64,000 nt of DNA, taken from positions 124,001-188,000 of the forward strand of contig CACXCA010000015.1 in assembly GCA_902766045.1 (NCBI GenBank), in the 5' to 3' direction. Positions 1-64,000 of this stretch are shown here, in pieces (the stretch's first letter is position 1; every line of letters begins with the position of its first letter). A program made the position numbers and the translations under genes. Under the pieces are notes generated by a model that was not told where the DNA came from, did not search any database, and saw only the letters and a program-made list of their open reading frames with translations. This DNA comes from an uncultured Bacteroidales bacterium. GTDB taxonomy: Bacteria; Bacteroidota; Bacteroidia; Bacteroidales; Paludibacteraceae.

Positions 1-912
1 CACATGGATAGACGAAATACGAGCAGGACTTAGTGCTCTTGAAATCAACAAAGAAGGATTGTTGGTAAAATTAATCACATCAATATTTTCATTTCTTAAT
101 TCTCTTACAATACCATGGATACGAGATCCCTTCATACCCACGCAAGCTCCTACTGGATCAATACGATCATCATACGATTCTACAGCCACTTTAGCACGCT
201 CACCAGGAATTCGGGCAATACGGCGAATCGTAATCAAACCATCATTGATTTCAGGAACCTCCAACTCAAACAATCGCTGCAAGAACAACGGTGATGTTCT
301 TGACAAAATGATCTTTGGATTATTGTTCTTATTATCTACTTTTGCCACAACGGCACGTACCGTTTCTCCTTTACGATAGAAATCAGAAGGAATCTGTTCC
401 TGCTTAGGAAGCAACATCTCATTTCCTTCATCATCCAACAACAAGATCTCTTTCTTCCATACTTGGTACACTTCACCTACAACAATAGTACCTACTTTCT
501 CTTTATACTTGTTATATAATGAATCTTTCTGTAGATCCAAGATCTTGGATGCCAATGTTTGTCTCAAGTTCAAAATGGCACGGCGACCAAATGAAGCAAA
601 ATCAACCTTGTCTGTCACATCCTCACCTAATGAGAAATCGTCACCCATACTTTTTGCATCCGATAAAGAAATCTCAGTATTAGGATCTTGCAAATCTTCA
701 TCTTTTACAACCTTACGATTTCTGTATATCTCGAAATCACCTTTATCTGGATTGATGATCACATCATAATTCTCGTCTGTACCAAACATTTTGGAAATAA
801 CACTACGAAATGAGTCTTCCAAAACGCTCACCATTGTACTTCTGTCAATGTTCTTCAATTCTTTGAACTCTGCAAAAGTGTCACTCAAACTAACTGCTTC
901 TTGCTTTGCCAT
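1..912 (-). CDS. nusA: Transcription factor NusA, N-terminal part (cut by window edge)
   Basis: NusA binds elongating RNA polymerase in the cytoplasm and tunes pausing, intrinsic termination and antitermination. The frame is open for 304 codons from the ATG at 912 to the window edge, about three quarters of a usual NusA. It begins with the polymerase-binding N-terminal domain (MAKQEAVSLSDTFAEFKE), continues with an S1 domain near residues 140-200 (VGEVYQVWKKEILLLDDEG) and enters the first KH domain (VGACVGMKGSRIHGI near residue 253). The start follows the rimP stop after a single base, so the two are co-transcribed and probably translationally coupled, as in most bacteria. The C-terminal KH2 region is outside the window. 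Identification is firm; the full length cannot be seen. Confidence 0.96.
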   Translation of the reverse strand, partial: MAKQEAVSLSDTFAEFKELKNIDRSTMVSVLEDSFRSVISKMFGTDENYDVIINPDKGDFEIYRNRKVVKDEDLQDPNTEISLSDAKSMGDDFSLGEDVTDKVDFASFGRRAILNLRQTLASKILDLQKDSLYNKYKEKVGTIVVGEVYQVWKKEILLLDDEGNEMLLPKQEQIPSDFYRKGETVRAVVAKVDNKNNNPKIILSRTSPLFLQRLFELEVPEINDGLITIRRIARIPGERAKVAVESYDDRIDPVGACVGMKGSRIHGIVRELRNENIDVINFTNNPSLLISRALSPARISSIHV

Positions 913-913
913 G

Positions 914-1390
914 TCATTTAAAAGTTATTGAATATTTTGTATATTTTATTTGTTCATACGTAAATGTCAGCGTTTCCGTCTCAGCAACCTTCTTCTTCTC
1001 CCCCTCTTTCTTCACCATCTTAGTCACCTCAAGTCCAAACGATGAATCTGACACATTCACTAAGACTCCAACGTATTTAGGTCCGTTCTTTACCTGAACT
1101 TCGACCTCCGAGCCTTCATATTTTTGATATTGACGTAAAACCTTGAACGGAGAGGTCAATCCGGCAGACCCTACTTCCAAATCGAAATCTTCCACATCAC
1201 GGTCCAACTTTGATTCGATGTATTTTGACAACTCCACACAATAGTCCAATGGAACACTCTCATCAGAATCCACTTCAACCACGATGGAATTGTTTTTATC
1301 GACCGCAATCTCTACAACAAAGAAAGAAGACCCACGAAGATATTCCTCTACAATGTCACGTATTTTACTTTCCTCTATCATAAGCTTCAT
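914..1390 (-). CDS. rimP: Ribosome maturation factor RimP
   Basis: RimP is needed for 30S subunit maturation. The protein is about 158 residues from the ATG at 1390 (155 from the alternative ATG at 1381, MIEESKIRD), the normal length for the family. The N-terminal alpha/beta domain holds VVEVDSDESVPLDYCVELSKY, trimmed here to VDSDESVPLDYCVELSKY, and the hallmark LEVGSAGLTSPFKVLRQY follows near residue 85, corresponding to the family's E-V-S-S/G-P-G-L-x-x-P-L motif. A C-terminal Sm-like domain follows. A longer TTG start at 1399 is possible but would lie inside the terminator tract. It sits directly upstream of nusA and downstream of a strong promoter and a hairpin (see 1392-1481), which suggests leader-mediated control of the rimP-nusA pair. 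Confidence 0.93.
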   Translation of the reverse strand: MKLMIEESKIRDIVEEYLRGSSFFVVEIAVDKNNSIVVEVDSDESVPLDYCVELSKYIESKLDRDVEDFDLEVGSAGLTSPFKVLRQYQKYEGSEVEVQVKNGPKYVGVLVNVSDSSFGLEVTKMVKKEGEKKKVAETETLTFTYEQIKYTKYSITFK

Positions 1391-1391
1391 T

Positions 1392-1442
1392 TTAGACAAT
1401 AAAAAGGGGGACTTTATAGTCCCCTCTTCTATTCTTTTTCAT
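1392..1442 (-). CDS. Possible 16-codon leader ORF before rimP
   Basis: An ATG at 1442 opens a short frame encoding MKKNRRGDYKVPLFIV and stops with TAA at 1394-1392, one base before the rimP ATG at 1390. The middle of the ORF (GGGGAC TAT AAA GTCCCC) is exactly the hairpin stem of the terminator at 1401-1424. The predicted transcription start lies only a few bases upstream, so translation would be leaderless or nearly so. Translation would melt or block the hairpin, which is the geometry of a leader-peptide attenuator. This is inference from layout; no conservation can be checked here. Confidence 0.35.
   Translation of the reverse strand: MKKNRRGDYKVPLFIV
1401..1424 (-). terminator. Intrinsic terminator/attenuator in the rimP-nusA leader
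   Basis: On the minus strand a perfect 7-bp stem GGGGACT / AGTCCCC (1424-1418 and 1413-1407) with a 4-base loop is followed by C and five T (1405-1401). It lies downstream of the predicted rimP promoter and 11 bases before the rimP start, so it acts either as the terminator of the upstream lrp gene or as an attenuator of rimP-nusA. Only minus-strand reading gives the T tract. Confidence 0.75.
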
Positions 1443-1450
1443 CTTGTGTG

Positions 1451-1481
1451 CAAAAATACACTTTTTTTCCCTTAATACAAA
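1451..1481 (-). promoter_or_regulatory. Bacteroidota-type promoter for rimP-nusA
   Basis: Reading the minus strand, TTTG (1481-1478) is followed after exactly 19 bases by TATTTTTG (1458-1451). This matches the Bacteroidota primary sigma consensus TTTG-N19-TAnnTTTG on every conserved position. Transcription should begin around 1443-1447, just upstream of the leader ORF and hairpin. Confidence 0.8.
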
Positions 1482-1510
1482 ACAATTAACGAAAATATTT
1501 TCTTAATGCA

Positions 1511-1969
1511 TCACAATGAAATAGGTAATTCACGTTTGATTCTTTGCTCCAAACAGATCAATGTCTCTGTCGCAGAAACACCTTTGATACTTTGGATTTT
1601 CCCATTTAACAGCTGCATCAGATGCTCATTGTCACGAGCATACAGTTTGATCATCATTGTATAAGGACCTGTAGTAAAATGGCACTCTACAATCTCCGGT
1701 ATCTTTTCGAATTCTGGCACTACCTCAGAATACATAGAACCTTTTTCCAACTTTATGCCAATATATGTACAAGTTTGATATCCTAAGATTTTAGGGTTGA
1801 CATGATATCCAGAACCGATAATCACACCTAGGTCAAACATATGTTGCACACGTTGGTGAATAGCTGCTCTTGATACGCCACACTCACTTGCCACATCCTT
1901 GAACGGAATGCGGGCATTTCTCGTAATAATCATAAGGATATCCTTATCCAAATCATCTATCTTATCCAT
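1511..1969 (-). CDS. Lrp/AsnC-family transcriptional regulator
   Basis: A 152-residue DNA-binding regulator of the leucine-responsive/feast-famine family. Residues 4-62 form the AsnC-type helix-turn-helix (DLDKDILMIITRNARIPFKD then VASECGVSRAAIHQRVQHM), and residues 68-145 form the RAM ligand-binding and oligomerisation domain (TTGPYTMMIKLYARDNEHL, then IQSIKGVSATETLI). Length and both domains are typical. It has its own promoter at 1995-2025 and stands alone between the prolyl isomerase operon and rimP, so its target is not indicated by context. Such proteins usually sense an amino acid and often regulate their own gene. The ATG start at 1969 is supported by the promoter position about 20-25 bases upstream of it. 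Confidence 0.9.
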   Translation of the reverse strand: MDKIDDLDKDILMIITRNARIPFKDVASECGVSRAAIHQRVQHMFDLGVIIGSGYHVNPKILGYQTCTYIGIKLEKGSMYSEVVPEFEKIPEIVECHFTTGPYTMMIKLYARDNEHLMQLLNGKIQSIKGVSATETLICLEQRIKRELPISL

Positions 1970-1994
1970 AATACGCTCTTGTTATTTCGGGTTA

Positions 1995-2025
1995 CAAAGA
2001 TAAACTTTTTTTTATTCTTTGCCAA
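1995..2025 (-). promoter_or_regulatory. Promoter for the Lrp/AsnC regulator
   Basis: Minus-strand TTG (2025-2023) and TATCTTTG (2002-1995) are separated by 20 bases, close to the TTTG-N19-TAnnTTTG consensus. Expected start of transcription is near 1988, giving a short untranslated leader before the ATG at 1969. Confidence 0.6.
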
Positions 2026-2043
2026 TAAAATATATAGTGACAA

Positions 2044-2073
2044 AGAGTGCCACACAACAAAGCGTGGCACTCT
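2044..2073 (-). terminator. Terminator after the FKBP operon
   Basis: A perfect 10-bp stem AGAGTGCCAC / GTGGCACTCT with a 10-base loop lies just after the stop of the 2089-2823 gene. On the minus strand it is followed by TTTG, a weak T tract, so it is a plausible terminator of the three-gene FKBP operon. Confidence 0.6.
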
Positions 2074-2088
2074 ACTCATAATGACTTA

Positions 2089-2823
2089 TTATTTTTTCTT
2101 TTCTGGCATAATCTCCAGCAATTCAATCTCAAAGAACAATGCAGAATTTGGTTTAATTCCTTGATTTCCTCTGCTTCCATAAGCCAATTCTGAAGGAATC
2201 AAGAATTCGTATTTTGAACCAACAGACATCAACTGCAAGCCTTCAGTCCATCCTGGAATAACACCTTGCAAACCAAATACAGCTGGTTGTCCGTGCAAGT
2301 CACTTGAATCAAATACGGTTCCATCTACTAATGTACCTTTATAGTTTACCTTTACAACATCTGTCTCCTTAGGTTTCTTTCCTGTTCCCTCAGTAATAAC
2401 ACGATATTGCAAACCGCTTGCTGTTACAACAACACCTTCTTTTTCTTTGTTTGCGTTCAATGCGCTATCAGAAGCAATCTTGTTCTGCAATGCCTCTTCC
2501 TGCATCTTTATTTGTTGCAAACGATCCAACTCAGAGAAATAAGCCTGCAATACTTTTACACATGTATCTTGATTAAACTTCAAATGGATGCTGTCTTCCA
2601 TCAATGCCTTTGAAAAAGCATCTAAGAACACTTTCTTGTTTACCGAATCACCTGGCAATGTTTTCAACTGAGAAGCCAACATTGAACCTTGGTTCATTCC
2701 TAATGCATAACTTGCAGAGTCCATCTTAGAACTCAATTTAACCTCTTTCTTTGCCTCATTACAAGAAGAGAACATGATAGCAGCTGCCAACACAGCACCT
2801 GCTGTAATGAATAAATTCTTCAT
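2089..2823 (-). CDS. FKBP-type peptidyl-prolyl isomerase, lipoprotein
   Basis: A 244-residue Mip/FkpA-like prolyl cis-trans isomerase. The signal peptide ends in a lipobox (AAAIMFSSC, Cys21), so it should be a membrane-anchored periplasmic or surface lipoprotein. Residues about 32-130 are the helical FKBP_N dimerisation domain ([12 protein letters not shown]) and residues 150-240 the FKBP_C catalytic domain ([16 protein letters not shown], then [20 protein letters not shown] and [11 protein letters not shown]). It is the last of three tandem paralogues on this strand; they share the same architecture but differ in targeting. The usual role is folding of proteins in transit through the envelope. 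Activity is inferred from the conserved pocket residues, substrate unknown. Confidence 0.93.
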
Positions 2824-2848
2824 TTTTTTATTTAACTATTATTATTAA

Positions 2849-3607
2849 TTATCTTTCTACTCGTTGATATGCAGGGAACTGATATTTAGCTCCATTCGAT
2901 TGTGGTTGCATGGTTGCTTTGGCTACATCCAACAATTCTACTTCAAAAATCAAAACTGAATATGGAGGGATTTTACCTGCCGCACGATCGCCATATCCTA
3001 ATTCAGATGGTATGTATAATTTGTATTTAGAACCCACTTTCATCAATTGTAATCCTTCGGTCCATCCTGGGATTACCTTATTCAATTCAAATACAATTGG
3101 TTCGCCTCTTTCTACAGAGCTATCGAATACTGTACCATCAATCAACGTACCATGATAGTGAACTTTCACCTTGTCAGCTGCAGAGGGTTTAATACCCGTA
3201 CCTTCCTTCAAGACCTCATACTGCAATCCACTTGGAGTTTCCTTCACTTTCGGATTCTTTTTATTGTTTTGGAGGAATGCGATTCCATCAGCCTTAGCTT
3301 TTTCCACAGCCAATTCCTGAGCTTTACGCAAATAGGTCTGTACAAGTTCAGGTGTTTTATCTTGTTTGATCAGCAATGAAGCTGTATCATTATGGAAAAA
3401 TTTCAAGAACGCTTCCTCTAAAATAGCTTCATCGAATGGTCCGCCAGGCAAATGGGAACAATTCTCCTTCACACTACGAGCAAACTCGACACCCATTGCA
3501 TACGTTGCCGAATCCTTCGGAGTAGATAACACTGTTTTCTTAGGTTTTGCATCAACCGATGAGATTGAGACAACAACAGACAATAAAAAAAATCCGATTT
3601 TTTTCAT
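2849..3607 (-). CDS. FKBP-type peptidyl-prolyl isomerase, exported
   Basis: A 252-residue paralogue of its two neighbours. It begins with a hydrophobic signal peptide (MKKIGFFLLSVVVSISSVDA) without a lipobox cysteine, so a soluble periplasmic protein is expected. FKBP_N (ATYAMGVEFARSV) is followed by FKBP_C at about residues 130-230 ([54 protein letters not shown]). About twenty extra residues (ATMQPQSNGAKYQFPAYQR) follow the catalytic domain. It starts 12 bases after the stop of the cytoplasmic-type paralogue and ends 25 bases before the lipoprotein one, so all three should be in one transcript. Confidence 0.93.
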   Translation of the reverse strand: MKKIGFFLLSVVVSISSVDAKPKKTVLSTPKDSATYAMGVEFARSVKENCSHLPGGPFDEAILEEAFLKFFHNDTASLLIKQDKTPELVQTYLRKAQELAVEKAKADGIAFLQNNKKNPKVKETPSGLQYEVLKEGTGIKPSAADKVKVHYHGTLIDGTVFDSSVERGEPIVFELNKVIPGWTEGLQLMKVGSKYKLYIPSELGYGDRAAGKIPPYSVLIFEVELLDVAKATMQPQSNGAKYQFPAYQRVER

Positions 3608-3619
3608 ATTATCCTATAA

Positions 3620-4207
3620 TTATTTTAGAACTTCAATTAACTCGACATCAAAAACCAATGCCATATTAGGACCGATCACATCACCTGCTCCATGTTCTCC
3701 ATACGCTAATTCTGAAGGTATAAACAATCTCCATTTAGAACCTACAGGCATCAACTGCAATGCCTCAACCCATCCTGCGATCACCTGATTAACTGGGAAA
3801 TCTGCTGGTTTATTTCTTTTAAAAGAACTATCAAACACATTTCCATCAATCAATCGTCCTTCGTAATGACAACGAACTGTATCTGTGGCTACTGGCTTAG
3901 CGCCATTTCCTTCTTTCAAAATCTCATACTGCAATCCACTTGCTGTTATAACAACACCAGGTCTCTTTGCATTCTCTTTTAAGAACTCCTCACCGGCCTT
4001 CTTATTGTGTTCATCCGCCTCTTTCTGCATCTTATCAAAATGCTCACTGAGAATTTTCTTTGCCTCTTCAATACTCATTTCCTGAGAAGTACCAGAAAAT
4101 GTATCATTCATACCTTTCATGAATCTATCCAAATTCACACTCTTAAAACCTGATGATTTAAGATTTGCGGCCATTGAAAGGCCTAATGCGTAACTAATTT
4201 TATCCAT
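3620..4207 (-). CDS. FKBP-type peptidyl-prolyl isomerase, cytoplasmic form
   Basis: A 195-residue Mip-like isomerase without any signal peptide: it begins directly in the FKBP_N domain (MDKISYALGLSMAANLKSSG), so it should be cytoplasmic, in contrast to the two following genes. FKBP_C spans about residues 90-194 ([53 protein letters not shown]). It resembles the FklB type. It is the promoter-proximal gene of the three-gene set, with a TAnnTTTG element at 4227-4234 about 20 bases upstream of the ATG. Function as a general folding catalyst is family knowledge; no particular client is indicated. Confidence 0.92.
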   Translation of the reverse strand: MDKISYALGLSMAANLKSSGFKSVNLDRFMKGMNDTFSGTSQEMSIEEAKKILSEHFDKMQKEADEHNKKAGEEFLKENAKRPGVVITASGLQYEILKEGNGAKPVATDTVRCHYEGRLIDGNVFDSSFKRNKPADFPVNQVIAGWVEALQLMPVGSKWRLFIPSELAYGEHGAGDVIGPNMALVFDVELIEVLK

Positions 4208-4226
4208 TTTTCTATTTTTTACGCCA

Positions 4227-4234
4227 CAAATTTA
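4227..4234 (-). promoter_or_regulatory. -7 element for the FKBP operon
   Basis: Minus-strand TAAATTTG matches TAnnTTTG. A TTTTG lies about 22 bases upstream, slightly longer than the best spacing. It is placed immediately before the first FKBP gene. Confidence 0.5.
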
Positions 4235-4287
4235 AAAGATTTTATCGTATAACCCACAAAATTTCGTTTTAAATCAACAAAATAAAT

Positions 4288-4295
4288 TACCTTTG
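4288..4295 (+). promoter_or_regulatory. -7 element at the head of the aryl-polyene operon
   Basis: TACCTTTG matches the TAnnTTTG consensus and is followed 17 bases later by the ATG at 4313. The -33 region is weak (TTTCG at 4262-4266). It is the only good promoter candidate before the long plus-strand gene run. Confidence 0.55.
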
Positions 4296-4312
4296 TACAA
4301 AAAATAAGGAAC

Positions 4313-4780
4313 ATGTACACACGAGAAGAGTCCAAACAACTAAAAAAAGATTTTTGGAACGGATTTAATGCGTTTTGTGAAAATCTGCCACGTTTCAAAT
4401 ACAGAAAGAAAAAATGGATCCTTTATAACACAAAGATAAAAGGTGTCGAATTGAAATTCGATGCTACACGTGAAGGTGCATACGTCATTCTGGAATTCAA
4501 CCATAAAAACGAAGATAAGAGACTGAACATGCTGGCAACACTCGAAAAATATAGGGTCGTCTTCGACCAATACTTCGGAGAGGCTATTTGGGAGCTTAAC
4601 TTTGAAAAAGAAACAGGAGAAATGGTTTCCAGGATCTACAAAGTTCAAAAAGGACTGAACATCCACAAGAAAGAACAATGGAACGATTTTTACACCTTCC
4701 TATCAAAAGAGATGAATCATCTTGAACGTGCATTCAAAGAATGTAAAGATTTATTAGAAGATAACGACGAAAACATATAG
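4313..4780 (+). CDS. DUF4268-like protein at the head of the cluster
   Basis: A 155-residue protein rich in charged and aromatic residues (KDFWNGFNAFCENLPRFKY near the start, then YNTKIKGVELKFDATREGAY). It resembles the DUF4268 family, small alpha/beta proteins of unknown function, sometimes fused to nuclease-like domains. No signal peptide or membrane segment, so cytoplasmic. It ends 3 bases before the GTG start of the first ketosynthase, so it is co-transcribed with the aryl-polyene genes, but nothing in it suggests lipid biosynthesis; it may simply share the promoter. Family assignment is from recognition of the overall pattern and is moderate. Confidence 0.65.
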   Translation: MYTREESKQLKKDFWNGFNAFCENLPRFKYRKKKWILYNTKIKGVELKFDATREGAYVILEFNHKNEDKRLNMLATLEKYRVVFDQYFGEAIWELNFEKETGEMVSRIYKVQKGLNIHKKEQWNDFYTFLSKEMNHLERAFKECKDLLEDNDENI

Positions 4781-4783
4781 CGA

Positions 4784-6001
4784 GTGGAAAACAGAAGGGT
4801 AGTCATAACAGGATTCGGAATTTATTCATCTATAGGTCAGAACGAAAAAGAAGTATTAGATTCTCTACGGACCGGTCGTTCAGGAATAGGCATAGACCCC
4901 ACCCGAACAGAATATGGTTATTCCTCCATCTTAACTGGAATCGTACAACAACCTGACCTAAAGCCATACCTCAACCGCAAACAGCGGATATATCTTTCTG
5001 AGGAGGCAGAATACGCATATATATCTACACTAGAGGCTTTAAACAAAGCGAATATATCACCCGAAAATACACAAGACAATACTATCGGTATCTTGTTCGG
5101 CAACGACTCCTCCACGAAAGCTATAATAGAAGCACATGAGGATGCTTGCAAAAGCAAAGACACGATGATGATGGGACAAAGTGCTGTTTTCAAAACAATG
5201 AACTCCAACATCACCATGAACCTCTCTTCTATCTTTAATCTACAGGGAATCAGTCTCAGCGTAAGTGCCGCTTGTGCCAGCAGTTCCCATACAATAGGGT
5301 TAGGCATGGCTCTTATCAAACAAGGATGGCAGGATATCATCGTATGTGGAGGTGCGCAAGAAGTCAACACCTTCAGCATGGCCAGTTTTGACGCCATCGG
5401 TGCTTTCTCAAAACGTGTGAGCGACCCAACAAAAGCCTCTCGTCCATTCGACAAGAATCGAGACGGACTAGTCCCTAGCGGGGGTGCCGCCACCGTCATC
5501 CTAGAAGAATATGAGCACGCAAAGCGACGAAATGCACCTATATATGGTGAGATAATAGGCTATGGTTTTTCCTCCAGCGGGGGGTCTCTGGCTACTCCAT
5601 CATACGACGGATATAAAAAAGCCATTCAAAACTCTCTACATAACGCAGGCATTTCAGCCGCTGATATTGACTACGTTAACGCACATGCCACCTCTACAAT
5701 TCTCGGTGATGCGGCTGAAGCTAAGGTTATCCACGATCTTATGGGTGATGTACCCGTCAGTTCAACAAAATCCATGACCGGACATGAATGTTGGATGGCC
5801 GGTGCCAGCGAAATCATCTACTCTCTTCTGATGATGAACAACCAATTCATAGCTCCTAACATCAACTTTGAAGAAGGCGACGAAGCGACGTCCGTCCTCA
5901 ACCTCATCACAAAAACAACCGAGAAAAAAATCAACACCTTCCTTTCTAACTCATTTGGTTTCGGAGGAACAAACAGTTGTCTAATTGTCAGAAAAATCTA
6001 A
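4784..6001 (+). CDS. Beta-ketoacyl-ACP synthase (FabF/FabB-like), aryl-polyene cluster
   Basis: A 405-residue elongating ketosynthase. The thiolase-fold catalytic triad is intact: Cys164 in SAACASSSH, His301 in NAHATST and His334 in SMTGHECWMAGASE; the glycine-rich C-terminal SFGFGGTNSC is also present. It should condense a malonyl-ACP unit onto the growing polyene chain carried by one of the cluster's ACPs. Translation begins with GTG at 4784 (VENRRVVITGFG), 3 bases after the preceding stop; this GTG is the only start compatible with the conserved N-terminal strand. It is the first of four ketosynthase-type genes in the operon. About 70 bases of AT-rich sequence separate it from the next gene (ACP). 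Confidence 0.93.
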   Translation: MENRRVVITGFGIYSSIGQNEKEVLDSLRTGRSGIGIDPTRTEYGYSSILTGIVQQPDLKPYLNRKQRIYLSEEAEYAYISTLEALNKANISPENTQDNTIGILFGNDSSTKAIIEAHEDACKSKDTMMMGQSAVFKTMNSNITMNLSSIFNLQGISLSVSAACASSSHTIGLGMALIKQGWQDIIVCGGAQEVNTFSMASFDAIGAFSKRVSDPTKASRPFDKNRDGLVPSGGAATVILEEYEHAKRRNAPIYGEIIGYGFSSSGGSLATPSYDGYKKAIQNSLHNAGISAADIDYVNAHATSTILGDAAEAKVIHDLMGDVPVSSTKSMTGHECWMAGASEIIYSLLMMNNQFIAPNINFEEGDEATSVLNLITKTTEKKINTFLSNSFGFGGTNSCLIVRKI

Positions 6002-6074
6002 TTTCCATTTGTTTTTCATCTATTTTATTTATTTTTACAAAAAAGATTTTCGATAACAATAAACGTACCAAACG

Positions 6075-6332
6075 ATGGACATAACAGAAATCAAAAAAAT
6101 TATCAATGATTTTCTTTCGAACGAATTTGAAATAGAGGAAGAGCAACTCAAAGAGACCGCCAAACTGAAAGATGATCTCAAAATCGACAGCCTAGATTTT
6201 GTGGACATTGCAGTGGAAGTGGAAAAGCAATTCAAGTTTAAGATCACAGCCAACGAAATGAGTTCCATTCAAACATTAGGGGAATTCTATACGTTCATAT
6301 CCAATCGTTTATCTGCTGTTACAAAGGAATAA
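6075..6332 (+). CDS. Acyl carrier protein 1 of the aryl-polyene cluster
   Basis: An 85-residue acidic four-helix carrier protein. The phosphopantetheine attachment serine lies in KDDLKIDSLDFVDIAVEVEK (Ser of DSL near residue 39), preceding helix II, the recognition helix. It would carry starter or extender acyl groups between the ketosynthases, dehydratases and acyltransferases encoded around it. It differs clearly from the second carrier protein at 11906, so the two probably serve different steps (for example chain assembly versus starter loading); this division of labour is inference from the paired ACPs of known aryl-polyene systems. The next gene begins 3 bases after its stop. Confidence 0.92.
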   Translation: MDITEIKKIINDFLSNEFEIEEEQLKETAKLKDDLKIDSLDFVDIAVEVEKQFKFKITANEMSSIQTLGEFYTFISNRLSAVTKE

Positions 6333-6335
6333 CGC

Positions 6336-7250
6336 ATGGAGACGAAAGAGAAGAAATGGGAAGGTAAAACTGGAGGTGGACAATTCGGACAGAAGTTTCT
6401 GCTTCATTTCCTCAAACATGTGCACGTTCGCTTTTTGTATCCAATACTCTATTTAGTCATCCCCTTTTACCTTATTTTCGCATCAAAAGGACGAAATGCC
6501 GCCTATCACTATTTTCGTGAAAGACAACACTTTTCTGTCCTTAAGTCCGCATGGTGTACGTTTCGAAATCATATAATATTCGGTGAGGTCGTTCTCGATA
6601 AGTTTGCCCTACTAGCTGGCAATAAGAGGCAATTCAACATTGATATTGATACGGATGAGGTCATTCACCACCAAATGAAGCAAGAAAAAGGATTTATCAT
6701 TGCAAGCGCACATGTGGGGAATCTTGAACTAGCTGGTTTGTGCATACCTCACACTGAAAAGAAAATCAACACCATCATATTTGGGGGTGAACGGGCAGAT
6801 TTCCAGAAGAAACGGGACGAAGCATTTGATGAGGTAAACATCAATCTTATTCCTGTTAAACAAGACATGTCTCATCTCTTCATCATAAAAGAAGCCCTAG
6901 ACAATGGTGAGATTGTGGTTATCCCGTGCGATCGTATCTTCGGAAGCACCAAAAACACTATCTGTCAATTATTAGGTGAAGAGGCGGAACTCCCTATCGG
7001 TCCATTCCGACTGGCTGCTCAACTGGAGGTTCCCATGTACACATTATTCATCATGAAAGAGGGAAATACGCATTACAAAACGTATGAAAGTCGCATCCCC
7101 GCTCACGATGAATTGCCTAATTCCACACAGAAAGCCATCGCCATGGCCTCCGATTACACTAAATTACTAGAAAAGATAATCATAAAATACCCTACTCAAT
7201 GGTTTAACTTCTTCCCTTATTGGAAAGAATCAAACAAAGGAACAATATGA
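6336..7250 (+). CDS. LpxL/HtrB-like acyltransferase
   Basis: A 304-residue membrane-associated acyltransferase of the lipid A late-acyltransferase family. A hydrophobic segment lies near residues 33-50 (FLYPILYLVIPFYLIFAS), and the family's H-x4-E catalytic motif appears as SAHVGNLELAG near residue 127; PIGPFRLAAQLEVPMY and QWFNFFPYW follow as in LpxL-type enzymes. In aryl-polyene operons such enzymes are thought to transfer the finished acyl chain from ACP to a lipid or glycolipid anchor at the inner membrane. It overlaps the methyltransferase gene by 4 bases (ATGA). A true lipid A role is possible but less likely in this context. Confidence 0.85.
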   Translation: METKEKKWEGKTGGGQFGQKFLLHFLKHVHVRFLYPILYLVIPFYLIFASKGRNAAYHYFRERQHFSVLKSAWCTFRNHIIFGEVVLDKFALLAGNKRQFNIDIDTDEVIHHQMKQEKGFIIASAHVGNLELAGLCIPHTEKKINTIIFGGERADFQKKRDEAFDEVNINLIPVKQDMSHLFIIKEALDNGEIVVIPCDRIFGSTKNTICQLLGEEAELPIGPFRLAAQLEVPMYTLFIMKEGNTHYKTYESRIPAHDELPNSTQKAIAMASDYTKLLEKIIIKYPTQWFNFFPYWKESNKGTI

Positions 7251-8332
7251 AATTAAATTCTCCTCAGAAAGAAATTTATGCAAGAGAACGTCTGACAGCG
7301 GTTCAAGCGCAACGTCTGGCACAAGAAATAGCATTCGGTCCGGTCGTATTTCAAGTATCTAGATTGATGCTAAAATTTGGCATCCTGCAGCTACTGGACA
7401 ACAACAAAAAAGGATTATCCTTCGACGAAATAGCCAAAAACGTTGAGATCTCTCGATATGGATTACAATGCTTGCTGGAATCTTCTCTTACCATTGGGAC
7501 AATTCTATTAAAAGAGGAGCGTTATTTCTTATCTAAAGCTGGATGGTTCCTATTGAACGATGAGATTGCACGAATCAATCTTAACTTCAACCATGATGTC
7601 AACTATCTTGGATTATATCATTTAGAGGAAGCCATCAGAGAAGGCAAACCTGAAGGGTTGAAAGTATTTGGCAACTGGCCAACCATCTACGAAGGATTGT
7701 CAGAATTACCCAAAGAGGCACAAAAAAGCTGGTTCGACTTTGATCATTACTACTCTCTCTGCTCTTTTCAAGAAGCCATGAAGATCATCTTTCATGACGG
7801 GAAGATGACACTACTGGATGTTGGTGGAAACACAGGTCGATTTGCCACGGAGTGTGTGACACACAAGAAAGATGTGGAAGTTACCATCATGGACCTCCCA
7901 CAACAACTAAGATTAATGCGTGAAGCAACAAAGGATGTGGCAGGGAACGACCGCATCCATGAGTTAGGTGCTAATCTACTGGATCCGAAAGTCTCTTTTC
8001 CTTCCAATTACGATATCATCTGGATGAGTCAGTTCCTAGACTGCTTCAGCGAAGAAGAGGTAGTCAGCATACTAAGCAGAGCGGCCAAAAGCATGTCCAG
8101 TCAGTCCAAGCTATTCATCATGGAGACATTATGGGACAGACAACAATTCGAAACAGCCTCTTACTGTCTTGCCCAGATCAGCATATACTTCACAGCCATG
8201 GCAAATGGTAACAGTAAGATGTTCTACTCTCAAGATCTGTTTCGTTACATAGAACAAGCAGGATTGAAAATCAGCCAGATCCATGATGGATTAGGCATGG
8301 GACATAGTCTTATCGAATGTACAAAAGCATAA
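7247..8332 (+). CDS. SAM-dependent O-methyltransferase of the cluster
   Basis: About 361 residues from the ATG at 7247, which overlaps the preceding stop (ATGA); a longer upstream start inside the previous gene is unlikely. The N-terminal half is a winged-helix dimerisation domain (LMLKFGILQLLDNNKKGLSF, EIAKNVEISRYGLQCLLESS), the C-terminal half a class I methyltransferase with motif I LLDVGGNTGRFATE and a post-motif acidic loop IMDLPQQLRLM. This two-domain layout is that of small-molecule O-methyltransferases such as plant caffeate and bacterial hydroxyneurosporene methyltransferases. It probably methylates a hydroxyl on the aromatic head group of the polyene. Substrate is inferred from the cluster only. 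Confidence 0.85.
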   Translation: MKLNSPQKEIYARERLTAVQAQRLAQEIAFGPVVFQVSRLMLKFGILQLLDNNKKGLSFDEIAKNVEISRYGLQCLLESSLTIGTILLKEERYFLSKAGWFLLNDEIARINLNFNHDVNYLGLYHLEEAIREGKPEGLKVFGNWPTIYEGLSELPKEAQKSWFDFDHYYSLCSFQEAMKIIFHDGKMTLLDVGGNTGRFATECVTHKKDVEVTIMDLPQQLRLMREATKDVAGNDRIHELGANLLDPKVSFPSNYDIIWMSQFLDCFSEEEVVSILSRAAKSMSSQSKLFIMETLWDRQQFETASYCLAQISIYFTAMANGNSKMFYSQDLFRYIEQAGLKISQIHDGLGMGHSLIECTKA

Positions 8333-8342
8333 TAAATTCAGC

Positions 8343-8771
8343 ATGGAACTACATCCTATTGATTTCTATCTTCCTCAGAAACGACCATTCATCATGGTAG
8401 ATAAGATCCAGTCTGTATCTCTCCATGAGTGTCAAACAGAATTCAATGTATCAGGTCAAAACATAATGGTACATGACGGAGAGCTATCAGAATCCGGGTT
8501 GCTTGAAAACATTGCACAGACCTGTGCTACACATGTTGGATACATTGAAATTCATATTCGAAATGCGCAATACATACGCATTGGTATGGTAGCACAAATA
8601 AAATCATTGGAGATAAAACGTTATCCAAGGGTCGGTGACTTGATAATCACGCATGTGACAGAGAAAGAGAACTATGGCGATGTGTCAATTTATGATGCAG
8701 TCATGACAATCGGAGAAGAAGAAATTGCTACAGGTGAATTTCGAGTAATACTAACGGACAAAATAAACTAA
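8343..8771 (+). CDS. Hot-dog-fold 3-hydroxyacyl-ACP dehydratase (ApeI/ApeP-like)
   Basis: A 142-residue single hot-dog protein. The start LPQKRPFIMVD and the central ESGLLENIAQTCATHVGYIE are typical of the dehydratases of aryl-polyene clusters, in which the central helix carries the catalytic acidic residue. It would remove water from the 3-hydroxyacyl-ACP formed after each reduction, building conjugated double bonds. Proteins like this are often misnamed ABC transporter permease in databases. No signal peptide. It lies 10 bases after the methyltransferase and 5 before the second ketosynthase. A second, different hot-dog protein occurs at 14779, and aryl-polyene systems commonly use a pair. 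Confidence 0.85.
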   Translation: MELHPIDFYLPQKRPFIMVDKIQSVSLHECQTEFNVSGQNIMVHDGELSESGLLENIAQTCATHVGYIEIHIRNAQYIRIGMVAQIKSLEIKRYPRVGDLIITHVTEKENYGDVSIYDAVMTIGEEEIATGEFRVILTDKIN

Positions 8772-8776
8772 CATCT

Positions 8777-9919
8777 ATGATATACATAATCAGCGACAAC
8801 ATCATTTCACCTCTAGGCTACACGACCGAAGAGAATCTTTCTTCCATGAAAGAAGGGAAACTCAAAAGTCAACTGCATCATCATGTTTTTGATTTGCCAG
8901 AGCCCTACTTTGGTGCCTTCCTTGATTGGAGCGAGATAGAGACTCGATTTCAAAAAATCGATACACAAAAGAAGATACGATACACAAAATTTGAGAAATT
9001 AGCTATCTTATCAGCTTATGATGCTATTCAGCTCGCAGACATAGATGCAAAGCAATCGGATGTGTTATTCGTACTGTCTTCCACCAAGGGGAATATCCAC
9101 CTGCTGGAAAACGCCGATGGATACGACAGAAATCGCATCAATATGGGAGTATCTGCCGAGCTAATCGGACAATTCTTTCAGAACCCCAACCCCGTGATGG
9201 TGGTCAGCAACGCCTGCACCTCTGGCGTGGCTACTCAGATCTACGCAAAAGAGATGATGCAATTAAAAGGATACAAATATGCGGTTGTCATTGGTGCCGA
9301 CATCCTTAGTAAATTTGTCATTTCAGGATTTCAATCGTTCAAAGCATTATCCACAGAACGATGCAAACCTTTTGATGCCAACCGAAAAGGATTAAACATC
9401 GGAGAGGCTGCAGCAACAATGGTGTTAGAACAAAATGACATGCTTCCATCTGGGAAATGCGCCATATTAGGAACTGGCAATCGGAATGATGCCAACCATA
9501 TCTCAGGTCCATCCCGCACAGGCGAAGGATTATTCAATGCCATCACAGCTGCCATGAGTCAGGCGAAAGCGAGACCACACAAACTAGCATTCATCAGTGC
9601 GCATGGAACAGCCACACCCTATAATGATGACATGGAATCATGGGCCATCAGCAGAAGTTTTCTCAGCGACATCTATACCAATAGTCTAAAGGGATACTTC
9701 GGACACACCTTAGGAGCTGCAGGAATCCTCGAATGTATCGTCTCATGTCATGAACTAAAAACAAAGCATCTCTTCCCCACAATAGGACATGAAACCAAAG
9801 GAGTGGTCAAGGAGATGACAGTCAACACCTCATACCGAGAGATCGATGGAGATACGTTCTTAAAAATCATCTCAGGATTTGGAGGAAGCAATGCTGCTAT
9901 TATGTACGGACTAATATAA
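8777..9919 (+). CDS. Beta-ketoacyl-ACP synthase 2 of the cluster
   Basis: A 380-residue ketosynthase, shorter at the N terminus than FabF. The active site is complete: Cys147 in SNACTSGVATQIY, His276 in SAHGTATPYNDD and His310 in GYFGHTLGAAGILE; SGFGGSNAA closes the protein. The short form with NACTSG resembles the accessory ketosynthases of aryl-polyene clusters (ApeO/ApeR types), which act in priming or late elongation. Its intact triad contrasts with the degenerate protein at 13363. Preceded closely by the dehydratase and followed after 6 bases by a DUF4230 lipoprotein gene. Confidence 0.9.
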   Translation: MIYIISDNIISPLGYTTEENLSSMKEGKLKSQLHHHVFDLPEPYFGAFLDWSEIETRFQKIDTQKKIRYTKFEKLAILSAYDAIQLADIDAKQSDVLFVLSSTKGNIHLLENADGYDRNRINMGVSAELIGQFFQNPNPVMVVSNACTSGVATQIYAKEMMQLKGYKYAVVIGADILSKFVISGFQSFKALSTERCKPFDANRKGLNIGEAAATMVLEQNDMLPSGKCAILGTGNRNDANHISGPSRTGEGLFNAITAAMSQAKARPHKLAFISAHGTATPYNDDMESWAISRSFLSDIYTNSLKGYFGHTLGAAGILECIVSCHELKTKHLFPTIGHETKGVVKEMTVNTSYREIDGDTFLKIISGFGGSNAAIMYGLI

Positions 9920-9925
9920 ATTATC

Positions 9926-10585
9926 ATGAATACAAAACCGCTATATAAGCTTATACTACTGCTTTCTCTCTTTCTATGCTATTGCTGTTCAGATGGAAAG
10001 AAGAAAGGAAACGAGGAGATGATCTCTCAGATTGTCAATTGTGCCAAACTAAACACGGTTCAATACAACGTTCACAAGCTACTCACCTACGAGGATCTTA
10101 ATGCCATCGAAGGTTCTATTTTTTCAGAAAAGATATCCATCCCCATACCTGGAGAACGGAAACTGATTGTTCCTATCGACGCTACGGTCAAAGCCTATAT
10201 CGATTTCACCTCATTCAGTTCAAGTAACATTGAGGTACAGGGGGAACGACTAAAGATCACATTACCCAACCCTCAGATTGTGCTCTCTTCTTCTAAAATT
10301 GATTATAAGAACGAGAAACAATACCTGTCATGGAACCGTTCTAAATTCACCTCCGAGGAGATAGAGAAATTCACCGCGCAAGGAAGAGCCAGCATATTAT
10401 CCAGCATGGCTAACAGCGACATACTAGACAGAAGCCGAATATCAGCCTATAAAACATTGCTTCCGATCCTGACGGCAGCAGGATATAAACAAGAGAATAT
10501 CACGATTACATTCTCCGATGAAATCGAACAAAATATTCACAACAAAGAGATATTACAAAAACTGATCCTAATAGAAAACGAATAG
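9926..10585 (+). CDS. DUF4230-like lipoprotein
   Basis: A 219-residue exported protein. The N-terminal hydrophobic stretch LLLSLFLCYCCSDG ends in cysteines suited to lipidation, so a lipoprotein is expected. The body follows the DUF4230 pattern: a basic-strand segment (PGERKLIVPIDATVKAYIDF), a strand with ITLPNPQIVLSSSKID, a helical part and a final GYKQENITITF. The function of the family is not known. It is immediately followed, 4 bases later, by a second DUF4230-like gene with a transmembrane anchor instead, so the two could form an envelope complex for the product's transport or attachment. This role is inference. Confidence 0.7.
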   Translation: MNTKPLYKLILLLSLFLCYCCSDGKKKGNEEMISQIVNCAKLNTVQYNVHKLLTYEDLNAIEGSIFSEKISIPIPGERKLIVPIDATVKAYIDFTSFSSSNIEVQGERLKITLPNPQIVLSSSKIDYKNEKQYLSWNRSKFTSEEIEKFTAQGRASILSSMANSDILDRSRISAYKTLLPILTAAGYKQENITITFSDEIEQNIHNKEILQKLILIENE

Positions 10586-10589
10586 AGTC

Positions 10590-11225
10590 ATGGCTATCTT
10601 AAAGAAAAAAACATCCTCACGAAGAAGCTCTTCAAAAGGGAAAGATTATATCACAGACGAAATGATCAGAAGCCCTTGGTTTTGGATCATTCTTGCGGCG
10701 GGACTCGCCATCTATTTTATATTTCTACGTGATTCCAACGATTCTGAAGACAAAACAAAGATTGATTCAACAACAGACTGCATCACCTCAATCAAAGAGA
10801 TTGAAGAGTGGGAGTTTTTAACTCTTCATCTAGAAGAACTGATCGACACAGTCGTTCCGAAGAAACTCTCTGAATGTCAATCTGCAAAAATATTCAGTGG
10901 CACAGCACATCTAGGCATCAACACGAAGAAAGCCAATAAGAGCTGGATTGTACTCACCGACAACAAAGCAACCATAACGCTTCCACCCATCGAATTGTTA
11001 GACAAAGAGATCATCGATGACACACGGACGAGGACGTTCTACGAGAAAGGAACAATCAGTGCCACTGTAAAAGAGAAGATGTATCAAAACGCGAAAAGAA
11101 GATTAAAGGCGAAAGCCATGCAGAAGGAGAACATTAAAATGGCAGAGGAGAATGCAAAGGAGACATTCAAAAGTCTATTCACTGCATTAGGCTATAAAAC
11201 AGTAAAAGTAACATTTAAGAAATAG
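10590..11225 (+). CDS. DUF4230-like protein with N-terminal membrane anchor
   Basis: A 211-residue protein. A very basic N terminus (LKKKTSSRRSSSKGKDY) precedes a single transmembrane helix (WFWIILAAGLAIYFIFL, residues about 30-47); the rest is predicted periplasmic. It has the DUF4230 features: FSGTAHLGIN, the strand ATITLPPIELLDKEIID, a long charged helix (NAKRRLKAKAMQKENIKMAE) and a final ALGYKTVKVTF. It is a distant paralogue of the preceding lipoprotein gene. The function is unknown; location inside the operon suggests a part in export or anchoring of the aryl-polyene lipid. The next gene starts 5 bases downstream. Confidence 0.7.
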   Translation: MAILKKKTSSRRSSSKGKDYITDEMIRSPWFWIILAAGLAIYFIFLRDSNDSEDKTKIDSTTDCITSIKEIEEWEFLTLHLEELIDTVVPKKLSECQSAKIFSGTAHLGINTKKANKSWIVLTDNKATITLPPIELLDKEIIDDTRTRTFYEKGTISATVKEKMYQNAKRRLKAKAMQKENIKMAEENAKETFKSLFTALGYKTVKVTFKK

Positions 11226-11230
11226 GCGAT

Positions 11231-11887
11231 ATGAAAAACGATGAGCTATACATCCAACGTGCCATACGGATCACTTCAACCGACGTATTCATCAACGGCA
11301 CCCCTTTTGCAATCAACAAAGAGGAGAACAGTACATGGTTAACGTGTATATACCGGACATTAGGTGTACAATATCCTAAGTTTTTCAAAATGGACAATCT
11401 CTGCAAAGCTGGATTTCTTGCCACAGAACTTATCTTTAAAGGAACGGACATTCGTCCCGAAGAAGAGAAAAGAGACTGGTCGATTCTTTTGTTCAACAAA
11501 TCATCTTCGCTGGACAATGATCAGCTATATCAAGAGACAATCAATGATCCTAACAACTATTTCCCTAGTCCTTCTGTGTTTGTATATACCCTATCCAACA
11601 TCGTGACCGGAGAGATGGCTATTCGTAACAAGATTATGGGAGAGACCTGCTCCTATATCACGGAAAAGTTTGATGCGGATGTTCTATTAGAAAACGCATC
11701 CATCGGACTTTCGCAGGAGAAAGGGATTCATCATCTTCTCATCGGATGGGTTGAATACCTAAACGATCACTGCGATGTCCTTTTATTCCTTGTCGATCGC
11801 AAGTCTGACGGGGCTCTTACTTCTTGGAATAAAACAAACATAGAAAAATATTTTTTTATACCTTTGCAACCGCATGACGAACTATAA
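11231..11887 (+). CDS. Half-size ketosynthase-like protein
   Basis: A 218-residue cytoplasmic protein that looks like only the N-terminal thiolase-fold half of a ketosynthase. The stretch FPSPSVFVYTLSNIVTGEMA with IRNKIMGE lines up with the S-P-x-x-F-x-x-x-T-x-N-x-x-G-x-x-A-I segment that precedes the active-site loop in ketosynthases (compare LSPTNFIQSTHNTIGSQIAI in the 13363 gene). No active-site Cys, His or C-terminal half is present. Similar short proteins, annotated as 3-oxoacyl-ACP synthase, occur in Bacteroidota polyene clusters. It may be a structural partner of a full ketosynthase; it is not obviously a truncation because its length and surroundings are clean. The downstream promoter-like element lies in its last codons. 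Confidence 0.65.
   Translation: MKNDELYIQRAIRITSTDVFINGTPFAINKEENSTWLTCIYRTLGVQYPKFFKMDNLCKAGFLATELIFKGTDIRPEEEKRDWSILLFNKSSSLDNDQLYQETINDPNNYFPSPSVFVYTLSNIVTGEMAIRNKIMGETCSYITEKFDADVLLENASIGLSQEKGIHHLLIGWVEYLNDHCDVLLFLVDRKSDGALTSWNKTNIEKYFFIPLQPHDEL
11859..11866 (+). promoter_or_regulatory. Candidate internal promoter before the second ACP
   Basis: TACCTTTG matches TAnnTTTG and sits in the 3' end of the half-ketosynthase gene, 40 bases before the ACP start at 11906, at the only gap of more than 15 bases in this part of the operon. The -33 side is not clear. It could give separate expression of the ACP, ketosynthase and exporter half. Confidence 0.4.
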
Positions 11888-11905
11888 ATATAAATAATCA
11901 ATAAC

Positions 11906-12166
11906 ATGGATAAGACATTAGTACAAGAACTAAAAGAAGAAATAATAGAAGTACTCAACTTAGAGGAAATGAAGCCAGAAGACATCGATGCCAGTGCGCC
12001 TCTGTTTGGCGAAGGCTTAGGATTAGATTCTATCGATGCTTTGGAATTGATCGTCTTGATGGAAAAGAACTACGGCATAAAACTTAAAAATGCCAGCGAA
12101 GGAAAAGAAATCTTTAGATCCATCGAGATCATGGCGGATTATATTTCAAAAAACAGAACGAAATAA
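11906..12166 (+). CDS. Acyl carrier protein 2 of the aryl-polyene cluster
   Basis: An 86-residue acyl carrier protein. The phosphopantetheine serine lies in GEGLGLDSIDALELIVLMEK (DSI near residue 44). The sequence before it (EEMKPEDIDASAPLFGEG) is the loop I of a type II ACP. It is unlike the ACP at 6075 and is followed 6 bases later by the ketosynthase at 12173 and then by a chain-length-factor-like protein, an arrangement (ACP-KS-CLF) known from type II polyketide and aryl-polyene systems. It is therefore the better candidate for the carrier of the growing polyene. Confidence 0.92.
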   Translation: MDKTLVQELKEEIIEVLNLEEMKPEDIDASAPLFGEGLGLDSIDALELIVLMEKNYGIKLKNASEGKEIFRSIEIMADYISKNRTK

Positions 12167-12172
12167 TTCTTG

Positions 12173-13366
12173 ATGGCAGAAAAAATAGTAGTCACAGGTT
12201 ACGGCATCATCTCCAGTCTAGGCATAGGAGTTGACAAAACGAAAGAGGCTCTGTTAAAGGAAGAGAGATTCATCGGAAAGGTGCTTCATCTACAGACAGA
12301 ACACACTGATATTCCTTGCGGAGAAGTCAAAGAAAGTGATGACGAGCTTCGCAGACACTTGGGTATCAACAGTGATTACATTGTCACAAGAACACCGCTT
12401 CTAGCCATGACTGCTTTAAAAGAGGCGCTACAGACCTCTGGCATAACCGACAGCACCAACACAGCCTTTATCAATGGAACAACAGTCGGCGGTATGGAGA
12501 AAAGTGAACTCTACTACAACGAGTTTTTCAATGGTAAACACACCGAATACATCACTGCGCACGATTGCGGTGCAGGGACAGAACAGGTAGGACAACTGTT
12601 TGGTCACTTTTCGTTCATGACTACCATATCAACAGCCTGTTCATCTGCCGCCAATTCAATCATCTTAGGAGCAGACCTCATCAAGGCAGGGAAAGTAGAT
12701 GCAGCCATCGTCGGCGGAACTGAATCACTCAGTAAATTTCATCTCAATGGATTCAATTCTCTTATGATTCTTGAACATGAAGCTTGTCGCCCCTTCGACA
12801 AGAATAATCAGGGTCTCAACCTAGGAGAAGGTGCCGCATTTCTTGTCATCGAAAAAGAATCCAATGCCAAGAAGAGAGGTGCTCACATCCTTTGTGAACT
12901 CGCAGGATACGCTAATACATGTGACGCATTTCATCAAACAGCCACATCAGCAGAAAGCACAGGCGCCTACCTTGCCATGTCAAAAGCATTACAAAACGCA
13001 GGATTGAAGACATCCGACATTGATTATATCAATGCGCATGGAACAGGAACTGAAGACAATGACATTCACGAAAGCATAGCACTCAAAAAAGTATTTGGAG
13101 AGAACATACCTCCTTTTTCCTCTACTAAGTCATACACAGGACACACCACCAGTGCTGCAGGCGCCGTAGAGTCCGTCATTTCTATCATTGCTCTTCTAAA
13201 TAATTTCATGCCAGCAAACATCGGTTTCTCTGAGCCCATAGATGCAACAGGACTGAAGCCGATCACCCATACGACAAAGAAACAATTAAACACGATAATG
13301 ACCAACTCCTTTGGTTTCGGAGGCAATGATTCATCTTGTATTTTCTCAAAATATCAGGTCTCATGA
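12173..13366 (+). CDS. Beta-ketoacyl-ACP synthase 3 of the cluster
   Basis: About 397 residues from the ATG at 12173; the TTG three bases upstream is a less likely start. The catalytic triad is intact: Cys156 in STACSSAANS, His289 in NAHGTGTEDND and His324 in SYTGHTTSAAGAVE; the final NSFGFGGNDSS closes the active site. FabF-like, full length. Its stop codon overlaps the start of the degenerate ketosynthase at 13363 (ATGA), so the pair is translationally coupled, as expected for a ketosynthase/chain-length-factor heterodimer. In known aryl-polyene synthases such a heterodimer performs the iterative elongation. Confidence 0.93.
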   Translation: MAEKIVVTGYGIISSLGIGVDKTKEALLKEERFIGKVLHLQTEHTDIPCGEVKESDDELRRHLGINSDYIVTRTPLLAMTALKEALQTSGITDSTNTAFINGTTVGGMEKSELYYNEFFNGKHTEYITAHDCGAGTEQVGQLFGHFSFMTTISTACSSAANSIILGADLIKAGKVDAAIVGGTESLSKFHLNGFNSLMILEHEACRPFDKNNQGLNLGEGAAFLVIEKESNAKKRGAHILCELAGYANTCDAFHQTATSAESTGAYLAMSKALQNAGLKTSDIDYINAHGTGTEDNDIHESIALKKVFGENIPPFSSTKSYTGHTTSAAGAVESVISIIALLNNFMPANIGFSEPIDATGLKPITHTTKKQLNTIMTNSFGFGGNDSSCIFSKYQVS

Positions 13367-14427
13367 GCATATACATAGAAAAAATAGCACAGATATCCAT
13401 CCAATCCCCTCTTTCTGACGAGTGGATGAGAGACCCTATATATCCAACTCAAAGACATTGCCGATTCATTTGTCCCGACTTCAAACAATTCCTCTCTCCT
13501 GCCACATCCAGACGAATGGGTACGCTATTAAAATGTGCGCTTACATCGGCTTTTAACTGTGTAAAGGAAGAGAACAGAACCCAGTTAGACGGTATATTCA
13601 CTGGATCAGGATTAGGCTGCATTGAAAACACGGAGAAGTTCCTGACTTCAATGTTAGAAAACAACGAACAAAGCCTCTCTCCTACCAACTTCATACAATC
13701 CACCCACAACACCATTGGTTCGCAAATAGCCATTGCCTTTCAGTGTCATGGATACAACATCACCTTCTCTCACAGAGGTCTATCTTTTGATAGTGCCCTG
13801 ATGAATGCTCTTTTGAAGTTTAAACTAAACGAAATCCATTCGGCTTTAGTAAACGCATCAGACGAGATGTCTGATGCCTACTTTAAACTATTTGACCATA
13901 CTGGATACTGGAAAAAAAGCATCTGTACGACAGACGATTTCAAGCACGCCATCTCCTCCGGAAGTTTTGCTGGCGAAAACAGCGTCAGCTTCCTGCTCAC
14001 CGATAAAAAGGCGGAACATACCTTATGCGAGATAGGCGACATTGAGCTATTCCATACGCCTTCTGACAAGGAGTTGATAGACAGAACCACCCGTTTCTTA
14101 TCCTCTTATCAGTTAACGTTAAACGACATAGACACCGTAGTCCTTGGTCATAATGGAGACGTTGAAAATGATGAAGAGTATAACAGGATAAGCAATCTCC
14201 TTGTACCTCATGCACGGAAGGTCATCTACAAACATATCTTCGGAGAATCATTCACCATGTCGGCAATGGGGGTTTATGTTGGGGCAACCTGTATCAACCA
14301 GCAACACATCCCTTCACATCTCCTATTGCAGGAGGGTTCAACAGGTCATCACAAGCCAACTAATATATTAGTTGTCAATCACTTTAAGAAAATAGATTAT
14401 TCCATCACACTTCTACGATCATGCTGA
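13363..14427 (+). CDS. Degenerate ketosynthase, chain-length-factor-like
   Basis: About 354 residues from the ATG that overlaps the preceding stop. It keeps the thiolase-fold outline (LSPTNFIQSTHNTIGSQIAI near residue 105) but the nucleophile elbow reads ITFSHRGLSFDSALMN, with no cysteine; the first histidine region reads VLGHNGDVENDEE and the second reads HIFGESFTMSAMG, where the usual G-H is G-E. At least two of the three catalytic residues are therefore lost. This is the pattern of a chain length factor that pairs with the active ketosynthase encoded just before it (12173). Translational coupling supports equal production of both. The next gene overlaps its end by 7 bases. Confidence 0.8.
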   Translation: MSIYIEKIAQISIQSPLSDEWMRDPIYPTQRHCRFICPDFKQFLSPATSRRMGTLLKCALTSAFNCVKEENRTQLDGIFTGSGLGCIENTEKFLTSMLENNEQSLSPTNFIQSTHNTIGSQIAIAFQCHGYNITFSHRGLSFDSALMNALLKFKLNEIHSALVNASDEMSDAYFKLFDHTGYWKKSICTTDDFKHAISSGSFAGENSVSFLLTDKKAEHTLCEIGDIELFHTPSDKELIDRTTRFLSSYQLTLNDIDTVVLGHNGDVENDEEYNRISNLLVPHARKVIYKHIFGESFTMSAMGVYVGATCINQQHIPSHLLLQEGSTGHHKPTNILVVNHFKKIDYSITLLRSC

Positions 14428-14774
14428 GATTATTAGTTTTGTCCATCATTCAATCTTTTTGTCTTGCCAGCGGACAGTTCTGTCTAAAGCAAGCCCTACA
14501 AAAAGCTGGAACATTCTCATGGTCCTGGAACTTCTTTGTGGCACAACTTACCAATTGGTGGTTCTTAGCAGTCGGCATCTGCATGGGAGGCGCAACGGTC
14601 CTATGGATGTACATTCTAAAACATTATCCATTATCATCGGCCTATCCGCTCACCTGCCTCAGCTACGTATTCGGTATGCTATTAGGACTCTTTTTCTTGC
14701 ACGAAAGCATCCCATCCACTCGATGGATCGGTGTATTTCTTATTCTATTAGGAGCTTACTTTATTATAAAATAA
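14421..14774 (+). CDS. Small four-helix DMT-type membrane protein (EamA/ArnE-like)
   Basis: A 117-residue integral membrane protein with four predicted helices (around residues 3-20, 33-52 with WWFLAVGICMGGATVLWMY, 66-84 with YPLTCLSYVFGMLLGLFFL, and 98-115 with WIGVFLILLGAYFII). Size and pattern match the half-size members of the drug/metabolite transporter superfamily, such as the ArnE/ArnF flippase subunits and SMR proteins. Placed next to a glycosyltransferase of the dolichyl-phosphate mannose synthase type, it may help flip a lipid-linked sugar or the polyene lipid. That coupling is inference. Its start lies inside the preceding coding sequence. Confidence 0.75.
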   Translation: MLRLLVLSIIQSFCLASGQFCLKQALQKAGTFSWSWNFFVAQLTNWWFLAVGICMGGATVLWMYILKHYPLSSAYPLTCLSYVFGMLLGLFFLHESIPSTRWIGVFLILLGAYFIIK

Positions 14775-14778
14775 GAAG

Positions 14779-15135
14779 ATGAGAGCAACAACTTATTTCC
14801 AACTCAGACAGTGCCAAGAGCATTTCGAAATTGTCTTCGATGAGAAGCATGTCCTATTCGAAGCCCATTTCCCGTCTCTTCCCATTGTGCCAGGCTCCTG
14901 CATCACCGAGATAACACGTGTTGCATTAGAAACGAAACTATCAAATAAATATAGAATCCGTAAAATAACTTCTGTAAAATTCATTAAGCCCATACATCCA
15001 GAAAATTGTGATGGATTAGAACTCCACTTCTCGTCTGTCGATGAATCGGAGTCAGGAACAATCGTAAAATCAGTTATAAAAGACAAAAACACGATTTATT
15101 GCAAATCAGACATTGTTTTCATAAGGATGTCATAA
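14779..15135 (+). CDS. FabZ-like hot-dog dehydratase
   Basis: A 118-residue hot-dog protein. The FabZ active-site region is recognisable as EAHFPSLPIVPGSCITEI near residues 27-45, with the catalytic His in H-F-P-x-x-P-x-x-P-G and an acidic residue in the following helix (Glu in TEI). It is shorter than housekeeping FabZ (about 145) and lacks its N-terminal extension. It is the second dehydratase-like protein of the cluster, different from the one at 8343. The small stop-to-start gaps on each side (4 and 14 bases) tie it to the operon. Dehydration versus thioesterase activity cannot be told from the sequence with certainty. Confidence 0.8.
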   Translation: MRATTYFQLRQCQEHFEIVFDEKHVLFEAHFPSLPIVPGSCITEITRVALETKLSNKYRIRKITSVKFIKPIHPENCDGLELHFSSVDESESGTIVKSVIKDKNTIYCKSDIVFIRMS

Positions 15136-15149
15136 ACAGACCCGTACCG

Positions 15150-15932
15150 ATGGAGCCAACAGTTATCAAAGAATACTTAGATAAGAACAAGATTGCGCTA
15201 TTAATCCCCACATACAACAATGATCAAACCTTAGAGCAGATCATTAACGAGGCGCAAAACTATAGTTCCCTCCTCCTTGTCGTGGATGATGGTTCCACCG
15301 ACCATACCAAAGAGATATTATCCCGATGGAAAGGCAAAATTCACATCATATCATACCAGCAAAACAAAGGAAAAGGAAATGCGCTTAAAGAAGGTTTCCT
15401 TTATGCGAAAACGCAAGGTTGGGACGCCATCATCACACTCGATTCTGACGGACAGCACAAGCTATCCGATTTGCCTCTCTTCATCGAGGCTCATCAAAAG
15501 AACCAAGGAGCATTCTTGATTGGAAGTCGGTCGTTTGACAATTCCAACATGCCTGGCGCCAACACGTTTGCCAACCGTTTCTCTAACTTCTGGTTTACGC
15601 TACAAACCGCACATAAGCTGCCAGACACGCAAACAGGCTACCGACTGTATCCGCTGAAAGAGATGAATTACATGACCCCCTTCAACAAACGTTATGAAGC
15701 TGAATTAGAATTACTGGTACGCTGTGCATGGAGACTGATTCCTATGGTCAGTCTAAACATCAACGTCTATTATCCTCCTAAAGAAGAACGAGTATCACAC
15801 TTCCGTCCAGGGAAAGACTTCCTGAGAATAAGCATCTTAAACACGGTTCTCTGTCTTTTGGCTATCCTCTATGGATATCCATCCATGCTGATACGAAAGC
15901 TTTATAGAAAACTTAAAAACTGCACGAAATGA
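15150..15932 (+). CDS. Family 2 glycosyltransferase (dolichyl-phosphate mannose synthase-like)
   Basis: About 260 residues from the ATG at 15150, chosen because the alternative TTG start lies inside the previous gene. The GT-A fold begins with IALLIPTYNNDQTLEQII, then LLVVDDGSTDHTKEIL and the metal-binding ITLDSDGQHK; a short hydrophobic stretch near the C terminus (ISILNTVLCLLAILYGY) may bind the membrane. It resembles the polyprenyl-phosphate and glycolipid mannosyltransferases that occur in aryl-polyene operons, where they are thought to glycosylate the lipid. The donor and acceptor are unknown. Its last 4 bases overlap the exporter gene. Confidence 0.85.
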   Translation: MEPTVIKEYLDKNKIALLIPTYNNDQTLEQIINEAQNYSSLLLVVDDGSTDHTKEILSRWKGKIHIISYQQNKGKGNALKEGFLYAKTQGWDAIITLDSDGQHKLSDLPLFIEAHQKNQGAFLIGSRSFDNSNMPGANTFANRFSNFWFTLQTAHKLPDTQTGYRLYPLKEMNYMTPFNKRYEAELELLVRCAWRLIPMVSLNINVYYPPKEERVSHFRPGKDFLRISILNTVLCLLAILYGYPSMLIRKLYRKLKNCTK

Positions 15933-18900
15933 AACAAAGAATTCTTGCCCTATACAATTATTTTGAACAGAATCCAAGGCGACTCTACTGGTTGCTCGCA
16001 GGTGTCATTTTGTTCTTCACCCTCTGTTTGTCTCGTCTTCAGTTCTCTGAGAACATCAACGATTTTCTTCCTCAAAGTGAAAAAGCACAAAAGATATCCG
16101 AGGCTTACCAACACATCGACACAGGAAACAAGATTCTTGTCACCCTATCCTGTACCGACACGTTCACAGGCTATCGCGACAGTCTAATACAACTTGCTGA
16201 GACATTTCAGTCTGAACTGAAAAAGAACGACACTCGAAATTTAACTAGCGACCTGTTTTGCAAAATATCGGATGCTGACATAGCAGAATTAACCGATTTC
16301 ATCCTGGAAAATCTCCCCTACTTCATGAGTTCGGAAGATTACAAGAGACTGGATTCTCTTATGATTGACGAATCAAAGATACGTCAGGAGCTGCAATGGA
16401 ATCAGAACATGCTGTATTCACCAACAGGTTCTTTCTTTCAAAATATAATCTTAAAAGATCCGCTACACATCTCCAATTCGATCCTCAAAAAACTAAAAGA
16501 CTCATATCAGGAGAATACTTTTCAGCAATATAACAGTTACATCTTCAACAAGACGAAGGACAAACTACTCATCACACTATCCAGCGAGACACCGGCAAGC
16601 GAGACCAACCTCAACAAAGAATGGATAAAAATAATCGATAAAACAGCACAAAATAGCCTCAAAGGGAAAGAGAATCTATACCAAATCAAGCACATCGGTG
16701 CATGCGAGATATCCATCAGCAATGCACAACAAATCAAGAGCGACACACTCGTCTCATCCATCATCGCGCTTCTAGGTATATGTGTCCTGCTCTTTTTCTT
16801 TTACAAAGACATACGAGCCATTGGTCTCATTCTGTTCTCCATCCTATTTGGATCCCTATTTGCTCTTGGTTTTCTTGCCTTATTCAAAGAGTCCATATCC
16901 ATTATCGCAATAGGAATTGGTTCTGTCATTGTGGGTATTGCGGTTAACTATCCGCTTCATTTTCTGGCCCATCTAAAAGAGTGTTCCGACAGGAAAGAGA
17001 CCATACGAGAAATCGCCACTCCTCTCATTGTTGGCAACGTCACCACCGTAGGCGCATTCTTAAGTATTCTTTTCATTCGTTCGCAAGCCATGAGAGACAT
17101 GGGATTATTCTCAGCTCTCCTTTTGATTGGCACCATTTTATTTGTTTTACTCTTCATACCTCATCTCTTTAAAAACAAACTGTTCAAAGCGCAACAGATC
17201 CATCAGCTGATGTTTGGCAAAATCGTCAACGTAGAATGGGAGAAGAAAAAATGGTTGGTATGGGGCATAATCCTATTAACCATTCCGTTCTATTACTTCA
17301 GTACCAAAACTGAATTCGAGACAGACCTACATAAGATCAATTACATGACCGACTCTCAAAAAGAGGAACTATCCATGCTAATTGATGAAACAGAAAACAA
17401 TCATGCCAAGATGTACTGTGTCTGCGATGGGAAAGACCTAGACAAGGCACTGGAACATCTCACAAAACTGCAAAAAGAGACCGCCGAGCTAAAGAAGAAA
17501 GAATTGATCATTCGAGAATCCGGCGTCGGATGTTTCGCCACCACTCTAAAGTCCAGAACTGACCATATACAAAAATGGAATGAATATTGGAATGCAAACA
17601 AAGAGATCATGACCAAGCTAATCATAAAAGAAGGAGAAGCGATAGGTTTCAACTATAGCATTTTCTCCCATTTTATCGATAAAATCAGTCAGCCAATGGT
17701 TGTCGATGACGAGAAACATTTTCAACCCATACAGAAAGCACTCACCAACCTATACATATATGAGGATTCATGCAAGGCCCTTGTATATACGGTAATAGAA
17801 TGTGAAAAAGAGAAAGTTTTTCAACTAGAAAAACAACTCAATAAAATCGCCCCCAACATCTATACCATCAACACGCAATCCTACTTCCAGCAAATGATAG
17901 AAACCCTTTCGCAAGATTTCAATCATGTACTCTTCATTTGCGCTTTCATCGTGTTTTTATTCCTTACACTATCATTTGGAAGAGTTGAATTAAGTCTGTT
18001 AGCCTTCCTGCCGCTAACATTTGGATGGATATGGATCTTAGGTATCATGAACCTGTGCGACATTCGGTTCAACATCGTCAACATCATCCTATCCACTTTC
18101 ATATTCGGACAGGGAGATGACTATACGATATTCGTGACAGAAGGACTCATGTACGAATACACGCATAAGAAGAAGGTGCTTGCCTCATATAAAAACTCAG
18201 TCTTTCTATCCGCCTGCATCATGTTTATCGGTATAGGGGCTCTCATCGTAGCGAAACACCCTGCGATGAAATCACTGGCAGAACTAACGATCGTCGGCAT
18301 GTTCTGCGTTATCCTGATGGCATATCTCTTCCCGCCACTCATCTACAAATGGCTCACCACACACAAAGGAGAAGCAAGACTTATGCCTATCACATTAAGG
18401 AATCTAGGCTCAACAGCCGTTAGTTTCTTCGTGTTCCTAATTGGCAGCCTCGTCATTTCTATCATAGGATTCTTCCTTCTTACCATTCGTAAAAAGAGTG
18501 ACAAAAACAAACTCAAGTATCACACAATCCTCTGCAATACCCTCCGTCGGATGGCTAGACTGATACCAAACATCAAACACAATATCATCAATGAATCAAA
18601 TCACAACTTTGATGAACCATCCATTCTCATCTGCAATCATCAATCACACATAGATCTTATGTACACGCTGATGCTGCACCCTAAGATCATCTGTTTAACC
18701 AATCAATGGGTGTGGAACTGTCCTTTCTATGGAAGAATCATACGTTACGCAGACTTTTTTCCTGTCAGCGAAGGCATTGAGAAGAGTGTGGAGACATTAA
18801 AATCGGTCATTCAAAAAGGGTACTCGATTCTCATATTCCCAGAAGGCACCCGTTCCGAAGACTGTTCGATTCAGAGATTCCATCAAGGCGCATTTTATTT

Positions 18901-19414
18901 AGCTCAAAAATTCAATCTGAACATTGTGCCAATTGTCATTCATGGCGTCGGACATGTTTTCCCTAAACAAGAGTTCATCCTTCGAAAAGGTCGCGTTGAT
19001 GTGAAAATCCTACCAGAGGTGAACTCAGACAATCCGTTAAGAACGAATATAGACATCAAATCAACCGCACAGGCATTTCGTAAATACTATCAAGAGGAAT
19101 ACAAAAAGATGTGCGAAGAGATCGAGACTGTCGATTACTTCAAAGACCTGGTCTATCACAACTATATTTACAAGGGAGCCAGCATTGCGAAAGAAGCCCA
19201 TAAAAAGATCTTCTCTTCAGCCGCCAATGAATTCATCAGCAAACTTCCAGACCATGGTGAATATACAATCAATGAATGTGGACAAGGAGAGTACGCCTTG
19301 CTTGCAGCACTTGTCAAAAAAGACTTGCACATAATAGCAACAGAAACAGACAAAGAAAAACTCTCTATCGCCAGAAATTGTATATCAGTACCTAAGAACC
19401 TGGAATATAAATAA
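15929..19414 (+). CDS. MMPL/RND exporter fused to acyltransferase and partial methyltransferase
   Basis: A 1161-residue multidomain inner-membrane protein. Residues 1-860 are an RND/MMPL permease: an N-terminal helix, a periplasmic loop, a block of helices near 270-420 (VSSIIALLGICVLLFFFYK, GIGSVIVGIAVNYPLHFLAH), a second periplasmic loop and a second helix block near 670-850 (FIFGQGDDYTIFVTEGL). Residues about 885-1075 are a PlsC-type acyltransferase with NHQSHIDL (His near residue 902) and FPEGTRSED (near 970). The last 85 residues look like the start of a class I methyltransferase (ECGQGEYALLAALVKKDLHI, then TETDKEKLSIARN) but end soon after. It matches the known trifunctional MMPL-acyltransferase-methyltransferase proteins of Bacteroidota polyene clusters and should move the lipid product across the inner membrane and acylate it. 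Confidence 0.88.
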   Translation: MKQRILALYNYFEQNPRRLYWLLAGVILFFTLCLSRLQFSENINDFLPQSEKAQKISEAYQHIDTGNKILVTLSCTDTFTGYRDSLIQLAETFQSELKKNDTRNLTSDLFCKISDADIAELTDFILENLPYFMSSEDYKRLDSLMIDESKIRQELQWNQNMLYSPTGSFFQNIILKDPLHISNSILKKLKDSYQENTFQQYNSYIFNKTKDKLLITLSSETPASETNLNKEWIKIIDKTAQNSLKGKENLYQIKHIGACEISISNAQQIKSDTLVSSIIALLGICVLLFFFYKDIRAIGLILFSILFGSLFALGFLALFKESISIIAIGIGSVIVGIAVNYPLHFLAHLKECSDRKETIREIATPLIVGNVTTVGAFLSILFIRSQAMRDMGLFSALLLIGTILFVLLFIPHLFKNKLFKAQQIHQLMFGKIVNVEWEKKKWLVWGIILLTIPFYYFSTKTEFETDLHKINYMTDSQKEELSMLIDETENNHAKMYCVCDGKDLDKALEHLTKLQKETAELKKKELIIRESGVGCFATTLKSRTDHIQKWNEYWNANKEIMTKLIIKEGEAIGFNYSIFSHFIDKISQPMVVDDEKHFQPIQKALTNLYIYEDSCKALVYTVIECEKEKVFQLEKQLNKIAPNIYTINTQSYFQQMIETLSQDFNHVLFICAFIVFLFLTLSFGRVELSLLAFLPLTFGWIWILGIMNLCDIRFNIVNIILSTFIFGQGDDYTIFVTEGLMYEYTHKKKVLASYKNSVFLSACIMFIGIGALIVAKHPAMKSLAELTIVGMFCVILMAYLFPPLIYKWLTTHKGEARLMPITLRNLGSTAVSFFVFLIGSLVISIIGFFLLTIRKKSDKNKLKYHTILCNTLRRMARLIPNIKHNIINESNHNFDEPSILICNHQSHIDLMYTLMLHPKIICLTNQWVWNCPFYGRIIRYADFFPVSEGIEKSVETLKSVIQKGYSILIFPEGTRSEDCSIQRFHQGAFYLAQKFNLNIVPIVIHGVGHVFPKQEFILRKGRVDVKILPEVNSDNPLRTNIDIKSTAQAFRKYYQEEYKKMCEEIETVDYFKDLVYHNYIYKGASIAKEAHKKIFSSAANEFISKLPDHGEYTINECGQGEYALLAALVKKDLHIIATETDKEKLSIARNCISVPKNLEYK

Positions 19415-19475
19415 ACGGATTATAGAACACCCATATTAAAAAAAACATTATATTCGCATAATTAAATAATTATAG

Positions 19476-20351
19476 ATGAAACGCAATAAGAATTTAATAG
19501 TACTTTTTATATTCACTTGGTTACTAGGCACACTTCACGCCTCCGATTATACTGTTATAAAGCTATGGGATGAACCAGCCAATGCGAAAGAGAAGCGTCC
19601 CGAACTACGTGTCTTCTTTCCTAACGACAGCATCAAACGAAGCAAAACCTGCATTCTGATCTGTCCAGGTGGCAGTTATCATCACCTAGGACTCACCAAC
19701 GAAGGATCGGAAGTGGCAGAATATTTCAACCAATGGGGAGTCATCGCAGTGGTCCTACGTTACCGAGTATCCATGCGTGGCAACCATCATCCTGCGATGA
19801 TTGAAGATTTCCAACGAGGCATGCAGATCATACGAGAGAAAGCGAAAGAGTGGAACATTGAAAACATTGGCTGCATCGGTTTTTCAGCAGGCGGACATCT
19901 GGTTTCCATGGGTGGAGCATTCCATAAAGAGAACTATCTTAAAGCAAGAAACATCGACACCAAAGGTGTCAATTTAAGGCCCGATTTTGTCTGCCCAATC
20001 TATCCTGTAGTGTCCATGCAGGACAGTATCGTTCACGAGAAATCAAGACAGAATCTGTTAACAAAGAATTATACGCTTTCGGATATAACTAAATTTTCCA
20101 TGGAACAACAGATTCCGGATGACATGCCACCCGTTTTCTTACTCGCATGCAAAGACGACGATGTGGTCAATTACAAAAACAGTGAAGTACTGCACCGCGC
20201 CCTCATACAGAAAAATATTCCTTGTGAATATCACCTCATGGAACATGGAGGACATGGCTTTGGTGTCATTCGCACCCGCAGCGAGGAAACCAAGAATTGG
20301 GGCGCATTACTAAAGAAATGGCTGATAGACAATCAATTATTGAAATATTAA
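19476..20351 (+). CDS. Exported alpha/beta-hydrolase (acetylesterase-like)
   Basis: A 291-residue exported hydrolase. The signal peptide (LIVLFIFTWLLGTLHAS) is followed by an alpha/beta-hydrolase fold with an oxyanion region LICPGGSYHHLGL, nucleophile Ser in IGFSAGGHLVS, acid in ACKDDDVVNY and His in EHGGHGFGV. It resembles BD-FAE/acetyl-xylan-type esterases. It starts 61 bases after the exporter, a wider gap than most in the operon, and ends 4 bases before the ligase. It may deacylate the polyene or a glycan-linked precursor in the periplasm, or be a carbohydrate esterase carried along; the sequence does not decide. Confidence 0.8.
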   Translation: MKRNKNLIVLFIFTWLLGTLHASDYTVIKLWDEPANAKEKRPELRVFFPNDSIKRSKTCILICPGGSYHHLGLTNEGSEVAEYFNQWGVIAVVLRYRVSMRGNHHPAMIEDFQRGMQIIREKAKEWNIENIGCIGFSAGGHLVSMGGAFHKENYLKARNIDTKGVNLRPDFVCPIYPVVSMQDSIVHEKSRQNLLTKNYTLSDITKFSMEQQIPDDMPPVFLLACKDDDVVNYKNSEVLHRALIQKNIPCEYHLMEHGGHGFGVIRTRSEETKNWGALLKKWLIDNQLLKY

Positions 20352-20355
20352 AGAT

Positions 20356-21654
20356 ATGAACAAATTTGAACCAGCAATCGAGTTTCAACCTAGAAATATC
20401 ATAAAAGCTTTTCAAGAAGAGAAACTGGCAGAAGCTTTAGCGTATTTAAATGCCAAGTCAAACTTCTACAAAAGAATGTTTGAGACACATCATATCGATA
20501 TAAAAAAGATAAAGACGTTGGAAGATCTTCAGGTGATTCCTTTCACAACAAAAGAAGACCTACAACGCTACAACAAGGATTTCTTCTGTGTAGAGCCTTC
20601 CGAGATACGCGACTACATCACCACATCGGGCACATTAAGCGACCCGACCACCTTTGCCATGACCGAAAACGATTTAGTTCGTTTAGCCTACAATGAGGCC
20701 ATCTCATTCACCGGGGCTGGAGGACATCCAGGTGAAGTGTATCAACTAATGACCACCATCGACAAACGATTCATGGCAGGTTATGCCTATTGCCTCGGTA
20801 TTCGTATGATGGGGGCCGGCTTGATTCGCGTCGGCAACGGAATACCGGAACTACAATGGGACACTATTCAACGTATCAAACCAGATGCCATCATCTGTGT
20901 TCCTTCTTTCATCTTACGCATCATCCGCTATGCAGAAGAACATGGTATCGACTACAGAAACTCCAGCATAAAGAAAGCGGTTTGCATCGGTGAGAATCTC
21001 AGAAACGATGATTTCTCGCTCAACCTATTAGGCAGTAAGATCAAAGAGAAATGGGATATTGAGCTCTACTCCACCTATGCATCCACAGAGATGAGCACCT
21101 CATTTTGCGAATGTTCCGCGGGTAAGGGCGGACATCATCACCCAGAACTTATCATCTGCGAATTGATCGACGAAAACGATAACCCAGTCAAGGAGGGAGA
21201 GATCGGAGAACTTACCATCACCACTCTTGGAGTAGAAGGTATGCCGCTACTACGTTTCAAAACAGGTGATGTTGCCCGGTTCCACTATGAGCCATGCAGC
21301 TGCGGCAGAACCACCATGAGGATAAGCCCTATCATCGGTCGCAAGAAACAGATGATCAAATTCAAAGGCACCACACTCTATCCTGCCTCTGTCTTCGATG
21401 TGCTTGACAATACCGATTACGTAGAAAACTACTATATTGAAGTAACCTCCAACGAGATAGGAATGGATCATCTAACCGCCTATATCGGAGTCAAAGAACC
21501 GAAGATTGAGATGATCAAAGAGCTAAAAGATCGTTTCAGAGCCAAACTGAGAGTCGCACCCGACATCCAATTCAAAACAATCGATGAGATTCAGAAAATT
21601 GTTTTGCCTGAGATCAAACGCAAACCGACTAAATTCATAGACAACAGGAAATAA
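20356..21654 (+). CDS. PaaK-like acid-CoA/ACP ligase (AMP-forming)
   Basis: A 432-residue adenylate-forming enzyme of the phenylacetate-CoA ligase family. The P-loop-like motif is YITTSGTLSDPTTF near residue 92, the adenine-binding segment YSTYASTEMSTSF near residue 237, the hinge region LLRFKTGDVARF, a four-cysteine-like zinc/structural patch (CECSAG and CSCGRT) and the C-terminal domain beginning GRKKQMIKFKGTTLYP. It should activate an aromatic acid, the starter unit of the polyene, by AMP formation and transfer to CoA or an ACP. No enzyme making the aromatic acid is visible in the window. It belongs to the operon (4-base gap before, 5 after). Confidence 0.87.
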   Translation: MNKFEPAIEFQPRNIIKAFQEEKLAEALAYLNAKSNFYKRMFETHHIDIKKIKTLEDLQVIPFTTKEDLQRYNKDFFCVEPSEIRDYITTSGTLSDPTTFAMTENDLVRLAYNEAISFTGAGGHPGEVYQLMTTIDKRFMAGYAYCLGIRMMGAGLIRVGNGIPELQWDTIQRIKPDAIICVPSFILRIIRYAEEHGIDYRNSSIKKAVCIGENLRNDDFSLNLLGSKIKEKWDIELYSTYASTEMSTSFCECSAGKGGHHHPELIICELIDENDNPVKEGEIGELTITTLGVEGMPLLRFKTGDVARFHYEPCSCGRTTMRISPIIGRKKQMIKFKGTTLYPASVFDVLDNTDYVENYYIEVTSNEIGMDHLTAYIGVKEPKIEMIKELKDRFRAKLRVAPDIQFKTIDEIQKIVLPEIKRKPTKFIDNRK

Positions 21655-21659
21655 CGATT

Positions 21660-22784
21660 ATGGAGATGACTTACAATTTTGAACAAACCCGTCCCTATAC
21701 AGACGCTGAGGTTCCCTATGCGATCCATGAGATATTGCATGACAGCTTCTTCCCTATTGTCGTCAACTATCTACAGCCAGGAGCCGACATGGAACAAATC
21801 CGTCATAACCTTTCTGAAATTCGTACCATAAAAGAGTTTCAAGAAAAGATTATGCACAAAGCCATAAGAGCCATCCTGACAAAATCGAGTACAGGCCTCA
21901 CCTTCAACGGATTAGAAGAAATTGACAACAAACATCGACATATATTCATCGCCAATCACCGCGACATCGTATTGGATGCCGCCATTCTTGATGTCTTATT
22001 GACAGAACACAACATCGACACCTGTCAGATCACCTTCGGAAGTAATCTAATGAAAGGAGATCTTGTCATCAACGTCGGGAAACTAAACAAAATGTTTCGA
22101 ATCGTACGAGGAGGCAACATCAAAGATTTTTACAAAAACTCATTAGAAGTGTCAGCCTACATGCGTCATGTCATAAAAGATCTTCACGAATCTGTATGGA
22201 TTGCACAACGAAACGGACGGACAAAAGACGGAAAAGACAAAACCGAATTAGGTGTCTTAAAGATGTTATCGTTAAGCAACAATCAAAGCTTTGTTGATAA
22301 TCTTGACGAACTCAGTCTCACCCCTATCGCCATCTCCTACGAATATGAACCATGTGATTTCCTAAAGACAGCGGAACTCTATATCTCCCGTCTGGAGAAA
22401 TACATAAAAGGAGAGAACGAAGATCTCAACAGCATCATCACCGGCATCAAACAAAAAAAGGGAAAGATACATCTTTCCGTATGCAAACCCATCACACGAG
22501 AGGAGTTGGAATTGTGTAATCAAAAAGAGAAGAACGAGAAGTTTGAAATGCTGGGAGAAATCATTGATCAAAGAATCAACCAAGGAAGAAAGATTTACAA
22601 CACCAACTACATTGCATACGATCTATTAACACAAAGCAACCAATATGCCCATCACTATTCAGTCGAAGAGAAAAACAACTTCATTGAATACATGAAAAAT
22701 GGTTTGAGAGCATTAGAACTGAAAGCAGACGAAACAGAATTAGAGAAGATCTTTCTTTCTATCTATGCCAATTGTCTGAAATAA
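21660..22784 (+). CDS. PlsC/GPAT-like acyltransferase
   Basis: A 374-residue glycerophosphate-type acyltransferase. The catalytic H-x4-D motif is FIANHRDIVLDAAILD near residue 99, with downstream VRGGNIKDFYKNSLEVSAYM and WIAQRNGRTKDGKDKTELG, where the usual E-G-T-R is replaced by R-N-G-R-T-K-D-G, as in the larger GPAT/PlsB-like branch. It is the last gene of the plus-strand operon and the third acyltransferase after LpxL-like 6336 and the exporter-fused domain. It may add the second fatty chain to a polyene glycerolipid. The gene is convergent with the small minus-strand gene at 22798. Confidence 0.8.
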   Translation: MEMTYNFEQTRPYTDAEVPYAIHEILHDSFFPIVVNYLQPGADMEQIRHNLSEIRTIKEFQEKIMHKAIRAILTKSSTGLTFNGLEEIDNKHRHIFIANHRDIVLDAAILDVLLTEHNIDTCQITFGSNLMKGDLVINVGKLNKMFRIVRGGNIKDFYKNSLEVSAYMRHVIKDLHESVWIAQRNGRTKDGKDKTELGVLKMLSLSNNQSFVDNLDELSLTPIAISYEYEPCDFLKTAELYISRLEKYIKGENEDLNSIITGIKQKKGKIHLSVCKPITREELELCNQKEKNEKFEMLGEIIDQRINQGRKIYNTNYIAYDLLTQSNQYAHHYSVEEKNNFIEYMKNGLRALELKADETELEKIFLSIYANCLK

Positions 22785-22797
22785 AAGAAGTAAGTTA

Positions 22798-23028
22798 TCA
22801 ACTAGACAATTTTGAAATAACCTTATCGTAGTTTTCTCGCTGATGCGGGAAATCACATCCACTACAATCTTTTATACCAGAAGGTAAAATTTTAAACCCT
22901 CCTCCACAATTCTCATGTTGATTGTATAAGGGACAAAAGCAAAACAAACAATTAAAATCATCCACCTTGTCTGTTTTATGACAAGGGAAATATTCACATT
23001 CCTTATTCTGAAAAAATTTATACGACAT
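22798..23028 (-). CDS. Cysteine-rich small zinc-type protein
   Basis: A 76-residue protein from the ATG at 23028 (a TTG/other start further upstream is less likely because MSYKFFQNKECEYFPCHK is the family's usual beginning). Cysteines occur in ECEYFPCHK, DFNCLFCFCPLY, ENCGGGF and KDCSGCDFPH, giving a compact metal-binding fold of the 'cysteine-rich small domain' family (PF04071 pattern). The function is unknown; homologues occur alone or fused to cobalamin or metal-related proteins. It faces the aryl-polyene operon tail-to-tail and ends 13 bases from it. About 40 bases separate it from the membrane-protein gene upstream. Confidence 0.75.
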   Translation of the reverse strand: MSYKFFQNKECEYFPCHKTDKVDDFNCLFCFCPLYNQHENCGGGFKILPSGIKDCSGCDFPHQRENYDKVISKLSS

Positions 23029-23065
23029 AGAAAAAATCTTACACAAATTAACGGTTCATTCATTT

Positions 23066-23599
23066 TCAAAACTTCCATTTCCACGTAGAGACCGATTGTA
23101 TAGGTTCCTCCTTCTTTAGGATTTTATCCAAGTCCTGCTTAAAGTCCCAATAGCTCATCCGGAAAAGGAGATGCGCACCCAACTTCGCAAAAAGAAAGAA
23201 GAGCGATGTAGCCAACAAATCAAAAAGAAAAGGGAATCCGCCTTCTGGATTGCAAAACAATACGATAAAACCACAGAAAAGCGTGGGGGCCAGCAAGACA
23301 AGTACCACAAAAAGGCGAAGTACGTCCGAATGGAAACATTCCACAATCAAATGTCCGGACGAGTCATTGAAGGCACAAACATCCATTGCGTGCTGCGACT
23401 CCGACCGATGGTTGAAAGTGAATCGAAGAATTTTCCCTTTCGCCTCCGCAGGACGATTGTAAGCATCCGTATCCCAATAACACACATAGCGATTACGCTT
23501 CTTATCGCTCCAAAAAGAAGTTTCCTGGAGGTGATCAAAATAATCGGCTATTACCTCCACATCCACCGAAGGATATATTGTCTTATAATAATTCCACAT
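23066..23599 (-). CDS. Membrane protein of unknown function, paralogue A
   Basis: A 177-residue protein with no family I can name. The soluble N-terminal part (MWNYYKTIYPSVDVEVIADY) is followed by two hydrophobic segments (LFVVLVLLAPTLFCGFIVLF near 95-115 and LLATSLFFLFAKLGAHLLF near 125-145) and a short C-terminal tail that ends KKEEPIQSVSTWKWKF. It is a clear paralogue of the next gene upstream (23637): both share the YPSxDVExIADYF start, NDSSxHLxVExF centre and EEPIQ-VS-WK end. The pair arose by tandem duplication. No function is claimed. Confidence 0.7.
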   Translation of the reverse strand: MWNYYKTIYPSVDVEVIADYFDHLQETSFWSDKKRNRYVCYWDTDAYNRPAEAKGKILRFTFNHRSESQHAMDVCAFNDSSGHLIVECFHSDVLRLFVVLVLLAPTLFCGFIVLFCNPEGGFPFLFDLLATSLFFLFAKLGAHLLFRMSYWDFKQDLDKILKKEEPIQSVSTWKWKF

Positions 23600-23636
23600 A
23601 TAATAAAATTTAAGTTTTACATCTAATATGTTCCAT

Positions 23637-24116
23637 TCAAGGTCTCAGTTTCCACTTAGAGACCGTTTGGATAGGTTCTTCCTTTATGATACCACTCAAA
23701 TCTTTTTCAAATGATTTATAATGCATTTTGTAAAAAAAGAAAGCAAATAAGAAGAAAGGCAAAGGCATCAAAAAGAATAACAAACAAACTGGAAATAAAG
23801 GAATATAATAAATAAAGAAAAGTGGAGCTAAAGTTACACATAATAAAGTACCGAAAATAACTTCCGAAGGAAAACTTTCCACGACCAAGTGATTAGAGGA
23901 ATCGTTATAAATACGGACATAAAACAATCCACTACCACGATATAGAGCTCTCAGGTGATGGCTCAAATACAAAACCCTACCACTTGCATCCAGACCAGAC
24001 GGGTTACCCCAAGAACAATCATAGCGTTTCCAAAGATCAGGACCTAAGCTACTAAAATAATCGGCAATTGCCTCCACATCTCCCGAAGGATAAACTTTCT
24101 TATAATATGTCTTCAT
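23637..24116 (-). CDS. Membrane protein of unknown function, paralogue B
   Basis: A 159-residue paralogue of the 23066 gene, starting MKTYYKKVYPSGDVEAIADY and ending EEPIQTVSKWKLRP. Two hydrophobic segments lie around residues 85-125 (LLCVTLAPLFFIYYIPLF and VCLLFFLMPLPFFLFAFFFY). The loop between the soluble part and the membrane segment keeps NDSSNHLVVESF. It is shorter than paralogue A in the first third. No known family recognised. The two genes are separated by 37 bases and probably share a transcript. Confidence 0.7.
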   Translation of the reverse strand: MKTYYKKVYPSGDVEAIADYFSSLGPDLWKRYDCSWGNPSGLDASGRVLYLSHHLRALYRGSGLFYVRIYNDSSNHLVVESFPSEVIFGTLLCVTLAPLFFIYYIPLFPVCLLFFLMPLPFFLFAFFFYKMHYKSFEKDLSGIIKEEPIQTVSKWKLRP

Positions 24117-24205
24117 AGAGCAAATTTAAACCATTAAACAATCATTTAGAGACCAAAGACTTATCCTCACTACCCTAAATATGGAACAAAGATAATGATT
24201 TTTTT

Positions 24206-24232
24206 GTAGGGACGTGGCGTGCCGCGTCCATG
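24206..24232. repeat. Degenerate copy of the GTAGAGACG palindromic repeat
   Basis: GTAGGGACGTGGCGTGCCGCGTCCATG is an imperfect inverted repeat (GACGTGGC against GCCGCGTC, 7 of 8 pairs). It shares GACGTGGCG-GCCGCGTC with the copy at 34195-34224 and belongs to the same family as 62067-62108. Confidence 0.6.
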
Positions 24233-24352
24233 TGGCGTGCTGCGAGCAAACGAAGAAAAGGAATTACCGCAGATTCATTTAACCTTAAATCATTATTTTT
24301 ATACGCAACGAAAAATAATCAAAAAAAAATTTCGATTATTCAAAAACAAATT

Positions 24353-24360
24353 TAATTTTG
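24353..24360 (+). promoter_or_regulatory. -7 element for hppA
   Basis: TAATTTTG fits TAnnTTTG; a TTTCG lies 18 bases upstream as a weak -33 element. It would give a leader of about 145 bases before the ATG at 24513. Confidence 0.5.
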
Positions 24361-24420
24361 CTATACAGAATATTTAAAAATTGTTAATTGCTTTTTAGAA
24401 ACTAACCTAGAATCTTGAAG

Positions 24421-24465
24421 AGAATTTCCCGTTATGCTCGGAGACGAACGAAAGGGAAACATTCT
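24421..24465 (+). promoter_or_regulatory. Candidate structured leader of hppA
   Basis: AGAAT-TTCCC at 24421-24430 can pair with GGGAA-ACATTCT at 24454-24465 with a two-base bulge, and CGTT/AACG pair inside it, closing a loop ATGCTCGGAGACG. A 12-codon ORF (MLGDERKGNILM) starts in the loop. I do not recognise it as a known riboswitch; it may be a conserved leader element or just an incidental hairpin. Confidence 0.35.
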
Positions 24466-24512
24466 AATGTAAATGAAAAACATATTGTAAAATAATTTAA
24501 AAATAAACGCTC

Positions 24513-26702
24513 ATGGAAAGATTATTTTTTTTAGTGCTTTTAGCGTCGATGTTAGCTTTAGGTTTTGCCTTCTACTTCTATCGATGGATGAAGAAAGAAG
24601 ATGAAGGCTCTGATTTAATGAAAAAGATAGCACAATACGTTCGAGAAGGTGCCATGGCTTACCTAAAACAACAATACAAGGTGGTCATTATCGTATTTGC
24701 TGTCTTAGCAGTTATCTTTGCCATAATGGCTTGTTTCGGTTTGCAGAACAGCTGGGTACCTTTCGCCTTCCTAACTGGAGGTTTATTCTCTGGATTAGCG
24801 GGATTCTTTGGTATGAAGACTGCCACTTATGCTTCAGCCAGAACAGCTAATGCAGCTAAGAACAGTTTGAACAGCGGTTTGAAAGTCGCTTTCCGTTCGG
24901 GAGCTGTCATGGGACTAACCGTAGTAGGACTAGCCCTTTTAGATGTATCTGTTTGGTTTTTGATTTTGGATTATTTCATAGGTCCTGAACACCATCTTGT
25001 TACAATCACCACTACCATGTTGACCTTCGGAATGGGAGCCTCAACACAAGCTTTATTCGCCCGTGTGGGTGGTGGTATCTACACAAAGGCTGCCGATGTA
25101 GGTGCAGACCTTGTTGGTAAAACGGAATTCAACATCCCTGAGGATGACCCAAGAAACCCTGCTACAATTGCTGATAATGTAGGTGATAACGTTGGTGACG
25201 TTGCTGGTATGGGTGCCGATCTTTATGAGTCATACGCAGGTTCTATTCTGGCTACCATGGCCTTAGGTGCTTCTGCCTTTGCCTCTTCTACCATAGAAGG
25301 TATGCAGATCAAGGCGGTCTTAGCTCCTTGTTTAATCGCTGCAATCGGTGTTCTTCTTTCCTTATTAGGTATCTTCTTAGTTAAGACTAAAGAAGACGCT
25401 GGAATGAAAGAGTTGCTAGCTGCTCTAAGCAAAGGAACCAATGTAGCTGCTTTCCTTATTGCAATCGCTACATTAGGTGTATTCGCTTATCTCTTTGGTA
25501 CTGAGGACAACCGTTGGTGGCAAGTATCTCTTTCGGTTGTAGTAGGTCTATTGGCAGGTGTGATCATCGGAAAGTCAACAGAATACTACACATCACAAAC
25601 CTATCGTCCAACACAGAAAGTGTCTGAGAGTTCACAGACAGGTCCTGCTACCGTTATTATCTCAGGATTAGGATTAGGAATGTTATCAACTGCTATTCCT
25701 GTTGTGACAGTAGGATTTGCAATCGTATTATCTTATCTATGTGCAAACGGATTCCAACTAGCCTTCACAGCAGCCAACTTATCTATGGGCTTGTATGGTA
25801 TCGGAATCGCTGCAGTAGGTATGCTCTCCACATTAGGTATAACCTTGGCAACTGATGCATACGGACCAATCGCCGACAATGCTGGTGGTAACGCTGAGAT
25901 GAGTGGATTGGATCCTGAAGTAAGAAGACGTACAGATGCGTTGGATGCACTTGGAAACACAACTGCTGCCACAGGTAAAGGTTTCGCAATCGGTTCTGCA
26001 GCGCTCACGGCTCTTGCCTTATTAGCATCATACGTAGAAGAAATCAAGGTAGCGCTTATCCGTATGGGTGAAAGTCTGCCTAACGGAATGGATGCCGCAC
26101 AAGCAACATTGGTTGATTTCATGAACGCTTATAACGTGAACCTGATGAACCCTATCGTCTTGGTCGGTGTATTCATCGGTGCAATGATGGCATTCTTATT
26201 CTGCGGATTGACCATGAACGCAGTAGGAAGAGCTGCTCAAAAGATGGTGGAGGAAGTGCGTCGTCAGTTTAACACAATCAAAGGAATCCTGGAAGGTGAG
26301 GCAACTCCAGATTATGCTCGTTGCGTGGAGATTTCGACCAAGGGAGCACAACATGAGATGTTGTTACCATCTATTTTGGCTATCATCGTTCCAATCCTGA
26401 CAGGTTTGATACTAGGTATCGGAGGTGTATTAGGACTGTTGATCGGAGGACTAAGCACAGGCTTTGTATTAGCCGTATTCATGGCAAATGCAGGAGGAGC
26501 TTGGGATAACGCAAAGAAATATGTGGAAGAGGGCAATTTCGGCGGAAAAGGCTCTGAATGTCACAAAGCAACAGTTGTAGGAGACACCGTTGGAGACCCA
26601 TTCAAAGATACATCCGGACCATCTTTGAATATCCTAATCAAATTGATGAGTATGGTTTCCATCGTAATGGCTGGATTAACAGCATTTTGTCACCTACTCT
26701 AA
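24513..26702 (+). CDS. hppA: Membrane-bound ion-translocating pyrophosphatase
   Basis: A 729-residue, roughly 16-helix membrane protein that hydrolyses pyrophosphate and pumps H+ and/or Na+ out of the cytoplasm. Catalytic signatures are all present: [20 protein letters not shown] with [20 protein letters not shown], the second metal/PPi site [20 protein letters not shown] and the third [14 protein letters not shown] followed by [20 protein letters not shown]. In [11 protein letters not shown] (residues 481-491) alanine occupies the position where K+-independent enzymes carry lysine, so this should be a K+-dependent form, consistent with the Na+ or Na+/H+ pumps known in Bacteroides. The ion pumped cannot be fixed from sequence alone. 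Monocistronic; preceded by its own promoter and structured leader. Confidence 0.95.
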
Positions 26703-26721
26703 AAGATTCTCAAGAATCTTT
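26702..26721 (+). terminator. Hairpin after hppA (weak terminator)
   Basis: AAAGATTC and GAATCTTT pair perfectly around a TCAA loop directly after the hppA stop. No T tract follows on the plus strand, so it may stabilise the 3' end rather than terminate efficiently. Confidence 0.4.
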
Positions 26722-26753
26722 CAAAAAAACTATTCCATTTCTTCATTTTGTTC

Positions 26754-26761
26754 TATTTTTG
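26754..26761 (+). promoter_or_regulatory. -7 element for pyrBI
   Basis: TATTTTTG matches TAnnTTTG and lies about 115 bases upstream of pyrB, leaving a leader that contains two overlapping mini-ORFs (26771-26785 and 26782-26811) and the hairpin at 26816-26848. The -33 part is poor. Confidence 0.45.
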
Positions 26762-26815
26762 TAAAAGAAAATGAGTGAGAGATGAGATACAAAAAATATA
26801 ATAACCGTTAAAGGA

Positions 26816-26852
26816 AAGACCAATGCGACCTTGGCTCGCATTGGTCTTCTTT
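26816..26852 (+). terminator. Terminator/attenuator in the pyrBI leader
   Basis: A perfect 13-bp stem AAGACCAATGCGA (26816-26828) / TCGCATTGGTCTT (26836-26848) is followed by CTTTT. It ends 18 bases before the pyrB ATG. There is no room for a promoter between it and pyrB, so transcripts of pyrB must read through it; this fits an attenuator better than a simple hppA terminator. Confidence 0.7.
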
Positions 26853-26869
26853 TATAAACAAAGAAACCT

Positions 26870-27778
26870 ATGTCTATTAAGAGTTTAGTTTCAATCGCTG
26901 ACTATTCAAAAGAGAAGATCCTACAAATCTTGGATAAAGCAGCAAAGTTTGAAGAGAATCCGAATCAACGTATTCTTCAAGGGAAAGTGGTTGCCACCCT
27001 GTTTTTCGAGCCTTCAACGCGTACTCGTTTGAGTTTTGAAACAGCCGTCAATCGTTTAGGTGGCAGAATCATTGGATTCTCTGACGCATCCACCACAAGT
27101 GGTACCAAAGGAGAGACATTGAAAGACACCATTATTATGGTGAGCAACTACGCTGACTTAATCGTTATGCGTAATCCTATCGAAGGAGCTGCCCGCTATG
27201 CTTCTGAAGTATCCAGCGTGCCTGTCATCAACGCAGGTGATGGAGCAAACCAACACCCTACACAAACCATGCTCGACCTCTATTCCATCAAAAAGACACA
27301 AGGTCGATTGGAAAACCTAAAGATCTGCATGGTGGGAGACCTAAAATATGGCCGTACCGTTCACTCTCTCATCCAGGCTATGTCTCACTTCAACCCGACA
27401 TTCTCCTTTATCGCTCCTAAAGAATTGGAATTGCCAGAGGAATACAAAAGATTCTGCAAAGAACACAACATTCCTTTCGAAGAACATACGGAACTAAACG
27501 AGACCAATATCGCAGACGCAGATATATTGTATATGACAAGAGTTCAAAAAGAGCGTTTTACCGACCTTTTTGAATATGAGAAGGTAAAGGATGTTTATAC
27601 TCTACGAAACAAACTGTTGGAAAACACGAAGCCTAATCTTCGTATCTTGCACCCTCTCCCTCGTGTCAACGAAATAGACTACGATGTGGACAACAACGAG
27701 AAAGCATACTATTTCCAACAAGCTAAAAATGGAGTGTATGCACGTCAGGCAGTAATATGTGATTTGTTAGGACTTTAA
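26870..27778 (+). CDS. pyrB: Aspartate carbamoyltransferase catalytic subunit
   Basis: PyrB joins carbamoyl phosphate and aspartate to carbamoyl-aspartate, the committed step of pyrimidine synthesis. The 302-residue length is normal. Carbamoyl-phosphate contacts are [13 protein letters not shown] (near residue 48) and [12 protein letters not shown]; the aspartate loop carries MTRVQKERF, and [11 protein letters not shown] closes the site. It is followed 12 bases later by pyrI, so this is the class B, catalytic plus regulatory-subunit form that is allosterically controlled. A hairpin with T tract and a short leader ORF precede it (26754-26852), suggesting UTP-responsive attenuation as in enterobacterial pyrBI. 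Confidence 0.97.
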
Positions 27779-27790
27779 AGATTATTGAAC

Positions 27791-28243
27791 ATGGAAAAAG
27801 AATTAAAAGTAGCAGCGCTTCGCAACGGCACAGTGATTGATCATATTCCATCTGAAAAATTATTTCAGGTAATCACACTTCTCGGATTGGAGAATGTTTC
27901 CAACCAAGTGACATTCGGCTACAACCTAGATAGTAAGAAATTAGGCAAGAAAGCCATCATAAAAGTGTCTGACAAATACCTCAGTCAGGACGAAGTCAAC
28001 AAAATAGCTGTCTTGGCTCCTAACGCCAAAATCAACATCATCAAAGAGTATGATGTAGCAGAAAAGATGCAACTTCAATTACCGGATGAATACATTGGGT
28101 TACTTAAATGTAAAAACCCTAAATGCATCACAAACAACGAACCGATGAAGACAAAGTTTCGCACACTAGACAAGAGCAAAGTCATCTTTAAATGCTATTA
28201 CTGCGAACGAATCGTTGAAGGTGAAAATGTTGAAATCCTATAA
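27791..28243 (+). CDS. pyrI: Aspartate carbamoyltransferase regulatory subunit
   Basis: PyrI binds CTP/ATP and gives feedback control to PyrB. About 150 residues from the ATG at 27791 (a TTG 6 bases upstream is less likely). The N-terminal nucleotide-binding domain holds ALRNGTVIDHIPSEKLFQVI and the C-terminal zinc domain has the four cysteines in LLKCKNPKCITNNEP and VIFKCYYCERIVEG. Length and both domains are typical. It lies in the pyrB operon, which is the standard arrangement in Bacteroidota and enterobacteria. Confidence 0.97.
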   Translation: MEKELKVAALRNGTVIDHIPSEKLFQVITLLGLENVSNQVTFGYNLDSKKLGKKAIIKVSDKYLSQDEVNKIAVLAPNAKINIIKEYDVAEKMQLQLPDEYIGLLKCKNPKCITNNEPMKTKFRTLDKSKVIFKCYYCERIVEGENVEIL

Positions 28244-28262
28244 TCGCTAATTCAAAAAGAAT

Positions 28263-28829
28263 ATGAAACGTACTTTCAAACCTGGAACAATGATTTATCC
28301 TCTGCCTGCAGCTCTCATAAGCTGCGGCAAGAATGAAGAGGAATACAATATCTTCACAGTTTCATGGATTGGCACCATCTGTTCCGATCCTGCAATGTGC
28401 TACATCTCTGTTCGTCCAAGTCGTCACTCTTACGACATCATCAAGCGTAACGGAGAATTTGTCATCAACCTGACGAATGAAGACCTTGCGTATGCTACTG
28501 ATTGGTGCGGTGTGAAATCAGGTAGAGATTTCAATAAATTCAAAGAGATGAAACTCACCCCTGCGAAAACATCCGTAATCGATTCGGTGCTGATAGAAGA
28601 ATCCCCTCTTTCCATTGAATGTAAGGTGAAACAAATCATACCGCTCGGATCTCACGACATGTTTATTGCAGAAGTAGTCAATGTCTTGGCCGACGAGAAA
28701 TACATCGACAAAGAGACGGATGCTTTCAACTTATCCGACGCCAAACTAATGGCCTACAACCACGGCAACTACTACAAGCTCGGAGAAAAGATTGGTAAGT
28801 TCGGCTGGTCTGTTCAAAAGAAGAAATAG
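28263..28829 (+). CDS. Flavin reductase-like protein (DIM6/NTAB family)
   Basis: A 188-residue FMN-binding split-barrel protein. The family's flavin-binding segment appears as NIFTVSWIGTICSDPAMCYI followed by SVRPSRHSYDIIKRNGEFVI, then NLTNEDLAYATDWCGVKSG. Such proteins reduce or bind flavin and supply reduced FMN to partner enzymes, but many have no known partner. It begins 20 bases after pyrI and may be co-transcribed with pyrBI; no partner oxygenase is nearby. Family call is good, function open. Confidence 0.85.
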   Translation: MKRTFKPGTMIYPLPAALISCGKNEEEYNIFTVSWIGTICSDPAMCYISVRPSRHSYDIIKRNGEFVINLTNEDLAYATDWCGVKSGRDFNKFKEMKLTPAKTSVIDSVLIEESPLSIECKVKQIIPLGSHDMFIAEVVNVLADEKYIDKETDAFNLSDAKLMAYNHGNYYKLGEKIGKFGWSVQKKK

Positions 28830-28840
28830 ACCAAGCTCGT

Positions 28841-28957
28841 CTAATCATCCTGATGCTCTTTCCGTCCCTTCCGTATCACTTTTACGTAAAGCGTAATAGT
28901 GATTGCAAGGATGGTGCCCTGAACAATGGTCATAATCAAAAGCGGAAGCGTATTCAT
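28841..28957 (-). CDS. 38-residue single-helix protein, MetS-like partner of the symporter
   Basis: A short minus-strand ORF encoding MNTLPLLIMTIVQGTILAIT, then ITLYVKVIRKGRKEHQDD, with one transmembrane helix and a basic C-terminal end. Its start lies 11 bases after the stop of the sodium symporter, on the same strand, so the two are one transcript. Layout and topology resemble MetS, the small subunit required by the methionine/alanine NSS transporter MetP in Corynebacterium, and other small single-helix proteins attached to prokaryotic NSS transporters. It is below usual gene-calling cut-offs. Confidence 0.65.
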   Translation of the reverse strand: MNTLPLLIMTIVQGTILAITITLYVKVIRKGRKEHQDD

Positions 28958-28968
28958 ATCACTGATTA

Positions 28969-30618
28969 TTAATTATCGTTATCAGATTGCAGATCCTGCA
29001 TTCTTTGTTCTTTTATTTTCTTCTCACGGATTCGACCCGTGTAAAATATCAATGCCCATATCAGAAGGAGAAGGCATAATAAATAGACACGTGTCGCATC
29101 TATATAGGCAAGGTTAGGATCCGACAGATCCACGCCCTTGTGCATAAGTTGTCCGATAATAGAGCTGCCATCCACTTCCCATCCCTTCCAACTGATCAAG
29201 CTCCAATCACCATTCAACGGCTTTATCAACGAAGAGACAAAGATGACAATCAACATCGTAGGGGTAACATACTTGATGATGTACCGAAAGAACGAAGGAA
29301 TTTTCAGATCTGCATGGTCGTTGATGATCTGCCAACCTTTCTCAGCCCCCATAATCCAAGAGAATGCTATCGACTCTAACATGGCAAATAAGAAAAGTGC
29401 CATAGTACCACCCCAGTAATCATATTCATCAAAAACACCTTTTTCGAAGAATATCACACACGGAAAAGCTAAAAGAAGAATAACAAGTCCCGTGATATAA
29501 GATGATTTCTTCTGACTCCAATTATAACTCTTTGAGACATACGCCACCGAAGGCTGTATAGTAGAAAGCGTTGATGTGATACTAGCAAAAAAGAGCAATC
29601 CGAAGAATGCGAAGCCTGCTAAATTCGACAAGACTGGTCCCCATTGCTCAAACAGATATGGCATGGTTCGGAAGCCCAATCCGAAGCCACCCGACTGTGT
29701 CAGTTCAATCACTCTGTCTATTCCGAAATAACCGATTGAGATAGGAATGATGATAGAGCTTCCCAACACCACCTCTGTAAATTCATTCGTGAAGGCTGAG
29801 GTCAATGAGCTCAACGCAATATCTTCATTTTTCTTCAAATACGAAGCATACGATTGAACAGCCCCCATACCCAGGGACAAGGTGAAAAAGACTTGTCCAG
29901 CCGCTGCCAACCACACCTTAGGGTTATACAAAGAATCAAACTGTGGCGTCCATAAGAAATTCAGCCCAACCGTACCGTCGAACACGGCACCTTTCTCGCC
30001 CGCCTTCAATGTAAAAGCTTGATAGACAAGAAACAATCCAAAAAGAATCAACAACGGCATACACACCTTCGCCACTCTTTCTATACCACCCGAGACGCCC
30101 TTGCTCAATATATAGACATTCAAAAGCAAGCAGAAAGCAAACGAGAGAATGGTATCATACGGAATGCCCGACATGGAAACAGACAAATGAAGATAATCAT
30201 CAAAGAACTGTGACACCTGCGACTCTGTCAGTCCGTCGAAAGAGCCGAATAAAGAGTGGAACATATACGAGAATATCCAACTCTCGATAAAGCAGTAGTA
30301 GGAGGAAATTATGATACTGGAAAACAATCCTAAAGACCCTATATAACGCCAACACACATGGCGATTGACTCTTTGCATAAGCATCGGAGGAGAGTGGTGT
30401 CCTCGCTGTCCCCCCAGCTTACCAATTGACCATTCAATCATCGTCATTGGTATGCCCAACAACACAAATGACACGAGATAAGGTATGATAAACGCTCCGC
30501 CTCCATTTTGAATTGCTTGAATAGGGAAACGAAGGAAATTACCTAATCCCACAGCACTACCTGCCATGGCAAGGATAAGACCGATTCTTGAATTCCATGA
30601 TTGATTTTTCTGTACCAT
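28969..30618 (-). CDS. Sodium-dependent NSS-family symporter
   Basis: A 549-residue polytopic transporter of the neurotransmitter:sodium symporter family (SLC6/LeuT fold, about 12 helices). The diagnostic helix 1 is IGLILAMAGSAVGLGNFLRF with PIQAIQNGGGAFIIPYLVS directly after, containing the Na+ and substrate contacts; the helix 6 region and the extracellular gate appear later (FFTLSLGMGAVQSYASYLKK). It should import an amino acid or similar compound with Na+. The substrate is not deducible. It is followed on the same strand by a MetS-like 38-residue ORF. Upstream, TAATTTTG at 30650-30657 is a plausible -7 element. Confidence 0.92.
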   Translation of the reverse strand: MVQKNQSWNSRIGLILAMAGSAVGLGNFLRFPIQAIQNGGGAFIIPYLVSFVLLGIPMTMIEWSIGKLGGQRGHHSPPMLMQRVNRHVCWRYIGSLGLFSSIIISSYYCFIESWIFSYMFHSLFGSFDGLTESQVSQFFDDYLHLSVSMSGIPYDTILSFAFCLLLNVYILSKGVSGGIERVAKVCMPLLILFGLFLVYQAFTLKAGEKGAVFDGTVGLNFLWTPQFDSLYNPKVWLAAAGQVFFTLSLGMGAVQSYASYLKKNEDIALSSLTSAFTNEFTEVVLGSSIIIPISIGYFGIDRVIELTQSGGFGLGFRTMPYLFEQWGPVLSNLAGFAFFGLLFFASITSTLSTIQPSVAYVSKSYNWSQKKSSYITGLVILLLAFPCVIFFEKGVFDEYDYWGGTMALFLFAMLESIAFSWIMGAEKGWQIINDHADLKIPSFFRYIIKYVTPTMLIVIFVSSLIKPLNGDWSLISWKGWEVDGSSIIGQLMHKGVDLSDPNLAYIDATRVYLLCLLLLIWALIFYTGRIREKKIKEQRMQDLQSDNDN

Positions 30619-30649
30619 AGTCTCTTCCGTTTATACGCTCTATAAACTG

Positions 30650-30657
30650 CAAAATTA
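30650..30657 (-). promoter_or_regulatory. -7 element for the NSS symporter
   Basis: Minus-strand TAATTTTG matches TAnnTTTG and lies about 32 bases before the symporter ATG at 30618; the -33 element is not clear. Confidence 0.45.
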
Positions 30658-30744
30658 ATGATTTTATACAATAAAAGAGATATTAGTCCATATCAATACC
30701 ACACATTTTTCAAACCTCTGCCACAATTTGGCGTAGATTTAAAT

Positions 30745-30752
30745 TATTTTTG
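30745..30752 (+). promoter_or_regulatory. -7 element before the WYL remnant and exonuclease
   Basis: TATTTTTG fits TAnnTTTG and lies about 20 bases upstream of the pseudogene ATG at 30773. A TTTG occurs 14 bases further upstream, closer than ideal. Confidence 0.45.
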
Positions 30753-30772
30753 TAGAAAAAAATTCAACTGAT

Positions 30773-31006
30773 ATGGTTCATAATGAGAAAGGGCAAAGTC
30801 TGATTAGCAAGTATGTCAGGATAATAGATATCATCTATCGCAAAAAAAGATCTCTTTTAAAGAGCTGAATGATCAATGGGTGCAAGACACAGATATCAGC
30901 AGAGGTGTGGATCTTCCCAAAAGAAGTGCTTGAGCCCCTCTGGTTTCGTGATGAGATGACCAAGAAGATAAAAAGGATGTGGGATAATTACAAAAAGAAG
31001 AAATGA
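30773..31006 (+). pseudogene. Decayed WYL-domain regulator
   Basis: Three frames together spell the two ends of a Bacteroidota WYL-domain transcription regulator. The first 31 codons read SLISKYVRIIDIIYRKKRS; a shift in the run of seven A at 30842-30848 continues as SFKELNDQWVQDTDISRGVD and stops; another shift continues PKEVLEPLWFRDEMTKKIKR to a normal end MWDNYKKKK. The N-terminal winged-helix start and the typical C-terminal end are therefore joined with the whole central WYL part (some 250 residues) deleted. The final TGA overlaps the exonuclease ATG, as an intact gene pair would. Reading is direct; family assignment rests on the end motifs. Confidence 0.75.
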
Positions 31007-31494
31007 AAGATTTTGCAGCAATCGATTTTGAGACCGCCAATTACGAACGCTCTTCTGTCTGTTCGGTCGGGGTTGTTATTGTACGAGATGGAGAGATCAT
31101 AGACTCATTCTACTCGCTTATTCAACCGGAACCCAACTATTATAATTACTGGTGTTCTTTGGTGCATGGGTTATGTCAGCAAGACACAGAAGAGGCGCCC
31201 GTATTTCCTAAAGTATGGTCACAAATAGAACCACTCATAGAGGGTTTGCCGTTGGTGGCTCACAACAAACCATTTGATGAAGGATGTCTGAAAGCAGTTT
31301 TCAAAGTCTATCAGATGGACTATCCCGATTATGAATTTTACGATACACTATGTGTATCCCGTCGGGTCTTCCCTCACTTGGAGAACCATCAGCTACACAC
31401 TGTAGCCGCCCAATGTGGTTACAACCTAGAGAACCATCACCACGCATTAGCTGATGCGGAGGCTTGTGCTTGGATTGCTAGGGAGATATTGTGA
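31003..31494 (+). CDS. DEDDh 3'-5' exonuclease (DNA polymerase III epsilon-like)
   Basis: A 163-residue exonuclease domain protein. The DEDDh residues are visible: Asp and Glu in AAIDFETANYERSSVCS, the second Asp in AHNKPFDEGCLKAV, and His/Asp in HHALADAEACAWIA. Single-domain proteins of this length are common in Bacteroidota and act on single-stranded DNA or RNA ends; it is not the polymerase epsilon subunit proper. Its ATG overlaps the stop of the decayed WYL regulator, so it was once coupled to that gene. It appears intact and may now be expressed from the promoter at 30745. Confidence 0.88.
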   Translation: MKDFAAIDFETANYERSSVCSVGVVIVRDGEIIDSFYSLIQPEPNYYNYWCSLVHGLCQQDTEEAPVFPKVWSQIEPLIEGLPLVAHNKPFDEGCLKAVFKVYQMDYPDYEFYDTLCVSRRVFPHLENHQLHTVAAQCGYNLENHHHALADAEACAWIAREIL

Positions 31495-31509
31495 AAAAGA
31501 TAAAATTGT

Positions 31510-31517
31510 TATATTTG
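31510..31517 (+). promoter_or_regulatory. Promoter for the 31540 gene
   Basis: TATATTTG matches TAnnTTTG, with TTG at 31489-31491 18 bases upstream. It sits 22 bases before the ATG at 31540, after the exonuclease stop. Confidence 0.55.
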
Positions 31518-31539
31518 TCCATATTTTATTTTGCATTAT

Positions 31540-32757
31540 ATGAGAAAGAAATGTTTGTTTTTAATCATCACCTTACTTACGTCAATCATGACGTATGCAA
31601 ATGATTATGAAGTGTATGTTAATGGTTCTTCGCTCGAACCGGCAGAAGCGGATGACGTTAACATTGAAGTGAAAGAAGAGATCTTGACGATTCGCTTGGG
31701 TGACGATGACAAAGCCTATGTTGATGTTGATTATACGTTCTATAATCACGGAGAGAAGACAGATATGTTGGTGGCCTTTGTTGCTAATTTTCCTTATAAT
31801 GTAGGACCTGCGATAGATTCCATCAACCTATTTGACGGCAGTCCGTATATTCATGATTTTACAGTTGAAATGAACGGGGACTCTTTGCCTGTAAAAACAT
31901 TTGTTAAAGATTTACCACAAAACTTCAAACCAGAATTACTCGTTTATGATTATGGTGATTTTATTTACAACGGAAAACATCTCTGGCAATATCTTTATAC
32001 TTTCCCTGCCATATTTGTCAAAGGCGAGAATAAAATACATCACACCTATTCATATGACCTTCTACCCTCAAATTTCTCACTTTGGAATCTAGAGTATGAA
32101 CTCTCTCCTGCTTCTCACTGGAAAGGTGGGAAGATAGGCAAGTTCACACTTCGTGTTGAATGTCCCAACACCGCAAAGCATTTTCGTGTTGACTGTGAAG
32201 ACTTAAATGGCACATATCCTATTTTCACAAAAGGAGTTGGAAAATACAAACACGATACATGGTACTGCGAACCAGAAAAAAGTCTTACAATTTCTATGCG
32301 TGATGCTGTTGCACAATGGACAATGTACAACTATAGCCCAAAGAAGAGACTTGATATTTATGCAGTGGCAAGCACTTACAATCTTGACATTTACAATGAT
32401 TTCATGACCGCAGATTGCCACATAAACGTACCTTACGGATATACTTACGACAGAAATCCACGTTTTGAACCGATTGATGGCAATTTGAAAGGACAGTCAA
32501 GAATACTGCGAAACATTCCTTATGCCCATCGTGGCTACATATTTAAGACGAAAAGCATGAAAAAGGTTTTCGAAAAACTTTGGTGGTATATTCCTGACTC
32601 TACTTATGTACCTGATATGTCTGATTTCACAAAGAAGGAGATCGAATTTATAAATGGTACGTATAAAACCGAACATGAAGATCTCATTTATCCTGCATCT
32701 AGAATTCCCTTTACCATTTATGTTGATAAAGATAAACTGGAAGAGGAAATAAGATGA
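31540..32757 (+). CDS. Exported DUF4424-like protein
   Basis: About 405 residues from the ATG at 31540 (the upstream TTG start is rejected). A signal peptide (KKCLFLIITLLTSIMTYA) leads into a beta-rich protein. The stretch DDKAYVDVDYTFYNHGEKTD resembles the DUF4424 pattern, secreted proteins with beta-sandwich regions and no known function; the rest (NGDSLPVKTFVKDLPQNF and later) shows nothing I recognise. Probably periplasmic or surface. It has its own promoter and stands apart from the genes on either side. Weak family call. Confidence 0.6.
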   Translation: MRKKCLFLIITLLTSIMTYANDYEVYVNGSSLEPAEADDVNIEVKEEILTIRLGDDDKAYVDVDYTFYNHGEKTDMLVAFVANFPYNVGPAIDSINLFDGSPYIHDFTVEMNGDSLPVKTFVKDLPQNFKPELLVYDYGDFIYNGKHLWQYLYTFPAIFVKGENKIHHTYSYDLLPSNFSLWNLEYELSPASHWKGGKIGKFTLRVECPNTAKHFRVDCEDLNGTYPIFTKGVGKYKHDTWYCEPEKSLTISMRDAVAQWTMYNYSPKKRLDIYAVASTYNLDIYNDFMTADCHINVPYGYTYDRNPRFEPIDGNLKGQSRILRNIPYAHRGYIFKTKSMKKVFEKLWWYIPDSTYVPDMSDFTKKEIEFINGTYKTEHEDLIYPASRIPFTIYVDKDKLEEEIR

Positions 32758-32826
32758 AAGATGGTGCGATACACTACTACCGCACCATCTGACTTTTCTT
32801 CAAACACATCACTAATTTAAAGAGTG

Positions 32827-33285
32827 TCACGACCCCGACAAAAACGATTTTATTTTCTGCCACAAAGAAACCTTTTCAGGCTGATTCAGATCTAATACAA
32901 AACCGTCGGGATACAGAACCTGTTCAGAGGTAATGTCAAAGAAAGCGACATCATGCTCACGGGCTTTTTCTTTTACCATAGGATGTACACGGGGTCCATC
33001 AGACCATGCGAAGGCCATATAAACCGCATCCCTTGCTATACAATAATCGGCTTCCTGGTATTCTCCCTGTCCCAATTCTTCATCAGAAGGAGAGAACTCT
33101 CCGTTCAATGGCGGCACAATATCCTTCATCTCTAAGAAGAAGCTTTGAAGCTCACTCGTAGAATGTCTATAATCATTATAATCAATGTTATCCGACCATT
33201 CTATCAGTTTATTATACCATGTAAAAAAGTCATCTTTGGCACGAAACCGTTTTTTCTTATCAAATACCATTAAATCGTAACTCAT
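32827..33285 (-). CDS. Small cytoplasmic protein, immunity-like
   Basis: A 152-residue protein (MSYDLMVFDKKKRFRAKDDF at the start, IARDAVYMAFAWSDG in the middle, YPDGFVLDLNQPEKVSLWQK near the end). Homologues with the MSYDLMVF opening and the W-S-D-G stretch are common as accessory small proteins in many bacteria and often sit among immunity genes of polymorphic toxin systems. No signal peptide or membrane segment. A truncated second copy of its last 30 codons is present at 35707-35795. Function not known; the immunity link is from neighbourhood and the duplication. Confidence 0.6.
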   Translation of the reverse strand: MSYDLMVFDKKKRFRAKDDFFTWYNKLIEWSDNIDYNDYRHSTSELQSFFLEMKDIVPPLNGEFSPSDEELGQGEYQEADYCIARDAVYMAFAWSDGPRVHPMVKEKAREHDVAFFDITSEQVLYPDGFVLDLNQPEKVSLWQKIKSFLSGS

Positions 33286-33338
33286 AATTTCAATATTTTA
33301 GATTGTCAATTAATCATAGAAAAACCTCATTTCATTAT

Positions 33339-34112
33339 TTATTCTAACTGCATATATCTTTCCTTGAAGTCAAGGTATTCTTGAGAAACTTTTCCCACTC
33401 CCGAACCTACAATTATTATATTTCTCCGTTCTTTTAACATTTTATTCCACTCTTCCTTCGTATGCGGTTTACCTTCTCCTGCTCTGATAATATACGCATC
33501 ACCACCTATGGATTCTTTTTGTATTTCCTCATCCGTTTTTTTCCTTTGTCTTCGAACAATAGCTTCTTCGATTATCTGCAGACCTTTGTCCTTCTCCCCT
33601 CTCAGATAATACAAGATAGGAAGAACTGTTTCTCTTGCAGGAATTGACACTAACACTTCCCTATTTAAAAAAATAGAAAATAGATTATCTATGTCTGAGG
33701 CTCTGTCCCAAAAAGGATATGCATACATATCAATTGCATTAAACATATCGGAAAAAACTTCATCATTAGAATCACCATACGAGAATTCCCACGTTTTGAA
33801 TTGTTTTTCAGGCATTAAATAGCCCAATTGAATGCTGAGAGTAGGTCTCAATTGTTTTGTATCTCTATTTGTCAATCTAGATATTATGGCTTCAACCTCT
33901 TCATGTAATATACATACAGTGATTCCGAAACGTCTACAATTAACATGATAACCTGTGAAGGAACTTTCGCCTATTCCTACATAAACACCTGGTTTCCACT
34001 CTTTATAATAATCGTATCCGTTTTTCTTAAATCCCATAGATTTAAATCTTTCAACAATTATTTTTTGAATTTGTTTACTGTTTTCGATTAGCATATTATC
34101 TTGTATTTTCAT
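33339..34112 (-). CDS. DUF4304-like protein, immunity-like neighbourhood
   Basis: About 257 residues from the ATG at 34112. I prefer this start because the frame upstream (to 34289) reads through a palindromic repeat and has no family pattern, while AAAGGGGAAATG at the start looks like a ribosome binding site. It opens with ENSKQIQKIIVERFKSMGFK and KNGYDYYKEWKPGVYVGIGE, the N-terminal pattern of DUF4304-type proteins that occur among toxin immunity genes. The remainder is not recognised. It lies on the same strand as the other small genes of this patch. Confidence 0.55.
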   Translation of the reverse strand: MKIQDNMLIENSKQIQKIIVERFKSMGFKKNGYDYYKEWKPGVYVGIGESSFTGYHVNCRRFGITVCILHEEVEAIISRLTNRDTKQLRPTLSIQLGYLMPEKQFKTWEFSYGDSNDEVFSDMFNAIDMYAYPFWDRASDIDNLFSIFLNREVLVSIPARETVLPILYYLRGEKDKGLQIIEEAIVRRQRKKTDEEIQKESIGGDAYIIRAGEGKPHTKEEWNKMLKERRNIIIVGSGVGKVSQEYLDFKERYMQLE

Positions 34113-34194
34113 TTCCCCTTTAATAATATAATGACTATAAAATTTTTGTGACGGATAGGTGGGTGTGGGCATAAAAACACATCCATCACCTTCA

Positions 34195-34224
34195 TGTAGA
34201 GACGTGGCGCGCCGCGTCTCTACA
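34195..34224. repeat. Palindromic repeat, near-perfect copy
   Basis: TGTAGAGACGTGGCG joined to its near-perfect reverse complement CGCCGCGTCTCTACA, 15-bp arms with a single T:G pair. Same family as the copies at 24206 and 62067. It sits just upstream of the real start of the 33339-34112 gene and creates a false N-terminal extension of that ORF. Confidence 0.8.
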
Positions 34225-34338
34225 AGGCGGTCGGTCACTGCCATGAACAAAGAGTCAAGACCATTGTCTATCACGTAGAGGCCAACCAAGCCAGTACCTC
34301 CACAAAGATAGTGGATATATTAGAACTGATGAAATCAA

Positions 34339-35106
34339 TCAGTAGATTACATTGCCTTGCAAATCTTCTTTGTTACGTTCCACCCACTGCATAAAATACT
34401 TGTTATGTTCCACATGACGCAAATCCAATGGGGGAATGTTTGGATTATTCAAAAGACCTAAATTTTTTCTTCTTTTATAAAGATACTCCCAATTTATATC
34501 AAGCAATTCCATTTCCTGATACAGATACGGTTTATATAATAAATTCCTTTTCCATAATTTCCTCTCGTTTGATTTCAATGCGATTCTCTCGCACTCTAAT
34601 AATGATGGAATCTCAGATACGTTACATTTTGATACTTCCAAGAATCTATCCAAAGATTTTGAATTATATCGACAATTATCCAACGATCTCTTTAAATATA
34701 ACAATTCATTTTTCTTATCAGACTGCGATTTCAGATAATATAATATGCTTCTTTCTTGTTTGGTCATAGGTAACGAAAGTAACTTTTCAAAATCATACTC
34801 TTCTATCATAGACTCCTCCCAAAGCCACCATCCGCAAGCACAACACCTAACTATTGTACACGGAACATCAGTTTTGAATGGTTCGAGTACATTTTTAACT
34901 CTCTCATAATCCCCAATCTCATCGATTCCAATTAAGAAAAGAGAGTAATACAATGCATAGAACGGATTTTGCGGATATTTATCGCACAAATCAATCCATA
35001 GCTTCTCTATTTCTACATCATTACGCTCTATCACTTTATAATCGTCAAGATAGAGTTTATAATACATCTGAATTTTATCCTTAATCACATCTGTTTCCAT
35101 AATCAT
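34339..35106 (-). CDS. Cytoplasmic protein of unknown function, possible immunity gene
   Basis: About 255 residues from the ATG at 35106 (or 253 from 35100); a longer frame reaches 35178 but begins with unusual hydrophobic residues. The protein is all-helical, tetratricopeptide-like in tone: IKDKIQMYYKLYLDDYKVIE, then NPFYALYYSLFLIGIDEIGD, then LYYLKSQSDKKNELLYLKRS. I do not recognise a named family. A polymorphic-toxin immunity protein is possible from its place between similar small genes. Low certainty on both start and function. Confidence 0.5.
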   Translation of the reverse strand: MIMETDVIKDKIQMYYKLYLDDYKVIERNDVEIEKLWIDLCDKYPQNPFYALYYSLFLIGIDEIGDYERVKNVLEPFKTDVPCTIVRCCACGWWLWEESMIEEYDFEKLLSLPMTKQERSILYYLKSQSDKKNELLYLKRSLDNCRYNSKSLDRFLEVSKCNVSEIPSLLECERIALKSNERKLWKRNLLYKPYLYQEMELLDINWEYLYKRRKNLGLLNNPNIPPLDLRHVEHNKYFMQWVERNKEDLQGNVIY

Positions 35107-35214
35107 TACCAATCTACGTTTAACACGAAAAAATGAATAAATTGAGGAAAGAATATATACATCTGAAATTACAACCAATAAGGATGTATCCCTCCTAGAT
35201 TAAATAACCGAATC

Positions 35215-35646
35215 TCAACCTATTTCTGTAAGAACCTCATTTATTTCTCCTATCAATTCCGGGAGAAAACTTTGGTCGATACCATATTTACAGGTCACAT
35301 CAACCTCTGTATCTTCGTCATTCCCTCTATGTTGAAAAAATAGTTCAACATTTATCTGACCGAGATGGTTCCTTTCAATGTAAAATCTCAAATCACCTTC
35401 TATACTAATATAATTAACGCTATCTGTCTGATTTTCGTACAGCTTAATTAAATCATTTTTGAAATTTTCAAGATTGAACAAATAGTCTTTTATGTTTTTC
35501 GAAAAGACAATTGGAGCGTAGTTTATCTGAGTTATATAGTTTAAACATTGTGTTTCAAAATCTATTATTTTGATTTCTGAAACTGTCAAAACCTCTTTTC
35601 TATTTCTATTTAAAAAATGTATCATAAGTTTTTCATGCAATTGCAA
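35215..35646 (-). CDS. Small WapI-like immunity protein candidate
   Basis: A 143-residue protein (start MQLHEKLMIHFLNRNRKEVL). The central ENQTDSVNYISIEGDLRFYI, IERNHLGQINVELFFQHRGN and the C-terminal FLPELIGEINEVLTEIG resemble the WapI family of immunity proteins, small beta-sandwich proteins that neutralise contact-dependent toxins. No signal peptide. It is the most upstream member of this minus-strand patch and is followed downstream by the truncated duplicate at 35707 on the other side of its start. The call rests on overall pattern, not a fixed motif. Confidence 0.45.
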   Translation of the reverse strand: MQLHEKLMIHFLNRNRKEVLTVSEIKIIDFETQCLNYITQINYAPIVFSKNIKDYLFNLENFKNDLIKLYENQTDSVNYISIEGDLRFYIERNHLGQINVELFFQHRGNDEDTEVDVTCKYGIDQSFLPELIGEINEVLTEIG

Positions 35647-35706
35647 TCATTAGTACTCACATCACATAGAGTGACTCAACCGGCTTCAATGCAACGTCAG
35701 AAACTT

Positions 35707-35795
35707 TTATGATGTGAAAAACGATTTTATTCTTTGCCAGAACGCAACCTTTTCAGGCTGATTCAAATCTAATACGAAACCGTCAGAACACAGAA
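35707..35795 (-). pseudogene. Truncated duplicate of the 32827 gene's C terminus
   Basis: The minus strand reads SDGFVLDLNQPEKVAFWQRI and KSFFTS then stop at 35707-35709, matching the last 25-30 residues of the 32827-33285 protein (PDGFVLDLNQPEKVSLWQKI). Over about 80 bases the two copies differ at roughly 11 positions. The rest of the gene is missing: 35796 onward runs straight into tRNA-region sequence. Likely relic of recombination within the small-gene array. Confidence 0.75.
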
Positions 35796-35804
35796 TCAAT
35801 CATA

Positions 35805-35842
35805 TACAAAAAAAGAGGTCATCCAACCGAATAACCTCTTTT
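35805..35842 (-). terminator. Terminator after tRNA-Val
   Basis: AAAAGAGGT (35811-35819) and ACCTCTTTT (35834-35842) form a 9-bp stem that is followed on the minus strand by TTTTTTTG. It lies 6 bases beyond the tRNA end. Confidence 0.75.
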
Positions 35843-35847
35843 CTTCG

Positions 35848-35922
35848 TGGTCCCACTAGGATTCGAACCTAGGACCCCCTGCTTGTAAGGCAGGTGCTCT
35901 GAACCAGCTGAGCTATAAGACC
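35848..35922 (-). tRNA. tRNA-Val (anticodon UAC)
   Basis: The minus strand folds into a cloverleaf: acceptor GGTCTTA / TGGGACC, D arm with AGCTGGTTCA, anticodon stem CCTGC/GCAGG with loop CTTACAA (anticodon TAC, reading GUA and other valine codons), T arm CTAGG/CCTAG with TTCGAAT, and discriminator A. The 3' CCA is not encoded. A consensus promoter lies at 35948-35978 and a terminator at 35805-35842, so it is a single-gene unit. No integrase or duplicated tRNA end is nearby. Confidence 0.96.
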
Positions 35923-35947
35923 AAAGCATTTCTCCTCGAAAGCGATG

Positions 35948-35978
35948 CAAAGGTATGCATTATTTTTTACCCTGCAAA
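35948..35978 (-). promoter_or_regulatory. Strong promoter for tRNA-Val
   Basis: TTTG (35978-35975) and TACCTTTG (35955-35948) are separated by exactly 19 bases, a full match to the Bacteroidota promoter consensus. Confidence 0.8.
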
Positions 35979-36038
35979 ATTTTCTGACGTTTTTTATCAA
36001 AAAAATTATAGACTTATCTCTAATTTTCTGATTGCTAA

Positions 36039-37838
36039 TTATTTAAAATTAAACCATTTTTTTAACGGTATCTCAAACCCTAAGCCATGCATGTAATTAT
36101 ATGTCGCTAATTTCAATCCCTCCCCCACTTTTTCTATGTCATAATCAAATTTTTCTTCGTATTCAACCTCATTATTGCAAAACGGATTGTTCTGCATAGT
36201 GGTTCTCGAAACCGAAAATGTCTCGGGATGTTTGCCCGACGGACTATGCGCCGTCATCGCATAACGATGCCAAAAGGCCGATTGCAAAAGACCATCTCTA
36301 AACATATCACGCACAATCTTCAATGCCCCAATCGTTTCCTGATAGGTCTCGGTAGGAAATCCATACATCAAATACGCATGAACCATAATACCAGCATCCG
36401 TCAAATTCCGAGTGGCATCCATCACTTGAGTCACTGTCACTCCTTTATTCATCAACCGTAACAGACGGTCAGAGGCAACTTCCAATCCTCCCGACACGGC
36501 AATACATCCTGCCTGATACAACAAGGAACACAACTCCGGTGTAAATGACTTATCAAATCGTATATTCCCCCAAAAAGAAACCACCATCTTCCTCTCAATG
36601 ATTTCCAATGACACCTCCTTCAACAAACGGGGCGGCAACGCTTCGTCAACAAAATGAAATCCTGATATACCCGTCTGCTCCATAATCTTCTGCATACGAT
36701 CGACCACAACAGAGGCCTGCGGGGCATCATATCGACATATATAATCCAACGAAGTATCACAAAAGGCACATTTGGCCCAGTAACAACCATGTGCCACCAT
36801 CATCTTATTCCACTTACCATTCGTCCACATACGATGCATGGGATTAAGCATCTCCGACATGGAAAAATACAAAGCATGTTCTAATCCCTCAAAATCTGGT
36901 GCTGCTATCTCATTAAATGCTATGTTTTGTTTTTCATTACCCGAAAACACCAATGTGCCCTCCTTGCAATAGAGCGTCCTGACCAACTCTTTTTCATCCA
37001 AACCTCCATCCAAGAACCTCAACAGCATCTCTGTAGGCAACTCGCCATCATCATACGTCAAATAGTCAATATAATCAAAGAGTCGGGGATCCGACATCGA
37101 ACGTAATTCTGTATTGACAAATCCACCCCCCATCTCTATTTTCATCTCCGGTCTATACTCCCGCAACCACTTAGCGCAACGCAAAGCAGCATAGAGGCAG
37201 CCTGGAAATGGAACGGAAAAGCCCACCACATCCGGTTCTTCTTGTTCAATCTTCTTTTGAAACAAACTCAACATCAACTGATCCACCAAGGTCGTCTCCC
37301 GATGCAAAGAGTCTTCTAACTCATCAAATGTAGGAGCAAATGAAGAGATCGACTCTGCATATCGAATCAAATCAAAAAAGGGATCAATGGTTTCCCGTAT
37401 ATAATCTGAAAGATCTTCCAGATAAAGTGTACAAAGGTGCTGTGCCATGTCCGTCGTACCTGACACCCCAAATGCCCACTCCATATCTCCCAATGAATCG
37501 AATCGAGGTCCCTCAGGCAACAAGGTTCGATTGGCTATACGAATCGCCAACGAAGGGTCTTGTCCTCTTAAGAATCTCATCACAGGGGTGATTGTCCGTA
37601 CATAATCGAATCGATGGTTATAGATTCTACGCAAAGGTTTAGGTAGCTTCAGTCCCTCAGTCTTATCAAACACTTTTTCCAGGAATGAGGGTTTGAATAT
37701 CTCATCCACAAGAGTAATTCCCAGATCTGTCTGACTCACGTCAAAGCCCTTACTTCTCAGATATCCTGACAAACAAGCCGTTGAAGGATACGGTGTATTC
37801 AACTGCGTAAGTGGCGGTATAACCAGTAAGAGCTTCAT
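36039..37838 (-). CDS. B12-binding-domain radical SAM protein
   Basis: A 599-residue radical SAM enzyme. The N-terminal cobalamin-binding-like domain begins MKLLLVIPPLTQLNTPYPS and includes EPDVVGFSVPFPGCLYAALR. The [4Fe-4S] motif is HGCYWAKCAFCDTS, whose cysteines are spaced C-x4-C-x2-C instead of the usual C-x3-C-x2-C; the following VSGGLEVASDRLLRLMNKGV and MYGFPTETYQE are typical for this superfamily. Reaction and substrate are unknown. It starts 7 bases after the pepT stop and is the last gene of a topA-pepT-radical SAM run. Cytoplasmic. Confidence 0.85.
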   Translation of the reverse strand: MKLLLVIPPLTQLNTPYPSTACLSGYLRSKGFDVSQTDLGITLVDEIFKPSFLEKVFDKTEGLKLPKPLRRIYNHRFDYVRTITPVMRFLRGQDPSLAIRIANRTLLPEGPRFDSLGDMEWAFGVSGTTDMAQHLCTLYLEDLSDYIRETIDPFFDLIRYAESISSFAPTFDELEDSLHRETTLVDQLMLSLFQKKIEQEEPDVVGFSVPFPGCLYAALRCAKWLREYRPEMKIEMGGGFVNTELRSMSDPRLFDYIDYLTYDDGELPTEMLLRFLDGGLDEKELVRTLYCKEGTLVFSGNEKQNIAFNEIAAPDFEGLEHALYFSMSEMLNPMHRMWTNGKWNKMMVAHGCYWAKCAFCDTSLDYICRYDAPQASVVVDRMQKIMEQTGISGFHFVDEALPPRLLKEVSLEIIERKMVVSFWGNIRFDKSFTPELCSLLYQAGCIAVSGGLEVASDRLLRLMNKGVTVTQVMDATRNLTDAGIMVHAYLMYGFPTETYQETIGALKIVRDMFRDGLLQSAFWHRYAMTAHSPSGKHPETFSVSRTTMQNNPFCNNEVEYEEKFDYDIEKVGEGLKLATYNYMHGLGFEIPLKKWFNFK

Positions 37839-37845
37839 CGCTTGA

Positions 37846-39066
37846 TTATTTCACCACCAGTTTACAAATCTCAGTCAGAACATCAACCGCTTTTTTCATG
37901 GAATCAACAGGAATACACTCATAACAACCATGGAAATTCATTCCCCCAGTAAATAGATTTGGACATGGAAGTCCTTTAAAAGAGAGATTGGCTCCATCCG
38001 TACCTCCACGGATCGGCTTCACCTCTGGAACAACACCGCAATTCATCATAGCTTGTTTGGCAATATCTACCACATGCATAACCGGTTTTATCTTCTCTAT
38101 CATATTGCGATATTGATCTTTTATCTCTAATCTCATCACCACTCCCTCATGTTTTGCAGAAACAGTCTCAACCAATTGTCTCATTGTCTCTTTCCGTTTC
38201 TCAAAGAGCGAACGATCATGATCTCTGATAATAAATTTCAGCTTTGCTTGTTCCACATTGCCCTCCATTGCGGTCAGATGATAAAATCCTTCATAACCAC
38301 ATGTTTTCTCAGGCACTTCATTCAGTGGCAACATCGACATATACTCACAGGCAACACGAGATGCATTAATCATCTTATCCTTGGCATAGCCAGGATGGAT
38401 TCCTCGTCCCTGAATTATCAATTCGGCCGCAGCAGCATTGAAATTCTCAAACTCCAACTCTCCTAATTCGCCTCCATCAACCGTATAAGCCCAATCAGCA
38501 TTGAATGCAGGGACATCCAACAGGTCAGCACCGCCGCCCACCTCTTCGTCAGGTGTAAAGGCGATTCGGATTGTTCCATGCTCAATTTCGGGATGTTGCA
38601 GGAAATACTCAGCCATCGTCATGATCTCTGCCACTCCTGCTTTATCATCAGCGCCCAACAACGTGGTACCATCTGTGACAATAAGCTCCTGTCCTTTGTA
38701 TTTTGCCAATTCAGGAAATTGAGAAACAGACAACACCTTACCGCTCGCTTCACTCAAAAGGATGTCCTCTCCCGTGAAATTCACAATACGGGGTTTTACC
38801 TGACGACCAGAGGCTTCCGGACTTGTATCTAAATGAGCCAGGAAACCAATAACCGGCACTTCCTTCTCTATCGTAGCAGGAATGGTAGCCGTCAGATAAC
38901 CATTATTATCCACTACAACGTCATCAACGCCCAATTCTGTCAACTCATCCTTTAAGGCATTAGCCAACATAAATTGTCCATCCGTAGAGGGCGACTTTGT
39001 CTGCGTCTCATCGGATGTAGTTTCATAACTTACATATCGTAGAAAACGAATCGTCAAAGAATCCAT
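37846..39066 (-). CDS. pepT: Peptidase T (tripeptidase)
   Basis: PepT is a cytoplasmic zinc aminotripeptidase. About 406 residues from the ATG at 39066 (TTG at 39072 is less likely). The M20 residues are present: His in GFLAHLDTSPEASG, the shared Asp in TLLGADDKAGVAEIM, the catalytic Glu in FTPDEEVGGGADLL, and the C-terminal His in FTGGMNFHGCYECIP. VDGGELGELEFENFNAA is the PepT-type dimerisation/lid start. It lies between topA and the radical SAM gene on the minus strand and is probably co-transcribed with them. Confidence 0.95.
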   Translation of the reverse strand: MDSLTIRFLRYVSYETTSDETQTKSPSTDGQFMLANALKDELTELGVDDVVVDNNGYLTATIPATIEKEVPVIGFLAHLDTSPEASGRQVKPRIVNFTGEDILLSEASGKVLSVSQFPELAKYKGQELIVTDGTTLLGADDKAGVAEIMTMAEYFLQHPEIEHGTIRIAFTPDEEVGGGADLLDVPAFNADWAYTVDGGELGELEFENFNAAAAELIIQGRGIHPGYAKDKMINASRVACEYMSMLPLNEVPEKTCGYEGFYHLTAMEGNVEQAKLKFIIRDHDRSLFEKRKETMRQLVETVSAKHEGVVMRLEIKDQYRNMIEKIKPVMHVVDIAKQAMMNCGVVPEVKPIRGGTDGANLSFKGLPCPNLFTGGMNFHGCYECIPVDSMKKAVDVLTEICKLVVK

Positions 39067-39134
39067 ATTCAATTCTCAATCACTTACATATAAAAACACA
39101 AAACCCACCAAAGCTTAGTTTGTCATATCCCCAT

Positions 39135-41552
39135 TTATGCTTTTTTGGCTGACTTCTTTGCAGTTGTCGTACCCGAAGCAGCTGTTTTGCTTTTAGCAGT
39201 TGTCGTGCTAGACTTCTTTGTTGTTGTTTTAGCAGCACTTTTTTTTGTTTTAGGTGCCTTCTCGCCCTGTTTCTCTATAAGCGCCTTACACTCTTCCACC
39301 GTAAGCGTGTTCGGGTCTGTAGTCTTAGGTATTTTATAATTTGCACCATTGTAAGCAATATAAGGGCCAAAACGTCCATTACAAACATCTATACCCTCTG
39401 TTTCAAACTGCTTGATATATTTATTTGCTGCCTGCTGACGTTTTTCTTCAATCAGTTCAATGGCTCTATCCTCTGTGATCTGCATTGGATCGTCCGTCTT
39501 TTTCAGAGAATAGAATTTCGAATCATGCTTCACATAAGCACCGAATCGGCCGATAGCCACGGTCATCATCTTTCCTTCATACTCTCCCAAGTCACGAGGT
39601 AATTTGAATAGATCCAGCACTTCTTCAAGTGAAACACTCTCCAAAGACTGATTTTTTCGTAGTGGAGCGAATTTAGGTTTCTCCTCATCCTCTGCTGAAC
39701 CAATCTGGGCAACCGGACCAAAGCGTCCGATCTTAACAAAGACAGGCTTGCCGCTAACTGGATCAACACCCACCTGACGCTCACCCACTTTTCTTTCCGA
39801 ACGTTGAGCAGCATTCTCTACCGTTGGATGAAATGTTTTATAGAACGAGCTAAGAGAAGAGGTCCATTCCAACTTACCCTCTGCTACATCATCAAACGTC
39901 TTTTCAACATTAGCCGTGAAATTATAATCAAGGATGTCTGGGAAGTATTCTTGCAAGAAATCATTCACAACAATACCAATATTTGTTGGGAACAGTTTAG
40001 AGCGTTCAACGCCAGCCATCTCTGTTTTAGTAGCATCCTCTATCGATCCATTTTTCAGGGTCAGTTTATTATATGTGCGTTCCTCGCCCTCTCTATCCTC
40101 ACGAACAACATATTCACGTTGTTGAATGGTTGATATCGTAGTAGCATAAGTAGAAGGTCTTCCGATGCCAAGTTCCTCCAACTTATGAACCAGACTTGCT
40201 TCCGTATAACGTGGCGGACGTTGAGAGAATCGTTCGCAAGCCTCAATAGAAGAGATATTAGACAGTTTATCTCCCACATTTAATGGAGGGAGTAGATTCT
40301 TATTCTCTTGTGTCTCATCATCATCCGTTGACTCCATATAAACACGCAAGAAACCATCGAAGATAAGCACTTCACCTTCGGCTACGAACTTACGTTTATC
40401 ACCAGAGACAGCTATCACGGCCACTGTTCTTTCCAATTCAGCATCAGCCATTTGTGAAGCAATTGTACGTTTCCAGATCAAATCATACAGTTTTTTCTCC
40501 TGAGAGGTTCCTTCTATCTCATGTTCACTGATATAGGTTGGACGAATAGCCTCATGTGCCTCCTGTGCGCCTTTCGACTTGGTTTGATATTGACGAGCGT
40601 GGTGATATTTCTCCCCAGCGATAGACAAAATCTCCTTTTTAGCCGTCTCGATAGCCAAACTAGATAGGTTTACCGAGTCGGTACGCATATAGGTAATCTT
40701 TCCAGACTCATAGAGTGATTGAGCCACCCTCATGGTCTGTGAGACTGAGAAGTTTAATTTACGAGCAGCTTCCTGTTGTAATGTAGAAGTAGTGAACGGA
40801 GCTGCCGGGAAACGTTTCAAAGGTTTATGTTCGATCGTTTCAATAGAGAACGATGCAGATTTACAATGCTCAAGGAAGGCCAAAGCCTCTTCTTTTGAAG
40901 AGAGTTTATCTGAAAGATCAGCCTTTAGATCCACCAATTTTCCACTCTTATCCTTTACACGGAATATGGCACGAACACGATATGATGATTCTGTATTGAA
41001 TTGTTGTATTTCACGTTCACGATCAACAATCAAACGAACGGTAACCGACTGAACACGTCCCGCAGACAATGCAGGTTTCACCTTTTTCCAAAGGATTGGC
41101 GACAATTCAAAACCAACAATACGGTCCAACTCGCGACGAGCCTGTTGAGCACAGACAAGATTATCATCAATATCACGAGGATGCTCTATAGCATTCAGTA
41201 TAGCATTTTTGGTGATTTCATGGAAAACGATTCTACGAGTGTTTTCTTTTTTCAAACCCAACACGTCGAACAGATGCCATGCGATAGCTTCCCCCTCACG
41301 GTCCTCATCGGATGCCAACCATACGATGTCAGACGCCTTTGCTTGTTTCTTCAACTCAGCCACCAATGCTTTCTTATCATCTGGCACTTCATAATCAGGT
41401 GCAAAATTGTTTTCTATATTTATTCCTAACCCTTTTTTCTTCAAATCACGAATATGACCAAAGCTAGACATCACCTTATAGTCTTTTCCTAAGAACTTTT
41501 CGATGGTTTTGGCCTTTGCAGGAGACTCTACAATAACTAAATTCTTTTGCAT
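39135..41552 (-). CDS. topA: DNA topoisomerase I
   Basis: A type IA topoisomerase that relaxes negative supercoils. 805 residues: Toprim domain (LVIVESPAKAKTIEKFLGKD, then ASDEDREGEAIAWHLF), helical gate with the metal- and DNA-binding SAGRVQSVTVRLIVDRE, and the active-site Tyr in TYMRTDSVNLSSLA. The C-terminal domains are repeats of the zinc-less type (VFVKIGRFGPVAQIG, MMTVAIGRFGAYVKHDS, VCNGRFGPYIAYNGANYK), with no cysteine clusters, followed by a Lys/Ala/Thr-rich tail. This is the usual Bacteroidota form. Promoter -7 element at 41580-41587. Confidence 0.97.
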   Translation of the reverse strand: MQKNLVIVESPAKAKTIEKFLGKDYKVMSSFGHIRDLKKKGLGINIENNFAPDYEVPDDKKALVAELKKQAKASDIVWLASDEDREGEAIAWHLFDVLGLKKENTRRIVFHEITKNAILNAIEHPRDIDDNLVCAQQARRELDRIVGFELSPILWKKVKPALSAGRVQSVTVRLIVDREREIQQFNTESSYRVRAIFRVKDKSGKLVDLKADLSDKLSSKEEALAFLEHCKSASFSIETIEHKPLKRFPAAPFTTSTLQQEAARKLNFSVSQTMRVAQSLYESGKITYMRTDSVNLSSLAIETAKKEILSIAGEKYHHARQYQTKSKGAQEAHEAIRPTYISEHEIEGTSQEKKLYDLIWKRTIASQMADAELERTVAVIAVSGDKRKFVAEGEVLIFDGFLRVYMESTDDDETQENKNLLPPLNVGDKLSNISSIEACERFSQRPPRYTEASLVHKLEELGIGRPSTYATTISTIQQREYVVREDREGEERTYNKLTLKNGSIEDATKTEMAGVERSKLFPTNIGIVVNDFLQEYFPDILDYNFTANVEKTFDDVAEGKLEWTSSLSSFYKTFHPTVENAAQRSERKVGERQVGVDPVSGKPVFVKIGRFGPVAQIGSAEDEEKPKFAPLRKNQSLESVSLEEVLDLFKLPRDLGEYEGKMMTVAIGRFGAYVKHDSKFYSLKKTDDPMQITEDRAIELIEEKRQQAANKYIKQFETEGIDVCNGRFGPYIAYNGANYKIPKTTDPNTLTVEECKALIEKQGEKAPKTKKSAAKTTTKKSSTTTAKSKTAASGTTTAKKSAKKA

Positions 41553-41579
41553 TTTTATATCAGATATTCAAAATTGGTG

Positions 41580-41587
41580 CAAAATTA
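41580..41587 (-). promoter_or_regulatory. -7 element for topA
   Basis: Minus-strand TAATTTTG with TTTCG 19 bases upstream, 28 bases before the topA ATG at 41552. Confidence 0.5.
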
Positions 41588-41625
41588 ATGAAAAAATTCC
41601 CACTCACGAAAGATAATTCATCAAA

Positions 41626-42987
41626 CTACTTACAAGCCGTACATCCAGAACAACCCGACAACTCACCACGGAAACGCTTTTCCACAAGCAGTCTTATCTT
41701 ATCTTTTAATGCATCTATACGAACATTTTCTAATACATCATTCAGGAAGGCATACATCAACATCATCTTGGCTTCACTCTCTGGTATTCCCCTTGAACGG
41801 AGATAGAAAAGACTGTCATCATCCATCTGACCTATTGATGCTCCATGACTACATTTTACATCATCGGCATATATTTCAAGTTGGGGTTTCGAATACATCT
41901 TAGCGGTTGGCGTCATACATACACTACGATTGACTTGATAAGCCTCTGTCTTCTGTGCATGTGGTGCCACATAGATTTTTCCGGAGAAAGCACCTGTTGA
42001 TTCATCATTCAACACATACTTATAAAGCTCCTGACTAGTACATTGAGGAACCTTATGGTTGATGGTTGTATAATTATCCACATGCTTCTTTCCATCCATC
42101 ACAGCCATGCCATAAAGTTTGGTATTACAATGCTCCTCCGTCAGATCTATCGTTACATTATTACGTGTCAGACCATTGTGCAATGTTATGTCGTTCACCA
42201 ACACATTAGAACCGCCCATCTGTTTTATAAACAATGAACTGATGGATGTGGATTGCACATTGGAGTTCTCCAATTTATAGTGATCATACACAGCATTACG
42301 TCCCACATACACCTCAGTCACTCTATTGGACAAGAACTTCAAGTCATCCATCGTATGCGCACAAACCAGCACTCGGGCCTGTGCACCCTCTTCCAATACA
42401 ATAAGATTCCGTGGATTCGCCAAAGTAGGAACAGTCGAATGCATAACGGAAATGATCTGAATAGGTCTTTCTATACAAACATTCTTAGGAACATATAAGA
42501 AGAAACCATCCTGCGCAAATGCGGTGTTAAACAAAACTGTTCCATCCTTTTGCTGAGAGATCATCTGATCATAATATTGTGCCACCAACTCAGGATGCGT
42601 TTGCGCATATTCGTTTAAACTACCAACCAGTACACCTTTCTCCTTCAATTCAAGCAATGCCTTCTCACTGGATTCCGGACAATAAAACGAATCATTCACC
42701 AAAAAGAAAACATATGAATTGATACCTTGAACTTCACATTGAATCAAAGAGGATTCACTAATAGGGATCTCTACTCTATTCAGATTCATTCCATAATTGA
42801 AAGAGAAGAGATCGGTCATCTCAGTATATAGATGAGACTCCATTCTATGCGTTGGGAATCCAACAGATTCAAATGTCCGAAAAGCCGCTTCCCTTTGTTT
42901 ATTTAACAACGGCGCACTCTTCGCACACAATGTATCTTGAAATTCATGATAAATTTCTACGTATGATTGCTCTGCATTTACAGCCAT
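41626..42987 (-). CDS. sufD: Fe-S assembly scaffold subunit SufD
   Basis: SufD pairs with SufB and the ATPase SufC to assemble and transfer Fe-S clusters. 453 residues with the shared SUFBD core near residues 170-420 (FFLYVPKNVCIERPIQIISV, CKHGASIGQMDDDSL-like segment seen as CSHGASIGQMDDDSLFYL). It ends in a cysteine-rich tail CSGCTACK, which is characteristic of Bacteroidota SufD. It starts 14 bases after the sufC stop. No sufS (cysteine desulfurase) follows; topA is next. Cytoplasmic. Confidence 0.94.
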   Translation of the reverse strand: MAVNAEQSYVEIYHEFQDTLCAKSAPLLNKQREAAFRTFESVGFPTHRMESHLYTEMTDLFSFNYGMNLNRVEIPISESSLIQCEVQGINSYVFFLVNDSFYCPESSEKALLELKEKGVLVGSLNEYAQTHPELVAQYYDQMISQQKDGTVLFNTAFAQDGFFLYVPKNVCIERPIQIISVMHSTVPTLANPRNLIVLEEGAQARVLVCAHTMDDLKFLSNRVTEVYVGRNAVYDHYKLENSNVQSTSISSLFIKQMGGSNVLVNDITLHNGLTRNNVTIDLTEEHCNTKLYGMAVMDGKKHVDNYTTINHKVPQCTSQELYKYVLNDESTGAFSGKIYVAPHAQKTEAYQVNRSVCMTPTAKMYSKPQLEIYADDVKCSHGASIGQMDDDSLFYLRSRGIPESEAKMMLMYAFLNDVLENVRIDALKDKIRLLVEKRFRGELSGCSGCTACK

Positions 42988-43001
42988 AAGTTATCCTTTT
43001 A

Positions 43002-43754
43002 TTATTCTCCCAACTCTTTTTTTATCCAATCATATCCTTTTTCTTCCAGCTCTAAAGCTAATTCTTTACCAGCTGACTTAACAATTTTTCCTTTATAAAG
43101 GACATGAACGAAATCAGGAACGATATAATCCAATAGTCGTTGATAGTGCGTGATCACGATAGATGCATTCTCTGGCGTCTTCAACTTGTTCACTCCATTT
43201 GCTACAATACGCAAAGCATCAATATCCAATCCACTATCCGTTTCATCTAATATAGACAGTTTAGGTTCCAACATGGCCATCTGAAAGATCTCGTTACGTT
43301 TCTTTTCACCTCCAGAGAAACCTTCATTCACCGAACGATTAGCAAGCTTGCTGTCCAGCTCCACCATCTCTTTTTTCTCACGCATCAGCTTCAAGAAATC
43401 AGAAGCCGACATAGGATCCAGTCCATTATATCTACGATGCTCATTCACCGCTGCACGCATAAAATTCACCATGCTCACACCTGGTATCTCAACAGGATAT
43501 TGGAAGCTCATAAAAAGTCCTTCACATGAACGTGCTTCAGGAGACAACTCCAACAGATTCTTTCCATTGAATAACACCTCTCCTTCTGTCACAGTATAGG
43601 CAGGATGTCCGGCCAATACGGAAGACAACGTACTCTTACCTGATCCGTTAGGACCCATGATAGCATGAACTTCTCCCGCTTTGATGGACAAATTTATTCC
43701 TTTCAATATCTCTTTTCCATTGATGGAAGCATGTAAATTTTTTATTTCTAACAT
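43002..43754 (-). CDS. sufC: Fe-S assembly ATPase SufC
   Basis: The soluble ABC-type ATPase of the SUF complex, 250 residues. Walker A is [17 protein letters not shown], the signature is [16 protein letters not shown], Walker B is [16 protein letters not shown] and the Q-loop region reads [16 protein letters not shown]. Gene order sufB-sufC-sufD on the minus strand is the standard one. It drives conformational change in SufB-SufD. About 85 bases lie between the sufB stop and this start. Confidence 0.96.
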
Positions 43755-43839
43755 AACCGTGGTTTTGAATTTGTTTTTTTGTCGCTGTTCGCCTTTTCAT
43801 CACATGGCTATACGACAAGTTAAGCTTTTTATATTTATA

Positions 43840-45279
43840 CTATCCGACACTGCCCTCTAATGAGACTTGCAACAACTTCTGAGCCTCAACAGCGAATTCC
43901 ATAGGTAACTTATTTATCACCTCTTTCGCATATCCATTCACAATCAACCCTACGGCATCTTCATTACTGATACCACGCTGATTGCAATAGAAAATTTGAT
44001 CTTCACTGATCTTAGACGTTGTTGCTTCATGTTCCACTATAGCTGTATCGTTATTTATATCCATATAAGGGAACGTATGCGCACCACACTGGTCTCCCAA
44101 CAGAAGGCTATCACATTGAGAGTAATTACGTGCACCCGTTGCCTTCGACGAAACACGAACCAATCCGCGATAGCTGTTTTGACTCTTTCCTGCTGATATA
44201 CCTTTCGATACAATATGGCTTCTGGTATTACGGCCAATGTGTATCATCTTAGTTCCCGTATCAGCCTGCTGATAGTTATTGGTGACAGCCACAGAGTAAA
44301 ACTCTCCTACCGAATTATCCCCTAATAAAACACAACTAGGATATTTCCAAGTGATGGCAGAACCCGTCTCCACCTGCGTCCATGATATCTTAGATGATTC
44401 ACCTTTGCATAATGCACGTTTGGTGACAAAATTATAGATACCACCTTTGCCATTCTTATCACCTGGATACCAGTTCTGTACAGTAGAATATTTTATCTCA
44501 GCACGATCATGCACAACAAGCTCTACAATTGCGGCATGCAACTGGTTCTCATCACGCATAGGTGCCGTACAGCCTTCAAGGTATGAGACATAACTATCGT
44601 CATCTGCCACAATCAACGTCCGCTCAAACTGTCCTGTGTTTGCAGCATTGATACGGAAATACGTTGACAATTCCATCGGACATCGAACACCCTTTGGAAT
44701 ATAGACAAACGAACCATCACTGAAAACCGCAGCATTTAATGCCGCATAGAAATTATCAGTATAAGGGACAACTGATCCCAAATACGTTTTGACTAAATCA
44801 GGATAATTCTTTACCGCCTCACTTATCGAACAGAAAATGATACCCAACTCTGCCAGATTCTCCTTGTAAGTAGTCTTTACAGAGATACTGTCCATGACAG
44901 CATCAACCGCCATGCCTGATAAATGCTTTTGTTCTTCTAGCGGAATACCTAATTTATCAAAGGTCTTCAACAACTCAGGATCCACCTCCGACAGATTCTT
45001 CGGAGTATTGTTCCGCTTCGGTGCGGCATAGTAGTATATGTTTTGATAATCAATCTCAGGTATATTCAAGTGTGCCCATCTTGGTTCTTTCAATGTCTTC
45101 CAATGACGATATGCTTTCAATCGGAATTCCAAAAGCCATTCAGGTTCCTCTTTCTTTTTTGAAATAAGACGAACCACCTCTTCAGAAAGGCCTTTCTGTA
45201 TAAAATCCGTTTCGACATCCGTCACGAATCCATATTTATACTCACCTTGGGTTACTTTATCAACTATATTTTCGTTCAT
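43840..45279 (-). CDS. sufB: Fe-S assembly scaffold SufB
   Basis: SufB is the main scaffold on which the cluster is built. 479 residues, full length. Diagnostic segments: [40 protein letters not shown] and [19 protein letters not shown] seen here as [20 protein letters not shown]; a conserved Cys/Glu region with [19 protein letters not shown]. It is the first gene of the sufBCD run, with a candidate -7 element at 45316-45323. Confidence 0.96.
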
Positions 45280-45315
45280 ATTTTATATCCAGCTTCCTTC
45301 TCTTTTAAAAATGTG

Positions 45316-45323
45316 CAAATTTA
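45316..45323 (-). promoter_or_regulatory. -7 element for sufBCD
   Basis: Minus-strand TAAATTTG, matching TAnnTTTG, lies about 37 bases upstream of the sufB ATG. The -33 side is weak. No Fur- or IscR-like box recognised. Confidence 0.45.
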
Positions 45324-45418
45324 AGAATAATAATAGAACAAGAAAAATATTTTTAGTTTCCTCTATTGGCAAATTTTCATCATACCTCAAAATTCAAGCG
45401 ATTCTCACAATGCAAAAG

Positions 45419-45454
45419 GGGTGTATCAAAAGTGAACTGAATTTTGATACACCC
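45419..45454 (-). terminator. Terminator after the repeat-protein gene
   Basis: GGGTGTATCAAAA (45419-45431) and TTTTGATACACCC (45442-45454) form a 13-bp stem with a 10-base loop. It lies downstream of the 45514 stop on the minus strand, ahead of the sufB promoter. The T tract on that strand is short (CCTTTTGC). Confidence 0.55.
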
Positions 45455-45513
45455 TCTTTTCACATCTCACCGAACGAGATGTCGCAAGCACCTAACAGCC
45501 AAGACTCGCAAAG

Positions 45514-48500
45514 TTACTTAACGTACTTCAATTTATATGTATGGAAATTAGAACTATTCTCTTTGAAATCACCACCCCAAACCACAATTGTCAGCACACC
45601 TGATTCCTTATCGTAATCTGCACAATACTGCGCCAACGGACTCACCGTGAAGGCTATATCAGCTGGATTATAGGATGCATTGATAGAATAATCATATTTC
45701 TCTTTCTCAAATGATGCAACAGGCTCGCCTCCCAATGAGAGAGCGGTCAACCATGATTCGAACGAGAATTGCGCCGTAAACTTCAACACATACGTATGTG
45801 TATTCGTTGGATCCTTTTCTATATTTCCTGCATTGACCACAAGTCTCAAAGCATTCGTTTTAGAATCATAACTTTCTGACACAGTAGCTTTTTCGTCTGC
45901 GACATAACTGATTGTCATATTAGAGAGAGAACCATCTACATAGTATTCAAACACATCACGATTGAAGTCCGACAAAACAACACCATTCACACTTATTGAT
46001 TTAAGTTGTGAATAATAGATGAACGGATCATTAAACTCTATTCTATATACATGATAATTGGATGGATTTCTGGCAATATTTCCACCCTCCACAAGGATTG
46101 TTAACACATAATCATTTTCATTGTAAGTCATCGTCACTGTAGCTCCTGCATCTGCAGTTGCAACCACATTCACATTTGCATAAACCGCATCATAAATATA
46201 AGAGTACTTATCACGGTCAAAAGAAGCTATCGTAGAGCCATCGACAGACAAATCGACTAACTGAGACTCAAACGGACGACTAAACTGCAAGGTATATGTA
46301 TGATAATTATCGGTAAATGTTTCGATATCTTTTCCTTTCACCACAATGATAAAGCTATATGTCTCAGGATCATACGAAGTCTCCAGATGAGCGTTCTCAT
46401 CAGCATAATAAACCAACTTCGTTTCTTCGTATGACTTGTCATCCAAAGAATAAGTATAAACAGAAGGATTAAATCCGCTTACAGAAGCACCATCCGCTTT
46501 TAATGTTACAAGCTTAGAAGGTGCATAGAACTGAATTGTGTAAGTATGTGTATTACTTGGATTATCTGCATAATCGCCACCTGTCACCACAATAGACAAC
46601 TTACAAGTCGATTCATTATAAGTAGCTTTAGCCTTAGCATCCACATCTGCGCTGTATGTCACCGTATAATCCTCATAACTACCTCTCACAACATAATTGA
46701 ACATATCTCTTGAGAAACCATCAATCAATTCACCATTGACCTTTATCTCTGTCAGCTTCGATGCATACGAGGTATGGAACTGAACAGTATAAGTATGATA
46801 GTTCGTTGGGAAAATATCTATGTCACTTCCCTTAACCGTCAGTGTCAACAAAGAGGTCTCCGCATCATAGTTCGACTCAACATCTGCTCCCTCTGATGCT
46901 TTGTAACTAACCTTTACATTCTCATAGACAACCGACGACAACGTATAAGCATATTTTGTAGGACGGAAATTCGAGATTGACGTGCCATCAATCATCAAAG
47001 TCGATAAATATGATGGAGCACAGAAACGAATCGTGTACGTGTGAACATTCGAAGGGTTGCTCTTGTAATCACCTCCATAGACACTGATTGTCATCGTGTT
47101 GGTAGATGTATCGAACGATTCACTAGACGTAGCATCAGCATCCACTTCATAGGAAACTGTCACATCACTATAGTTCTTATTTACGTAATATGAATATTTA
47201 ATAGGACTAAAATCGTCCAACATGACACGATCCACTTTCAACGAGGTCAACTGCGAACCATACGCATCATGGAATTGAATCGTGTAGGTATGTGTATTAG
47301 ATGGATTAACAGCTATATCACCACCCTTCACCACAATTCGGTATGTATTTGATGCCTCATCATACGAACCGATAGCAATAGCGTCTTCGCTTGCCTCATA
47401 TAATATTTCAGCAGCATCATAAGTAGTCTTTACCGAATAATCATATATATTAGGACTAAATCCAGACACTTGTACGCCATTCAGACTCAACGAAGTTAAC
47501 TGAGAAGCATAAGGTGCATGGAACTGAATCCGATAGGTGTGTATATTAGATGGATTTTCAGCATAATCACCACCCTTTACCTTTAACGTAACCAAATAAT
47601 TCTTTGCATCTGTTGAGACATCAACTGTAGCATCTGCATCTGGGACATAGGTTAAAAGTGCAGGATCATAAGCATTCTTCAACGTATAATTATAGGTGGA
47701 AGGAGAGAACCCTGACAATGCAACACCTCCGACCGACAAGCTTTTCAACTGAGATCCATATGAATCATGGAACTCAATTGTATAGGTATTGGTATTGGAT
47801 GGATTCGTTGCGAAATCACCACCTTTCACCACAATTGAATAAACATTTGTCGAAGCGTCAAATGAACCTGTCGCTGTTGCCTCTTCATCCGTCAAGTAGG
47901 TGATTGTTGTCTTGGTTGGGTCATACGCACTTGTCACGCTATAAGAGAACACATCAGGAGCAAAGCCCTGAAGAGTCGTACCATTCAATTTCAACGTAGT
48001 CAACTTAGCACCATAAGGAGCATGGAACTGAATCTTATAGGTATGCGAGTTCGTTGGATTCAGCTCTATATCACCACCCTTCACAACGATACTTAAAATA
48101 TTATTTTTCTCATCATACGATTGTGTCACATTAGCCTCATCATCTGCTTGATAATCCACAACAGATTTTTCGTAAGCGTCATCCACGCTATATGACAAAG
48201 TGGAGAAATTGAAACGAGGAACTGAGACACCATTCACACTTAAACTTTTAAGATAAGATCCATAAGGAGCATGGAACTGAATGGTATAAGTATGTGTGTT
48301 TGATGAATTCTCAGCATAATCACCACCCTTCACAACGATTGTCAAAAGATATGATTTATCATCATAGGAAGTCGTAACTGTCGCATCCTCATCTGGAGTA
48401 TAGGTGATTGTCGAAGTAGAATAAGTCTCTTTCAACGTATAAGCATACACAGACGATGCAAAGCCCTTTATCGGTACATTATTATTCCGTATCTCAAGCA

Positions 48501-50514
48501 ACTGAGAGCCATACGAATCATGGAATGATATTTTATAGGTGTGTGTATTCGCATTGTTTAGATCATAGTCAGCCGCTTTTACCACCAATGTATAGATATT
48601 GGAGGATGCGTCATAACTTTTCTCTACAGTAGCGCCCTCGCTTGCCGTATATGTGATACTTGTTTTTCCCTCTATATAAGTACTTTTCACTGAATATGAA
48701 TACCTAGAAGAAGAGAAAGAATTCACCGATGTTCCATTCACCATTAACGAATTCAGCACAGAAGCAAATGGAGCATGGAACTGGATGGTATAAGAATGGA
48801 AATTGTTCTTATTATAATCGTAATCACCACCTTTCACAACCAAAGACAACACATTTGTAGAAGAATTGAAACTCTTTTCTACTGTTGCATCTGCATCTGC
48901 TTTATAGGCAACCTGACTCTCGTAGTAAGCATAAGAAGAGGCGTTATACGTATAGGTAGAAGGAGAAAATCCTACGACAGCTGTTCCGTACAACTTCAAT
49001 TCAGTCAGTTGAGATCCATAAGGTGCATGATATTGAATCGTATAAGTATGTACATTCTCCTTATTTGTTGCATAATCACCTCCCTTAACAGTAATTGTAA
49101 GCACGTAGGACGATGAGTTGTAGTTTGTCTCAGCAGTAGCACCTTCATCCGCCACATAACTCAAATCAGAAGGATTATAAGCATAAATCACCGTATAATT
49201 ATACGTAGAAGGAGAGAAGCCACTCACATTACTATCGCCTATCTTCAATGATTTCAACTGAGAACCATAAGCTGCATGGAACTTAAACGTATAGACATTC
49301 GTCTTAGCAGTATAACCACTTTTACTATTTACAGTCACCGTCAATGTATGCGTTGATTCATCCCATGTCTCAGATGTTTCAGCACATTCAACTGCCGTAT
49401 AAGAAACTCTCGTTTTATCATACGAATCGTCCAGTTCATACGATGTTGTAGCAGAAGAAAATCCTGCTATCTGAGAACCATTCACCTTGAAAGATGTCAA
49501 CGTTGCATCACAAGAAGGTTGAGTGGAGAATTGAATCGTATAGGTATGCATATTCCCTGATGCCTCATAATCATCACCTTTAACAGAGATGGTCAGTTTA
49601 CCTGTCGAAGCATCATAGGAATCGGTTATCGTTGCAAACCTACCATCACTTGCATAAGCCACTTTTACATCTGAATAGTTCTTATTAACGCTATATGAGA
49701 ATACATCTTTGTTAAAACCAGAAACAGCAACGCCATCCACTGTCAATGATTTCAACTTGGAATTGTATATCATTTTAAAATCATCGATGTATAACGCATC
49801 GTTTTTATTTCCTTTACCAGGCACATAATTCGTTGCTATAGAAGCCAAACAATATGAAGGACGTGCGGCAGAACAGTTAGGCGTTTTAGAATCGCCATCC
49901 ACCGTTAGTGTTTCACCTTTATAATATACAGGAACCGAAACACGTTGCCAAGCTGCATTATAGGCCACATTAGCACCCGCTATTGCCACTACTTCATTAG
50001 GTGTACTACTCAACCAAGGATCCTGTGTGTCATAATCACCATGGAAATCAAAGAAGAATCTTGCCTTCTGCGAGGTACTTACAGGTACTGTTTTCATCCA
50101 TGCCACTACAGAATCTGGACGACCTGTAAATGGACTAGAAAATTCTGTACCTCTTTTCGTGATATTATGATTATCAGAACTCGTAGCAGTTGCAGAGTTT
50201 CCCTCAATCAATCCTGTCGTAATCATTCCATTCGCTACAACACCTAAAACACTTCTTGCCTTAATAAGAGCACAATAGGAACCTGTTGCACCACTTCGAA
50301 TCTCTGTGGATTTTGAACATTGAGCCGTACTTTGCACAAAAGTACTCATAGAGCCACCCGCTGATGCAAAAGTATTCCATCCCACAGGTTCATCTCCTTT
50401 ATTTACAGTTTCCCAAAGTTCCATATCTGAATTAGGCAACTGATACACACCAGCCGCCCACGATGCGCCAATAACACCAATGATAAAATGAAAGAATAGT
50501 ATAACTCGTTTCAT
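45514..50514 (-). CDS. Giant exported protein with PCMD-like start and 17 cadherin-like repeats
   Basis: A 1666-residue secreted or surface protein. After a signal peptide (VILFFHFIIGVIGASWAAG) residues about 22-255 resemble the PCMD domain (carbohydrate-metabolism-related, seen in Bacteroidota surface proteins): NSDMELWETVNKGDEPVGW, GDYDTQDPWLSSTP and DALYIDDFKMIY. The rest is 17 tandem repeats of about 82 residues of the cadherin-like beta-sandwich type, each beginning L-x-S-L-x-V-x-G followed by F-S-P-x-x-Y-x-Y and ending G-G-D-Y-x-x-N-P-S-N-x-H-T-Y-x-I-Q-F. No catalytic domain and no type IX sorting tail follow; it ends KLKYVK. Possibly an adhesin or structural spacer on the cell surface. 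Confidence 0.8.
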   Translation of the reverse strand: MKRVILFFHFIIGVIGASWAAGVYQLPNSDMELWETVNKGDEPVGWNTFASAGGSMSTFVQSTAQCSKSTEIRSGATGSYCALIKARSVLGVVANGMITTGLIEGNSATATSSDNHNITKRGTEFSSPFTGRPDSVVAWMKTVPVSTSQKARFFFDFHGDYDTQDPWLSSTPNEVVAIAGANVAYNAAWQRVSVPVYYKGETLTVDGDSKTPNCSAARPSYCLASIATNYVPGKGNKNDALYIDDFKMIYNSKLKSLTVDGVAVSGFNKDVFSYSVNKNYSDVKVAYASDGRFATITDSYDASTGKLTISVKGDDYEASGNMHTYTIQFSTQPSCDATLTSFKVNGSQIAGFSSATTSYELDDSYDKTRVSYTAVECAETSETWDESTHTLTVTVNSKSGYTAKTNVYTFKFHAAYGSQLKSLKIGDSNVSGFSPSTYNYTVIYAYNPSDLSYVADEGATAETNYNSSSYVLTITVKGGDYATNKENVHTYTIQYHAPYGSQLTELKLYGTAVVGFSPSTYTYNASSYAYYESQVAYKADADATVEKSFNSSTNVLSLVVKGGDYDYNKNNFHSYTIQFHAPFASVLNSLMVNGTSVNSFSSSRYSYSVKSTYIEGKTSITYTASEGATVEKSYDASSNIYTLVVKAADYDLNNANTHTYKISFHDSYGSQLLEIRNNNVPIKGFASSVYAYTLKETYSTSTITYTPDEDATVTTSYDDKSYLLTIVVKGGDYAENSSNTHTYTIQFHAPYGSYLKSLSVNGVSVPRFNFSTLSYSVDDAYEKSVVDYQADDEANVTQSYDEKNNILSIVVKGGDIELNPTNSHTYKIQFHAPYGAKLTTLKLNGTTLQGFAPDVFSYSVTSAYDPTKTTITYLTDEEATATGSFDASTNVYSIVVKGGDFATNPSNTNTYTIEFHDSYGSQLKSLSVGGVALSGFSPSTYNYTLKNAYDPALLTYVPDADATVDVSTDAKNYLVTLKVKGGDYAENPSNIHTYRIQFHAPYASQLTSLSLNGVQVSGFSPNIYDYSVKTTYDAAEILYEASEDAIAIGSYDEASNTYRIVVKGGDIAVNPSNTHTYTIQFHDAYGSQLTSLKVDRVMLDDFSPIKYSYYVNKNYSDVTVSYEVDADATSSESFDTSTNTMTISVYGGDYKSNPSNVHTYTIRFCAPSYLSTLMIDGTSISNFRPTKYAYTLSSVVYENVKVSYKASEGADVESNYDAETSLLTLTVKGSDIDIFPTNYHTYTVQFHTSYASKLTEIKVNGELIDGFSRDMFNYVVRGSYEDYTVTYSADVDAKAKATYNESTCKLSIVVTGGDYADNPSNTHTYTIQFYAPSKLVTLKADGASVSGFNPSVYTYSLDDKSYEETKLVYYADENAHLETSYDPETYSFIIVVKGKDIETFTDNYHTYTLQFSRPFESQLVDLSVDGSTIASFDRDKYSYIYDAVYANVNVVATADAGATVTMTYNENDYVLTILVEGGNIARNPSNYHVYRIEFNDPFIYYSQLKSISVNGVVLSDFNRDVFEYYVDGSLSNMTISYVADEKATVSESYDSKTNALRLVVNAGNIEKDPTNTHTYVLKFTAQFSFESWLTALSLGGEPVASFEKEKYDYSINASYNPADIAFTVSPLAQYCADYDKESGVLTIVVWGGDFKENSSNFHTYKLKYVK

Positions 50515-50545
50515 ATAACGAACATATAATTAACAATATAATTTG

Positions 50546-50553
50546 CAAAATTA
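50546..50553 (-). promoter_or_regulatory. -7 element for the repeat-protein gene
   Basis: Minus-strand TAATTTTG with TTTCG 19 bases upstream, 32 bases before the ATG at 50514. Confidence 0.5.
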
Positions 50554-50677
50554 CATTTTTATAATTTTTTAACGAAACGTAATCCGTAAAATTAACCGTG
50601 CAACTTTTATAAAAAGTCACAAATTAAATGCTATGAATAAATTAATCAAAGAATTATATGCCAGCAAATGAAACAGA

Positions 50678-53026
50678 TTACCCCTTCCGATGTAATCGAT
50701 AATAGTCTCTCTCCTTCATTTTCACCTGATACTCCATCTCGATACGGTCATCTGACTTGTTTCCTTGATATGAGAAACATACCGTCACTTCATTTTCCTG
50801 TTCATCTACATTTCGAATGGCTACTTTTAACGATTCTCCTACCGCCAACAATTTGGGTTCCTGCAAATAACTCTGGAAAGAGTTCTGCGTCTCATCATAA
50901 AAATAGGAGGCATTCTTCAAATAAAACTCTGGCATGAAAGCAATTCTCGACAAGGAAGGCAACTCAACTCGTATTCCTTTCTTAAACACCCCTGTCACCA
51001 CCGCACGGAAGAATCCATCCGATTTATAATTGAGATATTCCAATTGTCTGCGAGATACCATCACACTTTCAATCTCATTCGACAACAATTCCATCCGATT
51101 GCATTGTTTGCAGATAATTTTCAGACACTCAACATCCGTAAAGGTCTCTCCTTTCAGATATCTTTTCAAAAGATACTGATTCATCAAATCAGCGTAATGA
51201 TGAAGTGGTGACAATGATTTGGAATATGCATCCAACGCATAGATATAATGTCTTTCATATTGAGTCGAATAATAGGTTCCGCTCAACAAAGAATCAACTA
51301 GATACTTACGCATGATTGGATATTTTGCATTCTTATCCTTCGAACTCTCTTTGGATTCGGAAAGGAATCTCTGCATATTCTCCAGAACTGATTGTTCGAT
51401 ATTATACCGGAAGCCATAATCTGCAATATGATCAGCCACCTGATTAATACTCGATTTTTTAGGCTCTGATATGTTACAATATATAAAAGGATGATTAGCT
51501 AGGTCACCCAAACCAACTACATATTCGGATATCATTCTGTTTGCAAGAAGCGTCATTTCACGATCCATCATGATAGCATCTACAGAGCGGTCTTTATACA
51601 CGCCTATAGCTCTACTATTGTCATCCAGTATGAAATTCAACTTTTGCTGTTCTACCAATATGGCACCGTTTTTCTCTCTCTGTTCACATAGCAACTGTGC
51701 AACTTGCTTCATGCTCTGAAGAGAGTCTTTCAATTCATGCTCCTGCTTATCCTCCAAGATATCACATACCTCATTATAGGTAAAGGCTGCATCCGACTTT
51801 ATTATTGAATTTTTTATCTCATATTCGGTCACATTACCCTGATTGTCTATATTCAGTCGAATTGAAACAGCTAATCTTTTCTCTCCAGGCAGCAAAGCAC
51901 ATATCTGATCACACAATGTCATCGGCAACATAGGAATCACGCCTCCAATCATATTGATTGTATTTCCTCTCCTATAGGCTTCCTTCCCTATTTCATTTTC
52001 CAGATTGACATAATGAGCAACATCCGTCACATGTACATAAACCGTCCACCCCTGCGTACCATGAGCCTCAACAGAATAAGCTCTTTCATAACGTTGATCA
52101 TTTCTTGGCATCAACGTGAATGTTGGCAAAGAACGTAGATCAGCCCGGTCTTCATCTTCTCTATCAGAGAAATTTTTTATTTCTTCTACCTCTTTTTTAA
52201 CCAAATACTGGAAAGAAAGAGGCACAGCATATTGTTGAGACACATACCGGAAATCAACCTCACGTGTATCCTCACTCCTCATCACTTTAACCAAACTTCC
52301 CGTTGGATATTTATCATCATGATCCCAATCATTCAGGCTAACCAACACGTATTGTCCATCAGGGAGTTGATCCGACTTGCATTCCGATAAATAAACATCA
52401 TACGACATCAATCCCTGATTGATGGTCGCATAATAACGCTTGCCCTTCTTCTTTATTCTACCTAAGACCTGCTTGCATCCACGTTTTATCACCCGCAAAA
52501 TTTGCACGCGCTGACGAGCTGAGTAAGACGGTAATATCATTGCCTTCACATAGTCCCCTTCCAAAGCATTGTTAAGATACTCTTCTTGAACTAGTATAGG
52601 ATGATCCTCTTCATCTGGCATCACTGCCCATATACCATCTCTTAACAGAACCAACTCTCCATAAAATCCATTCTCTTCAACATTTAACTTGTACTCATCC
52701 GTATCTGGACACCTTAAGTACCCCACATCCACCAAAGAATGTAGGACTCTCTCTATGGAATCTTCTTCGACTTCATCACTATCCTCAACATCTATCCCCT
52801 TCTCAATCTGATTCACATGCAAAACGCGTGTCATGTTTTTCTGAAAAACAGACACAATATACCTTCTAATACGATAATCTATACCATGAGACAAATTTTC
52901 TTCTTCCTTCTCTTCTTCGTCCATGTCATATATATGACTCGAAATCCCCCTCATAAAATTTTCTTTTTTTCCTTGATTATCATTATTCAAGCTATCACCA
53001 TCACAAAATATGTTCATTACCTTCAT
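50678..53026 (-). CDS. Catalytically degenerate RNase II/R-family protein
   Basis: About 782 residues from the ATG at 53026. The fold of RNase R is readable: cold-shock-like regions, then the RNB core with HVTDVAHYVNLENEI (for the usual H-I-A-D-V-S-H-Y-V), YRRGNTINMIGGVIPMLP, SLSPLHHYADLMNQYLLKRY (for S-P-I-R-R-Y-x-D-L) and a C-terminal S1 domain (FRAVVTGVFKKGIRVELPS). But the catalytic segment that should read T-I-D-x-x-D-A-x-D-F-D-D-A is TLMPRNDQRYERAYSVEA near residues 307-324, so the conserved aspartates are gone, and the catalytic arginine region is also changed. A non-nuclease RNA-binding role, as in fungal Ssd1, is inferred. Confidence 0.8.
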   Translation of the reverse strand: MKVMNIFCDGDSLNNDNQGKKENFMRGISSHIYDMDEEEKEEENLSHGIDYRIRRYIVSVFQKNMTRVLHVNQIEKGIDVEDSDEVEEDSIERVLHSLVDVGYLRCPDTDEYKLNVEENGFYGELVLLRDGIWAVMPDEEDHPILVQEEYLNNALEGDYVKAMILPSYSARQRVQILRVIKRGCKQVLGRIKKKGKRYYATINQGLMSYDVYLSECKSDQLPDGQYVLVSLNDWDHDDKYPTGSLVKVMRSEDTREVDFRYVSQQYAVPLSFQYLVKKEVEEIKNFSDREDEDRADLRSLPTFTLMPRNDQRYERAYSVEAHGTQGWTVYVHVTDVAHYVNLENEIGKEAYRRGNTINMIGGVIPMLPMTLCDQICALLPGEKRLAVSIRLNIDNQGNVTEYEIKNSIIKSDAAFTYNEVCDILEDKQEHELKDSLQSMKQVAQLLCEQREKNGAILVEQQKLNFILDDNSRAIGVYKDRSVDAIMMDREMTLLANRMISEYVVGLGDLANHPFIYCNISEPKKSSINQVADHIADYGFRYNIEQSVLENMQRFLSESKESSKDKNAKYPIMRKYLVDSLLSGTYYSTQYERHYIYALDAYSKSLSPLHHYADLMNQYLLKRYLKGETFTDVECLKIICKQCNRMELLSNEIESVMVSRRQLEYLNYKSDGFFRAVVTGVFKKGIRVELPSLSRIAFMPEFYLKNASYFYDETQNSFQSYLQEPKLLAVGESLKVAIRNVDEQENEVTVCFSYQGNKSDDRIEMEYQVKMKERDYYRLHRKG

Positions 53027-53105
53027 TCCAAACAAACGTCAAAAGAATAATATACTCTACTATAATCATGTTTCAAAAAGTAACATACCTTCGACACTTG
53101 CCTTG

Positions 53106-53113
53106 CAAAAATA
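53106..53113 (-). promoter_or_regulatory. -7 element for the RNase R-like gene
   Basis: Minus-strand TATTTTTG matches TAnnTTTG about 80 bases upstream of the ATG at 53026. Upstream TTTTG is only 14 bases away, so the -33 match is uncertain. Confidence 0.4.
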
Positions 53114-53317
53114 CTAATTTAAAACGACAAAAGTAAGTTTGATAAATGTAAAATTCTATCGATCACCTTATCATCTTTACTTATCAGCGAAAATTTATGC
53201 CATTTTATCATCAAAAAAACAAGTTAATATGCATTGTTTTAAAACCATACTATTTGTAATTATAAAGGTTTTTGCGAAATTTGCACCCTAATTAAAATGC
53301 ATCTTAATTGAACAAAT

Positions 53318-54001
53318 ATGAAAAGACAATTTTTCACATTTCTTATAATCGCAATGATTCCAATCATTCAAGTCTGGTCACAATGTGACAGCGTCGGTCA
53401 TTTTAACTTCGTTGCTACCGCAGGTGTCGGAGTAGCACACCTCAGACTAAATGAAAACGAATCATACGACAACGGTCGCTCCATCGTACACATGCAAATC
53501 AGCGCATTGGCAGACTACACCGTGTTCCAAAACTTTTTTGTTGAAAGCGGACTCTCTTTTCAACACAAAGGATGGAAAAGAAATCACACGGGCTATACCG
53601 ACTGGGAGAAAAACACATACCATCTATTCTACATTCAAATCCCCATGACCGCCAATTACAAGATTCCGATCGAAAAAGTATGGTTAACTCCACAAATAGG
53701 TCCCTACATAGGAATCGCCGCCGGTGGCAACTATACACGAGAAGGAATTGAGACATCCATAGATTCTGAGATCAACCACTATAATTTCCACGAGAAACTT
53801 TTCTCTCACTACAATCGAAACAAATACCGAAAGTTTGATTGTGGTCTAGGCATTGCTGTCAACGTCCTATGGCTCAAGAAATTTCGTGCCGGTATGGGCT
53901 ATGACATCGGATTTGTCAATCTTCGAAAAAAGATAAACGGCCAGCGGATTGCTTCAAAAAACGGTGCATTCTCCATTCAATTTGGATACTACATCAAATA
54001 A
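53318..54001 (+). CDS. Outer-membrane beta-barrel protein (PorT/OMP_b-brl family)
   Basis: A 227-residue exported protein. Signal peptide FFTFLIIAMIPIIQVWSQ, then alternating aromatic and polar strands of an eight-stranded barrel (FNFVATAGVGVAHLRLNE, ADYTVFQNFFVESGLSFQ, FYIQIPMTANYKIPIEKV, WLTPQIGPYIGIAAGGNY, NGAFSIQFGYYIK). The pattern fits the PorT/OMP beta-barrel family of Bacteroidota. Function unknown; may be a small pore or structural protein. Convergent with the lamin-tail gene; they share the hairpin at 54005-54027. Confidence 0.8.
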   Translation: MKRQFFTFLIIAMIPIIQVWSQCDSVGHFNFVATAGVGVAHLRLNENESYDNGRSIVHMQISALADYTVFQNFFVESGLSFQHKGWKRNHTGYTDWEKNTYHLFYIQIPMTANYKIPIEKVWLTPQIGPYIGIAAGGNYTREGIETSIDSEINHYNFHEKLFSHYNRNKYRKFDCGLGIAVNVLWLKKFRAGMGYDIGFVNLRKKINGQRIASKNGAFSIQFGYYIK

Positions 54002-54004
54002 AGA

Positions 54005-54027
54005 AAGGGCTGAGCTATTCAGCCCTT
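54005..54027. terminator. Bidirectional terminator between convergent genes
   Basis: AAGGGCTGA and TCAGCCCTT form a perfect 9-bp stem with loop GCTAT, 4 bases after the 54001 stop and 17 before the 54044 stop. Followed by CCCATTAAAAAAAC on the plus strand and T-rich sequence on the other. Confidence 0.65.
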
Positions 54028-54043
54028 CCCATTAAAAAAACAT

Positions 54044-55801
54044 CTACCTGGAAAGTAATACAACAAAAGAATCTTTTATCATCCTTCCCATTGTTCCTTG
54101 TATAGCCTCAAAACGTATGATATAAGGTGCCACTTTTAACACCTCGCCTTTATCATTTCGTCCGTCCCAATCTATCACGCCTTCCATAGGCAAAGAGAGA
54201 TTGTTAAGGATGGTTCTCACACAAACTCCTTTTAGGTCGTACACCTTCACCGTTGCCAAATAGTTGGTCGTCTCAAGAACAAACCTCAAATGAAAATTCC
54301 CATCTCCATCATAAAAAGGATAACACACCTCATTCGCAGACAACAGAACTGAGGCATCACCTTTGCTACTATGTCCGTCTCCTCCTGAGAGATATCCAGG
54401 TGTAGCATAGCCATTCGTAGCAACCGAAGATCCCCATTCGTCACCCGAAAGAGCTATTCTCTCCAACGAAACGCCCTTCCCCTTATTAGGGACACTCTCC
54501 GCATGCATGGCGTTCTCGTAATAAAAATTATCAACAATCAGAGAATCCTTTGAACGAAACAAGACAATTGCACCTGTTTCATTTCTCAACGACGGGAAAC
54601 TGGACATCTCTATAAAGTTTTCGACAACCGACTGATAAATGGAAGTAACACCTTCTATATTATTAGTCAACACCTTCACCTCACCAGGGAAAATCAAACA
54701 AGGCTGTGTGCTGATCTTCTTAGCCGAATAAAGAGAGGAATCAGCAGCCTTTCGGGTGGAGAATTTCAACTCCGACAGATCCAACACCTTATCACTACGA
54801 TTGTATATCTCCACAAACTCACTGCCTTGTCCGCTTGGAACAAACAACACTTCCGTAAAGAGAATATCCCTTTGTTCAATCTCATCTATATGAGCAAATG
54901 GCACGACTGTATCATGAGCCTTATTTCCTATACAATCACGAATATCAGACAACTGCAGTTCATAACGTTTTCCCTTTTCCATGGACTCATTCAAGGTGAT
55001 GGACAATTTCGTATGAGCATTGTTCCATGTCTCCGTATAATCCAACGGAGGTGTTACCGATAGCTTGAGGTAATCCTCATTAACCCATTCCGAAAAAGTA
55101 GCAATCAACAATGTATCAGAATAGGAAACAGAAGAAATAAACGGAGCTTCCTTATCCTTTTCTCCCGCGCCATCTATCACTATATCATCAAACACGATGT
55201 TTGATGCATTCGTTTTGGTGTATTTACAATACAATCCTGAAAAAGAAGAGGTTAAATAGGTGGAATCCACAACCGAAAATTCCTCTGTAAACTGCTTCTC
55301 TCCATCAAGTTTCGAATAGACTTTCCATTCGGCCGTTTTGCTTCTTAACACCTTAATACTCAAATTCACTGAAGAGGTGTCCAGCCTTCCCTTCTCACTC
55401 TCTGCTATTTTTTTTGAAGAGGTACCCTTCATTCTGTACAATAAAATCTGTTTGTCAGAATTACCGATTTGTAGATAATACCCACTTAATGCATCATTTA
55501 ACACAGGGCTGTCACTCGACAGGAAAAAGCGGACGTAATTACTACCAGAAGGTTTAAACTTCAACTGAGTATGCATCTCCCACGTAGCATCTTCCATCGA
55601 AGTTGAATAGGTTGACAGATAAGCCGAGCCCGTATGGTCCTCATCAGAAAGATGTAAGGAGCCATCCTCGACACTAAATTTTGAGGGTTCACCACTCCAT
55701 GAAGAAGAGAGCGTTTGACTTGAAAAATGCTCATCAATTTGAGCACAAGCAACTGTAGTGAAAAAGATTCCCACAAAAACAGATAAAATTCTTTGGTTCA
55801 T
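54044..55801 (-). CDS. Secreted lamin-tail-domain protein
   Basis: A 585-residue exported protein. Signal peptide (ILSVFVGIFFTTVACA), a lectin/LamG-like N-terminal part (ATWEMHTQLKFKPSGSNYVR), a bacterial Ig-like module (LLIATFSEWVNEDYLKLSVT), then a lamin-tail domain around residues 300-440 (ILFTEVLFVPSGQGSEFVEI with LSELKFSTRKAADSSLYSAK) and a C-terminal FlgD-like Ig module (ATVKVYDLKGVCVRTILNNL, GVIDWDGRNDKGEVLKVAPY). Lamin-tail domains are common in secreted nucleases and surface proteins of Bacteroidota; no nuclease domain is visible here. Possibly attached to the outer surface. Confidence 0.78.
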   Translation of the reverse strand: MNQRILSVFVGIFFTTVACAQIDEHFSSQTLSSSWSGEPSKFSVEDGSLHLSDEDHTGSAYLSTYSTSMEDATWEMHTQLKFKPSGSNYVRFFLSSDSPVLNDALSGYYLQIGNSDKQILLYRMKGTSSKKIAESEKGRLDTSSVNLSIKVLRSKTAEWKVYSKLDGEKQFTEEFSVVDSTYLTSSFSGLYCKYTKTNASNIVFDDIVIDGAGEKDKEAPFISSVSYSDTLLIATFSEWVNEDYLKLSVTPPLDYTETWNNAHTKLSITLNESMEKGKRYELQLSDIRDCIGNKAHDTVVPFAHIDEIEQRDILFTEVLFVPSGQGSEFVEIYNRSDKVLDLSELKFSTRKAADSSLYSAKKISTQPCLIFPGEVKVLTNNIEGVTSIYQSVVENFIEMSSFPSLRNETGAIVLFRSKDSLIVDNFYYENAMHAESVPNKGKGVSLERIALSGDEWGSSVATNGYATPGYLSGGDGHSSKGDASVLLSANEVCYPFYDGDGNFHLRFVLETTNYLATVKVYDLKGVCVRTILNNLSLPMEGVIDWDGRNDKGEVLKVAPYIIRFEAIQGTMGRMIKDSFVVLLSR

Positions 55802-55827
55802 TATACAAATTTTTATTTGTTATAAAC

Positions 55828-55835
55828 TATCTTTG
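55828..55835 (+). promoter_or_regulatory. -7 element for asd
   Basis: TATCTTTG matches TAnnTTTG about 77 bases upstream of the asd ATG. Confidence 0.45.
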
Positions 55836-55911
55836 CACAGGCATCGCAAAATTAATAGAAAAAAACGATTAGCCGACAATATTTGTAAATATTTTTCAAA
55901 ATTTTTAAATA

Positions 55912-56922
55912 ATGAGAGTAGCAATTGTTGGAACAAGCGGAGCAGTAGGACAAGAGTTCTTACGTGTCTTAGCCGAAAGAAATTTCCCATTAGATGATCT
56001 TGTTCTTTTCGGATCATCCAGAAGTGCAGGACAAGTTTATGAGTTTAAAGGAAAGAAATACACAGTAAAAGAGTTGAAACACAATGATGATTTCAAAGGT
56101 GTGGATATCGCCTTTACTTCTGCCGGTGCTGGTATTTCCAAGGAATTTGCTGCAGACATCACCAAATATGGCGCAGTAATGATTGACAACTCAAGTGCAT
56201 TCCGTATGGATGATGATGTACCTTTAGTAGTTCCTGAATGCAATGCGGCTGATGCGCTCAACCGTCCAAGAGGTATCATTGCCAATCCAAACTGTACAAC
56301 TATCATGATGGTAGTGGTTCTTCAACCATTGGAGAAATTAAGCCATATCAAACGCATTCATATCGCCAGCTATCAAGCTGCCAGCGGTGCTGGTGCTGCT
56401 GCAATGGCTGAATTGGAGCAACAATATCGTGAGGTCTTAGACAACAAACCTGTTACAGTTAACAAGTTCGCTTATCAGTTGGCTTACAATGTGATTCCTC
56501 AAATTGATGTCTTCACAGACAACGGTTATACAAAGGAAGAGATGAAGATGTTTAACGAGACAAGAAAGATCATGCACAGCGATGTGAAATGTTCTGCTAT
56601 GTGTGTTCGTGTCCCTGCTCTTCGTTCTCACTCTGAATCTGTATGGATCGAGACTGAGAGACCTTTGGAAGTGGAAGAGGCTAGAAAAGCTATCGCCTCT
56701 GCTGAGGGAATCATTCTTCAAGATGATCCTGCTAACAAAGTATATCCAATGCCTCTATTCACAGCTGGTAAAGACGAAGTATTTGTTGGTCGTATCAGAA
56801 AAGATCTTGCTAATGAGAATGGATTAACCTTCTGGTTGACAGGAGACCAAATCAAGAAAGGTGCCGCACTTAATGCCGTACAAATAGCTGAATACCTCAT
56901 CAAAGTAGGAAACGTAAAATAA
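55912..56922 (+). CDS. asd: Aspartate-semialdehyde dehydrogenase
   Basis: Asd reduces aspartyl-4-phosphate to aspartate semialdehyde for lysine/diaminopimelate, threonine and methionine. 336 residues. NADP-binding begins [20 protein letters not shown]; the catalytic Cys128 lies in [19 protein letters not shown]; the substrate-side [20 protein letters not shown] and [18 protein letters not shown] are typical. Stand-alone gene with promoter at 55828 and a strong terminator at 56936-56975. Confidence 0.97.
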
Positions 56923-56935
56923 GTAACATATCATT

Positions 56936-56975
56936 AAAAGGGTTGTATGGCACACATACAACCCTTTTGTTTTTT
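56936..56975 (+). terminator. Intrinsic terminator after asd
   Basis: AAAAGGGTTGTATG (56936-56949) and CATACAACCCTTTT (56955-56968) form a 14-bp stem with a 5-base loop, followed by GTTTTTT. The next gene's real start (56976) lies just after it, which rules out the upstream TTG at 56943. Confidence 0.88.
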
Positions 56976-58034
56976 ATGCTAAAAGTAATTTCCAATAGCC
57001 GATTCCCCTTATGTGTGCTGATTATCTTCATGCATTGCGACCCCTTGCAATTCACAAGTGGCGGAGAGTCGTTTCTAGCATATCAAACCTTCCAGCTCAT
57101 TTCTCTTGAATTTATTTTCAGATTGTGCGTGCCACTTTTTTTTATCATCTCGGGCTACTTGTTTTTCCTTACTATTGACGAATTCTCTTTCGCCACCTAT
57201 AAGAACAAGATACGTCACCGTGTATCCTCTCTGCTGATTCCTTATTTCGTCTGGAACCTCATCACGCTTCTGCTTTATTTTATCGGTTGTACGCTTTTAT
57301 TCCCTATGCCTTCGGGTAAACCCATCGTAGAATACAACATTCAAGATTTCCTTTTCTGCTTCTGGGACATGGGACGGGTAACTGGCAATCCTGAAGTAAC
57401 CGGCTTGGTTATCGACACACCACTCTGGTTCATCCGTGATCTATTCATCGTCTCTCTATTATCTCCTATTATTTATATTCTCCTAAAAAAGAGCAAAGGG
57501 ATCATCCTGCTACTACCCGCTGTCATCTGGGCAACTGAATCTTGTTCTTCGCTATATGCTCCCGGTGACCAAGCTATATTTTTCTTCTCTTTGGGGGCTT
57601 TCGGCGGCATAAAGAAATGCAATCTTCCCATCGTGTCCTCCAAAAATGCCTCACTGCTCTTGGGACTTTATATCGTATCTTCCATACTGCTTTTCTCCAC
57701 TGATCTATTCGAAACGAGATGGATCAAACACATAAATGATTTATTGGGGATAGCAACCTTCCTTGCAATCACTTCCTGTGTCACGAACCTCAATGTCACG
57801 GTTCACCCGACCCTGACGAATAGCTGTTTTTTCTTGTACGCCTACTTTCAACTCCCATTACTTCTTACGCAAAAGATAATGGTTTCCAAACTAGCGTTTC
57901 TCGGAGAGTATGGGATGTTCCTATCTTTCCTTTTATGCGGTTCCATCGTACTTTTCATGGGAATAGGAATCTATTATTTATTAAAACGTTTTGCTCCAAA
58001 GCTACTATACAACATTCTCTGTGGAGGTCGATGA
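56976..58034 (+). CDS. Acyltransferase-3 family membrane protein
   Basis: About 352 residues from the ATG at 56976. Around ten transmembrane helices. The family's N-terminal R-x(10)-H motif appears as NSRFPLCVLIIFMHCDP, followed by VPLFFIISGYLFFLTID and a second cluster near LIPYFVWNLITLLLYFIG. Such proteins transfer acetyl or other acyl groups to cell-surface sugars. The substrate is unknown. It starts immediately after the asd terminator and ends 84 bases before the ABC-F gene. Confidence 0.85.
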   Translation: MLKVISNSRFPLCVLIIFMHCDPLQFTSGGESFLAYQTFQLISLEFIFRLCVPLFFIISGYLFFLTIDEFSFATYKNKIRHRVSSLLIPYFVWNLITLLLYFIGCTLLFPMPSGKPIVEYNIQDFLFCFWDMGRVTGNPEVTGLVIDTPLWFIRDLFIVSLLSPIIYILLKKSKGIILLLPAVIWATESCSSLYAPGDQAIFFFSLGAFGGIKKCNLPIVSSKNASLLLGLYIVSSILLFSTDLFETRWIKHINDLLGIATFLAITSCVTNLNVTVHPTLTNSCFFLYAYFQLPLLLTQKIMVSKLAFLGEYGMFLSFLLCGSIVLFMGIGIYYLLKRFAPKLLYNILCGGR

Positions 58035-58077
58035 TGATATATATAGTTAACACAATCTGATTTTAAGGAATAAAAAG

Positions 58078-58085
58078 TATCTTTG
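58078..58085 (+). promoter_or_regulatory. -7 element for the ABC-F gene
   Basis: TATCTTTG matches TAnnTTTG, about 33 bases before the ATG at 58119. Confidence 0.5.
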
Positions 58086-58118
58086 TAAAAAATATCTAAT
58101 TAATACATTTGCTTATTC

Positions 58119-59891
58119 ATGGCACTGCATTATCTACAAGTCGAAAAACTAACCAAATCATTTGGTGACAATTTTTTATTCAAAAACATATCTTTCAGCC
58201 TCTTCGAGGGCCAGCACATTGCCTTAATTGCACGAAATGGTGCAGGGAAAAGCACCTTACTTAACATTATTGCAGGGAAGGAATCATACGATGAAGGGAA
58301 AATCACCTTCCGAAACGATATTCGTGTAGAGATTCTTCCTCAAGACCCCAAGTTTGATGCAGGCAAAACCGTTCTAGATATATGCAAGGAATCTGGTCAT
58401 GAGATCCAACTGAAACAGATGCTCGGAAAACTGAAAATCACCGATATGGAAATGAGAACCGACACGCTATCAGGAGGACAAGTGAAACGTATTGCATTAG
58501 CAAAAGTTCTGGCATCACAACCCGAACTACTCATATTGGATGAGCCCACCAACCACCTTGACCTAGATATGGTTGAATGGTTGGAAGACTATCTCCGGAA
58601 ATCAAGAATGGCACTGCTGATGGTCACACACGACCGTTATTTCCTCGACAGAGTATGCAGCGACATCCTAGAGATAGACCAAGAACAATTGTACTCATAC
58701 AAAGGCAATTACTCATATTATCTGGAGAAAAAACAGGAACGACAAAATGTACAGAGTGCTGAACTAGCTCACGCCAATAATTTATACCGAAAAGAGCTGG
58801 ACTGGATGCGTCGGCAACCCCAAGCTCGTGCAGGGAAAGCCCAATACAGAATAGATGCGTTCCATGAATTAGAGAAAAAAGTGAAAAGCCGACGTGAAGC
58901 AGGAAATGTTCAATTAGACGTGAAAGCGAGCTACATTGGAAATAAAATTTTCGAAGCAAAATATGTCTCCAAACAATATGATTCGTTAAAGATACTGGAT
59001 AAGTTTTACTACAATTTCAGTCGGTATGAGAAGCTGGGAATCGTGGGAAATAACGGAACGGGAAAATCAACATTTGTAAAGATGCTCATCGGAGAAGTTG
59101 CTCCCGATGAAGGATCATTCGACATCGGTGAAACCGTTCAATTTGGTTATTATAGTCAGACAGGATTGAAATTCAACGAAGGCATGAAGGTGATCGATGC
59201 CGTGAAGCAGCATGCCGAGGTTGTTCATTTAGGTGATGGACGAAAACTAACGGCCTCACAATTCCTACAATACTTCCTCTTCACTCCTGAAACCCAACAG
59301 AAATACATTTCGAAACTCAGCGGAGGCGAAAAGAGACGGCTCTATCTATGTACTATCTTAATGAAAAACCCCAATTTCCTTGTCTTAGATGAGCCAACCA
59401 ATGATCTGGATATTGTCACTCTCAACGTTCTAGAAGAATATCTTCAGAGTTTTAAAGGCTGTATTATCGTCATCTCACACGATCGTTACTTCATGGATAA
59501 AGTGGTGGATCACCTATTTGTGTTCCACGGAAACGCCAACATACAAGACTTCCCTGGAAATTACACTGAATATAGGGAATGGCGCGATATGAAAGAATAC
59601 TTTGATAAGCAAGAGAAAGAAGCCAATCAGAAACCAAAAGAAACCGCTTCCATCGAAAAAAGACAAACGGAAAGGGCAAAAAAACTAAGCTACAAAGAGA
59701 AAAAAGAATTCGAATCGCTTACCGATGAAATCGCTCAGTTAGAAGAAGAGAAGAAAAAGATTGAGACGGAACTATCTTCCGGACTACTACAAGGAACCGA
59801 ATTAATAGAAAAATCCAACCGTATCGGTAAGATAATGGAAGATTTGGAAGTGAAAGAGATGCGATGGTTGGAATTAAGTGAACTGGCATAA
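58119..59891 (+). CDS. ABC-F ATPase, Uup-like
   Basis: A 590-residue duplicated ABC-F protein without membrane segments. ABC1: Walker A ALIARNGAGKSTLLNIIAG (with Ala for the usual Gly), signature DTLSGGQVKRIALAK, Walker B LLILDEPTNHLDLDMVEWLE. ABC2: Walker A IVGNNGTGKSTFVKMLIGE, signature SKLSGGEKRRLYLC, Walker B FLVLDEPTNDLDIVTLNVLE. The linker PQARAGKAQYRIDAFHEL and a C-terminal coiled coil of about 70 residues (LTDEIAQLEEEKKKIETELS) fit Uup rather than EttA. Acts on ribosomes or on branched DNA intermediates. Confidence 0.93.
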   Translation: MALHYLQVEKLTKSFGDNFLFKNISFSLFEGQHIALIARNGAGKSTLLNIIAGKESYDEGKITFRNDIRVEILPQDPKFDAGKTVLDICKESGHEIQLKQMLGKLKITDMEMRTDTLSGGQVKRIALAKVLASQPELLILDEPTNHLDLDMVEWLEDYLRKSRMALLMVTHDRYFLDRVCSDILEIDQEQLYSYKGNYSYYLEKKQERQNVQSAELAHANNLYRKELDWMRRQPQARAGKAQYRIDAFHELEKKVKSRREAGNVQLDVKASYIGNKIFEAKYVSKQYDSLKILDKFYYNFSRYEKLGIVGNNGTGKSTFVKMLIGEVAPDEGSFDIGETVQFGYYSQTGLKFNEGMKVIDAVKQHAEVVHLGDGRKLTASQFLQYFLFTPETQQKYISKLSGGEKRRLYLCTILMKNPNFLVLDEPTNDLDIVTLNVLEEYLQSFKGCIIVISHDRYFMDKVVDHLFVFHGNANIQDFPGNYTEYREWRDMKEYFDKQEKEANQKPKETASIEKRQTERAKKLSYKEKKEFESLTDEIAQLEEEKKKIETELSSGLLQGTELIEKSNRIGKIMEDLEVKEMRWLELSELA

Positions 59892-59902
59892 TAGATAAAC
59901 AA

Positions 59903-62068
59903 ATGAGCAAGATAGATTTACATGAACTTATTCCCGGAGGTGACAAATATGACTCCCATCAATATTTAAAACCCACAGATGTCCAATTTTGTCACGAACA
60001 CTATATCCTACTTTTCCCCGATGGATTCGGCATTTATCACAAGAATAACGTTCAATATCCTCGTCACTATATATTGAATGATTTGGAAATAAAAGATCCA
60101 AACAAGCCAACACCCAGATATAACACTAAGTACATACATAAATCCGGCCATAGCTTCACCCTTGCTCATATAAATTTATACAACCCTAAATTCTGTTCTG
60201 CTATCTATACAGAGCCAGACATCACATTAGTGCTTCTTGTATCCAATGAACTCATTCAAATCGAATACGATACTAAAAGGAAGAGAATCCGTCAAAGCAG
60301 CATTCTTAGTCGTTTTTCTCATCTAAACTACACAATAAACAGAGATGGAATAATTGCCTATCCATCGTTTTTTAGTATTACATTGTCGGATTTCAATGGA
60401 AATATAATTGAGGATTTTAAAATCACATATAAGCAAAATCGAGGTGAAATAAAACTCCCTTCACGGGACGAATTTGGAATCCACAAATTGCTACACTGGT
60501 CGCCCGACAATCAAAAGATTGCCTTTTATCTCACAGATGACAGAGAGGTGTCTCACTTCCCAGTTGGTGACTTGGCACAGCGAAATGTGACCTATCCGTT
60601 TGCTGGCATGGAAAGTGAAACAGTCATCCTTGGAATCTTCGACATAAATACAAAAAAAAGCGTTTTCATCGATTGTAAACATGATCCAGTCATAGCAGCA
60701 GCGCAGCAATCCATCTGTCATGACTACTCATATCTGACGGGAATAACATGGTCGCCCGACTCAAAGCACATACTACTATTCGAGTTAGAGAGAAGTCAAA
60801 AATACTATCAAGCCAAGAAGTATTCAGCTGAGACAGGAGAATTTGAGGAATTCCTATTCGACGAGGCATCCTCGACCTATGTTGAGCCTGAATATCCGTT
60901 TTATTTCATCAACAATCATCAGTTTGTGTATCTTTCCCAATTATCGGGACACAACCATTTATATAGTTACGACCTAACAACAAAAGAGAGGCAACAACTC
61001 ACCTCAGGCGATTGGGATATCATCGGTGTACGCGTCAAAAAAGAGAATGTGATTTATTATAGCAGTAACCAACAGAACTGCATCGGGAATACTATTTTTC
61101 AGCTTGACTTAACCACACAAACGAGTACGCTTATCACCCAAGAGAAAGGTACTCATCATTTTTTCTCCGACAGAGATTCCGAACTTTGGGTGGATTTATA
61201 CTCAAGTATGAAGGATCCAGGACACCTGAACTTCAACAACCACATCATTCCATTACATTGTTCACACAAACGCAAGAACCTACCCTATTCAGTTGAGGTG
61301 GACACTATTTCGATCGACAATGACCCTATCTATTACAAGGCCGTTTTACCGAAGAAAATAACTGAAAAGAAAAAATACCCAGTTGTATTTTATGTTTACG
61401 GAGGACCACACATTCAACTCATACAAGACTGTTGGGGAAGCAGCACCAAAGGATTTGAGGAGATGATGGCGCAGGAAGGTTATTTTGTGTTTATGATCGA
61501 CCCCCATGGCTCGGCGAAGAGAGGTAGGGCCTTTGAAGAAAAGATATATCAGAACATCAATGTTCCTCAAATAGCTGACTATGATCGATTCATAGATTGG
61601 GTAATAGAGGAGAGTCCGTATAAGGAGCATATCAATCCCAAGAAGATGGCCATTTACGGGTGGAGTTTTGGTGGATATATGACAATCTCCATGCTATTGA
61701 ACAGTCGTCACACCTTCCAGATAGGCGTAGCTGGTGGAGCTGTGGTCGATTGGCGAATGTATGAGGTCATGTACACCGAACGATACATGGGCATTCGGAA
61801 TGCTGAAACAGAAGCAATTTACAAGAAGTTTGATATGAAAGAGCACATTCACAAGCTCAAGACACCGTTATACCTGATACACTGCGACAGTGACACCACT
61901 GTTCTGTGGCGACACACCCTATCGTTATTGAAAAAAGCCAACAGTATAAAAAATCTATGTACACTGATAGATTATTATGTATTCCCTGGACACGGACACA
62001 ATGTTTTGGGAAGAGAACGTGTCGCCTTGATGGAGAAGGTGAAGGGGGTGATTGGAAGGTATGTATAA
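59903..62068 (+). CDS. Cytoplasmic S9-family (dipeptidyl peptidase IV-like) peptidase
   Basis: A 721-residue prolyl-oligopeptidase-family enzyme. No signal peptide at the start (MSKIDLHELIPGGDKYDSHQ), so cytoplasmic, unlike periplasmic DPP IV. The N-terminal beta-propeller holds GIHKLLHWSPDNQKIAFYLT, YPFAGMESETVILGIFDI and YLTGITWSPDSKHILLFELE. The catalytic residues are Ser588 in AIYGWSFGGYMTIS, Asp in LIHCDSDTTVLWRHT (662-664) and His in FPGHGHNVLG (697-699). It ends inside the palindrome at 62067. Probably releases dipeptides from peptides. Confidence 0.9.
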   Translation: MSKIDLHELIPGGDKYDSHQYLKPTDVQFCHEHYILLFPDGFGIYHKNNVQYPRHYILNDLEIKDPNKPTPRYNTKYIHKSGHSFTLAHINLYNPKFCSAIYTEPDITLVLLVSNELIQIEYDTKRKRIRQSSILSRFSHLNYTINRDGIIAYPSFFSITLSDFNGNIIEDFKITYKQNRGEIKLPSRDEFGIHKLLHWSPDNQKIAFYLTDDREVSHFPVGDLAQRNVTYPFAGMESETVILGIFDINTKKSVFIDCKHDPVIAAAQQSICHDYSYLTGITWSPDSKHILLFELERSQKYYQAKKYSAETGEFEEFLFDEASSTYVEPEYPFYFINNHQFVYLSQLSGHNHLYSYDLTTKERQQLTSGDWDIIGVRVKKENVIYYSSNQQNCIGNTIFQLDLTTQTSTLITQEKGTHHFFSDRDSELWVDLYSSMKDPGHLNFNNHIIPLHCSHKRKNLPYSVEVDTISIDNDPIYYKAVLPKKITEKKKYPVVFYVYGGPHIQLIQDCWGSSTKGFEEMMAQEGYFVFMIDPHGSAKRGRAFEEKIYQNINVPQIADYDRFIDWVIEESPYKEHINPKKMAIYGWSFGGYMTISMLLNSRHTFQIGVAGGAVVDWRMYEVMYTERYMGIRNAETEAIYKKFDMKEHIHKLKTPLYLIHCDSDTTVLWRHTLSLLKKANSIKNLCTLIDYYVFPGHGHNVLGRERVALMEKVKGVIGRYV

Positions 62069-62108
62069 AATTTGTAGAGACGCACGGCCGTGCGTCTCTA
62101 CAAATTTT
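62067..62108. repeat. Perfect 42-bp palindromic repeat
   Basis: AAAATTTGTAGAGACGCACGG is followed directly by its exact reverse complement: 21-bp arms without a loop. It lies between the convergent stops of the S9 peptidase and the GH30 gene, so it may also work as a terminator in both directions. Related copies at 34195-34224 and 24206-24232. Confidence 0.9.
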
Positions 62109-62133
62109 CCTGATTAATTTATTGGAAAAACCG

Positions 62134-64000
62134 TTACTTCACTTCTGCCTTAAACGATTTGTCTTTGTTTGATAAAATATAAACGCCGACAGGAAGGTTC
62201 ATCTTACCGATGGTCTCATTAACGTTTTCATCCTTCGTGAAGGTGATGTTGTCGATCTTCTTTCCTGTTGCATCATAGATGATATATTTACCCAATGGCT
62301 TGGCGTCTGTTTCTGCATATATATTCTTCACACCTACCGATTCTGCATTGAAGTTAATCCAGTCGATATTTGCATAACTGCCATCGATAACAATGCGCAT
62401 CGTATGTTTGCCTTCTTTTAATTTGGCAGTACCATTGACGGTGGTGTAAGTATCCCATGTGCCATCTATGTTTGGTACACTGATCTTTCCCGTGACGTCA
62501 GTGCCATCTATCTCTATGTGAAAAGAAGAATTGTCACTTCCAGAAGCTACTCGTGCACTCCAATCGTAAGTGTCTGAGATTGTTACATTGACTGTATATT
62601 CCATCCATTCGCCGGCATTGGTCCATCCAACCATATAACCTCCCTCGTGAGCGGTGATATCTACTCCTTCCTCTCTGTATTCTTTTCCTTTGTTTTCTTC
62701 TTCATCGTCAGAATAAGCAACGCCACTTCCTCCTAAGTCAAAATCTTCTGCTTCGATCTTACCTGGAATGACGCTTGGTGTTCCATGATATGGAGCTCTT
62801 GGCACACGAACGAGAATGGAGACGGATGATTGACCTTCCTTGCCCTCGTTATCTTTCGCTACAGCTGTGATATTATATGTTCCAGCTTTCAAAGTACCGA
62901 TGTTCTGTGAGTAAGGTGCAGAGTTGCTTTCTCCAATCAGTTCATCGTTGAGATAGAACGTAACGGATTGTATGCTTCCGTCTTCGTCACTTGCCTCTGC
63001 GGTGACTGTGATATCTGAACTCTCATCCAATTTGTCACTTTCTGTTGGTGAAGTGATTTTCACCTTTGGCGTACCCTTCTTCCCTTGACCAATGAATGTG
63101 CTGACACTCTGTCCATCCAATGTAACCTTGAAGGTACTTCCACTGCCTGCGATGTCACTCTCTTTGGAGACGTTTTTCTGTCCGTTTGTTACATATCGTT
63201 CCCAAGTGCTTATTTCCGTGCCAGGTATTGAAAAGGTAATTGTTTGAGATGATGTGTTTTTGTTAACAGCTACAATCACGATGTCATTATCCTTCTTAAA
63301 GGCGGATACATTCACGTTGTTGGCAGGTTTTTGTGTGGCATCGATTCTGACGAAACCAGGACGAACGAATTTAGAATAATGTGCAAAACAGTAACCACGT
63401 TTAGTCACATTGCCATTATCCTTTATCAAACTGTAAGATCGACGGATATACCACCATACGTAAGTCTGGAAATTGCCGACTACCATCGCATTTGTCATGT
63501 GATCGGATACTTCCAAGGCTTCTGGCCATGTGTCGGCATCACTCGAACTATTTGGATAATATACCTCTGTCATCCATAGTTCCTTTCCTGCTCCTTTGGA
63601 TTGCCAAAGAGGATAGGTGAAATTGCTAACTTGTGTGCCGTATAGGTGAGTGGCAAGTATATCCAAGTTAGCCAATGCCTTATCATCTTTTAGTATAGGG
63701 TCGGAAGTGCTTTTGGTATATTGGAAAGACTCTGGAGCCATTACTCGGCAGTTGATGTCTTTGGCATAATCCCTCATGAAGGTTGCCATGTCATTGGATG
63801 GCCACCAAGTCCAGTCAGATCCATAATCTGGCTCGTTTTGAATGGACATGGCATACAAGTCGATGCCATTCTGCTTCATATAGTCGATGAATTTGTTCAA
63901 ATGTTTCACATAGTCGCCATAAGAACTCGTCTTTAATCTTTGTGATGAATTATATGGCTCTGTCATATTGCTTGGTGGACTCCAAGGGGATGCAAAGACG
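62134..64000 (-). CDS. GH30-type glucuronoxylanase with Ig-like, CBM6 and T9SS domains (5' end outside)
   Basis: The frame stays open to the window edge, so the start is missing; about 622 residues are visible. The catalytic GH30 (subfamily 8-like) barrel holds the acid/base Glu in AMSIQNEPDYGSDW and the nucleophile Glu in ELWMTEVYYPN, with FASPWSPPSNMT upstream near the edge. A small beta domain follows, then a bacterial Ig-like module (ITVTAEASDEDGSIQSVTFY), a CBM6 (IEAEDFDLGGSGVAYSDD and YANIDWINF), and a type IX secretion tail (GKYIIYDATGKKIDN ending FKAEVK). Likely a secreted xylan-degrading enzyme. Confidence 0.92.
   Translation of the reverse strand, partial: VFASPWSPPSNMTEPYNSSQRLKTSSYGDYVKHLNKFIDYMKQNGIDLYAMSIQNEPDYGSDWTWWPSNDMATFMRDYAKDINCRVMAPESFQYTKSTSDPILKDDKALANLDILATHLYGTQVSNFTYPLWQSKGAGKELWMTEVYYPNSSSDADTWPEALEVSDHMTNAMVVGNFQTYVWWYIRRSYSLIKDNGNVTKRGYCFAHYSKFVRPGFVRIDATQKPANNVNVSAFKKDNDIVIVAVNKNTSSQTITFSIPGTEISTWERYVTNGQKNVSKESDIAGSGSTFKVTLDGQSVSTFIGQGKKGTPKVKITSPTESDKLDESSDITVTAEASDEDGSIQSVTFYLNDELIGESNSAPYSQNIGTLKAGTYNITAVAKDNEGKEGQSSVSILVRVPRAPYHGTPSVIPGKIEAEDFDLGGSGVAYSDDEEENKGKEYREEGVDITAHEGGYMVGWTNAGEWMEYTVNVTISDTYDWSARVASGSDNSSFHIEIDGTDVTGKISVPNIDGTWDTYTTVNGTAKLKEGKHTMRIVIDGSYANIDWINFNAESVGVKNIYAETDAKPLGKYIIYDATGKKIDNITFTKDENVNETIGKMNLPVGVYILSNKDKSFKAEVK

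Follow-up and report, generated by a model that had tools for sequence, protein, structure and literature searches.

The RNase R-like gene

The window analysed here is a stretch of 64,000 nucleotides from the genome of an uncultured Bacteroidales bacterium (Paludibacteraceae), and it carries on the minus strand a gene whose product is related to RNase R. We refer to the two as the window gene and the window protein. Residues are numbered from the TTG start, and the limits of the winged-helix, cold-shock, RNB and S1-like domains were set by hand.

50678..53035, minus strand: gene for the putative RNase R-like pseudonuclease, 785 codons from TTG
Other in-frame starts, minus strand: ATG at 53026 (782 codons), 53017 and 52954
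52886..53035, minus strand: N-terminal tail, residues 1-50, with low pLDDT and a net charge of -7
52676..52885, minus strand: winged-helix/HTH domain, residues 51-120, from model helices 52-66, 74-80 and 91-103 and the alignment
52475..52675, minus strand: cold-shock domain 1 (CSD1), residues 121-187, from OB_RNB (16.3 bits) and the model
52166..52474, minus strand: cold-shock domain 2 (CSD2), residues 188-290, from PF17876 (33.5 bits)
51026..52165, minus strand: RNB domain, residues 291-670, from PF00773 over 297-628, the model and Foldseek
52079..52117, minus strand: former catalytic motif, residues 307-319, TLMPRNDQRYERA, where the RNase R of the same genome has TIDPKDAKDFDDA
51194..51211, minus strand: former SPIRRY motif, residues 609-614, SPLHHY
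50771..51025, minus strand: S1-like domain, residues 671-755, from model strands 675-754
50681..50770, minus strand: C-terminal extension, residues 756-785, with a predicted helix at 762-783
53106..53113, minus strand: candidate -7 box upstream of the gene, TATTTTTG, which fits TAnnTTTG

The Bacteroidota -7 box has the consensus TAnnTTTG, for which there are 55 matches in the window on both strands; at that rate 0.13 are expected per 300 positions.

Family membership and predicted fold

The window protein matches the RNB model PF00773 with 241.2 bits (2e-71, cut-off 29.3) over residues 297-628 and profile positions 1-325 of 326, and CSD2 is above the PF17876 cut-off of 26.2. The other two cold-shock models of Pfam score below their cut-offs (24 for OB_RNB), and no Pfam model matches the S1 domain, which is visible in the AF2 model. 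The best NCBIfam model is TIGR02063 (RNase R), which scores 353 bits and stays short of its equivalog cut-off (597.85), and the best sequence match among solved structures is B. subtilis RNase R (3.6e-52, residues 61-765). An AF2 model built from a 60-sequence alignment has a mean pLDDT of 84.3 and a pTM of 0.78, the alignment consisting of intact RNase R, which aids the folding of the model. Foldseek places RNase R 8cdu_C on top (4.2e-51, TM 0.64/0.70), with yeast Ssd1 (7am1) first appearing at rank 37 (8.1e-31). The HTH-CSD-CSD-RNB-S1 layout is spanned over the whole length by the model and Foldseek, with CSD2 and RNB alone passing in Pfam. From the model we infer that the window protein probably folds like RNase R, in agreement with the RNase II/R fold assigned by the initial annotation, whose quoted motifs are present in the translation. 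The further statement, on good preservation of the rest of the fold, is true of the predicted fold and less so of the sequence: of the 184 columns in which at least 97% of 47 RNase R agree, 74 are kept (4/5 in CSD1, 7/22 in CSD2, 59/138 in RNB, and 4/19 in S1) and 110 are lost, well beyond the active site. Hydrophobic columns are still hydrophobic in 55 of 70 cases.

Loss of the catalytic residues

In the RNase II motif DxxxxxDxDD three of the aspartates are thought to bind metal and the second contacts the 3' end, and mutants of the motif aspartates are inactive across diverse RNase II subfamilies, according to the accessible part of one study (PMC8097288). A gapless alignment to the RNase R of the same genome sets TLMPRNDQRYERA against TIDPKDAKDFDDA, such that the motif reads MPRNDQRYER and the aspartates are replaced by M309, R315, E317 and R318; the loss of the catalytic aspartates claimed from the first inspection is thus seen at all four positions. 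The alignment likewise confirms SPLHHY in place of SPIRRY, with the Arg pair gone, and further conserved residues are replaced, among them Y338 and E468 of the own enzyme, where the window protein has N361 and R492.

The catalytic motif is intact in 47 of 47 RNase R in a comparison set made up of the own enzyme (L001) and 46 best-match loci (L004-L049) out of several hundred matches. It is also present in 80/80 retained genome-contig loci and in 21/22 viral loci (the 22nd lacks a full frame), although these loci were chosen partly by the catalytic motif and therefore provide no independent test of its conservation. SPIRR[YF] is found in all 47 RNase R of the comparison set, in 79/80 genome-contig loci and in 21/21 viral loci. 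With the four aspartates and the SPIRRY Arg pair all replaced, it is almost certain that the window protein is no nuclease of the RNase II type.

The intact RNase R on contig C22

The genome (3.35 Mb in 83 contigs, 100% complete, 0.4% contamination) was searched for a second, intact rnr gene, and one was found on contig C22, encoding a 732-residue RNase R with both motifs intact. It is identical to the window protein at 176 of 725 aligned residues (24%), and none of the 135 columns invariant in the 46 other RNase R is changed in it. Its branch in the tree is long (0.27, against <0.1 for its sisters), and co-evolutionary acceleration of this enzyme was considered and dropped: the ratio of its branch to that of G003 (hand arithmetic on identities, outgroup G012) is about 1.7 for rnr, which is not clearly special against about 2.0 for asd, the lamin-tail protein giving about 1.1.

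Several other RNB genes were noted in passing. In genus g22 of the same family (L209, L213-L226) the RNase R frame is only 446-508 aa in 15 of 20 selected genomes, seemingly without the N-terminal cold-shock part, and 608-674 aa in the remaining five; the motifs are intact in all. The RNase R of G063 (L227/L229) is apparently split in two frames, one carrying the Asp motif and the other SPIRRY. RNase R genes with the motif intact also come from contigs filed as viral (L130-L150; a full frame in 21 of 22 loci) and from an uncultured phage record of 635 kb (L201), and three viral or phage RNase R placed in the tree form one group (91/84) within Bacteroidota RNase R.

Distribution

No ortholog of the window gene was found in 16 genomes of the genus or 358 of the family, nor in samples of the order (393), the class (395) and the phylum (296), which overlap one another. 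The E limits were 1e-86, 1e-86 and 1e-80 for order, class and phylum, with weaker second copies below detection; the family search limited scoring to two candidates per genome, with matches selected by E-value, and the collections may omit records very close to the window's genome. In the genus 15/16 genomes have a match, the best besides the window gene being 297.5 bits at 28% identity, and in the family 333/358 do, with nothing between the window gene and E 9.9e-89. Only G939, G914 and G968 are otherwise under the limit in the three larger samples, at 27-28% identity and with the motif intact, and the two matches of the phylum sample that lie outside the comparison set (L194, L195) contain both motifs. 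Members of the family fall in the tree among named sequences that suggest a Paludibacteraceae-like family of the Bacteroidota. A search of the class with the RNB model (completeness at least 95) matched 144 of 148 genomes, three of them twice; the double matches in G774 and G920 are complementary profile pieces that resemble one gene, and among the 148 only the window's genome has two complete RNB genes.

Searches beyond these genomes likewise gave no ortholog, yielding either canonical RNase R or nothing. The 123 plasmid records matched are all below 60% identity (at most 26.8% among the matches listed), and the 40 phage records have at most 26.0% among the matches listed. In the genome-contig scan 135 stretches fitted a pattern with the single-protein query and none was confirmed, and with the alignment query the best 80 of 567 are at 29% identity or less; viral contigs gave nothing in a first scan and 22 loci at no more than 26% in a second. 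The anti-phage defence profiles of PADLOC-DB matched the window protein in 0 families at E 0.01. No bacterial RNase R pseudonuclease is named in the titles or abstract openings of the open-access papers listed, a coverage mostly outside subscription journals.

A genome of the same order, G058, encodes a second RNB protein of 505 aa (L228/L231), and is alike in having an extra RNB gene with an incomplete motif. That protein differs in retaining three of the four aspartates (DNNDSRDLDQ) and in reading APNRRY, and its identity to the window protein is 24% over 275-691; with a motif that ends DLDQ, it looks like a member of another RNB subfamily.

Genomic context and origin

Four neighbours of the window gene have homologs in identical order in the congener G013 (L187):

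55912: asd
54044: lamin-tail protein
53318: outer-membrane protein
45514..50514, minus strand: repeat protein of 1666 residues

In G013, three ORFs that match nothing in the window lie between the outer-membrane and repeat proteins, at the place where the window's genome has the RNase R-like gene. Eight more congener regions, some ending at contig ends, show no match to the window gene, and a search for mobile-element borders around it gave short imperfect repeats only. The window gene is an extra gene at a changeable spot in an otherwise ordinary stretch of chromosome. The adjacent repeat protein contains many similar units, and its syntenic homolog in G013 is 60% identical.

The trees give the window protein a branch 7-10 changes per site long and place it beside Ignavibacteria, not within the Bacteroidota group, which is well supported (100/99). 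In the AU test, grouping it with the genus (p 0.038) or the family (p 0.044) is weakly rejected. At clade-diagnostic residues it has the genus state at 8 of 48 positions and the state of the rest of the phylum at 18, and residues diagnostic for Ignavibacteria, from four sequences only, lean to that class (10/25 against 5). Phylogeny and diagnostic residues speak against a recent duplication within the genus, although long-branch attraction could produce all of these phylogenetic signals.

Comparison with known RNase II-family proteins

Bacterial RNase R (TIGR02063; B. subtilis 8cdu, E. coli 5xgu, M. genitalium 7dcy) shares the HTH-CSD1-CSD2-RNB-S1 scaffold with the window protein and provides its best sequence and fold matches. 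Unlike RNase R, the window protein lacks the four aspartates and the SPIRRY Arg pair and scores far below the equivalog cut-off, and its N-terminal tail is acidic whereas that of the 47 RNase R is neutral to basic.

At least four fungal lineages of Dis3L2 homologs have lost the active-site signature (PMC8097288), and Ssd1 is named as an inactive homolog in a review of RNase R (PMC12320835), as far as the accessible parts of these papers go. The initial annotation drew a parallel to fungal Ssd1 and Sts5, dead RNases known as regulators, and this stands in so far as both they and the window protein have an RNase II fold without the catalytic aspartates; an active family member is also retained alongside, Dis3 in yeasts (in the portions of the literature accessible) and RNase R in the window's genome. 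The parallel does not extend to the insertions in CSD1 and S1 that block the channel of Ssd1 (PMC8934651, accessible part), which are absent from the window protein. Relative to at least 90% of the 47 RNase R, its insertions within domains are of 1-5 residues (85-86, 431, 559, 570-574 and 716), with others in the tails (1-20, 36 and 776-785). Ssd1 and Sts5 descend from Dis3L2, according to the sources as accessible, whereas the window protein is nearer to bacterial RNase R.

Charge and a possible binding role

We consider it reasonably probable that the window gene encodes an orphan RNase R-like pseudonuclease, a bacterial variant of a type already described in fungi. Such a protein could not use the RNase II mechanism to hydrolyse RNA and would work by binding rather than by degradation, its partner most likely being something that RNase R also meets, whether the 30S subunit, RNA or a protein, and it might compete with or modulate the active RNase R. 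A non-cutting binding role, with RNA binding as one option, is most likely.

A special case of the pseudonuclease explanation, the odds of which overlap with it, is a regulator like Ssd1 that would bind internal RNA sites through a new cold-shock surface and control translation or stability; we regard this as possible but doubtful. The Asp loss resembles that of the fungal pseudonucleases, Ssd1 binds RNA at its outer surface and has a conserved CSD region (PMC8934651, accessible part), and the window protein's CSD2 has a net charge of +1, above that of all 47 RNase R (-12 to -3). Set against this are the missing CSD1 and S1 insertions, a total net charge of -27 (-13 to +18 in the 47 RNase R), and an identity to the own RNase R of only 18/103 in CSD2 and 14/84 in S1 (17% in both; CSD1 18/67), and the searches found no ortholog that might reveal a conserved surface. 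The initial annotation had favoured an RNA-binding regulator over a nuclease; the motif loss, a second rnr and an intact rather than long-decayed frame are borne out, and for the regulator the evidence from charge and identity is mixed.

Other regions also lie outside the charge range of the 47 RNase R: the N-terminal tail (-7 against 0 to +12, median +9), the winged helix (-7 against -1 to +8, median +2), CSD1 (-4 against -1 to +5, median +3) and, slightly, RNB (-11 against -10 to +4). S1, at -1 against -7 to +2, lies within it. B. subtilis RNase R contacts the 30S subunit through the HTH, CSD1, CSD2 and the RNB tri-helix (PMC10901742, accessible part), and these regions are among those shifted. 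The shifts would fit altered partners and could be coincidence. An independent bacterial counterpart of Ssd1, in which a dead RNase R binds ribosomes or RNA via the re-charged CSD2 and shields substrates from the active enzyme, seems to us improbable. The C-terminal tail has a net charge of +2 over 31 residues; a K/R-rich tail there is no defining feature of the comparison set, since no more than 7 residues occupy that place in 40 of the 47 enzymes compared. Preferential loss of K/R/H was considered and rejected (7/29 kept against 67/155 of other residues, p 0.064, not significant).

Maintenance of the reading frame

An alternative to the orphan pseudonuclease is early decay, in which a gene acquired by duplication or transfer diverged under an earlier role and is now drifting. 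The gene is present in 1 of 16 genus genomes, a congener carries other genes at the locus, and conserved columns are broadly lost on a very long branch; the loss of 110 of 184 columns is what relaxed constraint would give too, and no ortholog was found by which to gauge selection for a new function. However, the 785-codon frame is intact and the model is confident over its full length. In 20 simulations of neutral drift of the own RNase R gene the first stop appeared, on average, when identity had fallen to 94% (90% at the lowest), and at 25% identity all runs had at least 25 stops, about 30, against 0 in the window gene. It was therefore presumably translated through most of its history, and the frame is shown indirectly to have been kept open through most of the divergence. 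Long-lasting neutrality is thereby excluded, while a recent relaxation fits; the earlier statement that this is not a decaying pseudogene holds for long decay and leaves room for the recent kind, which we think unlikely. The codon-usage score, 0.078, falls in the range that 26 other genes of the window span (-0.018 to 0.160) and exceeds both shifted frames, one of which (0.039) is within the neighbour range, such that the score is weakly discriminating.

Continued nuclease activity through a rebuilt active site is very improbable: E317 is acidic at the third Asp position and D313 is nearby, but two of the four positions have Arg and one has Met, and the SPIRRY Arg pair is gone. An assembly artefact or contaminant contig, which the single occurrence of the gene might suggest, is scarcely credible given four flanking genes collinear with their congener homologs and the completeness and low contamination of the genome.

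Implications

The inactive RNase II proteins in the literature found, so far as those sources are accessible, are fungal and act as RNA-binding proteins. The case for a dead bacterial RNase R rests on one genome. If the orphan pseudonuclease reading is true, the protein would be a natural non-cutting RNase R, usable as a substrate trap, and the route from enzyme to binding protein would seem to be open to bacteria too, with a dead RNase R standing beside an intact one.
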